Shown: piece by piece, positions 1-37,771 of the stretch
Layout: each line of letters begins with the position of its first letter
Position numbering within the stretch: the stretch's first letter is position 1
Assembly (NCBI GenBank): GCA_035700025.1
Contig: DASSOY010000044.1
Coordinates: 1 to 37,771 of the forward strand
Length of the DNA stretch: 37,771 bases
Origin: Bacillales bacterium
Lineage (GTDB): Bacteria; Bacillota; Bacilli; Bacillales; DASSOY01
Direction: 5' to 3'
Translations under genes and position numbers: made by a program
The notes under the pieces: model-generated
Seen by the model: only the letters and a program-made list of their open reading frames with translations
What the model was told of the DNA's origin: nothing
Database searches by the model: none

Positions 1-281
1 GCGGTTCCGAGCAACATCATCAACAAATAGCCGACGATGCCGTAGATGACAAGGGCAAACACCGCCGATAAATCGAGGGTGTACTTGTTTTGAAAGACGA
101 TGTTGTCGAAAATGCCGCGGAAGGGGCGCAGCAGCGGCGCGCTCAAGTGATACATCCAATTTACAAACAGCACATTTGGATTCGCGCTGAATAATTTCAA
201 TAAAATATGAATGCCGATGATCGCTTCAACAACTTCAATCACAATGTTGAGCCATTTCGCGATTGTCGCTCTCGCAGCCAT
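1..281 (-). CDS. YggT family membrane protein (partial, C-terminus off the window)
   Basis: The reading frame is open from an ATG at 281 to the window edge, about 93 codons, and begins MAARATIAKWLNIV. It is preceded by AGGAGGGG with good spacing. Residues about 8-28 form a hydrophobic segment, followed by a block with L-R-P-F-R-G-I-F-D and D-L-S-A-V-F-A-L, which is the layout of the small two-helix YggT/YlmG-type membrane proteins. The end of the second helix lies outside the window. The function of this family is poorly defined. The gene runs in the same direction as yugN and pgi upstream of it and could be the last gene of that transcript. Confidence 0.6.
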   Translation of the reverse strand, partial: MAARATIAKWLNIVIEVVEAIIGIHILLKLFSANPNVLFVNWMYHLSAPLLRPFRGIFDNIVFQNKYTLDLSAVFALVIYGIVGYLLMMLLGT

Positions 282-351
282 TCGCCACCCCTCCTCTCTC
301 CATTATCATTTGCCCCGAAACGCAACATTTGAAACGCGGCGACCGGTTGGG

Positions 352-756
352 TCAGGACAAGACCGCTTCTTCCGCTTTTTGCAGCCATTGTTTTCCGACG
401 ACCGTATGACGCGGCGGAATTTCGCTGTCCTTATCTACAGGCTCTTGAAATTGGTTCGTGAACCCGCTGATGACTCCGGTGGCCACTTCTTCGTCCAATC
501 CGGACTCATACTTATGGTTCAATAGGAAGGGGGGCCCGATTTGAACGATCGCACCGTCAGCATCCAAGCTTCCTTCAACGGCTCGAAAAGGAATCCTCAG
601 AAACAAATAGCCGTCTTCTTCATTAATTTTGCAATCCAAAGATCCGTGGTCATAATCCCAATTCGATCCAATTGTAAAGCCGATCGGTTCGAGTGCTGCT
701 TCCAAATCAACGAGCGGAAACCGGGCGCCTTCCAGCTTCGATTCCAATGCAATCAT
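352..756 (-). CDS. yugN: YugN-like family protein
   Basis: This 134-residue protein begins MIALESKLEG and matches the YugN family in length and in the start motif (M-I-x-x-E-S-x-L). Its function is unknown. I chose the ATG at 756 because AAAGGAGG lies at the right distance. A longer frame upstream would place that Shine-Dalgarno inside the gene. It follows pgi, as in B. subtilis, where yugN lies close to pgi, so the family assignment is supported by synteny. The ribosome binding site is complementary to a sequence just after the pgi stop codon and could be masked in a hairpin. No signal peptide or membrane segment is visible, so a cytoplasmic location is expected. Confidence 0.8.
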   Translation of the reverse strand: MIALESKLEGARFPLVDLEAALEPIGFTIGSNWDYDHGSLDCKINEEDGYLFLRIPFRAVEGSLDADGAIVQIGPPFLLNHKYESGLDEEVATGVISGFTNQFQEPVDKDSEIPPRHTVVGKQWLQKAEEAVLS

Positions 757-762
757 CGTCAA

Positions 763-797
763 GCCTCCTTTTGCCTTTAGCGTGTCCAAAAGGAGGC
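763..797 (-). promoter_or_regulatory. pgi-yugN intercistronic hairpin that would mask the yugN Shine-Dalgarno
   Basis: A perfect 10-bp inverted repeat (GCCTCCTTTT / AAAAGGAGGC, 15-nt loop) fills the gap between pgi and yugN. In the minus-strand transcript the downstream arm is the yugN ribosome binding site and the upstream arm is its exact antisense. In this direction the stem is followed by TTGACGATG and not by a U-run, so it does not look like a pgi terminator. Read on the plus strand the stem is followed by GTTTTT, so it could also stop antisense transcription. The regulatory role is inferred. Confidence 0.6.
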
Positions 798-801
798 GTT
801 T

Positions 802-2157
802 TTACCGCAATCGTTTTTCAAGTTCGGCTTTTTCCGCCTCAAAGCCGGGTTTGCCAAGAAGAGCAAACATGTTATTCTTATAAGCTTCGACGCCCGGCTG
901 ATCGAACGGATTCACGCCGAGCATGTAACCGCTCACGGCACAAGCCTTTTCGAAAAAGGACACGAGCGAGCCGAAGCCGTGTTCGTCGATTTCCGGCACC
1001 TTGATGATCACATTCGGCACCCCTCCGTCCGTATGTGCCAGCAGCGTTCCCTCACTCGCTCTTTTGTTGACGGTGTCGAGCGATTCACCTGCCAAATAAT
1101 TGAGTTCGTCGAGATTGCCGCTTTCTTCTTCAATGACCACCGTTGAGCGGGAATTTTCGACGTGAAGCACCGTTTCGAACAAGAAGCGGCGTCCTTCCTG
1201 TACGTATTGGCCGAGCGAATGCAAATCCGTCGAAAAATCGGCAGCGGCTGGAAAAATGCCTTTGCCGTCTTTGCCCTCGCTTTCCCCAAACAACTGCTTC
1301 CACCACTCCCCGAAATAATGAAGGGAAGGCTCATAATTGACGAGCAATTCAACGGTTTTCCCTTTTCGGTAGAAAAGATTACGAACGGCTGCATACTGAT
1401 AGGCCGGATTGTCATGGACACTCGCGGAGAGCAAACGCTCGCGCGTGTCCGCCGCCCCCAGCATCATTTGTTCGATATCGAGACCGGCAGCGGCAATCGG
1501 AAGCAAGCCGACAGGCGTCAAAACGGAATAGCGTCCGCCGACGTCATCGGGAATGACAAAAGTCTCATACCCTTCTTGTTCCGACAATTGCCGGAGCGCC
1601 CCTTTTGATCGATCCGTCGTCGCATAAATTCGTTTACGCGCTTCTTCTTTCCCGTATTTTTCCTCCATCCATTTCCGCAAGAAACGAAAAGCAATGGCCG
1701 GTTCCGTCGTCGTTCCTGATTTGGAAACCACATTCACGGATACTTCTTTATCACCGAGATAATCGAACAAATCGTTCAAATACGCGGAACTGATTTGATG
1801 ACCGGCAAACAATACTTGCGGGCCGCGTCGTTTATTACGCGGCAAGAGATCGCCAAACGAATGCGTGAGCATTTCGATTGCGGCTCGCGCACCAAGATAA
1901 GATCCGCCGATGCCGACAACGACGAGAACGTCCGAATCGGAACGGATTTGCTCGGCGGCCTTTTGGATGCGCCGGAATTCCTCTTTATCGTAACGCACGG
2001 GAAGATCAAGCCAGCCTAAATATTCGCTGCCGGCACCGGTTCTGTTATGTAATTGATGATGGGCATTTTCCACCGCGGCAGCCGTTTGATCCAATTCCCG
2101 TTCCGAAAAAAAAGACAAAGCTTTCGTGTAATCAAATTCGATCGTTTTTCGTTTCAA
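802..2157 (-). CDS. pgi: glucose-6-phosphate isomerase
   Basis: The enzyme interconverts glucose 6-phosphate and fructose 6-phosphate in glycolysis and gluconeogenesis, in the cytoplasm. The protein has 451 residues, about the usual length of the Bacillus enzyme. Family motifs are plain: [12 protein letters not shown] near residue 80, the sugar-phosphate loop S-K-S-G-T-T-T-E-P in the middle, and [13 protein letters not shown] in the C-terminal half. I place the start at the TTG at 2157, seven bases after GGAGGG (2165-2170). The TTG two codons upstream is only one base from that site. The gene is followed by yugN and is divergent from yuzA. Confidence 0.95.
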
Positions 2158-2177
2158 AAACAATCCCTCCGATTTCG

Positions 2178-2227
2178 TGTATATTTTTACGGAATGGTTG
2201 TCAACCTATAAGAGAACAAAATTGTTC
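2178..2227. promoter_or_regulatory. pgi/yuzA divergent spacer: -35-like element and palindrome
   Basis: On the minus strand a consensus TTGACA (2199-2204) precedes TATACA (2178-2183) with a short 15-nt spacer. If used, transcription would start almost at the pgi ribosome binding site, so I give it little weight. A short palindrome with six-base arms GAACAA/TTGTTC lies at 2214-2227, midway between the two divergent genes. It resembles a regulator site, but the N2 centre does not fit the Bacillus LexA box. Confidence 0.25.
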
Positions 2228-2268
2228 GCGCGCATGTGCGGACAAACTTAAACAAAGGAGGTAACCTG

Positions 2269-2496
2269 ATGAATACATTACGACGGATCGCATTGGCTCT
2301 CGTGATCATTGGCGCGATCAATTGGGGGTTGATCGGATTATTCCAATTTGACCTTATCGCTGCGATTTTCGGAGGACAAGACTCCGCCATTTCCAGAATC
2401 ATTTACGGCCTCGTTGGTTTGAGCGGGCTGTATTGCCTCACCATTTTGTTCAGTCCCGCTCGCGAATTATCGCAAAACCCGGAACCGACACGTTAA
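2269..2496 (+). CDS. yuzA: DUF378 family small membrane protein (YuzA-like)
   Basis: This 75-residue protein begins MNTLRRIALALVIIGAINWG and has the family signature I-G-A-I-N-W-G-L-I-G-L. There are two hydrophobic segments (about residues 5-27 and 41-62) with a short G-G-Q-D loop between them, so it should lie in the membrane. The start is set by AAAGGAGG eight bases upstream. DUF378 proteins have no defined function. In B. subtilis yuzA also lies between pgi and yugI, so synteny supports the name. A strong terminator follows. Confidence 0.8.
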   Translation: MNTLRRIALALVIIGAINWGLIGLFQFDLIAAIFGGQDSAISRIIYGLVGLSGLYCLTILFSPARELSQNPEPTR

Positions 2497-2543
2497 CTTC
2501 CATCCGTTCTCCCGAAACGAATGAATCGGTGATCGATATACCG

Positions 2544-2573
2544 AAAGGGCCGGAAAGCTCCGGCCCTTTTTAT
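2544..2573 (+). terminator. Rho-independent terminator after yuzA
   Basis: A perfect 10-bp stem (AAAGGGCCGG / CCGGCCCTTT) with a 6-nt loop is followed by TTTTTA-type sequence about 50 bases after the yuzA stop codon. Confidence 0.85.
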
Positions 2574-2590
2574 TGGACAACAAACGGCGT

Positions 2591-2634
2591 AAAAAAAGGA
2601 ACACCGAACCCGAATAACGTCGGGAAGGGGTTCC
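2591..2634 (-). terminator. Rho-independent terminator after yugI
   Basis: A long imperfect stem (GGAAC..CCCGA / TCGGG..GTTCC with internal mismatches) at 2598-2634 is followed on the minus strand by seven T residues (complement of 2591-2597). It lies just past the yugI stop codon, between the convergent yuzA and yugI genes. Confidence 0.8.
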
Positions 2635-2645
2635 TTCGGGCCCCG

Positions 2646-3023
2646 TTATTTTTTCAACCTTTTGTTTAACTGCGCTTGCTTTTCATTCGATTCCTTCAAC
2701 CAGTCTTTCAACTTGTTTTCCAACGTGTTAAAGCCTTGCTCTTTGTCATTTTTGCGGCCGCCGGACCGTTTCTGCGGTTCCGGTTGCGTTTTGCGAATCG
2801 ACAGCGATATTTTCTTGCCGTCTTCCTCGATCGCCAACACTTTCACTTTCACGGTATCTCCGACAGAAAGGTACTCGTTAATGTCTTTTACATATCCGTG
2901 TGCGACCTCGGAAATGTGAACGAGCCCTTGATGCTGATCATCTATGGCCACGAATGCGCCGAACGGCTTAATTCCCGTCACTTTCCCTTCAATTATATCG
3001 CCGACTTGAACATTTTCCAACAT
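2646..3023 (-). CDS. yugI: S1-domain RNA-binding protein, general stress protein 13
   Basis: This 125-residue protein starts MLENVQVGDIIEGKVTGIKPFG and carries one S1 domain over about residues 1-75. The usual marks are G-x-V-T-G-I-K-P-F-G-A-F-V, G-L-V-H-I-S-E and V-G-D-x-V-K-V-K-V-L. A basic, Gln/Lys-rich tail follows to residue 125. It matches YugI/GSP13, a ribosome-associated stress protein in B. subtilis. The start follows TAGGAGTG. It sits next to yuzA as in B. subtilis and has its own terminator. Confidence 0.9.
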   Translation of the reverse strand: MLENVQVGDIIEGKVTGIKPFGAFVAIDDQHQGLVHISEVAHGYVKDINEYLSVGDTVKVKVLAIEEDGKKISLSIRKTQPEPQKRSGGRKNDKEQGFNTLENKLKDWLKESNEKQAQLNKRLKK

Positions 3024-3098
3024 GAAAACACTCCTACTAATTTTATGAACCTCATAAGTATATCATATGTGTCGAATCGGTACAAAAGAAAGGGACCG

Positions 3099-4670
3099 TT
3101 ACCGATCCCCCATGTACCTGCCGTTCCATTCGATTTTCCAAACCCCTTTTCCGTCGTTCATGTTGAACAAATGCGGTTCGATTTCACCTTTAAAGTACAG
3201 TCTGGCAAATACGTTTCCTGCCTGACCCATAATGTCGAGCTTCACGAGATCTGTTTGGACTTTGTTGGTGAACGTTTCCAACTTGTCGGTATTCTTTAAG
3301 AAATCCTCCAATGAAGGGACCGGCTCGCTTCCATTTATGAAGAACTCGTATTCCAGTTTATAGTCTTTTTCAGCCGCCGCATGAAGAAAGAGCTTAAACG
3401 TCTCGCTTTGATCTAGTCCGGCGGACAATTTATTTCGTTCCGCTTCACTTTCGGCTGCTTCCAATTGCGCATACACTTCCGCAAGCGCCTTCGGCATCGA
3501 AAGAATGTCTTGTCCCATGTACGTCTGCATCGGATTCAGTTCGTCCGGCAAACTCGGCATTTCAAACGTTCCCGGTTGCAACGCTTTCCAGCCGTTCGCC
3601 TGTAAAGCTTCGTAATACGATTTTACAATGCCGGCCGTCGTGCTGTTCGGATTTTCGGCGATGATTTTCTCATAGCTTCGCTTCGCTTCGTCCGTCAAAC
3701 GTTGTGTGTTCCGGTCAAATGGAGTTGTATTCGGCAAACCGAATAAATAAATCCCTAAATAACGGGAGTACGCGTTTTTCAATTGAGCGACAAAGGCGAA
3801 ATTTTCGTGTTCCATTAAAAATAATTCAGTATTAAGCACGTTTTCTCCAAGTGCGTTCCAACTTTCGCTGAAGCTCCCGTCTCTCAACACTACTTCGTTC
3901 GCTCGCAAATCCAAGTATTGATTCATCGTCGGCGACAAGTAGGCGGAGAACGAATCTGAATACGTGGAATACGGGACGATAAGTTCGAGCGATCCTTCCC
4001 GTTCGATCAATCCGAGCCCTTGTTCCTTAATTTTTTCGATCATGTCACGGAAATCGGGATCTTTAATTCGATCGGATTGTGCCAATACTTGTTCCGGACT
4101 GTCAAAAGTAGTCTGCCATTGCTGCGCCAACGTATCGAGTTCAGGTTGCTGTGAAACGGCAAGACCTTGGCGGCTGATCAAAAAGGCGACGAATGCTTCA
4201 TCGATCTTCTGTTGATTTGCCCCTTGCGCTTTCATTGAGGCAAACGCGGCTTTCGCCTCTGCCATCGTTTCCGGTGAACCCGCAGACGGACCAGGATCGC
4301 CCACCCCAACGTCGTCATCCTCTTCATCATTCGTACTCGGGTTTGGTGTATGTTCCGTATCGGTTCCCGGGTCGGTCGACCTGACGCTTTTCTCTTTCAG
4401 CTCATGCTGGCTCGACTCGTTTTCAATTCCTTGCCGCATCGGTTCGGATATCACTTGCGAAAGTGTCAACGCCGAAATCAATAACGCTGCGGCCAAACTC
4501 GCCGCAATCGGCAACATCCGTCTATAATTCCGGTGTTTCTTCCGCTTCCTTCGGCTCATCTCGATCGATCGCATGATTCGGTCGGTCGACGATTGCAAAG
4601 GCATTTGTTCATAGGCTCGCTTTTGCTCTTCCATTAAGTCCTTAAACATTTCATCGTACATATCTTTCAC
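3099..4670 (-). CDS. probable membrane anti-sigma factor with a large outer domain
   Basis: The 523-residue protein has a basic cytoplasmic N-terminus of about 50 residues, one transmembrane helix (about 52-72, M-L-P-I-A-A-S-L-A-A-A-L-L), an acidic Asp/Glu/Thr/Pro-rich linker (about 85-135) and an outer domain of nearly 390 residues. Its ATG lies inside the end of the sigma gene (20-nt overlap), so the two are translationally coupled, the usual arrangement of ECF sigma and anti-sigma pairs. I see no zinc-type His-Cys-Cys motif and no cysteine near the N-terminus. The role is inferred mainly from position and topology. The outer domain, which would sense the signal, was not recognised. Confidence 0.65.
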   Translation of the reverse strand: MKDMYDEMFKDLMEEQKRAYEQMPLQSSTDRIMRSIEMSRRKRKKHRNYRRMLPIAASLAAALLISALTLSQVISEPMRQGIENESSQHELKEKSVRSTDPGTDTEHTPNPSTNDEEDDDVGVGDPGPSAGSPETMAEAKAAFASMKAQGANQQKIDEAFVAFLISRQGLAVSQQPELDTLAQQWQTTFDSPEQVLAQSDRIKDPDFRDMIEKIKEQGLGLIEREGSLELIVPYSTYSDSFSAYLSPTMNQYLDLRANEVVLRDGSFSESWNALGENVLNTELFLMEHENFAFVAQLKNAYSRYLGIYLFGLPNTTPFDRNTQRLTDEAKRSYEKIIAENPNSTTAGIVKSYYEALQANGWKALQPGTFEMPSLPDELNPMQTYMGQDILSMPKALAEVYAQLEAAESEAERNKLSAGLDQSETFKLFLHAAAEKDYKLEYEFFINGSEPVPSLEDFLKNTDKLETFTNKVQTDLVKLDIMGQAGNVFARLYFKGEIEPHLFNMNDGKGVWKIEWNGRYMGDR

Positions 4671-5205
4671 CCCCTTCGTCGTTTTCCAGCGCCTTTTTCA
4701 GCTGTCCCCTCGCCCTTGAAATACGGGTTTTCACTGTCGAGAGGGGGGTCGACATGATGTCGGCAATTTCTTCGTATTTCTTTTCGTGAAAATAAAACAA
4801 AACGAGCGGAACTCGGTACTTTTCGTCCAATTCGGTGATCAACCGATGCAAGCGGCGATGCTCGTCCCTCGCCAGCAGTCGATGTTCGACCGGCTCCGAG
4901 TCCGGTTGCCGTTCTTGCGCCAATTTCTCGGTCCTGTCGCGATTTCGTTTATCCTTTCTCATGAAATCGCGCAACACATTCAGCGTTATCTGATACAGCC
5001 AGGTCGTGAATTTTCCGGATGTATATTTGTCAAAGAAACGGTACACACGCAAAAACACTTCCTGCGTGATGTCTTCGATATGAGCAGGCGGGCTTCCAAT
5101 TTGATACGCAAATCTTTCGACGATCGGCAAATACATCTCGACCAGTGTTTGAAAAGCCGCGGTGTCCCCGCTTTTCGCTCTATCTATCAAACGTTGTTCA
5201 TCCAT
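4651..5205 (-). CDS. RNA polymerase ECF-type sigma factor
   Basis: This 184-residue protein has region 2 (about residues 15-85, with D-I-T-Q-E-V-F-L-R-V-Y-R and F-x-T-W-L-Y-Q-I-T-L-N) and region 4 (about 120-175, with Y-E-E-I-A-D-I-M and T-V-K-T-R-I-S-R-A-R). This is the compact two-domain ECF layout of the SigM/SigW/SigX/YlaC group; I cannot pick the subgroup. The start at 5205 follows GGGGGCGGGC; longer frames upstream run into the promoter. A candidate autoregulatory promoter ends about 30 bases upstream. The overlapping downstream gene is the likely anti-sigma factor, and asnO lies just upstream. Confidence 0.92.
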   Translation of the reverse strand: MDEQRLIDRAKSGDTAAFQTLVEMYLPIVERFAYQIGSPPAHIEDITQEVFLRVYRFFDKYTSGKFTTWLYQITLNVLRDFMRKDKRNRDRTEKLAQERQPDSEPVEHRLLARDEHRRLHRLITELDEKYRVPLVLFYFHEKKYEEIADIMSTPLSTVKTRISRARGQLKKALENDEGGERYVR

Positions 5206-5233
5206 CCTTTGCCCGCCCCCTTTCTCAATATAA

Positions 5234-5260
5234 AACGTCATGAAACACTGTCTTGTTTCA
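5234..5260 (-). promoter_or_regulatory. candidate ECF-type promoter of the sigma gene
   Basis: TGAAAC (5255-5260) and CGTT (5234-5237) are separated by 17 nt on the minus strand, close to the TGAAAC/CGTC pattern read by Bacillus extracytoplasmic sigma factors. It starts right after the asnO stop codon and lies about 30 bases before the sigma start. The -35 element is one arm of an inverted repeat TGAAACA-N6-TGTTTCA (5241-5260). A nearly matching element precedes the asnO operon at 7363-7389. Confidence 0.55.
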
Positions 5261-5263
5261 CAT

Positions 5264-7162
5264 TCATGAACCGTAAAGGAACATTTCTTGTTCGCTGGAG
5301 CGTTCCTCGGCGTTGCTCTCCACGAACACTTGATGCCAAACGGCAAACGTGAGGATTGTCCAAAGTTTGCGGCTGTGATCGCCGTCCCCGCGCCAATGCT
5401 TTTCCAGCATCTTCAGCGCTTCGCTTTTTTGGACGTACGCTTCAATGGCACTCTCACGAATGACTTGTCTCGCCCAATCTTGCCATTCGTTTCGCAACCA
5501 TTGCCGAATCGGCACTGGAAACCCAAGTTTTTTCCTATACAATGCCGCTTCCGGTACAATCCCTTTCATCGCTTCGCGCAACGCGTATTTTGTCGTTCCC
5601 GAGCGTGTTTTGTCGGAAGGCGCCAAACCGGAGGCCGCTTCGAACACTTTTTGGTCGAGAAACGGCACACGCAATTCTAACGCATGCGCCATCGACATTT
5701 TGTCCGCCTTTTGCAGGATATCTCCGCGCAGCCATGTGTGCAAATCGATGTATTGCATTTTCGTCAAAGCATGCTCGTCTTTCATTTCTTCGAAAAGGCG
5801 GCGGGTAAGCTGCGTGAAATGCACCCCGGCGTCATACGTTTTCAGCCACGCCTGTTTTTCTTCTTCGGTGAAAATTTTTGCATTGCCGATGTATCGTTGT
5901 TCCAGCGGCGTACAACCGCGGATGAGATAGTTTCTGCCTTTTATCGTTTCCGGAAGCTTTCGTGCCAGCTCGCCGAGCTTTTCAATGACGGTACGCGGCA
6001 GAAACGAAAACCAACGCAAAGCGATCGGTTCCCGATAAATGTTGTAACCACCGAACAACTCGTCTGCGCCTTCTCCAGACAAAACGACTTTCACCTTTCG
6101 CCTCGCTTCTTTTGCAACAAAATAAAGCGGGACCGCTGCCGGATCGGCGACGGGATCGTCGAAATGCCAGACTAGGTTTGGCATTTCCCGAAGAAATTCT
6201 TCGGGGGAGACGATTTTACGGTGATTTCGCACCTCGAGTTTCTCGGCCGTTTCCGCTGCCAGCTGCGTTTCGTCGAATCCTTTCGTTTGAAACCCGACGG
6301 AAAATGTTTCGATGTTTGGATGGCATTGTTTGGCGAGCGCCGTAATGATCGCCGAATCCACACCTCCCGACAAAAATGTGCCGACGGGTACGTCGCTCCT
6401 CATGTGCAGCTTCACAGAATCTTCGAGCGCTTCGCGCACCGCCGAGGTTTTCTTACGAAAAGAGTCGGCAGTCGGTTGAAGCGACGGCTTCCAATAAGGC
6501 CGAAGTTCCGGCGAGCAGTTCGGCTTAACCACGAGGAAAGTTCCCGGTTCCAGCCGGCGTACCGCTTTCGACAATGTCATCGGTTCTGGCACATATTGGT
6601 AAGTAAAATAATGCTGCAGTGCTTCCTTGTCGTTCGGAGCTGTCGTTTCCCCATCGGGAAGCAAGCATTTTTTCTCGGAAGCGAAATGCAACCCTTCTGC
6701 AGTTTCCGTATAATAAAACGGTTTGATGCCGAAACGGTCACGGACCGCCGTGACTTGTTTTTCCGATTCATCCCAAATCACAAACGCAAACATTCCGCGC
6801 AACGCTTGAAACGAGCGTTCTTTTTCTTTTTTGTAGAGCGTCAAGATTACCTCGGTATCGGAATTCGTTCGAAACGTATATCCTTCTCTGACCAGCCGCT
6901 CCCGCAATTCCAAATGATTATAAATTTCGCCGTTGAAAACGATCGTCAAGCGGCCTTCACTGCACGTCATCGGCTGATGCCCGCCTTCGAGATCGACAAT
7001 GCTCAATCGTTTGAAACCGAAACCGACATGTTCGTTCATAAAATAGCCGGAAGCATCCGGACCTCGGTGGGAAATCATTTCCGTTTGATGCCGCAGCTGT
7101 GAAATTTTTTCAGCCGTCACGAGCGTTTCTTCGTGATAAAAGCTTCCGACAAATCCGCACAT
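5264..7162 (-). CDS. asnO: glutamine-hydrolysing asparagine synthetase-type amidotransferase (AsnO/AsnB group)
   Basis: The 632-residue protein begins MCGFVGSFYHEE, so Cys2 becomes the N-terminal nucleophile of the class II glutaminase domain. That domain (about 1-200) shows S-H-R-G-P-D-A-S-G and V-F-N-G-E-I-Y-N. The ATP-binding synthetase domain starts at about 240 with the PP-loop S-G-G-V-D-S-A and continues with S-G-E-G-A-D-E-L-F-G-G-Y. The start follows AAAGGAG at good spacing. Members make asparagine, but some B. subtilis relatives (AsnB) amidate peptidoglycan diaminopimelate, so the substrate is open. Its position between two ECF-type promoters favours an envelope role; that is inference. 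Confidence 0.85.
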   Translation of the reverse strand: MCGFVGSFYHEETLVTAEKISQLRHQTEMISHRGPDASGYFMNEHVGFGFKRLSIVDLEGGHQPMTCSEGRLTIVFNGEIYNHLELRERLVREGYTFRTNSDTEVILTLYKKEKERSFQALRGMFAFVIWDESEKQVTAVRDRFGIKPFYYTETAEGLHFASEKKCLLPDGETTAPNDKEALQHYFTYQYVPEPMTLSKAVRRLEPGTFLVVKPNCSPELRPYWKPSLQPTADSFRKKTSAVREALEDSVKLHMRSDVPVGTFLSGGVDSAIITALAKQCHPNIETFSVGFQTKGFDETQLAAETAEKLEVRNHRKIVSPEEFLREMPNLVWHFDDPVADPAAVPLYFVAKEARRKVKVVLSGEGADELFGGYNIYREPIALRWFSFLPRTVIEKLGELARKLPETIKGRNYLIRGCTPLEQRYIGNAKIFTEEEKQAWLKTYDAGVHFTQLTRRLFEEMKDEHALTKMQYIDLHTWLRGDILQKADKMSMAHALELRVPFLDQKVFEAASGLAPSDKTRSGTTKYALREAMKGIVPEAALYRKKLGFPVPIRQWLRNEWQDWARQVIRESAIEAYVQKSEALKMLEKHWRGDGDHSRKLWTILTFAVWHQVFVESNAEERSSEQEMFLYGS

Positions 7163-7175
7163 GGGCGATTCTCCT

Positions 7176-7313
7176 TTATAATTGATTCTTTGACATTTTG
7201 TTTCGGATGTAGTTGATGATTGCGCCGGGGGAAACCGAGAGAGGCAGTTTCTCATAGGCTTGTTTCAAACGTTTCATTTTTTCTTCGAATCGTCGTCGTT
7301 CGAAGTTCCTCAC
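7176..7313 (-). CDS. small basic protein of unknown function upstream of asnO
   Basis: A 45-codon frame starts at a GTG (7313) seven bases after a strong AAGGAGG and ends 13 bases before the asnO ATG; its stop codon overlaps the asnO ribosome binding site. The product starts MRNFERRRFEEKMKRLKQAY and ends in N-Y-I-R-N-K-M-S-K-N-Q-L. It is rich in Arg, Lys and Glu in its first half, probably helical, with a P-L-S-V-S-P-G-A turn in the middle. There is no signal peptide. It is placed to be translated together with asnO from the ECF-type promoter at 7363-7389. I do not recognise a family. Confidence 0.55.
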   Translation of the reverse strand: MRNFERRRFEEKMKRLKQAYEKLPLSVSPGAIINYIRNKMSKNQL

Positions 7314-7362
7314 GAGCCCGCCTCCTTTTTAAGATGCGTTTCTTCCCTGTATTTATTTAAGG

Positions 7363-7389
7363 AACGCCGGATGTAGACCTTTTGTTTCA
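7363..7389 (-). promoter_or_regulatory. candidate ECF-type promoter of the small ORF-asnO operon
   Basis: TGAAAC (7384-7389), a 17-nt spacer and CGTT (7363-7366) on the minus strand match the element before the sigma gene in both hexamers and spacing; both also continue AA after the -35. It lies just past the terminator of the upstream gene and about 50 bases before the small ORF. Confidence 0.5.
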
Positions 7390-7395
7390 TGCAAT

Positions 7396-7436
7396 AAAAA
7401 AAAAGCCTTGCGTCCATGTATATTTCGCAAGACCTT
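7396..7436 (-). terminator. Rho-independent terminator after the minus-strand Xre gene
   Basis: An 11-bp stem with two G-U pairs (7402-7412 with 7426-7436) is followed on the minus strand by a T-run of eight or more. Confidence 0.8.
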
Positions 7437-7491
7437 TGGCAATGATGAACCTTGTAACGTTTTATAATTCCCCCCTGAAGGAGACGGCCTC

Positions 7492-7725
7492 TTAGCGAGG
7501 TTCCGTCTCTTTTTCGTGTGTTTCAACGAACAACTCGTCGATCGGCACGCCGAAGAGATCGGCAATTTCGGCCAGCTTTTCGGCAGTGAATTGACTCCTT
7601 CCCCGTTCCAAATAATAGTAACCGTTCGGACTGTCGTATCCGATTGCATATGCAATGTCAGCAAGAGTAAGTTCTTCTTTAAGCCTCAGCTGCTTGATCT
7701 TTTTCAAATCGACCTTTTTCGTCAT
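7492..7725 (-). CDS. small Xre-family helix-turn-helix protein
   Basis: This 77-residue protein is little more than one Cro/C1-type HTH domain (about residues 5-65). The motif reads L-K-K-I-K-Q-L-R-L-K-E-E-L-T-L-A-D-I-A, followed by Y-Y-Y-L-E-R-G-R and A-D-L-F-G-V-P-I-D-E-L. The ATG at 7725 is preceded by TTGGAGTG; an in-frame ATG three codons upstream is too close to that site. It is divergent from a second Xre gene, and the spacer holds a palindrome, so the two may control each other. Its target cannot be read from the sequence. Confidence 0.8.
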   Translation of the reverse strand: MTKKVDLKKIKQLRLKEELTLADIAYAIGYDSPNGYYYLERGRSQFTAEKLAEIADLFGVPIDELFVETHEKETEPR

Positions 7726-7814
7726 AAACTGCATCACTCCAATTACCATTCCGGCAATATTTTCTTTAATTTTACAAAATATTTCAATGAAAGTCAATTT
7801 TCATTTTCCTTTTC

Positions 7815-7853
7815 GGTAAATCTTTCAGTCCTGATTTACCAAAATGATAAAAT
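7815..7853 (+). promoter_or_regulatory. palindromic operator overlapping a promoter between two Xre genes
   Basis: Perfect 8-nt arms GGTAAATC (7815-7822) and GATTTACC (7833-7840) are separated by 10 nt. A -10-like TAAAAT follows at 7848-7853, so a bound protein would cover the promoter of the plus-strand Xre gene. The likely binders are the two flanking HTH proteins. Confidence 0.6.
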
Positions 7854-7893
7854 ATAGGACACTCGCACACGGTAGAAAAAAGGTGGTGTGGCC

Positions 7894-8268
7894 ATGGAAA
7901 ACATACTCGGTTCAAGAATCAAACGACTGCGCGAGAACCGCGGACTTTCGCAAAAGCAATTGGCAGCGGAGCTTGAAATTTCCAACGTGCAACTTTCCCG
8001 GTACGAATCGGGAAACCGAAAACCGGATCCGGATACAATCGCGAGTTTCGCCAATTACTTCGACGTCTCCGCGGACTATTTGCTCGGCATCGCTTCAAGC
8101 GTAAGCGACCCGCAGGCAGAATATGTTTCCGAACAAGAACAGCTGCTTTTGCAAACCCTAAAGCGCCATCCGCAACTGGAACATGTCCTCTATCAGTTGC
8201 TTCAATCACCGGACAAGAAAAGAAACCGATTTATCGAATTATGGAGGCTGTTTAACGAACAGAACTAA
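7894..8268 (+). CDS. Xre-family transcriptional regulator
   Basis: The 124-residue protein has an N-terminal HTH domain (about 5-63). The signature is I-K-R-L-R-E-N-R-G-L-S-Q-K-Q-L-A, then S-N-V-Q-L-S-R-Y-E-S-G-N-R-K-P-D and F-D-V-S-A-D-Y-L-L-G. The C-terminal half (about 70-124) is a short helical tail that probably dimerises. This is the layout of SinR-like and phage-type repressors. The ATG at 7894 is seven bases after AAGGTGG; the GTG two codons upstream is too close. The palindrome just upstream is the natural candidate operator for autoregulation. Confidence 0.85.
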   Translation: MENILGSRIKRLRENRGLSQKQLAAELEISNVQLSRYESGNRKPDPDTIASFANYFDVSADYLLGIASSVSDPQAEYVSEQEQLLLQTLKRHPQLEHVLYQLLQSPDKKRNRFIELWRLFNEQN

Positions 8269-8334
8269 GCATGCGATTCGTCCAGAAACACGGGCGGGCG
8301 GGCGTTTTTTTACATAACCATTGCCTCAATTCCG

Positions 8335-8362
8335 TTGCAGGACGATTTCGGTATGATACAAT
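8335..8362 (+). promoter_or_regulatory. SigA-type promoter of hit
   Basis: TTGCAG (8335-8340), a 16-nt spacer and TACAAT (8357-8362) form a good vegetative promoter about 50 bases before the hit start. Confidence 0.6.
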
Positions 8363-8415
8363 AAGGAACAATAATACGAATCGGCAACATGAAAAGAAAG
8401 GGTGAAACGGATACG

Positions 8416-8841
8416 ATGGCGCATGATCCAACCTGCATTTTTTGCAAAATCGTCGATGGTCAACTGCCTTCGTCAAAGGTGTATGAGGATGAGCATGTGT
8501 ACGCCTTTCTTGATCTTGGACAAGTGACGAAAGGACATACACTCGTCATTCCGAAAGTGCACGAGAAAAATGTTTACGAGCTCAGCGACGACGTCGCGGC
8601 AAAGTTGTTTTCCGCCGTGCCGAAGATCGCACGGGCGATCAAAAAGCAATTTGCCCCGATTGGCATGAACTTGTTGAACAACAATGAAGAACCGGCGATG
8701 CAAACGGTCTTCCATTACCACATCCATCTCATCCCGCGTTATGGGGAAAGCGACGGATTCGGGATTCGCTGGAACACGAACGAAACGGACGGCGACACGA
8801 TGAAAACGATTGCCGATACGATTGCAGCCGGAATCGAATAA
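8416..8841 (+). CDS. hit: HIT family protein (histidine-triad nucleotide hydrolase)
   Basis: The 141-residue protein has the histidine triad F-H-Y-H-I-H-L-I-P-R-Y near residue 100, with the catalytic middle His, and a C-x-x-C pair (C-I-F-C-K-I) near the N-terminus that binds zinc in many relatives. Proteins of this group hydrolyse small nucleotide conjugates in the cytoplasm. I chose the ATG at 8416 (MAHDPTC) because GAAAGGGTG lies upstream; an earlier in-frame ATG has no such site. The equivalent B. subtilis gene is hit (yhaE), also near trpP and prsA. A terminator follows at once. Confidence 0.92.
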   Translation: MAHDPTCIFCKIVDGQLPSSKVYEDEHVYAFLDLGQVTKGHTLVIPKVHEKNVYELSDDVAAKLFSAVPKIARAIKKQFAPIGMNLLNNNEEPAMQTVFHYHIHLIPRYGESDGFGIRWNTNETDGDTMKTIADTIAAGIE

Positions 8842-8851
8842 TCTTTGTTTG

Positions 8852-8892
8852 AACAACAGACCAAACCGATGCGTTCTGGTCTGTTGTTTTTG
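8852..8892 (+). terminator. Rho-independent terminator between hit and the methyltransferase gene
   Basis: A perfect 12-bp stem (AACAACAGACCA / TGGTCTGTTGTT, 13-nt loop) is followed by TTTGTC. It ends only a few bases before the next ribosome binding site, so the downstream gene has no room for its own promoter after it. Confidence 0.8.
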
Positions 8893-8907
8893 TCAGGAGG
8901 GAAACAA

Positions 8908-9681
8908 ATGGACGAGAAACAAAATGTTCAAAAGCAGTTCGGACGCAATGCGGACGCTTATGTAACGAGTACGATTCATGCAAAAGGCAAGGATTTGCAA
9001 CAGTTGTTGGCGCTGGCGGAACTGACAGGCAACGAAAACGCATTGGATGCAGCCACCGGTACGGGACATACAGCTAATGCTTTCGCCCCTTACGTATCGC
9101 GGATGACAGCATTTGACCTGACTCCGGAAATGTTGGCGGCCGCCAAAAAATTCATTAACGGCAACGGACATGCCAACGTCTCTTTCGTCCAGGGTGATGC
9201 CGAACATATGCCGTTTGCGGACGACGAATTTGACATTGTGACGTGCCGAATCGCCCCCCATCACTTCCCGAACGTGGAAAGATTTCTTAGCGAGGTTTCC
9301 CGCGTATTGAAAAAGAACGGGCAATTCCTGCTCGACGACAATACGGCACCCGAAGATGACGAAATCGATCAGTTTTACAATACCATCGAAAAGAAAAGAG
9401 ACGGCAGCCATCATCGCGCTTGGAAAAAAAGCGAGTGGATCGGCATGTTGGAGAGGCACGGGTTTGAAATCGACGAAGCCCGTCGATACACAAAAACATT
9501 CGCGTTTGACGATTGGTGCGGCCGTATGCAATTGCCAGGAGCCGAAAAAGAGGCCTTGAACGACTTTATCTTGCACGCCCCCGAGAACATAAGGAAAAAG
9601 CTGCGCGTAAAAATAAAAGAATCGCAAGTGGTGTCTTTCTTGGCGGAATCATGGCTGGTCAAAGCGATTCGACGGTTTTAA
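8908..9681 (+). CDS. class I SAM-dependent methyltransferase
   Basis: The 257-residue protein has motif I A-L-D-A-A-T-G-T-G-H-T (about residues 48-58), an acidic residue at the end of the second strand (A-F-D-L-T-P-E-M-L), Q-G-D-A-E-H-M-P-F and I-V-T-C-R-I-A-P-H-H-F. This is the UbiE/MenG-like small-molecule methyltransferase pattern. The substrate cannot be told. The ATG at 8908 follows CAGGAGG at seven bases. The gene comes directly after the hit terminator, so expression may depend on read-through. It is followed by a repeat-rich gap. Confidence 0.85.
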   Translation: MDEKQNVQKQFGRNADAYVTSTIHAKGKDLQQLLALAELTGNENALDAATGTGHTANAFAPYVSRMTAFDLTPEMLAAAKKFINGNGHANVSFVQGDAEHMPFADDEFDIVTCRIAPHHFPNVERFLSEVSRVLKKNGQFLLDDNTAPEDDEIDQFYNTIEKKRDGSHHRAWKKSEWIGMLERHGFEIDEARRYTKTFAFDDWCGRMQLPGAEKEALNDFILHAPENIRKKLRVKIKESQVVSFLAESWLVKAIRRF

Positions 9682-9807
9682 CGTTATCGGTCTGAATTGA
9701 GCACGGACGAAGCCCGACGCGATGCAGCATGCGTGAAAAAATTTTATTCAGAAGGGTTCCCTTCGAGGGGCTATCAACATGAGATCCGGTCTATCGACAC
9801 CCCTCAT

Positions 9808-9995
9808 TCTAACGAACATGAACGATCCTCAGCGGCGAAAAATGAGCATCCAACAACTGTAACGAACATGAGAGACTCTTAGACACTCCAAACCGATCCA
9901 AATGACGGCGAAGAGGGTGCTAAGCGCCAAAAAGGTTCGTTAGAACAAAAATCAGTGTAAAAAAGCGGTGCTAAGGTGATCCAATGTTCGTTAGA
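9808..9995. repeat. array of four related about 29-nt repeats in two 50-51-nt pairs
   Basis: The 343-base gap between the convergent methyltransferase and GYGSN genes has no gene. It holds four copies of the pattern AACGAAC-N11-TTAGCACC: two on the plus strand (9808-9836 and 9858-9886, period 50) and two on the minus strand (9916-9944 and 9967-9995, period 51). The 11-nt distance is exact in all four. The left box is identical in all; the right box varies in the plus copies (TCAGCGGC, TTAGACAC) and is TTAGCACC in both minus copies. The linkers also resemble each other in the minus pair. This looks like a dispersed intergenic repeat family. Confidence 0.75.
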
Positions 9996-10024
9996 ACAAA
10001 GTTGTCCCAAAGGAGTCGACTTCT

Positions 10025-10909
10025 TTAAAAGGTTCGCTCCATCTCCCCGATGCTGCGAAACACGTCGCAAGGGAGAAAGTCTTCGTGTTCGAAACCGTCC
10101 TTAAACGCCTGCAAGCTTTGTTCCACTTTAAGATGAAACGCATAATCCCACCGCAGCAAATGAAAAAAGTGCTCACGAGCGCCAGTAAATCCTGTGCTTT
10201 GTTTCAGCCAGTCTAACATATCCGCTTCCCAAGCCTCGCGAAGCGTTGACTGCCCCGGAATATCTTTAAAACGCACCCAGCCGCCGTCGACCCTAAGCGC
10301 GTGCGGATAATAGTAGCCGTAAACATGCGCAAACCTTTCTCCCGTACGAAGAACGCATTTGCCGCCGTCGTGCTCTCTTAAGGCCATGCCTCCTTCAGTA
10401 CTTGTCATATGGTCGAATTGGCTGCGATCCAGCAACGTCAACCAAACTTCCGTTTCCGCCCCTTTCACAGGAGCAATCACCGCGGGAAGCGAGCCGTATG
10501 GGGCAAGGAATGGGCCGAAGACGATGTCGGAATCTTTCATCGTCGCCCGGCAGCAGACGATCGGTCCCTGATCATCGCCGGACATGCCGAACTTGTAAGC
10601 GAGCTGTGCTAGGCATACGTTCGACCCGTAGCCAAGTACCGGTACGCGTTCTTCAACAGGGGCGGCTTGACAGGCGTCCAAAAAAGCCCGGACGGTCGTT
10701 GTTTCCGGACTTGAAAACGCGAGCGTCCCCGATAATTCCCCGCTTCGCGAAACATGAACTTTACCGTCTTCGACAGCTGTACCGTCGATTTCTTCAATAC
10801 GATGTGCTTGTCCCTCGAAAAAAATGAATGAGGATGACGGACGCGGACCGGGATAAATGTCGGGGTGATCATACGGACTTAAATGAACCGGTTTGTATTG
10901 TTTATACAT
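10025..10909 (-). CDS. uncharacterised protein with a GYGSN motif (gamma-glutamylcyclotransferase-like fold suspected)
   Basis: The 294-residue protein begins MYKQYKPVHLSPYDHPDIYP and has no signal peptide or membrane segment. Near residue 92 it has V-P-V-L-G-Y-G-S-N, which resembles the Y-G-S-N-L loop that opens the gamma-glutamylcyclotransferase/AIG2 fold. Further on are F-A-H-V-Y-G-Y-Y-Y-P-H-A-L-R, C-V-L-R-T-G-E-R and a helical C-terminus. The motif lies deeper in the chain than usual, after a domain of about 90 residues. The start follows TTGGAGG at five bases. I do not recognise the family with confidence and give no reaction. Confidence 0.55.
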   Translation of the reverse strand: MYKQYKPVHLSPYDHPDIYPGPRPSSSFIFFEGQAHRIEEIDGTAVEDGKVHVSRSGELSGTLAFSSPETTTVRAFLDACQAAPVEERVPVLGYGSNVCLAQLAYKFGMSGDDQGPIVCCRATMKDSDIVFGPFLAPYGSLPAVIAPVKGAETEVWLTLLDRSQFDHMTSTEGGMALREHDGGKCVLRTGERFAHVYGYYYPHALRVDGGWVRFKDIPGQSTLREAWEADMLDWLKQSTGFTGAREHFFHLLRWDYAFHLKVEQSLQAFKDGFEHEDFLPCDVFRSIGEMERTF

Positions 10910-10946
10910 GAATCCTCCAATCCATCTATGCAGATGTGAGAAAATT

Positions 10947-10955
10947 TGCTATCAT
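10947..10955 (+). promoter_or_regulatory. extended -10 promoter of trpP
   Basis: TGCTATCAT is an extended -10 element; no good -35 is seen. Transcription from about 10962 would give a leader of about 75 nt with the hairpin and triplet array described next. Confidence 0.4.
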
Positions 10956-10975
10956 TAGTTTAACTCTGATTCTTG

Positions 10976-11061
10976 CGGCAGGCAACGAGTGCACTGCCGG
11001 GGATGAGACTAGAATGAGCTGAGGAGAGATGTATCAATGAAAAGTTTTCCTTTAGTATTAG
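10976..11061 (+). promoter_or_regulatory. trpP leader with TRAP-type triplet array over the ribosome binding site
   Basis: A small hairpin (CGGCAG / CTGCCG, 10976-10999) is followed by GAG or TAG triplets at 11005, 11010, 11016, 11021 and 11026, each separated by 2-3 nt. More triplets follow in the start of the gene (AAG 11042, TAG 11053, TAG 11059). The array covers the Shine-Dalgarno (GAGGAGAG). This is the pattern bound by the tryptophan-activated RNA-binding protein TRAP, which blocks trpP translation in B. subtilis. Its use here is inferred. Confidence 0.7.
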
Positions 11062-11558
11062 CTGGATTGTTGCTTGCCGTCGGTGCCGTACTCAATCTCG
11101 TCATGCCGGACTTCTTTTTCGGCATGTCGCCCGACATGCTGCTGACCTTCATGTTCCTGGCCATCTTGTTGTTTCCGAGCGGAAAGAACGTACTCGTTTT
11201 CGGTATCGCCACCGGAATCTTGGCGGCCGTGACGACTACGTTTCCCGCAGGTCAACTGCCGAATTTGTTTGAACGGCCGATCACCGCATTTTGCTTTTTC
11301 GGCTTATTTTTATTATTCGGAAGAAGCCAGTCGGTCCTAAGCGCGGGTATATTGACCGCCCTAGGTACATTTGTCAGCGGCGCGATTTTCCTGTCACTCG
11401 CACTCGCGATTGCGGGACTTCCGGGGACTGCCACGTTCTCTTCGTTGTTTCTGATTGTCGTCGTACCGACTGCGGCCATCAATACGATCTTGATGGTGAT
11501 CATCCATCCGATCGCGCGATCGTTCAAGAACCGAAGCAAATACAGCACGGCCCCATAA
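11037..11558 (+). CDS. trpP: tryptophan transporter TrpP
   Basis: The 173-residue protein has about five hydrophobic segments and matches TrpP (YhaG) in length and in landmark stretches: M-S-P-D-M-L-L-T-F-M-F-L, I-L-L-F-P-S-G-K-N-V-L-V-F-G-I-A-T-G and T-F-P-A-G-Q-L-P-N. It is thought to import tryptophan across the membrane. The ATG at 11037 follows GAGGAGAG. The leader holds a TRAP-type triplet array that would repress translation when tryptophan is plentiful. Position near hit and the YtxH gene agrees with the B. subtilis order. A terminator shared with the convergent gene follows. Confidence 0.9.
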   Translation: MKSFPLVLAGLLLAVGAVLNLVMPDFFFGMSPDMLLTFMFLAILLFPSGKNVLVFGIATGILAAVTTTFPAGQLPNLFERPITAFCFFGLFLLFGRSQSVLSAGILTALGTFVSGAIFLSLALAIAGLPGTATFSSLFLIVVVPTAAINTILMVIIHPIARSFKNRSKYSTAP

Positions 11559-11563
11559 AGAAA

Positions 11564-11599
11564 CGAAGCCGGGAATCGCCCCGGCTTCGCCGTCGTTTT
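11564..11599. terminator. terminator after trpP
   Basis: A perfect 10-bp stem CGAAGCCGGG / CCCGGCTTCG (11564-11589) with a 6-nt loop lies between trpP and the convergent small membrane gene; TTTT comes at 11596-11599. Confidence 0.65.
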
Positions 11600-11780
11600 A
11601 AAGCATGGCCAGAAAACTTAAGATCAATATGAAGACACCGAGTGCGGCCACGGCAAGAATCATCCGCTGCTTCAAGACGACTTTTTTATTTTTGAACGAA
11701 AACGTCCGAAGTTTTGCCATTTGCAAAAAGGCGCCGACCAACAAGATCAAGCCGATAAAAAAAACCCATCCGCTGCCCAC
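11598..11780 (-). CDS. small two-helix membrane protein
   Basis: I read a 60-residue protein from the GTG at 11780, seven bases after AGGGAGGG, in place of a longer frame without such a site. It has a hydrophobic helix at about 5-20 (W-V-F-F-I-G-L-I-L-L-V-G-A-F-L), a basic loop (F-S-F-K-N-K-K-V-V-L-K-Q-R) and a second helix at about 39-58 ending F-L-A-M-L. No family is recognised. It is convergent with trpP and divergent from the YtxH gene. Confidence 0.6.
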   Translation of the reverse strand: MGSGWVFFIGLILLVGAFLQMAKLRTFSFKNKKVVLKQRMILAVAALGVFILILSFLAML

Positions 11781-11882
11781 AATCGTTCCCTCCCTGCTTG
11801 ATTTTATGTTCCAATATGGGAAAATAGAATCAACCGTGTAGAAAACTTGGCTCACACTAGGCAATAGCGTTAACGGCCTCAG

Positions 11883-11911
11883 TTGACTCATGCAGACCAT
11901 CGACTTATACG
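11883..11911 (+). promoter_or_regulatory. SigA-type promoter of the YtxH gene
   Basis: TTGACT, a 17-nt spacer and TATACG lie about 48 bases before the ATG. Confidence 0.6.
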
Positions 11912-11958
11912 AACGAAGAACGCGGGGAACGCTAGATTATCGAAAAGGCGGTGAAATA

Positions 11959-12327
11959 ATGATCAAAACTCGTTCATTTTTGTCTGGGTTTTTGTTCGGC
12001 GGTTTTCTCGCCGGATCGGCCGTGCTGCTTTCGACGCCGAAATCGGGAAAAGAGATCCGTGAACAGACGAGACATGGCGTGTCTCAGGCAAGAAACACAT
12101 GGCATGAATTATCAGCGGAAACAGTCACTTTAAAAAATGATTTGTTGACCGCGGCTCGAAATTCGCTTCCTGCCATAAAAGAGGGGACGAAGGAAATCAA
12201 ACAGTCGATCGCCAATTGGCGAAAAGACACAGAGTCCGACCTTGAGCGGCTGCAAAAACGGATTCGCGAACTGAATGAACAAATGGATCAACTGGAGTCC
12301 ACCGTAAAAAAAGATCCTTCTTCCTAA
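11959..12327 (+). CDS. yhaH: YtxH family protein (YhaH-like)
   Basis: The 122-residue protein begins MIKTRSFLSGFLFGGFLAGS, a Gly-rich single membrane helix, followed by L-L-S-T-P-K-S-G-K-E-I-R-E-Q, the YtxH family hallmark. The rest (about 40-122) is charged and likely a coiled coil (L-E-R-L-Q-K-R-I-R-E-L-N-E-Q-M). These are stress-linked membrane-anchored proteins of unknown action. The ATG follows AAAGGCGGTG. In B. subtilis yhaH lies beside trpP, as here. What follows in that species (the hpr/scoC area) is replaced here by opuA. Confidence 0.8.
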   Translation: MIKTRSFLSGFLFGGFLAGSAVLLSTPKSGKEIREQTRHGVSQARNTWHELSAETVTLKNDLLTAARNSLPAIKEGTKEIKQSIANWRKDTESDLERLQKRIRELNEQMDQLESTVKKDPSS

Positions 12328-12371
12328 TGGATCGCGCCAATCATGAAGACAGTGAAAATAATAAAAGTATC

Positions 12372-12424
12372 CTAAGCGGCTTTAGCTCAAGACTTCATTG
12401 GGCTAAGGCCGTTTAGTCGCTTTT
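12372..12424 (+). terminator. imperfect terminator after the YtxH gene
   Basis: A 9-bp outer stem (CTAAGCGGC / GCCGTTTAG, one G-U) and a 5-bp inner stem (AGCTC / GGGCT) at 12372-12416 are followed by TCGCTTTT. Confidence 0.5.
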
Positions 12425-12428
12425 ACAT

Positions 12429-12485
12429 AAAAAAACTCCCCTTCAGCAGCCAGATTTTTTATTTCTCATCTGTCTGCTTAAAGGG
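12429..12485 (-). terminator. Rho-independent terminator of the opuA operon
   Basis: A long stem with few mismatches (CCCTTCAGCAGCCAGA with TCTGTCTGCTTAAAGGG, 12438-12485) is followed on the minus strand by seven T residues. It lies about 45 bases after the opuAC stop codon. Confidence 0.85.
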
Positions 12486-12527
12486 AAGCCTGTCAAAGCA
12501 AATAAAGAAGATTGGTTTTCAAAGGGC

Positions 12528-13505
12528 TTAGGATCCCATTTCGACCCCTTTGAGCCATTCTTTTTTCAAATCCGGGTGTTTTTCGATAAACTCTTGAGCT
12601 GCTTTATCGGGATCGACACCTTTTTGTAATTTCAACATAACGGTTTCGTCTTGTTTCTTTGTCCAGTGGAATTGGCTTAAAATTTTATAAGCTGCGGGGG
12701 CATCCTCCTTGAGACCTTTCCGCGCAACCGCGTAAATGTCATCTGGATCTCCATATTTGTTCTTCGGGTCTTTCAACAGTTTCAAATCCCATTTCACAAA
12801 TGCCCAGTGTGGATACCAAAGCGTCACTACGATCGGTTCTTTATTTTGCTCTGCTTTCTTCAAAGCGGCAATCATCGCAGGGCCGGAACTCGTTATAACT
12901 TCCCATTTCTTATCCATGCCATAGGCAGGCAATACATCGTTTATGGTCACTTTCATTTCACCGGCGCCGGCACTGATTCCCGTAATTTTCCAATTCAACT
13001 TATCCCCGATGTTATTCTTGTTGTTCGCAAGATCTTCAATGGAATTGATGTCTTTCATATAAGCAGGAACCGTTAAACCTAGAGGAACCTTGTTCATTAA
13101 AACGCCCATTTTAACAAGATCGTCTTTATATTTCTTCCAGTAGCTGGCGTGAGTATGCGGCAGCCAAACAGCAAGGGATGCATCGGCTGAACCTTTGGCA
13201 AGCCCGGCAAACATCGTACCTACGCCCACTTGTTTGATTTTAACATTGTACCCTACTTCTTCAAGAACTTGCTTTGCCACATACATGCTTGCTGTAGCCG
13301 ATTGATAATTGTCCCCTAACAGAGTGATCGTTTTCTGTCCGAGATGAGCAGCCTTGGAAGAACTGCTTGCTTCACTTCCACTATTATTATTACTGTCACT
13401 GTTAGGTCTGCTGTCGCTCCTTGTAGTGCCGCATGCCGCCAATGCAAAAGACAACATGAGAAGAAGGGCTAAACCGGTAAAACTCATTTTTTTAAACATA
13501 TTCAA
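12528..13505 (-). CDS. opuAC: glycine betaine ABC transporter substrate-binding lipoprotein
   Basis: The 325-residue protein has a lipoprotein signal ending L-A-A-C (Cys about 25), a Ser/Asn-rich tether (about 28-50) and a type II binding-protein fold similar to OpuAC/ProX. Landmarks are I-T-L-L-G-D-N-Y-Q-S-A, A-V-W-L-P-H-T-H-A-S-Y-W and V-V-T-L-W-Y-P-H-W-A-F; the Trp-rich stretches are typical of the aromatic betaine pocket. It feeds the OpuAA/OpuAB importer used in osmoprotection. The start may be the TTG at 13505 (five bases after AGGGAGG) or the ATG at 13499. It is the last gene of the operon, and a hairpin separates it from opuAB. Confidence 0.9.
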   Translation of the reverse strand: MNMFKKMSFTGLALLLMLSFALAACGTTRSDSRPNSDSNNNSGSEASSSSKAAHLGQKTITLLGDNYQSATASMYVAKQVLEEVGYNVKIKQVGVGTMFAGLAKGSADASLAVWLPHTHASYWKKYKDDLVKMGVLMNKVPLGLTVPAYMKDINSIEDLANNKNNIGDKLNWKITGISAGAGEMKVTINDVLPAYGMDKKWEVITSSGPAMIAALKKAEQNKEPIVVTLWYPHWAFVKWDLKLLKDPKNKYGDPDDIYAVARKGLKEDAPAAYKILSQFHWTKKQDETVMLKLQKGVDPDKAAQEFIEKHPDLKKEWLKGVEMGS

Positions 13506-13527
13506 AAAATCCTCCCTGTTGATTTTT

Positions 13528-13564
13528 TCAGGGGACTCCGATTCGAAAATCGGCCGCCTCCTGA
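13528..13564 (-). promoter_or_regulatory. opuAB-opuAC intercistronic hairpin
   Basis: An inner perfect stem CCGATT / AATCGG with a TTCG loop (in the minus transcript) sits inside outer arms TCAGG / CCTGA. No T-run follows, so it is not a terminator. A hairpin here could protect the opuAC message and raise the yield of binding protein over permease; that role is inferred. Confidence 0.45.
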
Positions 13565-13596
13565 GATTGATCTCCAGTTTGTCAAATTAAGAAAAT

Positions 13597-14436
13597 CTAT
13601 GATTTCTTCTTCTTAATTCCTTGTGAAATTCGGTCAAGAACCATCGCGATGATCACTAGCGACAATCCTCCTTCAAAACCTTTACCCACATCCACTTGTG
13701 TAACCGCCTGATAGACAATGGTTCCAAGACCTGGCGCCCCAACGAGTGAGGCAATTACGACCATTGACAGAGAAAGCATGATGCTTTGATTGATCCCTGC
13801 CATAAGGGTGGGAATCGCAAGTGGGATTTGTACTTTCAGCAGTCTTTGACTTGTCGTTGAACCAAACGCATTGGCAGCTTCGACTAAATCATCGGGTACT
13901 TGGCGAATACCAAGATTGGTTAATCTGACGGTAGGCGGCATTGCAAAGATGACCGTTGCAATAATGCCGGGTGCCATACCGAGACCGAGGAAAATGACCG
14001 CCGGGATTAAATAAACAAACGCCGGCATGGTCTGCATAAAGTCGAGAATAGGAGTAATCACCGATTGGACAGAACTCTTTTGCGACATCCAAATGCCGAT
14101 GGGAATGCCGATAATGATCGCAATAACAACGGATACGATCACTTCCGAAAGCGTGCTGGACAGCTGCGGCCAATAGCCAAGGTTGTTAACCAAGCCAAGA
14201 CCGATCAATGAAAACAGTCCAACTTTCCAATTGGCTACCCACCATGCAATCAATGCAATAATAATGATCCACAAGAATGGTGTCCCATACAAAAACAATG
14301 TGACAAGCCAACCTGACATCGATTCAAGAACATTTTGGACCCCGTCAAAAAACCATTGAAAATGGTCCAATAAGAAACGAACAAGCTGGTCGACCCATAT
14401 CCCTAAAGGTAGTTTCGGAAATAAATAATTCGGCAT
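13597..14436 (-). CDS. opuAB: glycine betaine ABC transporter permease
   Basis: The 279-residue protein has about six or seven hydrophobic helices and the permease loop with G-I-R-Q-V-P-D-D-L-V-E-A-A-N-A-F-G-S, the site that docks to the ATPase. It matches OpuAB/ProW. It spans the membrane and passes betaine to the cytoplasm. Its ATG shares one base with the opuAA stop codon (TAATG), so translation is coupled. The C-terminus is basic (K-K-K-K-S). Confidence 0.92.
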   Translation of the reverse strand: MPNYLFPKLPLGIWVDQLVRFLLDHFQWFFDGVQNVLESMSGWLVTLFLYGTPFLWIIIIALIAWWVANWKVGLFSLIGLGLVNNLGYWPQLSSTLSEVIVSVVIAIIIGIPIGIWMSQKSSVQSVITPILDFMQTMPAFVYLIPAVIFLGLGMAPGIIATVIFAMPPTVRLTNLGIRQVPDDLVEAANAFGSTTSQRLLKVQIPLAIPTLMAGINQSIMLSLSMVVIASLVGAPGLGTIVYQAVTQVDVGKGFEGGLSLVIIAMVLDRISQGIKKKKS

Positions 14437-15650
14437 TATGAGCTCACCTCGCTTTCACTTTCTGTATCGTTTCCAGCGAGCGCTCCAATCAGCGAACCCC
14501 TCACAACGATTCCTTTCAATCGCCCGTTTTCATCGGTTACGGCAAGCGGCGCCTCAGCTCGAGCCATCGGTTCGAACAAATCCGCCAACAGTGTGTCCGG
14601 ACTAACTGAAGGAGTATCAGTCATGAGCACGTCCTCAATGGACTTGTTTTCTTTTATCGCTTGATCAGCGGTGTCTGCCGTCAAATACCCCAACAATTTC
14701 CGTTTCTTATCAACTACGTAAACCGTGGAAACTCCGTGGTCTTTCATTAACTTCAAAGCAACACGCGGTCCGCGGTCTACCGGCACCGTCTCAGCTCTTT
14801 TCATGACGTGGGCGGCAGTCAACACTTTCGATAAATCTACGTCTTCGACGAACCGCTCCACATAATCGTTGGCGGGATCCATTAAGATTTCTTCGGCCGT
14901 GCCGACCTGGACGATTTCACCGTCTTTCATTAAGGCAATGCGGTCACCGATACGCAGCGCTTCGTCCAAATCGTGTGTAATGAAGACAATCGTCTTATGA
15001 ACGGATTGCTGCAAATCCAGCAATTCATCCTGCATGTCTTTGCGGATCAACGGATCAAGAGCACTGAACGCCTCATCCATCAACAATATGTCGGGATCAT
15101 TAGCCAAGGCGCGCGCCAACCCGACACGCTGCTGCATTCCGCCGGACAATTCCGTCGGATATTTGTCGAGATACCCGCCGAGTCCTACGAGTTCCAACGC
15201 TTCTTTCGCTTTTTTCTCGCGTGTCGTTTTCGGAATGCCCTGGATCTCCAACCCGTATTCGGCGTTTTGCAGGATGGTTTTGTGCGGGAGAAGCGCAAAC
15301 TGTTGAAACACCATGCTCATCTTTTTTCTCCGCAACTGCCGTAATTCGTCCTGATTCATCTTCGTAACGTTGCTGTCTCCGACGATAATCTCGCCGGAAG
15401 TCGGTTCGATCAATCGGTTGAGCAGTCGGACGAGCGTTGATTTTCCGCTTCCCGAAAGCCCCATGATCACGAAAACTTCCCCGTTTTGCACTTCGAAGGA
15501 CGCTTGGTTTACGCCTACCGTCATGCCTGTTTTCTTCAATATATCGTCCTTGGACATGTTGTCCTTCAACATACGGAGAGCATCTTTCGGATGTTTTCCA
15601 AATACCTTTGTAATTTTGTCCACTTTAATGGCGACGTTATTTTCGCTCAT
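14436..15650 (-). CDS. opuAA: glycine betaine ABC transporter ATPase with CBS domains
   Basis: The 404-residue protein has Walker A G-L-S-G-S-G-K-S-T near residue 68, the signature L-S-G-G-M-Q-Q-R-V, Walker B I-L-L-M-D-E-A-F-S-A-L-D and a C-terminal CBS pair (about 275-395, V-S-T-V-Y-V-V-D and I-E-D-V-L-M-T-D). In OpuA-type importers the CBS part senses ionic strength. The ATG at 15650 is five bases after GGGGTG; a TTG one codon earlier is also in frame. It is the first gene of the operon, behind a strong promoter. Confidence 0.94.
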   Translation of the reverse strand: MSENNVAIKVDKITKVFGKHPKDALRMLKDNMSKDDILKKTGMTVGVNQASFEVQNGEVFVIMGLSGSGKSTLVRLLNRLIEPTSGEIIVGDSNVTKMNQDELRQLRRKKMSMVFQQFALLPHKTILQNAEYGLEIQGIPKTTREKKAKEALELVGLGGYLDKYPTELSGGMQQRVGLARALANDPDILLMDEAFSALDPLIRKDMQDELLDLQQSVHKTIVFITHDLDEALRIGDRIALMKDGEIVQVGTAEEILMDPANDYVERFVEDVDLSKVLTAAHVMKRAETVPVDRGPRVALKLMKDHGVSTVYVVDKKRKLLGYLTADTADQAIKENKSIEDVLMTDTPSVSPDTLLADLFEPMARAEAPLAVTDENGRLKGIVVRGSLIGALAGNDTESESEVSS

Positions 15651-15702
15651 CAATTCACCCCGCTTTTTTCATCATGCGGACATCCGCTGAAGGCCGTTAA
15701 CT

Positions 15703-15731
15703 ACTATACAAAAGATTATCGATGATGACAA
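15703..15731 (-). promoter_or_regulatory. SigA-type promoter of opuA
   Basis: TTGTCA (15726-15731), a 17-nt spacer and TATAGT (15703-15708) on the minus strand form a near-consensus promoter about 50 bases before opuAA. Confidence 0.7.
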
Positions 15732-15755
15732 TTAATTTGTTTTATAAAATTTGTT

Positions 15756-15770
15756 TGTTTGGTACAAACA
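15756..15770. promoter_or_regulatory. palindrome upstream of the opuA promoter
   Basis: TGTTTG-GTA-CAAACA has perfect six-base arms and lies about 25 bases upstream of the opuA -35, in AT-rich DNA with further TTTG repeats. It is a candidate site for an osmotic or choline-type regulator (GbsR-like); no such gene is in the window. The rest of the 331-base gap to the DUF3267 gene shows only promoters. Confidence 0.4.
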
Positions 15771-15880
15771 GTTTTTTCTGTACAGAATTGCAACGATGTC
15801 GACATCAATCGTCCGCACCTTACTCTATACCCGTTTTTCACGGACAGAAACCTTTTTTGCGTTTTTTTTGAGAAAACCTA

Positions 15881-15909
15881 TTGATTTCCGGATGAAAACG
15901 TAATAAAGT
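15881..15909 (+). promoter_or_regulatory. possible SigA promoter of the DUF3267 gene
   Basis: TTGATT, a 17-nt spacer and TAAAGT lie about 70 bases before the ATG. Confidence 0.4.
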
Positions 15910-15981
15910 AATTGGAGAAATTGCCGGCGGCGGATTCCAATGGATCCGCCGCCGCATCGTGATATGGCAGGGGGGATACAC

Positions 15982-16527
15982 ATGAACTGTTTGAAATCGG
16001 TCCGTTTTGCACGCGACTATGGCTCAATCCGGATAACGATCGTTTCCATCGGTGCGATGCTCGCTTTCTTCACGGTTTTTTACGTAGCCTATATTGGACT
16101 TCATCCGAATCTCGTCGTCACACGGTTCAACCCTCCCGTCTTTACGGCATCGGTACTCATCGTTTATCCGTTGCACAAATTGTTCCATTGTCTGCCTGTT
16201 TGGGCTGCCGGAAAAAAGGCGTGTTTCACCGTTGCCATGAATGATCATCGCATCCCGATGCTGTATTGCGACATCCGCCAACCGATTTCGCGCAACTTGG
16301 CCATTGCCTGCGTCACGTTTCCAATCGCAGCCGTTACGGCTGTCACGATCGCGGTTTGTGACTGGAATCCGTTCCTTCTTCCTTACATGGCTTTGATTGG
16401 CGCCGTCAACGTCGGCTTGAGCGTAACCGACTGTATTTACGCCTCCTACTTGTTGAAAGCGCCGGCGAACACGTACATTGAAGACTTTCGCGACGGATTT
16501 CATATCTTGATCCAAACGATGAAATAA
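15982..16527 (+). CDS. DUF3267 family membrane protein
   Basis: The 181-residue protein has about four hydrophobic helices. After the second comes Y-P-L-H-K-L-F-H-C-L-P-V-W, the His-containing stretch of DUF3267 proteins (where it is often H-E-x-x-H and read as a possible zincin site). Here the Glu is replaced by Lys and the spacing H-K-L-F-H keeps both His, so peptidase activity is doubtful. The end shows I-G-A-V-N-V-G-L-S-V-T-D and a Y-I-E-D-F-R-D-G-F-H-I-L tail. The start is the ATG six bases after AGGGGGG. It lies near prsA, a position I associate with this family in Bacillus relatives. Confidence 0.65.
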   Translation: MNCLKSVRFARDYGSIRITIVSIGAMLAFFTVFYVAYIGLHPNLVVTRFNPPVFTASVLIVYPLHKLFHCLPVWAAGKKACFTVAMNDHRIPMLYCDIRQPISRNLAIACVTFPIAAVTAVTIAVCDWNPFLLPYMALIGAVNVGLSVTDCIYASYLLKAPANTYIEDFRDGFHILIQTMK

Positions 16528-16538
16528 ATGATCGGCGC

Positions 16539-16570
16539 AAAGGCACCTCTTGCCCATCAGAGGTGCCTTT
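16539..16570. terminator. bidirectional terminator
   Basis: A perfect 12-bp stem (AAAGGCACCTCT / AGAGGTGCCTTT) with an 8-nt loop lies between the convergent DUF3267 and YpmS-like genes and ends in TTT on both strands. Confidence 0.8.
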
Positions 16571-16571
16571 G

Positions 16572-17165
16572 TCATTCCGTCTCCGGGAGCGTGTAAACCG
16601 CGAACGTGATTTTGTTTTTTTTCAAATCGAACGTTTTGGCTGCAAGATAAAACTGATCCTCGATATGAATGCTCTTTAAGTCGACGTATACTTCCTTCTT
16701 TTTCGGAGCGATCTTGATCGACTTCGGCAAATCCGCGCTGTCCTTTATGTATTTGAGAACGCTCGGCACCGGAAGCTGAAGCAGCCCTAAACGGATCGAT
16801 TTCTCTTTCAAAATCATGTTCCCGTTGCGCAAGACTTTCGGTTCCATTTTCATCGCGAATTCAATGTCCGAACCGAGGAAGTCCAAGACGCCTTTAATGA
16901 TCAAATCCTTTTTCATGACCACTTTATAGCGAATGCGGTCCATCCGGTTGTAACGCTTGATTCTTGCATTAATCATCGGCTGCAGTTGCTGTTTCGTCGT
17001 CGATACGCTGAAAATCGGTTTCCCCGGCTCAACATCTCCTTCGATCGAAAACGTGCTGTCTCCGGCTTCCGGCAAATAATGTTGATACAACCCGTACAAA
17101 ACAGCCAAAAAAGCGGCAAACACGATCAGCAAGGCAAAAAAAGCGAATTTCCAACCTTTTTTCAA
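16572..17165 (-). CDS. YpmS family (DUF2140) membrane-anchored protein
   Basis: The 197-residue protein begins with a short basic stretch and one membrane helix (about 6-28, F-A-F-F-A-L-L-I-V-F-A-A-F-L), followed by an outer domain. Typical elements are F-S-V-S-T-T-K-Q-Q-L and the C-terminal basic-acidic strands. This is the single-helix layout of YpmS. Function is unknown. I chose the TTG at 17165 because GGAGG lies seven bases before it; the longer frame upstream lacks a site. Confidence 0.65.
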   Translation of the reverse strand: MKKGWKFAFFALLIVFAAFLAVLYGLYQHYLPEAGDSTFSIEGDVEPGKPIFSVSTTKQQLQPMINARIKRYNRMDRIRYKVVMKKDLIIKGVLDFLGSDIEFAMKMEPKVLRNGNMILKEKSIRLGLLQLPVPSVLKYIKDSADLPKSIKIAPKKKEVYVDLKSIHIEDQFYLAAKTFDLKKNKITFAVYTLPETE

Positions 17166-17237
17166 GTTCTCTCCTCCAGACGCATGGTTGTATGTTCGTA
17201 ATGTATCATACCCGCTTTTCGATGTTAACAACTAGGA

Positions 17238-17258
17238 TTATCACAAAAAATTTGATAA
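17238..17258. repeat. short inverted repeat between divergent genes
   Basis: TTATCA-N9-TGATAA lies in the spacer between the YpmS-like gene and the small membrane gene. It is operator-like but may be chance in AT-rich DNA. Confidence 0.25.
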
Positions 17259-17297
17259 AGTAATAGTATATGATTTTTGAGTACGGAGGTATCTTTC

Positions 17298-17486
17298 ATG
17301 GTTCTGGTGGTCTTTGTCATCTTCGCGGTATTTGCGCTGCTTGCGTTCAATCACCTCGCCAACACCCTTTGCGTGAAGAAAAATCTTTCCAAGGATAAAC
17401 AAAAAGTCGTTTTTCGCTGGTTTAATGTTTTGGTGACCATCTGGCTCGTTTCTTCGTACTGCGACATCTTCCTTTCCATCCAGTGA
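17298..17486 (+). CDS. small two-helix membrane protein
   Basis: The 62-residue protein has a hydrophobic helix at about 2-20 (V-L-V-V-F-V-I-F-A-V-F-A-L-L-A-F), a basic loop (V-K-K-N-L-S-K-D-K-Q-K) and a second at about 43-60. The ATG at 17298 is eight bases after TACGGAGG. No family is recognised. The 200 bases that follow contain the prsA promoter. Confidence 0.6.
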   Translation: MVLVVFVIFAVFALLAFNHLANTLCVKKNLSKDKQKVVFRWFNVLVTIWLVSSYCDIFLSIQ

Positions 17487-17605
17487 CTTCGGGAAGCTTT
17501 CAATATGGACAACTGCCGCCGCTTCCGGCTTCCTCTTCGATTCTCTTGTTAATGACAGCCATCCGTAACAGGAACGTGTAATTTTTTTGATATTTCTTTC
17601 CCTGC

Positions 17606-17635
17606 TGTCCATCATAGCCGAAAATATGCTATAGT
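17606..17635 (+). promoter_or_regulatory. SigA-type promoter of prsA
   Basis: An extended -10 TGCTATAGT (17627-17635) has TGTCCA (17606-17611) 18 bases before its TATAGT. The leader would be about 50 nt. Confidence 0.55.
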
Positions 17636-17690
17636 AATGAAGGTGTTCTCAACTGGACAACCTAAAGGTTATTAACAGGAGTGGATGATT

Positions 17691-18581
17691 TTGAAAAAAT
17701 TACTAACGGCTGTCATGGCCGGATTGTTGGTATTTGCCCTTTCCGCTTGTTCGAACAACGGCGGCGACGAAGTGATCGTGAAAACAGACGCCGGGAACGT
17801 GACGAAGAGCGAATTCTATAAACAATTGAAACAAACCGCCGGCAAACAAGTGTTGCAGCAGATGGTGTACGAGAAAATTCTTGACAAGAAATACGACGTC
17901 TCAGAAAAGTTGGAAAAGGAATTCAACAAATACAAAGATCAGCAAGGCGATCAATTCGAAACGTGGCTCCATTCGCAAGGATTTCAAAATGAGGAGCAAT
18001 TTAAGCAGCAATTGAAATTAAGCCTGCTCATCGAAAAAGCGCGCATGGACGGCGTGAAAATTACCGAAGACGAGATGAAGGAATACTATGACAAGCATAA
18101 AGTCGACCAATTCACCGAGTTGAAGGTGAGCCATATTCTCGTCAAAGAGGAATCCAAAGCCGAATTGATTGAGCAAAAATTGAAAAACGGTGCAGACTTT
18201 GCCGAATTGGCGAAAAAATATTCCGAAGATCCCGGTTCCGCGAAAGACGGTGGAAACGTCGGTTATGTCACGAAAAACAGCCAAATGGTGAAGCCGTTCC
18301 TCGACGCTGCGTTTAAGCTCGACGTCGGAGAAGTGAGCAAACCCGTGAAATCGCAATTCGGTTACCATATCATTAAAGTGACCGACAAGAAAGTGAAGTC
18401 TTTCAAAGAAGTGAAAGATCAAATCAAGCAAACGCTGAAGCAGCAACAAGCGAAACCGCTTGAAGAAGTGTTAAGTGAATTGAACAAAGAAGGCAACATC
18501 AAAGTAAAAGACGACGACTTCAAAGACTTGTTCAAGGTTGAAAAAACAGATGAGAAAGACAAAAAGTCCGACAGCAAATAA
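17691..18581 (+). CDS. prsA: foldase lipoprotein PrsA (peptidyl-prolyl isomerase)
   Basis: The 296-residue protein has a lipoprotein signal ending L-S-A-C (Cys about 20), an N-terminal helical chaperone part, a parvulin domain (about 130-225, from V-S-H-I-L-V-K-E through G-A-D-F-A-E-L-A-K-K-Y-S-E-D and F-G-Y-H-I-I-K-V) and a Lys/Asp-rich C-terminal helix. It acts outside the membrane to fold secreted proteins. I place the start at the TTG at 17691, nine bases after AGGAG; the ATG at 17685 is only three bases from it. A strong terminator follows. CssRS, which reads folding stress, lies 1.4 kb further on. Confidence 0.95.
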   Translation: MKKLLTAVMAGLLVFALSACSNNGGDEVIVKTDAGNVTKSEFYKQLKQTAGKQVLQQMVYEKILDKKYDVSEKLEKEFNKYKDQQGDQFETWLHSQGFQNEEQFKQQLKLSLLIEKARMDGVKITEDEMKEYYDKHKVDQFTELKVSHILVKEESKAELIEQKLKNGADFAELAKKYSEDPGSAKDGGNVGYVTKNSQMVKPFLDAAFKLDVGEVSKPVKSQFGYHIIKVTDKKVKSFKEVKDQIKQTLKQQQAKPLEEVLSELNKEGNIKVKDDDFKDLFKVEKTDEKDKKSDSK

Positions 18582-18590
18582 GCGACTATG

Positions 18591-18624
18591 AAATGAGCCT
18601 CCCGCGTTCGCGGGAGGCTCATTT
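18591..18624. terminator. bidirectional terminator between prsA and yhaL
   Basis: A perfect 15-bp stem (18591-18605 with 18610-18624, GTTC loop) begins AAATGAG and ends CTCATTT, so T residues follow on both strands between two convergent genes. Confidence 0.9.
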
Positions 18625-18625
18625 G

Positions 18626-18907
18626 TCATTGGGCGGCGTCGTGTTCGCGCCGTTCCCTTTCGCGTTTCATCCGGCGCATGAAAATGTCGCCTTCTTCCTC
18701 AATCCATTCCTGATCGGCATCATAATCTTCTTTCGCTAAACGGACGAATTTGAAACCGCTGTAGAGGATGCCGGCAATGATTAAATAAACAAACCACGGG
18801 ACGTGCGTCAGAAATGCATAGGCGGCGGAAAACCAATCCGTCCACAACAGGATCATCACCGCCGCGATCGCCGTCAATGTCGTCCATCCTTGCGCTTTGC
18901 TGCTCAT
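18626..18907 (-). CDS. yhaL: YhaL family membrane protein
   Basis: The 93-residue protein has two hydrophobic helices (about 8-30 and 36-52) and a highly charged tail with I-E-E-E-G-D-I-F-M-R-R-M-K-R-E-R-E-R-R. The second helix and tail match the shorter B. subtilis YhaL, which is linked to sporulation; this one has an additional N-terminal helix. The ATG follows AGGGGGGAGA. It lies between prsA and yhaM, as in B. subtilis. Confidence 0.75.
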   Translation of the reverse strand: MSSKAQGWTTLTAIAAVMILLWTDWFSAAYAFLTHVPWFVYLIIAGILYSGFKFVRLAKEDYDADQEWIEEEGDIFMRRMKRERERREHDAAQ

Positions 18908-19009
18908 AATCTCCCCCCTGAATACCGGCCGATCGTTCTTTGTCCTTTTCGCAAAGACAAGCCATTTGTTTCATGTTTATGAGGGAGCGGCAGCGATTAT
19001 AACCGAAAA

Positions 19010-19975
19010 TTAACCGTCTTCCCCGCCCGTGGTCTCAGGAAGGCTCGGTTTATAAAAAGACCGGTAATCGAGCGGTTGGATGCGTTCAGTGAACGCACCA
19101 GGTTCCGTAATCTCCAACGCGCGGTCCATCATGTTCATGCGCGCGTCGAGATTGTCGATCATGTGAAGCACTTCCGCCTCTTTGATCAACGGCGCCTTTG
19201 GGCTTCCCCACTCCGCCTTCCCGTGATGACTTAACACCATGTGCTGCAACAAAGTCACTTCTTCCCCTTCAATACCAAGTTCCCGCGCCGTATCACCGAT
19301 TTCGCCGATCATGATCGGAATATGGCCAAGCAATTTGCCTTCAAATGTGTAAGAGGCGGAAATGGTGCCCGAGAGCTCCTTGACCTTCCCGAGATCGTGG
19401 ACAATGACACCGGCGTACAACAAATCGGAATTCAACGAAGGGTACAATTGCGCGATCGCTTTCGCAAGTTTTAACATCGAAACGACATGATACGCAAGTC
19501 CGGAAATGTATTCGTGATGGTTTCTCATCGCCGCCGGATACGTAAAAAATGCTTCTTGATGATTTTTCACCAATTGCCTCGTCAGCCGTTGCAGCTTCGG
19601 ATTTTTCATTTCGAAAATGTACCGGGTAATTTCGTCGCCCATTTCTTCGATCGTCAACGGCGCCGACTTCAAGAAATCGCCGATTTTCACCCCGTCTTCC
19701 GACGCAGCAAGCCGCAACGTCTTCAATCGCAACTGACTTTTCCCGCGAAAACTCGTCATTTCCGCGGTCACCTTTACAATTTTTTCGGCGACATACGCCT
19801 TTTCGTCATCTCCCGAACAATCCCACAACTTCGCTTCAATTTCACCTGTCCGATCTTGCAGCATGAGCGTCAAAAACGGCTTTCCGTTACTCGCCACCGC
19901 TTTTTTCGCCGAGCGGATCAGCATGAATTTTTCCACCGTTTCCCCGATTTCAAATTGATGAATGCCTTTGTCCAT
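19010..19975 (-). CDS. yhaM: 3'-5' exoribonuclease YhaM
   Basis: The 321-residue protein has an N-terminal OB-fold nucleic-acid-binding domain (about 10-95) and a C-terminal HD domain (about 155-290) with G-L-A-Y-H-V-V-S-M, the metal-binding V-I-V-H-D-L-G-K and H-M-V-L-S-H-H-G. This is YhaM, which degrades RNA and single-stranded DNA in the cytoplasm. The ATG at 19975 is eight bases after GAGGAGG. It may be transcribed together with yhaL and lies after cssS with a gap of 36 bases. Confidence 0.93.
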
Positions 19976-20011
19976 CCGAATTTCCTCCTCACAACTTTTC
20001 AATACTCGCCC

Positions 20012-21379
20012 TCAAGCCTCCGCCGCTTTCCCGGCAACCGTTACGACAAATCGTACGCCGTCCGCTTCGTTTTTCACTCGAATTTCACCGCCGTGCAGGT
20101 CAACGATGCTTTTCACAATCGCCAAACCAAGTCCGAATTTCCCTTTCGCTCCTTTATAAAAAGGATCGAACAAATGAGCGAGATCTTGCTCGGCGATCGG
20201 CTGCCCATCATTATACACTTCGAGCTTCATGTGCTCCCCGACCTTCGCTGCATGCAGCTGGATCTCTCTTTCCGCATACCTGAGCGCGTTTTCCAGTAAA
20301 TTTTCAATCAACACTTGCCATTGCTGACGATCGACGTAAAACACGGCATCTTCGCCCGAAATCGCAATTCGAAGACCTTCCTGTTGTACCGCCAGACGTT
20401 CGACGACATCAGTGACGATCGACCCAAACCGGACTTCGGTCCGCTGCGGCGATTCATTTTTTAATGCATCGAGCTTCGTATAGTACAGCAATTCTTTCAC
20501 GCGCTGCTCCATGCGGCCCGCTTCACTGATGATGACGTCCATCGTTTCCCCGAGATCCCCTTTCGGGAAAAGGCCGTCTTTTACCGATTGTGCGTAACTG
20601 TTGATGATCATGATCGGCGTTTTCAACTCGTGAGACGCATGTTGAATAAACGTCTTCTGTGATCGGTCGTAACGAAGCAAATTTTGCCGCATGTGCTCAA
20701 ATTGGTCGGACAGCCGCTGAAATTCATCGCTTTGCCCCCAGCGAAACGACGTTTGCCAATTTCTGCGCGCGATTTGTTCGAACCGGTCGCCGAGCATCGT
20801 CAACGGACGGCGCAAATAACGTGACAGCCAAAATGCAGGAACGATACTGAGTACGCCGACGATGGCCAACACGACGAGTAATCGCGTCCACAGCGTTTTA
20901 ACCAAACTGTTTCGGTAATTCCCCCACATGTAGGAGATCAAATAGACCGGTTGGCCGTTAAAGTTCTTTTTTCGAATGACGTAAAACAGCGTCCCGTCCT
21001 TATAATGCAATTGATAGCGGCCAAGGTTCTTCGTTTGGTTTCCCGCATGCTGCCCCATTTTGCGCAGAACTTCATCTGGAACGGATTCCCCCCATAATAA
21101 CGTGAGCTCGTTCGTAACGATAAGGTGACTGACGGAAAGCGCGGCGTTACGGCTTTCGAGGAACCCTTTTTGGTCCGCTTCGGGACGGAGTTGGGAAGGT
21201 TTTGAAATGACATGAAATTTTTCCCGCTGTTGCTGCTCGATGATTTGATAAGCCTGTTGTTTCAACGCCCCCTGGATTGAAATCGGGTAGACGACGGCGA
21301 TGATCACTCCGACGAACAATACGAGCGCCATGAACGAAATCCAAATCCGCTGTGTTAACGTAAGGTTAAGAAATTTCAT
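20012..21379 (-). CDS. cssS: secretion-stress sensor histidine kinase CssS
   Basis: The 455-residue protein has two membrane helices (about 12-32 and 165-187) around an outer sensor domain of about 130 residues, then HAMP, the phosphoacceptor H250 in Q-H-A-S-H-E-L-K-T-P, and an ATPase domain with E-N-L-L-E-N-A-L-R-Y and G-L-G-L-A-I-V. The stretch Y-A-Q-S-V-K-D-G-L-F-P-K-G-D-L and the Y-x-x-S-L membrane-near region resemble CssS of B. subtilis. It senses misfolded exported protein. Its ATG lies within the end of cssR (14-nt overlap), so the two are coupled. Confidence 0.85.
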   Translation of the reverse strand: MKFLNLTLTQRIWISFMALVLFVGVIIAVVYPISIQGALKQQAYQIIEQQQREKFHVISKPSQLRPEADQKGFLESRNAALSVSHLIVTNELTLLWGESVPDEVLRKMGQHAGNQTKNLGRYQLHYKDGTLFYVIRKKNFNGQPVYLISYMWGNYRNSLVKTLWTRLLVVLAIVGVLSIVPAFWLSRYLRRPLTMLGDRFEQIARRNWQTSFRWGQSDEFQRLSDQFEHMRQNLLRYDRSQKTFIQHASHELKTPIMIINSYAQSVKDGLFPKGDLGETMDVIISEAGRMEQRVKELLYYTKLDALKNESPQRTEVRFGSIVTDVVERLAVQQEGLRIAISGEDAVFYVDRQQWQVLIENLLENALRYAEREIQLHAAKVGEHMKLEVYNDGQPIAEQDLAHLFDPFYKGAKGKFGLGLAIVKSIVDLHGGEIRVKNEADGVRFVVTVAGKAAEA

Positions 21380-22046
21380 AGGAAACAATCCTGTAACCGG
21401 ACCCGTACATCGTTTCCAAGTCGAGGCGCGGCATTTTTTTGCGCAGCCGGCGAATGACATCGTCCACCGCGCGATCGGAACCAAAATAGTTTTCGCCCCA
21501 AACGGCGCGAAGAATCTCCTCCCGGGATTTTGTTTCTCCGAGATGATTCAGCAGATAAAGAAGCAAATCGAATTCTTTCGTCGTTAAATCAACCTCTTCC
21601 CCGTTTTCAGCGACGACTTTTCTTGTCAACGGATCGACGCAATAACTTGACACGTGGTACTTCTTTAACGGTGCACCGGCTTCGTATACGCGGCTTAACA
21701 ATTTTCGCACGCGAATGACAAGTTCTTTCGGCAGGAACGGCTTGGCCAAATAATCGTCGCTGCCGAGTTCCAGACCGAGAATGCGGTCGAGATCCTGATC
21801 ACGGGCGGATATGAAAACAACCGGCACATCGGATTTCGCTTTAATTTTGCGCAGCAATTCGTAACCGTCGACGCCGGGAAGCATGATATCGAGAACCCAG
21901 AGATCAAACTCGCTGTCCAACTGCGAGAGAACTGAATCGCCGTCGTGAAAGACCGAGACGTCCCAGCCTTCTTTTTCCATGTACGTCTTTAACACTTGAG
22001 CGAGATTGTTTTCGTCTTCGACGAGACCGATATGATAACGCGGCAC
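21366..22046 (-). CDS. cssR: response regulator CssR (OmpR family)
   Basis: The 226-residue protein has a receiver domain with phosphoacceptor D53 (W-V-L-D-I-M-L-P-G), K102 and the acidic pair near residue 11, then an OmpR-type winged helix (T-T-K-E-F-D-L-L-L-Y, V-D-D-V-I-R-R-L-R-K-K). Stretches such as F-I-S-A-R-D-Q-D-L-D-R-I-L-G-L-E-L-G-S are close to B. subtilis CssR, which drives htrA/htrB quality-control proteases. No htr gene is seen in the window. I take the GTG at 22046, eight bases after AAGGTG; a TTG at 22067 has no site. Confidence 0.85.
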   Translation of the reverse strand: MPRYHIGLVEDENNLAQVLKTYMEKEGWDVSVFHDGDSVLSQLDSEFDLWVLDIMLPGVDGYELLRKIKAKSDVPVVFISARDQDLDRILGLELGSDDYLAKPFLPKELVIRVRKLLSRVYEAGAPLKKYHVSSYCVDPLTRKVVAENGEEVDLTTKEFDLLLYLLNHLGETKSREEILRAVWGENYFGSDRAVDDVIRRLRKKMPRLDLETMYGSGYRIVSYEIS

Positions 22047-22166
22047 ATTCCCCACACCTTCCGACAAAATGGTACACGCTTTAATTCTGTTATACCATAC
22101 CGCAGCGCCGCAATCATGGGAAGAACGATGAAAAATGATGTAAATCTACCCATAATCTGAAGATAC

Positions 22167-22192
22167 AAAAAGACCGAAGATATGCTCCGGTC
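22167..22192 (-). terminator. terminator of the AI-2E-type transporter gene
   Basis: A short stem GACCG / CGGTC (22172-22192, extendable by A-T pairs) is followed by five T residues on the minus strand. The stem overlaps the stop codon of the gene. Confidence 0.6.
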
Positions 22193-23276
22193 AGGGTTGG
22201 CTGCTATCCTTATTTTCACTTTGCTTGATCGTAAATAAACGATACACATGCTGCACGATCACTTTAAGAACCGCATAAGTCGGGATGATCAAAACCATGC
22301 CTAATACACCTGCAAGGTTGCCGCCGACAAGAATCAGCAAAATGATCGTCAGCGGATGCGCATTCAAGGCGCGGCCCATGACTTGAGGCGAGATGAGATT
22401 GCTCTCAACTTGCTGGGCAATAATCATGACGACGGCCACGTAAAACACCATGATGGGGTCTTGAAAAAACGCCGCAATAACCGCCGGAGTAACAGCCAAA
22501 AACGGACCAAGAAAAGGAATCACGTTCGTCACCATGCCAAACAACGCAAGCAGCAACGCATAATCGAGCCCGATGACGAGATAACCGATGAAAAGCATGA
22601 ATCCGACGCACGAACTGACGATCAGCTGTCCTTGTATGTAACTTCCGAGCGCGCTGTCCATGTCTGTTAACACGCGGCGAATGTCGTTGTGGCGGGATTT
22701 CGGAAAAAAACGCACGAGGCTCGGCACAAATTTACCGTGGTCGTCCAGCAAGTAAAAAAGAATGAACGGCACGACGACGAGCGAAAACAAAAAGCCGACG
22801 AAACTGCTTAAAAGGCCGCCGATCGAAGTGCTTGCCGATGAAAAAGCCGCTTGCAGCTTATTCCCGGCATTTTGCACCGCTTGAACGACGAAATCGGGAA
22901 TGGAATCTTGGTTTTCTTTCCAATAAGCGATCGCCTGCTGCACTGTGTCGATCATGTACGGAAGATTGTTCACGAGTCGGGTGAACTGGGATTGAATGAT
23001 CGGTACGAGCATATTGACGATCAAGGTGATGACTCCGGCGATCACAAGAAAAACAACAAGAATGCCGACTTTCCTTGGTACGCGCCACCGCTCCATCCAT
23101 TCGATGAGCGGGCGGATCAGATAAAACAACAACCCGGCGATCAAAAAAGGCAAAAACAACGTTTGAATGAAAATGATGAAAGGAGTGAAAACGAACTTAT
23201 CGGCATTGATAAGCCAGATAAGAATAAATACCATGATGCTGCCGACGCCAATACGAAACCATCTTTCGTTAACCAA
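22191..23276 (-). CDS. AI-2E family transporter (YueF-like)
   Basis: The protein has about eight hydrophobic helices and the order typical of the PerM/TqsA family: P-F-L-I-A-G-L-L-F-Y-L-I-R-P-L in the N-terminal third, a soluble loop (about 100-170), then G-M-V-T-N-V-I-P-F-L-G-P-F and E-S-N-L-I-S-P-Q-V-M-G in the C-terminal third. Family members export small molecules or ions; the substrate is unknown. The start is uncertain. I use the TTG at 23276 (M-V-N-E-R-W-F) after GCGGGG, since relatives begin about there, but earlier TTG starts are possible. Confidence 0.8.
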   Translation of the reverse strand: MVNERWFRIGVGSIMVFILIWLINADKFVFTPFIIFIQTLFLPFLIAGLLFYLIRPLIEWMERWRVPRKVGILVVFLVIAGVITLIVNMLVPIIQSQFTRLVNNLPYMIDTVQQAIAYWKENQDSIPDFVVQAVQNAGNKLQAAFSSASTSIGGLLSSFVGFLFSLVVVPFILFYLLDDHGKFVPSLVRFFPKSRHNDIRRVLTDMDSALGSYIQGQLIVSSCVGFMLFIGYLVIGLDYALLLALFGMVTNVIPFLGPFLAVTPAVIAAFFQDPIMVFYVAVVMIIAQQVESNLISPQVMGRALNAHPLTIILLILVGGNLAGVLGMVLIIPTYAVLKVIVQHVYRLFTIKQSENKDSSQP

Positions 23277-23400
23277 AGGAACATCCCCGCCCGTCTGCAA
23301 AATGATCAACAGAACTTCTTTCCTTATCTTAACATAATTACGGCCGATTTCGCCGTTTCCTTCCAAAAGCAAGCGTGAATCTCAACGATTTGTTGAACGA

Positions 23401-23444
23401 TTTGTGAATTTTATGTGACAAATCTGCGAACCGTTTGTTATAAT
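23401..23444 (+). promoter_or_regulatory. promoter with ResD-type box
   Basis: GTGACA (23415-23420), an 18-nt spacer and a perfect TATAAT (23439-23444) form a promoter for the 3-TM gene. Just upstream TTTGTGAAT (23401-23409) equals the ResD consensus of B. subtilis, within repeated ACGATTTGT units. ResD use is inferred. Confidence 0.5.
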
Positions 23445-23488
23445 AATAAAAAAACAGTTCTTGCAACAAACAATCCTTTCTGGAAAGG

Positions 23489-23806
23489 ATGATGAACGTT
23501 ATGGATATGGCGATTATTTTCATGTTGGTCGCAAGCGCAGCTCCATTCGTGTTCATTCATTTGAAAAAATATGTTTTTGCGGCAGCGCAAGTGTTGTTGC
23601 TGATCGGCATGTGGATGTATTTCTTCGCCGGGTTGAATCCGGAAACGCTTCCGGCTCCCTTCTCCGTGCTTTGGTTTAGCTTCTACGGCAGTCTTGTGCT
23701 TTCTGAAATCGGTTACGTGATGTTTGTCATTTATTTAGGAAAGACAATCGGCGCAGAATACCGGCAGGAACACCCGGATTCCAACGATCCGATCTCCGAA
23801 TTATAA
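23489..23806 (+). CDS. small three-helix membrane protein
   Basis: The 105-residue frame begins MMNVMDMAII; starts at 23489, 23492 and 23501 are all possible behind GGAAAGG. Three hydrophobic helices (about 8-26, 28-46, 60-84) are followed by a charged tail ending P-I-S-E-L. No family is recognised. It is convergent with the quinol oxidase operon and has a strong promoter with a ResD-type box, so a link to respiration is possible but unproved. Confidence 0.6.
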   Translation: MMNVMDMAIIFMLVASAAPFVFIHLKKYVFAAAQVLLLIGMWMYFFAGLNPETLPAPFSVLWFSFYGSLVLSEIGYVMFVIYLGKTIGAEYRQEHPDSNDPISEL

Positions 23807-23824
23807 ACCGAAAACATGCAAAAA

Positions 23825-23862
23825 CATGGGGTCTGAAAAGCTGTGGCTTTTCAGACCCCATG
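23825..23862. terminator. bidirectional terminator between the 3-TM gene and qoxD
   Basis: A perfect 17-bp stem (23825-23841 with 23846-23862, TGTG loop) is followed on the minus strand by TTTTTGC and on the plus strand by AACGTTTT. It is the best candidate for the qox terminator. Confidence 0.8.
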
Positions 23863-23890
23863 AACGTTTTCTGCTTGATCGCAACGAATG

Positions 23891-23937
23891 GAGGCTGACT
23901 CGTCAAATCGTTTTCAACGACCTTTTGAGTCAGCCTC
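23891..23937. terminator. second hairpin before qoxD
   Basis: An 11-bp perfect stem (GAGGCTGACTC / GAGTCAGCCTC) with a 25-nt loop is followed by TTTTAA on the plus strand only. It lies within 20 bases of the qoxD stop codon. Confidence 0.5.
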
Positions 23938-23949
23938 TTTTAAGTTCGC

Positions 23950-24282
23950 TTACATATGGTTCATATAACTCATGCCGAACGACATGACCCAAATCGATCC
24001 GACAATAATGATCACGAAGGCAATGAAAGCATGCACCATATTCCACATTTGGAATCGGCCATCTTCCGATTCGGTCACGTGCATGAACATAAACAGTTGC
24101 ACCGCCGCTTGCAAAAAGGCGAAACCGATAATGATCGCCATGATCATCCCCGTAGAAAGACTCGTCTTGAAAGCAATCCAAAGCGAGAGCAAGGTCAATA
24201 CGATCGACAGGATGAAACCGATGACGTGCTGCCATGGAAAGTCGCGGCCGTCACTGTTTCGGCTCTGATTTTGCTCACTCAT
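23950..24282 (-). CDS. qoxD: menaquinol oxidase aa3 subunit IV
   Basis: The 110-residue protein has three hydrophobic helices (about 18-38, 46-66, 82-102) with F-P-W-Q-H-V-I-G-F in front and A-A-V-Q-L-F-M-F-M-H-V-T in the middle, as in CyoD/QoxD subunits. It helps assemble the oxidase. Its ATG follows the qoxC stop codon directly. It is the last gene of the operon. Confidence 0.9.
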   Translation of the reverse strand: MSEQNQSRNSDGRDFPWQHVIGFILSIVLTLLSLWIAFKTSLSTGMIMAIIIGFAFLQAAVQLFMFMHVTESEDGRFQMWNMVHAFIAFVIIIVGSIWVMSFGMSYMNHM

Positions 24283-24891
24283 TTATCTCACCATCCCCGA
24301 CAAATAGACTAGCGTAAAGATGAAGATCCAGACGACGTCGAGAAAGTGCCAATACAAACTGGCGATGAATACCTTCCTTGCGGTCGTTGCATTCAAGCCG
24401 CGCCGGACAAGTTGAATCATGATTCCACTGATCCACAAAATCCCAAGCGAAACGTGACACCCGTGAGTACCGACAAGCGTGTAGAAACCGGACCAGTATC
24501 CGCTTGTTGAAATCTTCGCCCCTTCTCCGACGTATTCGACAAATTCTTTCGCTTCGTCAGCAACGAATCCAAGACCGAGCAACAATGTAATCCCAAGCCA
24601 GATCAACAACCCTTTTTTGTTGCCTCTTCGCATTTCATGTACAGCAATACCCGCCGTAAAACTGCTCGTCAACAGAAGAAATGTTTCGATCAACAAGTCT
24701 TTCAGTTTGAACAATTCTTCCGGTGTTGGTCCGCCGGCATAGCGGCCGAACATGACAAGATAGGTGGCAAACAGTGTGCCGAACAAAATGACTTCGGCGC
24801 CGAGGAACACCCAAAAACCGAAAATGCGAAGGCGGCCTTCCTCCTTTGAATATTCTAATGGGCGCGAAGCGTGTTCAGTTGTCGCATTCAA
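24283..24891 (-). CDS. qoxC: menaquinol oxidase aa3 subunit III
   Basis: The 202-residue protein has five hydrophobic helices and the subunit III pattern: R-I-F-G-F-W-V-F-L-G-A-E-V-I-L-F-G near the start and V-G-T-H-G-C-H-V-S-L-G-I-L-W later. The start is not clear-cut. The TTG at 24891 (M-N-A-T-T-E-H-A-S) lies ten bases after AAGGAGG; a TTG at 24900 overlaps the qoxB stop but is one base from that site. It belongs to the qoxABCD operon. Confidence 0.9.
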   Translation of the reverse strand: MNATTEHASRPLEYSKEEGRLRIFGFWVFLGAEVILFGTLFATYLVMFGRYAGGPTPEELFKLKDLLIETFLLLTSSFTAGIAVHEMRRGNKKGLLIWLGITLLLGLGFVADEAKEFVEYVGEGAKISTSGYWSGFYTLVGTHGCHVSLGILWISGIMIQLVRRGLNATTARKVFIASLYWHFLDVVWIFIFTLVYLSGMVR

Positions 24892-24896
24892 TGGCG

Positions 24897-26855
24897 TCAA
24901 GCCTCCTTAATCCGGTTTTTTTCCGTCCGCTTAATTTCCTCGACGCTGACGTAATGACCGTCGTCGATTTCAAAGGACCGCAGGCCCATACAAACGAGCA
25001 CGCCGATCAAAGCGAGAGCGGCCACCCAATAAACATAGAAAACCGCTGCAAAACCGACGATGAAGAACAACCAGGACATGACGAACGGCCTTCCCGACGA
25101 ATTCGGCATATGAATCGGCTTCAGCTTACTGACCGGAAGCGACCGAAGTACCGATGGTTCATTGTTTTGTTTCACATACCAAAACTCATCGAGCCGCTTG
25201 ATGCGAGGAATAAGCGCAAAGTTATAATGCGGAATCGGTGTCGGCGTCGCCCATTCGAGCGTCCTGCCATCCCAAGGATCGCCTGTCTTGTCCCGTTTCC
25301 CATAACGAGCGCTCCAAATCATGTTGTAGACGAGCACCATGAATCCGATGCCCATCAACGCTGCACCGATACTGGCAATCACATTCAAGTCGGTCCAATG
25401 GCTGTTCGAGAAGGTGTAGACCCGTCGAGTCATGCCGTCAAGGCCGAGGAAGAACATCGGCAAGAAGCAAATCAGAAAGCCTGGAACGAACAGCCAGAAC
25501 GCCCATTTGCCGATCTTCTCGTTCAACATGTGCCCGAACATTTTCGGATACCAGTACAAGAGTCCGGCAATGCAGCCGAAGACCGTTCCCGATATGAGCA
25601 CGAAATGGAAGTGGGCAACGAGAAAATAACTGTTATGGTATTGATAGTCGGCCGCCGCCATCGCCAGCATGACGCCGGTAATCCCCCCGATCGTAAAGCA
25701 AGGGATGAACGCCAGCGACCAAAGCATCGGCGTCGTAAATTGTATCCGCCCGCGAAACATCGTCCCGAGCCAGTTGAAGATTTTCACGCCGGTCGGAATC
25801 GCAATCGCCATTGTCGAAATTGAAAAGAACGAGTTCACGTCAGGTCCGGCACCCATCGTAAAGAAATGGTGGACCCAAACAATCAAGCTCAAGAAGCCGA
25901 TCAACACCATCGACCAAACCATCGCCTTGTAACCAAACAGCCGTTTTTTCGAGAACGTTGAGATGACCTCGGAAAACACACCGAACGCAGGTAAAATGAC
26001 GATGTAAACTTCCGGATGGCCCCAAAGCCAAAACAAGTTCGCCCACATCATCGGCAAGCCTTCGCCAGTTAACGTAAAAAAGTGAGCGCCGAACAACCGG
26101 TCAAACGTCATTAGCGCTAGAGCGATCGCCAAAATCGGAAACGCAAAGATGATGATCGCCGACGTAACGAGAATTGACCAGCTGAAGATCGGAAGCTTCA
26201 TCATCGACATCCCCGGAGCGCGCATTTTCAAAATCGTTACGAAAAAATTAATACCGGTCGCGAGCGTACTGAATCCCGAAATTTGCAAGGATAAGAGATA
26301 AAAGTTTTGCCCGACGCCCGGATCGAGTTCCGGTTCGGCCAGCGGTGCGTAAGCGGTCCAGCCGGCATCCGGAGAGCCGCCAATGACGAACGACAAGTTA
26401 AACAACATCGCGGCCGTGAAAAATGACCAAAAACTAAGGGCATTTAAGTACGGAAACGCGACGTCGCGCGCACCGATTTGCAACGGGACGGCCACGTTCA
26501 TCAATCCGATGATGAACGGCATCGCCATGAATAAAATCATGATGGTCCCGTGCGTCGTAAAGATTTCGTTGTAATGCTGCGGATCGAGAAAGTCTTCATT
26601 CGGAACGGTCAGCTGCGCTCTCATTAACAGGGCATCCACCCCGCCCCTGAACATCATTAATACGGCGGCAATGATGTACATGATGCCGATTTTTTTATGG
26701 TCAACCGTTGTCAACCATTCGTTCCACAGCCATTTCCATTTTTTATAGTAAGTGAGGACGAAGATGACGGCCAATGTTGTCATGATAATCATGAGATCAG
26801 CCGCATAGATCATCGGATCGCCCTTCACGAAGAAATGATCGACGTGATGATTCAC
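24897..26855 (-). CDS. qoxB: menaquinol oxidase aa3 subunit I
   Basis: The 652-residue protein is a heme-copper oxidase core. It has T-T-H-G-T-I-M-I-L-F, the CuB and cross-linked Tyr stretch W-G-H-P-E-V-Y-I-V-I-L-P, the His pair V-W-V-H-H-F-F and H-F-H-F-V-L near the hemes. Close matches to B. subtilis QoxB run throughout. It reduces oxygen to water using menaquinol and pumps protons. The start is a GTG seven bases after AAGGAGGG. Confidence 0.96.
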   Translation of the reverse strand: MNHHVDHFFVKGDPMIYAADLMIIMTTLAVIFVLTYYKKWKWLWNEWLTTVDHKKIGIMYIIAAVLMMFRGGVDALLMRAQLTVPNEDFLDPQHYNEIFTTHGTIMILFMAMPFIIGLMNVAVPLQIGARDVAFPYLNALSFWSFFTAAMLFNLSFVIGGSPDAGWTAYAPLAEPELDPGVGQNFYLLSLQISGFSTLATGINFFVTILKMRAPGMSMMKLPIFSWSILVTSAIIIFAFPILAIALALMTFDRLFGAHFFTLTGEGLPMMWANLFWLWGHPEVYIVILPAFGVFSEVISTFSKKRLFGYKAMVWSMVLIGFLSLIVWVHHFFTMGAGPDVNSFFSISTMAIAIPTGVKIFNWLGTMFRGRIQFTTPMLWSLAFIPCFTIGGITGVMLAMAAADYQYHNSYFLVAHFHFVLISGTVFGCIAGLLYWYPKMFGHMLNEKIGKWAFWLFVPGFLICFLPMFFLGLDGMTRRVYTFSNSHWTDLNVIASIGAALMGIGFMVLVYNMIWSARYGKRDKTGDPWDGRTLEWATPTPIPHYNFALIPRIKRLDEFWYVKQNNEPSVLRSLPVSKLKPIHMPNSSGRPFVMSWLFFIVGFAAVFYVYWVAALALIGVLVCMGLRSFEIDDGHYVSVEEIKRTEKNRIKEA

Positions 26856-26870
26856 CGGAAGTCCCTCCTT

Positions 26871-27734
26871 TTAATGCGGTGGCAAAATTTCTGTATGTTT
26901 TACGGCAAAGTCCGGTTCTTTTACATGATTTACAAATGAAAGATGCGTTGATGAAAACGTTTTTTTCGCCGATACGCCTGGCTCCAAAATGTTCAAATAT
27001 TGTTCTTTCGTAAGTTTCGGCGCATTCTTTTTCACTTTCTCCGCCCATGCTTGGAAATCTTCGCGAGTCATCGCATGAACGTTGAATTTCATTTTCTGAA
27101 ACAGTTTTCCGTTAAAATTTGCGTTCTTGCCCACGTAAGTGCCCGGATGATCGGCTTCAAGAATCAATTGCGTCATCATGCCGGCCATCGCATATTCTTG
27201 TCCGCCGAGAGACGGAATCCAGAGCGACGACATCGAACCGGCCGAAGTTAAGCGAAACTTGATCGGTACGTCTGCCGGAATGTTTAAGTAATTAACCGTT
27301 TCAATGCCTTGTTCCGGATAAACAAAAATCCATTTCCAGTCGGACGAAACTACGCGGACCGTCAACGGTTCCTGGTCTTTCGATTGCTTCGGCGGATCTT
27401 CCAGCGCATAAATCGTCCGTACCGTCGGAACTGCAAGACAAATAATGATGATGATCGGAATGACCGTCCAGAGCAATTCCAACCATTTGTTGCCTTCCTG
27501 CTCAGGATCATGGTTTTGATGACCCGGGCGGTCCCGGTAACGCACGAGTATGATCGTAAATGCCGAAAAGACGACAAGAACGATAAACAACATGAAGCCG
27601 AGCGACCATAAGATCAACTGAAATTGATCTTCGGCCACAGGACCTTGCGGATTCAAAACTTTTATGTTGCATCCACTCAACATGAATACACTCAACAATA
27701 ATGTCGATAAGGAAATCGTTTTCCACTTGAACAT
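26871..27734 (-). CDS. qoxA: menaquinol oxidase aa3 subunit II (lipoprotein)
   Basis: The 287-residue protein has a lipoprotein signal ending L-S-G-C (Cys about 21), two membrane helices (about 40-62 and 83-105) and an outer cupredoxin-like domain with D-W-K-W-I-F-V-Y-P-E-Q-G-I and L-W-I-P-S-L-G-G-Q. The Cys/His CuA ligands of cytochrome c oxidases are absent, which marks a quinol oxidase. The ATG at 27734 is eight bases after GGAG. It is the first gene of qoxABCD, and an Fnr-type palindrome lies in its leader. Confidence 0.94.
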   Translation of the reverse strand: MFKWKTISLSTLLLSVFMLSGCNIKVLNPQGPVAEDQFQLILWSLGFMLFIVLVVFSAFTIILVRYRDRPGHQNHDPEQEGNKWLELLWTVIPIIIIICLAVPTVRTIYALEDPPKQSKDQEPLTVRVVSSDWKWIFVYPEQGIETVNYLNIPADVPIKFRLTSAGSMSSLWIPSLGGQEYAMAGMMTQLILEADHPGTYVGKNANFNGKLFQKMKFNVHAMTREDFQAWAEKVKKNAPKLTKEQYLNILEPGVSAKKTFSSTHLSFVNHVKEPDFAVKHTEILPPH

Positions 27735-27764
27735 AAGGCTCACTCCTCTCCTGATGCACAGTTC

Positions 27765-27780
27765 TGTGATCGCCGTCACA
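27765..27780. promoter_or_regulatory. Fnr/Crp-type palindrome in the qoxA leader
   Basis: TGTGA-N6-TCACA is a perfect match to the Fnr/Crp-family consensus, 30 bases before the qoxA ATG and downstream of the likely promoter, a position suited to repression. Confidence 0.6.
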
Positions 27781-27796
27781 TTTTTTCAGATCCGCA

Positions 27797-27823
27797 ATTA
27801 TCTTACCAGAGAAGACGTTGCAA
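27797..27823 (-). promoter_or_regulatory. possible qoxA promoter
   Basis: TTGCAA (27818-27823) and GATAAT (27797-27802) have a short 15-nt spacer on the minus strand, so this is a weak call. The rest of the gap up to 27975 shows no gene. Confidence 0.3.
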
Positions 27824-27975
27824 TGGCTGCCGCTGCAGCAAATGTCGCCATTTGCTCACGTTTTGATCACAATTCATTAACAAAATCGTCCCGAAATGTT
27901 CAAATCTCGCGGACGATTGTGCCCCATCTTTTTGTTCTATACCACAATGGGTGAGGTGTTTAACGAAAAATGAAT

Positions 27976-28004
27976 AAAAAAAAAGAAACGGCAGTGACCG
28001 CTTC
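27976..28004 (-). terminator. Rho-independent terminator after the metal-receptor gene
   Basis: A 7-bp stem GAAGCGG / CCGTTTC (one G-U) is followed by nine T residues on the minus strand, just after the stop codon at 28017. Confidence 0.8.
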
Positions 28005-28016
28005 TCTCAATAAACC

Positions 28017-28799
28017 CTATAACGTTTCCGACAATTGATTCAAAAGGTCGGCCGCCTTCAACATCCTCGATCCGTACCAGCAAATTTCTCCGTCGATTGC
28101 GACAATCTCGCAACCGGAAAGGTGTTCGCGTAATTCCTTTCGGTCCGCATCTTGAAAAGGATACGGCTCAGAGGACAGAAAAACGAATTCCGGCGAAGCC
28201 TGGCGAAGATCCGCGACCTCGATTTCCGGATACCTCTCCGGACGATTCGCAAAAACGTTCGTAAAGCCGGCTTTTTGCAGCATCGAATCGATGAAAGTGT
28301 CGCTTCCGGCGGCCATGTACGGATTTTTCCATATCAGATACGCCATCGAACGCGGGCTGACCCTTCCGAAAAAGTCGAATTTCTGTTCGATTTTCTCAGT
28401 GAGCGCTTCCGCTTTTTTTTCGCGATCGAGCAATTTCCCGAGATCTCGTATCATCGTCAATGCGTCCTCATAGGAGCGAACATCCGCCACGAACACCGGA
28501 AAATCTTTTTCCAACGCTTCGATTGTTTCCTTCGGATTTTCTTCCTTTTCGGCGATAATCAAATCCGGTTTCAGTTCGGCAACGACATCGGTCTTAATTT
28601 TTTTCGTGCCGCCTACCGTGCGCACCTGTTTCACAAGCGATTCAGGATGAATGCAATAACGCGTTCGCCCAACGACTTCTTTCTCCGTCAAGCCAAGATC
28701 GAACAACGTTTCCGTAATCGAAGGACATAACGAAACGACTCGTTTCGGTGGAAACGGATACGCGGTCTCACGGCCTAAATGGTCTTTCATGTTACGCAT
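28017..28799 (-). CDS. helical-backbone metal receptor-type protein (BtuF-like) without signal peptide
   Basis: The 260-residue protein follows the cobalamin/iron-siderophore binding-protein pattern: R-V-V-S-L-C-P-S-I-T-E-T-L-F-D-L-G-L, V-V-G-R-T-R-Y-C, V-G-G-T-K-K-I and L-K-P-D-L-I-I-A, with a C-terminal lobe after a long helix. It lacks a signal peptide or lipobox, so it should stay in the cytoplasm and is not a normal transport partner. The ATG follows GGAGG at nine bases and overlaps the upstream dehydratase gene by 8 nt. No permease or ATPase gene is nearby. Confidence 0.7.
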   Translation of the reverse strand: MRNMKDHLGRETAYPFPPKRVVSLCPSITETLFDLGLTEKEVVGRTRYCIHPESLVKQVRTVGGTKKIKTDVVAELKPDLIIAEKEENPKETIEALEKDFPVFVADVRSYEDALTMIRDLGKLLDREKKAEALTEKIEQKFDFFGRVSPRSMAYLIWKNPYMAAGSDTFIDSMLQKAGFTNVFANRPERYPEIEVADLRQASPEFVFLSSEPYPFQDADRKELREHLSGCEIVAIDGEICWYGSRMLKAADLLNQLSETL

Positions 28800-29757
28800 T
28801 ACTGATCGCCTCCGTGTGGATCAAGGCTGGAATGCGCTCGAGCGCAACATTCCCTCCAGACACAACAGCCGCCGCCTTCTTTCCGGAAACGCAAGCCTTG
28901 TTGGCCATGACCGCAGCAATCGCGACCGCACCCGAGGGTTCAACAAGCTGTTTCATTCGCTCAAGCATGAAAGTGAAGGCTTGCTTAATTTCCGTTTCGC
29001 TGACGAGAACGATCTCATCGACATAGTTTCGAATGACTGGATAAGTCATCTCGCCGGGTTGCAACGCCCGCAAGCCGTCAGCCGCGGTTTCTGGATGATC
29101 GATGGAAACAATTTTGCCCGCCGCCAAGGACTGAAAAGCATCGTTCGCCCCCTCAGGTTCGACTCCGATGACACGCACCTCTGGATTCGTTTCCTTGATC
29201 GCGGTCGAAATGCCGGAAATGAGCCCGCCTCCGCCGATCGGCACATATATGACATCGACTTCAGGCAGCGCTCGCAAAATTTCCAAACCGACGGTCCCTT
29301 GGCCGGCCATAATAAACGGGTCGTCGTATGGAGGGATGAATACCGCATCTTTTTCTTTCGAAAAGACGCGCGCTTTAGCCAGTCTCGTCTTCGACGTCGG
29401 CCCGCCTTCGAGCACGGCCGCCCCGTAACTTTTGATCGCATCCACTTTGCAGCGAGCCGCGTCATCCGGCACAAAGATCGTAGCTTTCATGCCGAGCCTC
29501 GCGGCCATATAAGCAACCGCTTGCCCGTGGTTGCCCGAGGACGCGGCCACGACATGCTTCGTCGTTCCTGCCAGCGATTTCAGCTTGTTCGCCGCCCCGC
29601 GAATTTTAAACGAACCCGTCTTTTGCAAATGTTCCGCTTTCAAGTACACTTCGTTGTCCGCCATCTCCGATAACGTACGCGACTGCAGCAACGGGGTTTC
29701 GTGAACCTCTCCCGCAACCGATTTTCCCGCTTCCTTGATGTCGCGCAAACCAATCAT
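28792..29757 (-). CDS. PLP-dependent threonine/serine dehydratase-type enzyme
   Basis: The 321-residue protein is a fold type II PLP enzyme. It has the Schiff-base lysine in T-G-S-F-K-I-R-G-A (about residue 50), S-S-G-N-H-G-Q-A-V-A, the phosphate loop G-G-G-G-L-I-S-G and a C-terminal V-V-S-G-G-N. There is no ACT regulatory domain, so it is a catabolic threonine dehydratase or serine racemase type, not biosynthetic IlvA. The start follows AAGGGGG. It is translationally coupled to the metal-receptor gene. Confidence 0.85.
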   Translation of the reverse strand: MIGLRDIKEAGKSVAGEVHETPLLQSRTLSEMADNEVYLKAEHLQKTGSFKIRGAANKLKSLAGTTKHVVAASSGNHGQAVAYMAARLGMKATIFVPDDAARCKVDAIKSYGAAVLEGGPTSKTRLAKARVFSKEKDAVFIPPYDDPFIMAGQGTVGLEILRALPEVDVIYVPIGGGGLISGISTAIKETNPEVRVIGVEPEGANDAFQSLAAGKIVSIDHPETAADGLRALQPGEMTYPVIRNYVDEIVLVSETEIKQAFTFMLERMKQLVEPSGAVAIAAVMANKACVSGKKAAAVVSGGNVALERIPALIHTEAISNA

Positions 29758-29818
29758 CGCGCCAACCCCCTTCTTGCCTTGCCGCGGCAGTTCGCCGCAT
29801 CCGGCATGCTATTCTCTC

Positions 29819-29845
29819 ATTATAAAGGATAAACGAGCAGATCAA
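29819..29845 (-). promoter_or_regulatory. possible promoter of the dehydratase operon
   Basis: A perfect TATAAT (29819-29824) has only a weak -35 (TTGATC, 15-nt spacer) on the minus strand. Confidence 0.35.
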
Positions 29846-29896
29846 GCATAAAATCATAGAAATCGTGAAGGCATTCGCGAAGAAAGGACAATCGGT

Positions 29897-30244
29897 ATGA
29901 AACGGCAAGATCCTCACATTTTATCAAATGTTTTCGGTCTGCTCTTGCTTTATTTCAACGTCATTATCACATTCGCGGCGATTTACATGCTGCTCGACCA
30001 TACCGGAGCCGGCCCGGTCATCGACCACTACGAACGTTATGAAATAACCGAAGGATGGTCTCACATGATCATGAAACCGCTGTATTTTAGCGCGATCACT
30101 TTGTTGTCTGTCGGCTACGGTGATATTACGCCGTTCGGCTGGTCCCGCGCGGTCTCCGTCATCGAAGCGCTGGTGGGCTATTTGCTGCCGGCGACCGTGA
30201 TGGTGCAAGTTGTCCGGCTGTTTCCCAATCAATTCAAACGGTAA
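29897..30244 (+). CDS. two-helix potassium channel pore protein
   Basis: The 115-residue protein has a membrane helix (about 12-34), a pore helix and the selectivity filter T-L-L-S-V-G-Y-G-D-I-T-P (about 74-85), then a second helix (about 88-108). This is the minimal KcsA-like pore with no regulatory domain. It should form a tetramer that passes K+. The ATG is seven bases after AAAGGAC. It is convergent with the next gene, only three bases apart. Confidence 0.85.
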   Translation: MKRQDPHILSNVFGLLLLYFNVIITFAAIYMLLDHTGAGPVIDHYERYEITEGWSHMIMKPLYFSAITLLSVGYGDITPFGWSRAVSVIEALVGYLLPATVMVQVVRLFPNQFKR

Positions 30245-30247
30245 ACG

Positions 30248-31423
30248 CTATTGCCCGAATGTTTCCGGCATGTTCACTTTTGTCTCCGAACGGCTGCGCT
30301 TGACTAACAATAACACTTCATTCAAAAACAGCAGAACGACGATCCATGCGAAATAAGTAAGAACCGAGTGGTGCAATGCGCTCAACCATCCTGCCGGCGG
30401 CACACGCAAGTGCATCGTGAAAGCAAAGAACATTCCGAACGTAAAATTGCGCGCCCACTGGGTCACGTTATAGCTGCCGATTCCGCGTGCAAAGCCAAGT
30501 TGTTTGACCCGAATTACAGCTCGCACGGTTTCACAGCTTTCAACAATGATGAACCAGACAAACACCCAAAGCCAAATGGCAACGGCCGCACGGTCGGAAA
30601 CCGCATTTGAAAGAATGCCGGCCAAACCGGTAATTGACATCGAACCGTGCAAAATGCAGTTCGTGTTCGTCCATTCATGGATCCAGCGCAATTGCCGAAA
30701 CGTTCGCAAATAACGAAGCACGATCAACAAAAATCCGATCATGTAAAAAAAGGTGCCGATCAACAGGAGCGTTACCGCGAAAACGTGCGGAAGCAGGTCG
30801 CGAAAAAGCGCATGACAAAAAATCAATACCGATTCCGTCGCCACTGTCGAAAGCAAGATGATGCCATGCATCTTCTCATACCAACGGTTCCGAAAGACGA
30901 TAACGAAATTTTTCACGCACAATCCGAAAAACAACGCCCATAAAAAAACGTTGAAACCTGCCATCACTTCGGCAACAGCGGCAAACTCGGGGACGCGATG
31001 CACCAATATCGTTCCCGTCACCGAAGTTGCCGCCACCCAAGTGCCGATTCCAAAACTTCCGACCGGATCTCCGAGATGGAACTTCCGGTTCCCCGAATCG
31101 AGGAGATCTTTTACATAAACACCAATAAAATATACCCACAAGGCAAACAGGGCGATGGCGAAAATTTTTCCGTAGAATCCGGTGAACAACGAAAAATGTC
31201 GGGACACCCCGCTCATGAAGATGCCGAATGACATAATCATCGCCGCCGAAGACGTCGGCAATCGGCCGCCGACAAAAAAGATTGGGCGCAGCCAAAGAAA
31301 CAAAAGACCGAAAAGCAACAACCACTCCACGTCGATAAACCAATCATCGACCGCATTTCTGCTCAATGCCAATGCGACCAACAAAAACAGAAATACAGCC
31401 CCCGAAACGATACGGGTTTTCAT
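30248..31423 (-). CDS. multi-helix membrane protein, possibly TDT/SLAC1-type
   Basis: The 391-residue protein has about ten hydrophobic helices. One stretch (F-G-I-G-T-W-V-A-A-T-S-V-T-G-T) recalls the TehA/TDT anion-channel family, but I see no second diagnostic motif, so the family is uncertain. The C-terminus is basic and short. I take the ATG at 31423 (M-K-T-R-I-V-S-G), nine bases after AGGAG; a start eight codons earlier has no site. Its substrate cannot be told. Confidence 0.6.
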   Translation of the reverse strand: MKTRIVSGAVFLFLLVALALSRNAVDDWFIDVEWLLLFGLLFLWLRPIFFVGGRLPTSSAAMIMSFGIFMSGVSRHFSLFTGFYGKIFAIALFALWVYFIGVYVKDLLDSGNRKFHLGDPVGSFGIGTWVAATSVTGTILVHRVPEFAAVAEVMAGFNVFLWALFFGLCVKNFVIVFRNRWYEKMHGIILLSTVATESVLIFCHALFRDLLPHVFAVTLLLIGTFFYMIGFLLIVLRYLRTFRQLRWIHEWTNTNCILHGSMSITGLAGILSNAVSDRAAVAIWLWVFVWFIIVESCETVRAVIRVKQLGFARGIGSYNVTQWARNFTFGMFFAFTMHLRVPPAGWLSALHHSVLTYFAWIVVLLFLNEVLLLVKRSRSETKVNMPETFGQ

Positions 31424-31487
31424 TCCTCTCAACTCCTGAACAAACATCCGTCCTTTTGCAGCCGAATCATCGGCCGCCTGCTTTATC

Positions 31488-31835
31488 TTACTCCAAGAAC
31501 GCTTTTAAGACAACGACGTGGTTATGTGTTTCGTCCTTTGCGGCGTAAAGCAGCGTAACCGTGCCTTCTTCGCTCCAATCGCGCAACTGCTCAACAGCCT
31601 CCTGGCGTTCCGCACTCTCGGAAAGCTCCTTTTCATACGCTTCCTTAAATTCGTCGAAACGCTCCGGATCATGTCCGAACCACTTGCGCAAGTCCGGACT
31701 CGGCGCAACGGCTCTCATCCATTCGTCGAGCCGTGCCTCTTCCTTCGAAACGCCGCGCGGCCACACCCGGTCAACGAGCACGCGCTTCCCGTCATCAGCC
31801 GAAGCTTCTTCATAAATTCGTTTCAAACGAATCAT
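31488..31835 (-). CDS. DUF488 family protein (YeaO-like)
   Basis: The 115-residue protein begins MIRLKRIYEEAS and has the family core V-L-V-D-R-V-W-P-R-G-V-S-K, L-R-K-W-F-G-H-D-P and T-L-L-Y-A-A-K-D-E-T-H-N-H. Function is unknown. The ATG at 31835 lies eight bases after GAGGAGG, and an ATG two codons before it is too close. The family is common and small. Confidence 0.85.
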   Translation of the reverse strand: MIRLKRIYEEASADDGKRVLVDRVWPRGVSKEEARLDEWMRAVAPSPDLRKWFGHDPERFDEFKEAYEKELSESAERQEAVEQLRDWSEEGTVTLLYAAKDETHNHVVVLKAFLE

Positions 31836-31889
31836 GACCATCGCCTCCTCGATGTCGATCATTCCCTTTCACCGGCTGCGCCAAACGAT

Positions 31890-32099
31890 TCAACCTTGTT
31901 CCTCTTCCTTTTTCTTCAAGAGCAGGACGAGCTCCCGCAATCCTTCGTTGCGAATTCGGTCATGCTCCGTCTTCTGGTTCATGAACGCAATCGCCTTGAA
32001 CAAGAAAACAATCGCAAACACGAGCAAAAACAAAGCTCCGAGAAAATATACGATCGGAATTAAAGTAAACAAAGTCCCGCCTCCGACACTCATCATCAT
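31890..32099 (-). CDS. small single-helix membrane protein
   Basis: The 69-residue frame begins M-M-M-S-V-G-G-G-T-L with GGAGG close by; any of the three ATGs could start it. It has one long hydrophobic helix (about 10-38) and a charged helical tail ending L-L-K-K-K-E-E-E-Q-G. No family is recognised. It is divergent from glnK. Confidence 0.55.
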   Translation of the reverse strand: MMMSVGGGTLFTLIPIVYFLGALFLLVFAIVFLFKAIAFMNQKTEHDRIRNEGLRELVLLLKKKEEEQG

Positions 32100-32182
32100 C
32101 CATTCCTCCTTTTTCTATTATTATCGGTTAATTGAATGAAAATTGCATGTTTCATGCCAAATCGTTGATTCATCTTTGGATT

Positions 32183-32204
32183 TGTTATAAGATATATCAT
32201 AACA
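32183..32204 (+). promoter_or_regulatory. glnK promoter region with TnrA/GlnR-like box
   Basis: TGTTATAAGATATATCA (32183-32199) matches the TGTNA-N7-TNACA consensus of the Bacillus nitrogen regulators with one mismatch, and lies within a 22-bp palindrome (TGTTAT..ATAACA). TTGATT (32165-32170) and TAAGAT (32188-32193), 17 nt apart, may be the promoter, so the box would cover the -10. Confidence 0.45.
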
Positions 32205-32247
32205 TGTAAGGAAAGCTAACATATTAAATCGGAGGCTTGAACGGACA

Positions 32248-32610
32248 GTGAAAAAAATCGAAGCGATTATCCGCCCGCAAAAATTGACGGATACGATCAA
32301 CGGATTGCGAAAAATCGGAATTACCGGCCTCACCGTATATCAAGTCGTCGGACGCGGCCAACAGAAAGATGGAACGGGTGTCTACCGCGGCCACAACTAT
32401 AAGGTAACGCTTCATCCGAAGGTGAAAATCGAAATCGTGTTGTCCGACAATAAGGTTCGTGAAGTGATGAACGTCATTATGAGCACGGCAGGAACCGGAG
32501 AAAACGGGGATGGAAAAATTTACGTCTCGCCGGTCGAGGAAGCGTACAATATCCGAACGGGAGAACCGGATCAAACGATCGACGAACTTGTGAAAAAGGT
32601 GGAGAACTAA
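32248..32610 (+). CDS. glnK: PII-type nitrogen signal protein GlnK
   Basis: The 120-residue protein begins MKKIEAIIRPQKL and has the T-loop G-R-G-Q-Q-K-D-G-T-G-V-Y-R-G-H-N-Y and C-loop G-T-G-E-N-G-D-G-K-I-Y-V-S-P-V of PII proteins. It gauges ATP/ADP and 2-oxoglutarate and blocks the ammonium channel. The GTG start lies 12 bases after GGAGG, which is a wide spacing. It overlaps the amt gene by one base. In B. subtilis the order is reversed (amtB-glnK). Confidence 0.95.
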   Translation: MKKIEAIIRPQKLTDTINGLRKIGITGLTVYQVVGRGQQKDGTGVYRGHNYKVTLHPKVKIEIVLSDNKVREVMNVIMSTAGTGENGDGKIYVSPVEEAYNIRTGEPDQTIDELVKKVEN

Positions 32611-33935
32611 TGGAACTCATTTACTTGAATACCGTCTGGGTTGTCATCGCCGCAGCGATGGTTTTGTTCATGGAAGGCGGATTCAGCTTGCTCGAAGCCG
32701 GTCTCGTCCGCACGAAAAACACCGTCAACGTCACGATGAAAATTTTCGTCGATCTGACCGTCGGCACACTCGCCTACTGGCTCGTCGGCTTTGGCTTCAT
32801 GTTCGGAGATGACGCATTCGGCTTGCTCGGTACGACTCTATTTGCCGCACCGGAAAACGTTCAACTTACGGCGAACTTGCCTACCGCCGCTTACGTCCTG
32901 TTCCAGATCGGATTTGCGGTCGCCTGCATCTCCATCGTTTCCGGAGCCGTCGCCGAACGGATGAACTTCAAGGCTTACATTCTCGTCGCCGTCTTCGTTA
33001 CGATGATCCTCTATCCGATATCCGGCCATTGGATCTGGAACGCCGGCGGCTGGCTCGCCTCCCTCGGTATGAAAGACTTCGCCGGCTCCGCCGCGATTCA
33101 CGCCCTCGGCGGCTTCGCCGCCTTGAGCATGGCCAAAGTGCTCGGCCCGCGCAAAGGCCGGTTTCACTCCGACGGCAGCGCGAACGTTTTTGCGCCGAGC
33201 AACATTCCGCTCGCCTCATGCGGTGCATTCGTGCTCTGGTTCGGCTGGTTCGGCTTTAATGCCGGCAGCACGCTCGACGCATCAAACGCCGCCCTGGCCT
33301 CGATCGCATTGAACACGATGCTCGCGGCCGCCGCCGGCGGAGCGATGACGTTGTTCGTCACAATGTTCAAGTTCGGAAAAGCCGATCCGAGCATGACGAT
33401 CAACGGCGTCCTATCCGGCCTCGTGGCGATCACCGCAGGATGTGCTTACGTCGCGCCCTGGAGCGCTGTCATCATCGGGGCAACCGCAGGTTTCATCGTC
33501 GTTTACGCCACCTTGTTCATGGATTCACTCAAAATCGACGATCCTGTCGGCGCAGTTGCCGTACACGGATTCAACGGCGTTTTCGGGACGATCGCCGTCG
33601 GTCTATTCGATTCCGCGGACGGCCTTTTGACGACCGGCAGCGCGAACCTTCTTCTCGTGCAACTGTTATGCGCCGCAGCCGTCACCTTTTGGGGCCTTGG
33701 CGGAGGATACGCAGCCGCGAAAGGCATCGATAAGCTCGTAGGAATTCGAGCTACAGAGCCTGAGGAAGAAGAAGGATTGGACATGGTTTATCACGGAATT
33801 CCCGCATACAACGACCTCGAGCGTTTTTCGGATCTTCCTTCAGGACTTTACGATTTTCAAGAACATACCGGAATTTCGATCGCCGAAGGAAAACCGCGAA
33901 AGAAGTGGAAGCGCGACAAACATTCAGTCATTTGA
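32610..33935 (+). CDS. amtB: ammonium transporter
   Basis: The 441-residue protein has about eleven hydrophobic helices and the Amt pattern: M-E-G-G-F-S-L-L-E-A-G-L-V-R-T-K-N near the start, A-I-H-A-L-G-G-F-A with the first pore His and V-H-G-F-N-G-V-F-G with the second. The tail (about 385-441) is long and ends in a basic K-K-W-K-R-D-K-H stretch. It takes up ammonium and is controlled by GlnK, with which it is coupled through TAATG. A terminator follows. Confidence 0.95.
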   Translation: MELIYLNTVWVVIAAAMVLFMEGGFSLLEAGLVRTKNTVNVTMKIFVDLTVGTLAYWLVGFGFMFGDDAFGLLGTTLFAAPENVQLTANLPTAAYVLFQIGFAVACISIVSGAVAERMNFKAYILVAVFVTMILYPISGHWIWNAGGWLASLGMKDFAGSAAIHALGGFAALSMAKVLGPRKGRFHSDGSANVFAPSNIPLASCGAFVLWFGWFGFNAGSTLDASNAALASIALNTMLAAAAGGAMTLFVTMFKFGKADPSMTINGVLSGLVAITAGCAYVAPWSAVIIGATAGFIVVYATLFMDSLKIDDPVGAVAVHGFNGVFGTIAVGLFDSADGLLTTGSANLLLVQLLCAAAVTFWGLGGGYAAAKGIDKLVGIRATEPEEEEGLDMVYHGIPAYNDLERFSDLPSGLYDFQEHTGISIAEGKPRKKWKRDKHSVI

Positions 33936-33951
33936 AACAAAGGATTTCCGG

Positions 33952-33985
33952 GATCGCCGCGAAACGGTGATCTCTTCTTTTTTGC
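33952..33985 (+). terminator. Rho-independent terminator after amtB
   Basis: An 8-bp stem GATCGCCG / CGGTGATC (one G-T pair, 5-nt loop) is followed by TCTTCTTTTTTG. Confidence 0.8.
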
Positions 33986-34068
33986 TATTATCGCCTTTTT
34001 ACAATTTAGGAACAAAGAACCAGCAGCACTGGGACCATCCGCTTATTTTAATTTTTTTTACAAATCTT

Positions 34069-34097
34069 GAAGGAATTTGTCAGTCGACTGCGAATTA
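34069..34097 (+). promoter_or_regulatory. candidate SigH promoter of the rap-phr pair
   Basis: GAAGGAATT (34069-34077) agrees at every position with the Bacillus SigH -35 consensus RnAGGAwWW. After an 11-nt spacer TGCGAATTA follows (34089-34097), with the GAAT core of the -10; only the first purine is missing. The start site would be about 54 bases before the rap start. Confidence 0.55.
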
Positions 34098-34157
34098 CAT
34101 TATTAGACAAGTTACCGTGTCGGCAAAATGGTTTGACGAAAAGTTGAGGTGTATTTC

Positions 34158-35255
34158 TTGAATGTCAAAGTTCGAAAAGATGTGTTGCTAGACTGGTATT
34201 ACGCGATGAAGAATAAAGATTTCGAAACGGCCGATCGGATGAAACAAGAAATCGACACAGCAGAACAAGATGTTTCGGATTTCGAAATGAAAGCACTTTA
34301 CAAATTAATGGCAGCCCGTTACCATTTAATGTACAAGGATTTGGTAAAGTTTTCATCTGTCATCGCCGAACTTGATCTTAATACGAACAATGACCGTTAT
34401 TGGTTGACTTATTATTATCATTTCTTCCGCGGCATTTACCATTACGAACGCCAAGAATACAAATTATCCCTCGATTTTTACAATCGTGCCCGCTTGCACG
34501 TGTTCAACCAAGATGCTGAAGAAGTCGGTGAATTTTATTACCGGCTGGCAGCGACTTATTTGCGAACGTACAAAATCACGTTGACCATCGAGTATGCGAA
34601 GAAAGCGCTGGGCATCTTCAAAAGCAGCCACAATTACAAAAGAATGTCAGGCTGTGAAATGATATTAGGCATTTGCAACCAGGATATCTTTCAGTATAAC
34701 GAAGCAGAAAAGCATTACCAGGACGCTTTAATCATCGCCGAAAAAACACAAGACGAATTGTTGAAAGCAAGAGTGCTGCACAACCTTGGAGTCTTGTATT
34801 CGGAGTTGAATGAACACAAAAATGCGATCCATTACTTGACGCAAGGACAAAAGCTGTTCAAAAACAACGATCTTTATTTAATAACGCAAAATCTGTTTCA
34901 ACTGGCGAAAAACTATATAAAGCTTGATCACATTATGGAAGCCCTTAAGATGTTGGACAAGGGGCTCCGGTTATCGAAAGAGAACGATTACCTCACGTAT
35001 TACTATCGGTGTAAACTGCTCAAAACCAAGTTTTTTGAGCCTCAACATTTTGAAACCATCTATAAAGAAGGGATTGAATATTACAAAGAACATGAAGAAT
35101 GGCAGTTAGTCGTCGAGTACAGTGATGAATTGGGTGCTTACTACGGTGGAATAGGAAAGTTTCAAGAGGCTTATGAGTACTTACTGTTGTCCATTGAAGC
35201 AAGAACAAAAATCGAAAGGGAGCGTGGACTTTCCAATGAAACATTTGATAGTTAA
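34158..35255 (+). CDS. Rap family TPR protein (gene 1 of a tandem set)
   Basis: The 365-residue protein has an N-terminal helical domain (about 1-65) and six or so TPR-like repeats (about 75-350). The Rap hallmark Y-Y-Y-H-F-F-R-G-I-Y is near residue 88, then Q-Y-N-E-A-E-K-H-Y-Q-D-A-L and H-N-L-G-V-L-Y-S-E-L. Rap proteins dephosphorylate Spo0F or bind regulators and are switched off by Phr peptides. The Gln of the phosphatase motif has no clear match: it is F42 without a gap or Q37 with one. I take the TTG at 34158, six bases after TTGAGGTG. It overlaps the Phr-like gene. Confidence 0.85.
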   Translation: MNVKVRKDVLLDWYYAMKNKDFETADRMKQEIDTAEQDVSDFEMKALYKLMAARYHLMYKDLVKFSSVIAELDLNTNNDRYWLTYYYHFFRGIYHYERQEYKLSLDFYNRARLHVFNQDAEEVGEFYYRLAATYLRTYKITLTIEYAKKALGIFKSSHNYKRMSGCEMILGICNQDIFQYNEAEKHYQDALIIAEKTQDELLKARVLHNLGVLYSELNEHKNAIHYLTQGQKLFKNNDLYLITQNLFQLAKNYIKLDHIMEALKMLDKGLRLSKENDYLTYYYRCKLLKTKFFEPQHFETIYKEGIEYYKEHEEWQLVVEYSDELGAYYGGIGKFQEAYEYLLLSIEARTKIERERGLSNETFDS

Positions 35256-35376
35256 GATTATCGTTGTCGCTGTAGTAGGTTTGGGACTATTCGCACTTAA
35301 CGACTTGAATGCTGCAACCCATTTGTCGGCTGACGGGGTTGAGACGAACTCAGTAGACAATACCATTGACGATTAA
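35236..35376 (+). CDS. Phr-like exported signalling peptide precursor
   Basis: The 46-residue precursor begins MKHLIVKIIVVAVVGLGLFA, a typical signal peptide. About 20 residues follow the likely cleavage near N-A-A-T: acidic, ending D-N-T-I-D-D. It overlaps the end of the rap gene by 20 nt, the classic rap-phr layout. A known Phr pentapeptide with a basic second residue is not evident, so the active part is unknown. The ribosome binding site is weak and far (AAGGGAG, 13 bases), so coupling to rap translation is likely. Confidence 0.7.
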   Translation: MKHLIVKIIVVAVVGLGLFALNDLNAATHLSADGVETNSVDNTIDD

Positions 35377-35400
35377 TCCGAATTCGATCGAATAGGAACG

Positions 35401-35425
35401 CGGCGTGCATGCCAAGTGCACGCCG
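35401..35425 (+). terminator. terminator after the rap-phr pair
   Basis: A perfect 9-bp stem CGGCGTGCA / TGCACGCCG with a 7-nt loop is followed by TTCGCTGTT, a poor T-run. It may only weaken transcription into the next gene. Confidence 0.5.
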
Positions 35426-35522
35426 TTCGCTGTTGCAATCTTCCGTGAACACGCTCCCCCTCCCCGAAAGCCCGTATTTTTGATAAAATAAGCAAAAACC
35501 CCTCTGGAAAGTCGGAGTGACG

Positions 35523-36839
35523 ATGAACGCCAACAAACAAAAACAAGTCCTCGATGATTGGTACGAGGCGATAAAAAATTTCGAGTACGAACGATCCGCG
35601 CAACTGAATAAACGTGTAGATGCCGATTTACTTCTAAAAGATGAAGATTTGATCCTTTACCGGCAGCTGCTTAAGGCAAGATACCTCATCCTGCTTAAAG
35701 ATCACGACAAAGCTGCGCTCTTGCTTGACGGCCTACACCCGCCGGCCAACGAACATCATTGGCTTCACTATTATTTTTATTTTTTTCACGGCCATCTCGA
35801 ATACAATCGAAAAAATTATAAAAAAGCGCTGGCGTTCTACGCCCAGGCGGAAAGGACCGTCTCCGCGCTCAACGACGAAGAATGCGGTGAATTTTATTAT
35901 AAAAAGGCTTCCGCCCTTTACCGCGACCTTCGTTTCGAACGCTCTCGCCGGGATGCCGCAAAAGCACTGGCTTTGTTTGCAGCGCACGCCCATTATAAGC
36001 GAATGGCCGATTGCGAAAATCTGCTTGGATTGCATTTTGAAGATCGGGGCGAGTTGGAATCGGCTCACAACCATTACATGAAAGCATTGTACTACATTAG
36101 AAAGGCAAAAAATACGTCTTCGGAGAACATCATCCTCTACAACATCGGCGTCCTGTACGCGAATCACCGGCATTTTGCCGAGGCTTTGCCTTATTTCAAA
36201 CGTGTTTTTCCGAAATGGCGTGAAACAGACAATGATTTTATTGCGCAAACCTATTATTTTTTGAGCAAATGTTGTTTTCAGCTCGGAAAGACGGTACAAG
36301 GGAAAGACTACTTAGACAAAGGATTGGCCTATGCGATTTCGCACAACAATGTTGACTATCGACACCATTTAAAACTTTTAGAAGCAAAATTCGTGGACCC
36401 TGCTTCGCGTCAACCCGTCTACCAGGAAGCCGTTTCCCACTTCATTAGGAACCACGATTGGACGTTTGTCAATGAATACAGCCGCGAATTTATTTCGATG
36501 AACAACGGAATCGCAAAAGAAAAGCGGCCATGCCAACAAGGGGCGGATCTCGTTTCTGTCGGAAACCATTTGTATTTTCACGCAACCGAAAGTTGGATCG
36601 CCTTTGATAAACAAGAAAGAATCGGACTCTCCCGGAAAGAGTCGAACCTTCTGAAGTTTTTCATCGCTCATGAGGGAGAAATCATTTCGGCTGCCGTCAT
36701 CGCCGCAGAAATATGGAAGGGCTCCATTCAAGCGAGCGGCGTTCGCCAAGCCATTCATCGGTTAAAAAAGAAGTTGGGACCCGCCGCCCCTCTCATCGTC
36801 GGACGTCCGCAAGGCGGCTACGTTTATACGTCGCCATGA
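35523..36839 (+). CDS. Rap-like TPR protein fused to a C-terminal OmpR-type winged helix
   Basis: The 438-residue protein has a Rap-like N-terminal helical domain (1-70), TPR-like repeats (about 75-335; Y-Y-F-Y-F-F-H-G-H-L, Y-N-I-G-V-L-Y-A-N-H) and from about 345 a winged-helix domain: I-G-L-S-R-K-E-S-N-L-L-K-F-F (about 367-380), I-I-S-A-A-V-I-A-A-E-I-W, the recognition helix G-V-R-Q-A-I-H-R-L-K-K-K-L-G (about 406-419) and the wing L-I-V-G-R-P-Q-G-G-Y-V-Y. The phosphatase Gln is Glu41. The ATG is five bases after TCGGAG. No Phr-like gene follows. The likely role is a peptide-gated transcription factor; that is inference. Confidence 0.85.
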   Translation: MNANKQKQVLDDWYEAIKNFEYERSAQLNKRVDADLLLKDEDLILYRQLLKARYLILLKDHDKAALLLDGLHPPANEHHWLHYYFYFFHGHLEYNRKNYKKALAFYAQAERTVSALNDEECGEFYYKKASALYRDLRFERSRRDAAKALALFAAHAHYKRMADCENLLGLHFEDRGELESAHNHYMKALYYIRKAKNTSSENIILYNIGVLYANHRHFAEALPYFKRVFPKWRETDNDFIAQTYYFLSKCCFQLGKTVQGKDYLDKGLAYAISHNNVDYRHHLKLLEAKFVDPASRQPVYQEAVSHFIRNHDWTFVNEYSREFISMNNGIAKEKRPCQQGADLVSVGNHLYFHATESWIAFDKQERIGLSRKESNLLKFFIAHEGEIISAAVIAAEIWKGSIQASGVRQAIHRLKKKLGPAAPLIVGRPQGGYVYTSP

Positions 36840-36846
36840 TATCGTT

Positions 36847-36855
36847 TGTTATAAT
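36847..36855 (+). promoter_or_regulatory. extended -10 promoter of the third rap-like gene
   Basis: TGTTATAAT is a perfect extended -10 element eight bases after the gene 2 stop codon; no clear -35 is seen. It suggests the third gene can be transcribed alone. Confidence 0.45.
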
Positions 36856-36891
36856 AAAAGGAAGAAGGATATGGAATTTGAGGTGTGAATG

Positions 36892-37771
36892 GTGAAAGGC
36901 GAGCAATTGCGAACAGCGCTCAATCGATGGTATCACTTGATCAACACGGGGAACGGTGAGAAAGCGAAATCGCTCAAGCGCAAACTGGAAGCGTTCGGGA
37001 ACATCCAAGACCCCGATTTGTCTTGCTTTTACCGACTGCTCACCGCTTGGTATTTTTTAATGCAGCATGACTATGACCAATCATCCGCGATCTTAAACAC
37101 GATTTCGCCTCATCGAGAGAAAAGCCATTGGCTCAATTATTACTATTATTTTTTTCGCGGCGTAAACGCTTTTTATTTTCGGAACTATAACGAAGCTTTG
37201 CAGTTTCTCCAAGAAGCGAAACCTTTCTTACGTGACAAGCCGGAAATCGAACAAGCGGAATTTTATTATCGAATCGCTTCCGTTTATTTCAGAACCCATC
37301 ATTTCAGCTTATCGATCAAGTTTGCAACAAAGTCGCTCCGCGCGTTTTCGAACAAAGATCAATCGGAACGCATGGCTGACTGCGAAAATTTACTCGGACT
37401 CAATTACATGTCGCTCGAGGATTATGATCGGTCCATGATCCACCTGAAGACCGCCTTAAACCTTTGCAGGGCCGCGAAAAGTGACAATTTGTTGAAATGG
37501 GTGATCTATCAAAATCTCGGACTTCTTTACGCGCACAAAGGCGAATATGATCGTGCCCGAACCTTTTACGAGGAAGTATACAGATGTATCGACACCAAGT
37601 ATGAATGGATCCAACTCCAAAATATTCACGAACTATGCGAGACGTATTTTCTGCTGAATGAAGCGGATAAAGGGAAGGCCCTGTTAGCCGAAGGGTTACG
37701 TAAAGCAAACGATCCATCGAACGACTACTTTCATCGGTTCAAAGTGCTGGAAGCGAAATTCGCAGCACGCG
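36892..37771 (+). CDS. third Rap-like TPR protein (partial, runs off the window)
   Basis: The frame is open to the window end, 293 codons, and begins MKGEQLRTALNRWYHLINTG. It repeats the same plan: a helical N-domain, Y-Y-Y-Y-F-F-R-G-V-N, E-R-M-A-D-C-E-N-L-L-G-L and N-L-G-L-L-Y-A-H-K-G. It is closer to gene 2 than to gene 1. The phosphatase Gln is Pro41. I use the GTG at 36892, six bases after GAGGTG; the ATG one codon earlier is three bases from it. Whether it has a winged helix like gene 2 lies beyond the window. Confidence 0.8.
   Translation, partial: MKGEQLRTALNRWYHLINTGNGEKAKSLKRKLEAFGNIQDPDLSCFYRLLTAWYFLMQHDYDQSSAILNTISPHREKSHWLNYYYYFFRGVNAFYFRNYNEALQFLQEAKPFLRDKPEIEQAEFYYRIASVYFRTHHFSLSIKFATKSLRAFSNKDQSERMADCENLLGLNYMSLEDYDRSMIHLKTALNLCRAAKSDNLLKWVIYQNLGLLYAHKGEYDRARTFYEEVYRCIDTKYEWIQLQNIHELCETYFLLNEADKGKALLAEGLRKANDPSNDYFHRFKVLEAKFAAR

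Follow-up and report, generated by a model that had tools for sequence, protein, structure and literature searches.

Tandem Rap-type proteins with a C-terminal OmpR-type winged helix, likely peptide-controlled one-component regulators, in a Bacillales genome

Can a Rap-type peptide receptor carry a DNA-binding domain of its own? An N-terminal HTH is described as optional in the RRNPPA family, and a published tree places its loss at the root of the Raps (PMC12700828). Raps are also described as the sole RRNPPA members without an HTH (PMC9765709). A preliminary description of a 37,771-nucleotide stretch of DNA from a Bacillales bacterium (contig DASSOY010000044.1 of assembly GCA_035700025.1, here contig C44; its whole length is referred to as the window) had proposed that one of its genes encodes a Rap-like TPR body fused to a C-terminal OmpR-type DNA-binding domain. 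The locus contains the following features.

32610-33935: ammonium transporter gene, upstream of Rap1.
34149..35255, plus strand: Rap1, a classical Rap of 368 aa without a DNA-binding domain (RapH_N at 27.7 bits, cut-off 27; TPRs; no Trans_reg_C).
35236..35376, plus strand: phr1, a 46-aa secreted-type propeptide with a basic start and a hydrophobic stretch, overlapping the 3' end of Rap1.
35401..35425, no strand assigned: inverted repeat between phr1 and fusion A, a candidate terminator or operator.
35523..36839, plus strand: fusion A, a Rap body with an OmpR-type winged helix, 438 aa.
35544..35696, plus strand: RapH_N three-helix bundle of fusion A, residues 8-58 (30.1 bits, cut-off 27).
35760..36518, plus strand: TPR body of fusion A, residues 80-332, from the helices of the AlphaFold model and structural matches.
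36549..36836, plus strand: winged-helix domain of fusion A, residues 343-438.
36741..36785, plus strand: recognition-helix stretch of fusion A, residues 407-421 (14 of 15 identical in fusion B).
36889..37771, plus strand: first 294 residues of fusion B, which continues over the contig end onto contig C32 (449 aa in total).

The frame of fusion A is uninterrupted from the ATG at 35523, which has a GGAG five bases 5' of it, to the stop at 36839, and the coordinates and length first given for it are correct. Pfam matches exceeded the curated cut-offs for RapH_N, for TPR_12 (33.1 against 30.1 bits) and for Trans_reg_C at residues 365-434 (39.8 against 26.2 bits). A receiver domain (Response_reg) was absent from the Pfam families listed, as was any HTH family at the N terminus, where RapH_N begins at residue 8. 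By sequence, the nearest solved structures to residues 9-293 were Raps (RapF, 3.3e-22), and the C terminus weakly matched solved OmpR-type DNA-binding domains (best 0.0013). AlphaFold modelled the body as an intact Rap fold, and the structural matches at ranks 1 to 37 in Foldseek were all Rap and NprR chains. In the same full-length model, pLDDT fell below 50 at residues 329-344, 353-402 and 421-438, which were mostly drawn as helix; the underlying alignment contained no winged-helix relatives for the C-terminal region. Because the full-length model had failed there, we modelled the winged-helix domain separately. Alone, it was predicted to adopt the OmpR/PhoB fold, with a four-strand sheet, three helices and a C-terminal wing whose motif is retained, and it resembled DNA-bound PhoB. 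The proposed combination of a Rap body and a C-terminal OmpR-type winged helix was thus borne out, both by the Pfam matches and by the fold of the isolated domain. Given the Trans_reg_C score and this fold, fusion A is Rap-derived and stands outside the strict Rap family, since it contains a DNA-binding domain.

Of the outcomes named as undoing this reading, the lack of a winged-helix fold was contradicted by the model of the isolated domain; a frameshift or a misassembly joining two genes was another. Fusion B starts 49 bases past fusion A and is cut off where C44 ends. The final 141 bases of C44 are identical, in reverse, to the beginning of a further contig of the assembly, C32, on which the frame proceeds into a winged helix; fusion B therefore comprises 449 aa and repeats the layout of fusion A. 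C32 by itself, without the join, holds the TPR end and the winged helix within one frame. Codon scores favoured the true frame of fusion A in 10 of 10 tiles over residues 1-410, junction included, and that of fusion B in 10 of 10 tiles, to residue 410. Although the assembly comprises 90 contigs and fusion B is complete only over a contig overlap, we rejected an artefact as very improbable: fusion A is unbroken within one contig, fusion B has the same junction in another at 35% identity to it, and both genes carry an in-frame coding signal. We regard the architecture as firm.

The two proteins are identical at 153 of 438 positions (35%). The N-terminal 72 residues account for 18 of these identities; the linker has 4 in 20 positions, and residues 340-364 have 5 in 25. 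The recognition helix is the most alike stretch of both. Aligned with classical Raps, the fusions retain the TPR helix near residue 320 and lack the last helix pair, in place of which stand the linker and the winged helix.

In a body tree of 40 rows, A and B were sisters (support 93/86) within a clade that contained five near-complete other Raps of their own genome (99/97). This tree used 5 of 31 viral Raps and all of 28 loci except L014 and L036, and left out two own-genome Rap pieces, of which one is broken and the other truncated at the end of its contig. Among the other Rap loci of this genome, L041:3483-4460 is without part of the helix bundle, G000:C49:6191-6649 is a Rap remnant with an internal stop and L043:7835-8239 is a Rap cut by a contig end. 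With midpoint rooting, the own-genome Raps branched beside NprR-like proteins and not beside other Raps (93/93), a position that would be consistent with the N-terminal HTH having been lost independently a second time.

In a tree of 38 winged helices, A and B were again sisters (96/91). The fusions and all atypical response regulators grouped apart from 28 other regulators (100/99), and within this group A and B adjoined the atypical regulator of their own genome, their nearest relative (91/55, the SH-aLRT value of 55 being low). The program warned of long branches that meet, A with B among them. A first version had taken in 4 of 19 further regulators, and the tree was redone with all 28 wanted; here the overlapping loci L044 and L045 gave an identical protein. 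A mixed alignment of winged-helix pieces and Raps was left unused, the former having been misplaced into the TPRs. The atypical regulators are a rare family of OmpR-type proteins with a degenerate receiver (L037:15068-15787, L053:5405-6106 and L104-L109). Response-regulator models align with two of them over the greater part of the protein, and none of four tested matched the Pfam receiver domain at E 1. In four of six loci of one genus (L104, L106, L107 and L108), the regulator adjoins a secreted-type protein of about 176-188 aa, similar from locus to locus, which is a candidate target. We infer that the simplest history is one fusion, between an own-genome Rap and the output end of an atypical regulator, followed by a long-ago tandem duplication.

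Would the Rap body still bind a peptide? Alanine mutants of RapF D194 and N227 are reported not to bind PhrF (PMC3601957). Fusion A retains the equivalents of both (D174 and N207), along with those of Y152, Y226 and Q263, and is changed at those of Y66, Q183 and R223. The N227 equivalent, the peptide-anchoring Asn of RRNPPA receptors, is also Asn in fusion B, which keeps Q263 and is changed at D194, Y152 and Y226. RapJ is described as blind to PhrC when E147 or F250 is mutated; within the essential set given for RapJ other than K300, fusion A keeps Y150, D192 and N225 and is changed at E147 and F250 (PMC3601965). At the position of RapH Gln47, fusion A has Glu41 and fusion B has Pro. RapF has Gln and yet is no phosphatase. 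A reading of Glu41 as the mark of a dead phosphatase was dropped, as RapH Q47E is reported to retain wild-type phosphatase activity (PMC3035606).

The peptide suggested as a partner of fusion A, a Phr-like peptide encoded just upstream, does exist as phr1. It overlaps the end of Rap1, and fusion A starts 146 bases past it. By position phr1 therefore belongs to Rap1, and its tie to fusion A is weaker than had been suggested. In B. subtilis, RapF D194 pairs with an Arg or Lys of Phr; past its signal region, Phr1 contains neither. A search for small secreted-type frames at gene ends gave no phr gene after fusion A or fusion B. Three of the five other own-genome Raps, and both Tuberibacillus Raps, have such a frame overlapping or abutting their end; the remaining two own-genome Raps are likewise without a clear phr. 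The usual setting of Rap-Phr signalling appears to be present in the host, as judged from its Spo0F (5.6e-47 against the 3q15 Spo0F chain), Spo0A (413 bits, cut-off 200) and five SBP_bac_5 proteins. The Phr-like propeptide that follows another Rap on contig C35 (L037:4153-4428, minus strand) holds three near-identical repeats (KSVDHEFGLIL, KSVDDEFGLIL and KSVDHEFGLIL), as if several copies of one peptide might be released. A V-D core is common to three own-genome propeptides, with NSVDNTIDD in the window (35236-35376), NNVDGGIR in L039:6971-7111 and KSVDHEFGL in L037:4153-4428, in contrast to the Phrs of B. subtilis, which have a basic residue.

Repeat, shuffle and genome pattern scans found no recognisable operator for the fusions. 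The inverted repeat at 35401-35425 was equalled in 1 of 500 shuffles. It can also be read as a direct repeat with 11-base spacing. As an operator this second reading was rejected, an equal pattern being present in 35 of 1,000 shuffles at spacings of 10-12, in 8 of 1,000 at a spacing of 11 and in 44 of 516 window tiles; the genome held no second match with fewer than three mismatches. A comparison with the region upstream of the own-genome atypical regulator showed no shared element. Promoter-like sites numbered 7 against 4.6 in shuffles, none of them shortly 5' of fusion A. After fusion B, a hairpin with a T run is visible by eye, and none was reported by a scan covering loops of 3-8; also after fusion B lies an 82-aa frame (L038:7893-8141, minus strand) that contains a DEFNEF repeat and runs of His/Asp and of Arg.

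To examine how widely the layout occurs, we searched 397 genomes of the order, own genome included, with fusion A, scoring at most four candidates per genome: 180 matched at 1e-5, and among the matches listed only the window gene spanned both parts. A winged-helix profile run on the same genomes at 1e-12, with 12 candidates scored per genome, matched the own genome in three places and one other (G175) in one, within a frame of 235 aa. In the family of the latter, 9 of 26 genomes had a match at 1e-8, the frames being 98-240 aa long. Class-wide, 101 of 398 genomes (own and some of the same order included) matched at 1e-8; the matches listed outside the own genome lay in frames of 124-330 aa, except for one of 2,640 aa (G588). 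There the OmpR-type winged helix occupies G588:C1:152095-152328 of a 2,640-codon open frame. The DNA-binding domain sought in these searches was the OmpR-type winged helix, and the relatives searched came from outside the own genus and family. Fifty-four plasmid records and two phages matched fusion A, none covering 80% of the query; in viral contigs, 31 loci gave Rap-type matches within residues 1-326, and a search with the winged helix gave none. A protein search in which the 7,996 candidates sharing most words were scored returned the window's two own proteins and a kinase, and the C-terminal part alone found only itself among 229 candidates. A ten-row alignment search found one true Rap (Tuberibacillus), fusion A being the sole match of 19 with both RapH_N and Trans_reg_C. 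Protein searches of this kind are poor grounds for claiming that homologues are absent. Scans of genome contigs found no relatives of fusion A, and with the winged helix found four Chloroflexota winged helices at 28-32% identity. Among the papers listed in searches of the open full-text literature, a set without subscription papers or preprints, no title or abstract opening described a Rap with a C-terminal winged helix. The layout is therefore known from one genome in searches of genomes, plasmids, phages and viral contigs, and within these limits we found no existing family that has it. A published RRNPP_detector survey is described as having dropped clusters with N-terminal-side TPRs or unfamiliar domains and as having sought only the HTH models of known receptors, filters that form a blind spot for fusion-like architectures (PMC10075063).

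We consider the system a variant of the RRNPPA kind with a likely regulatory role. Peptide-gated DNA binding, both halves of which we infer from sequence, is the mechanism that we favour: the tandem proteins are probably, by a modest measure, one-component regulators in which an imported Phr-type peptide would bind the Rap body and control the attached DNA-binding domain. Phr binding is reported to compress Raps (PMC3601965), and most simply such compaction would free or pair the winged helices. Since their recognition helices are alike while their helix bundles and pocket residues differ, A and B may have similar operators and different inputs. Against this proposal stand the pocket changes (Y66, Q183, R223, E147 and F250 in A; also the Asp, Y152 and Y226 in B), the want of an own phr gene or a recognisable operator, the Phr1 sequence and the restriction of the layout to one genome.

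The same observations invite other readings. The winged helix might bind DNA while the Rap body, free of peptide control, acts in dimerisation or docks a response regulator, such as Spo0F or the atypical regulator, that would be the real input. The missing phr and the altered pockets, that of B more than that of A, would agree with such an orphan regulator, as would the grip of RapF on the DNA-binding domain of a response regulator (PMC3246441), but copy A keeps the Asp and Asn required for peptide binding by RapF, and its body has an intact Rap fold in the model, which leaves this reading unlikely. Still less likely is an NprR-like, bifunctional protein that would dephosphorylate Spo0F and bind DNA, with peptide selecting between the two. 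Spo0F is present and Glu41 corresponds to the active RapH Q47E (PMC3035606), whereas RapH Phe58 is Ala in A, other Spo0F contacts differ, and the Pro of fusion B falls at position 47. That the winged helix has become a protein-interaction module or a relic is improbable, in spite of the divergence of linker and early strands between A and B; the recognition helix is conserved far above the 35% overall identity, and the wing motif and the PhoB-like fold are retained.

Under peptide-gated DNA binding, the origin of the pair can be outlined with roughly even confidence. A Rap lineage past the loss of its N-terminal HTH would have regained DNA binding at the other end from a response-regulator output domain. 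The receiver of an atypical response regulator would have been swapped once for a Rap body, with peptide taking over the role of phosphate as the switch, and the gene duplicated afterwards; the two tandem receptors, of differing specificity, would converge on the same operators. The low SH-aLRT value for the tie to the own-genome regulator and the long-branch warning weigh against this outline. If true, Rap-type sensing would once more be coupled to DNA, now by an unrelated domain at the other terminus, and a circuit of peptide, Rap and regulator would be collapsed into a single protein, suggesting a modular route to peptide-controlled OmpR-type switches. Raps are known to inhibit response regulators, in the case of RapF by gripping a DNA-binding domain (PMC3246441); the fusion links a Rap body covalently to such a domain.

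Among known systems, the Raps (RapF, RapH, RapI, RapJ and the Rap of phage Phi3T) are nearest in sequence and fold, and share the three-helix bundle and TPR body. They are described as ending in TPR helices without a DNA-binding domain (PMC9765709), whereas the fusions have a winged helix in place of the last helix pair. NprR likewise joins a three-helix bundle and TPR body to a DNA-binding domain, and similar working is expected; its HTH, however, is of another type and N-terminal, where Pfam finds none in fusion A. OmpR/PhoB response regulators have the winged helix in common with the fusions, as do the atypical regulators of L037, L053 and L104-L109, but both groups begin with a receiver or receiver-like domain where the fusions have a Rap body. 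CadC and ToxR are, like the fusions, one-component regulators with an OmpR-type winged helix; they are membrane-bound with the winged helix first, whereas the fusions are soluble and carry it last. MalT-like regulators place a TPR-like sensor before a C-terminal HTH, as the fusions do, but their HTH is of the LuxR type, and they have an ATPase domain and no Rap helix bundle.
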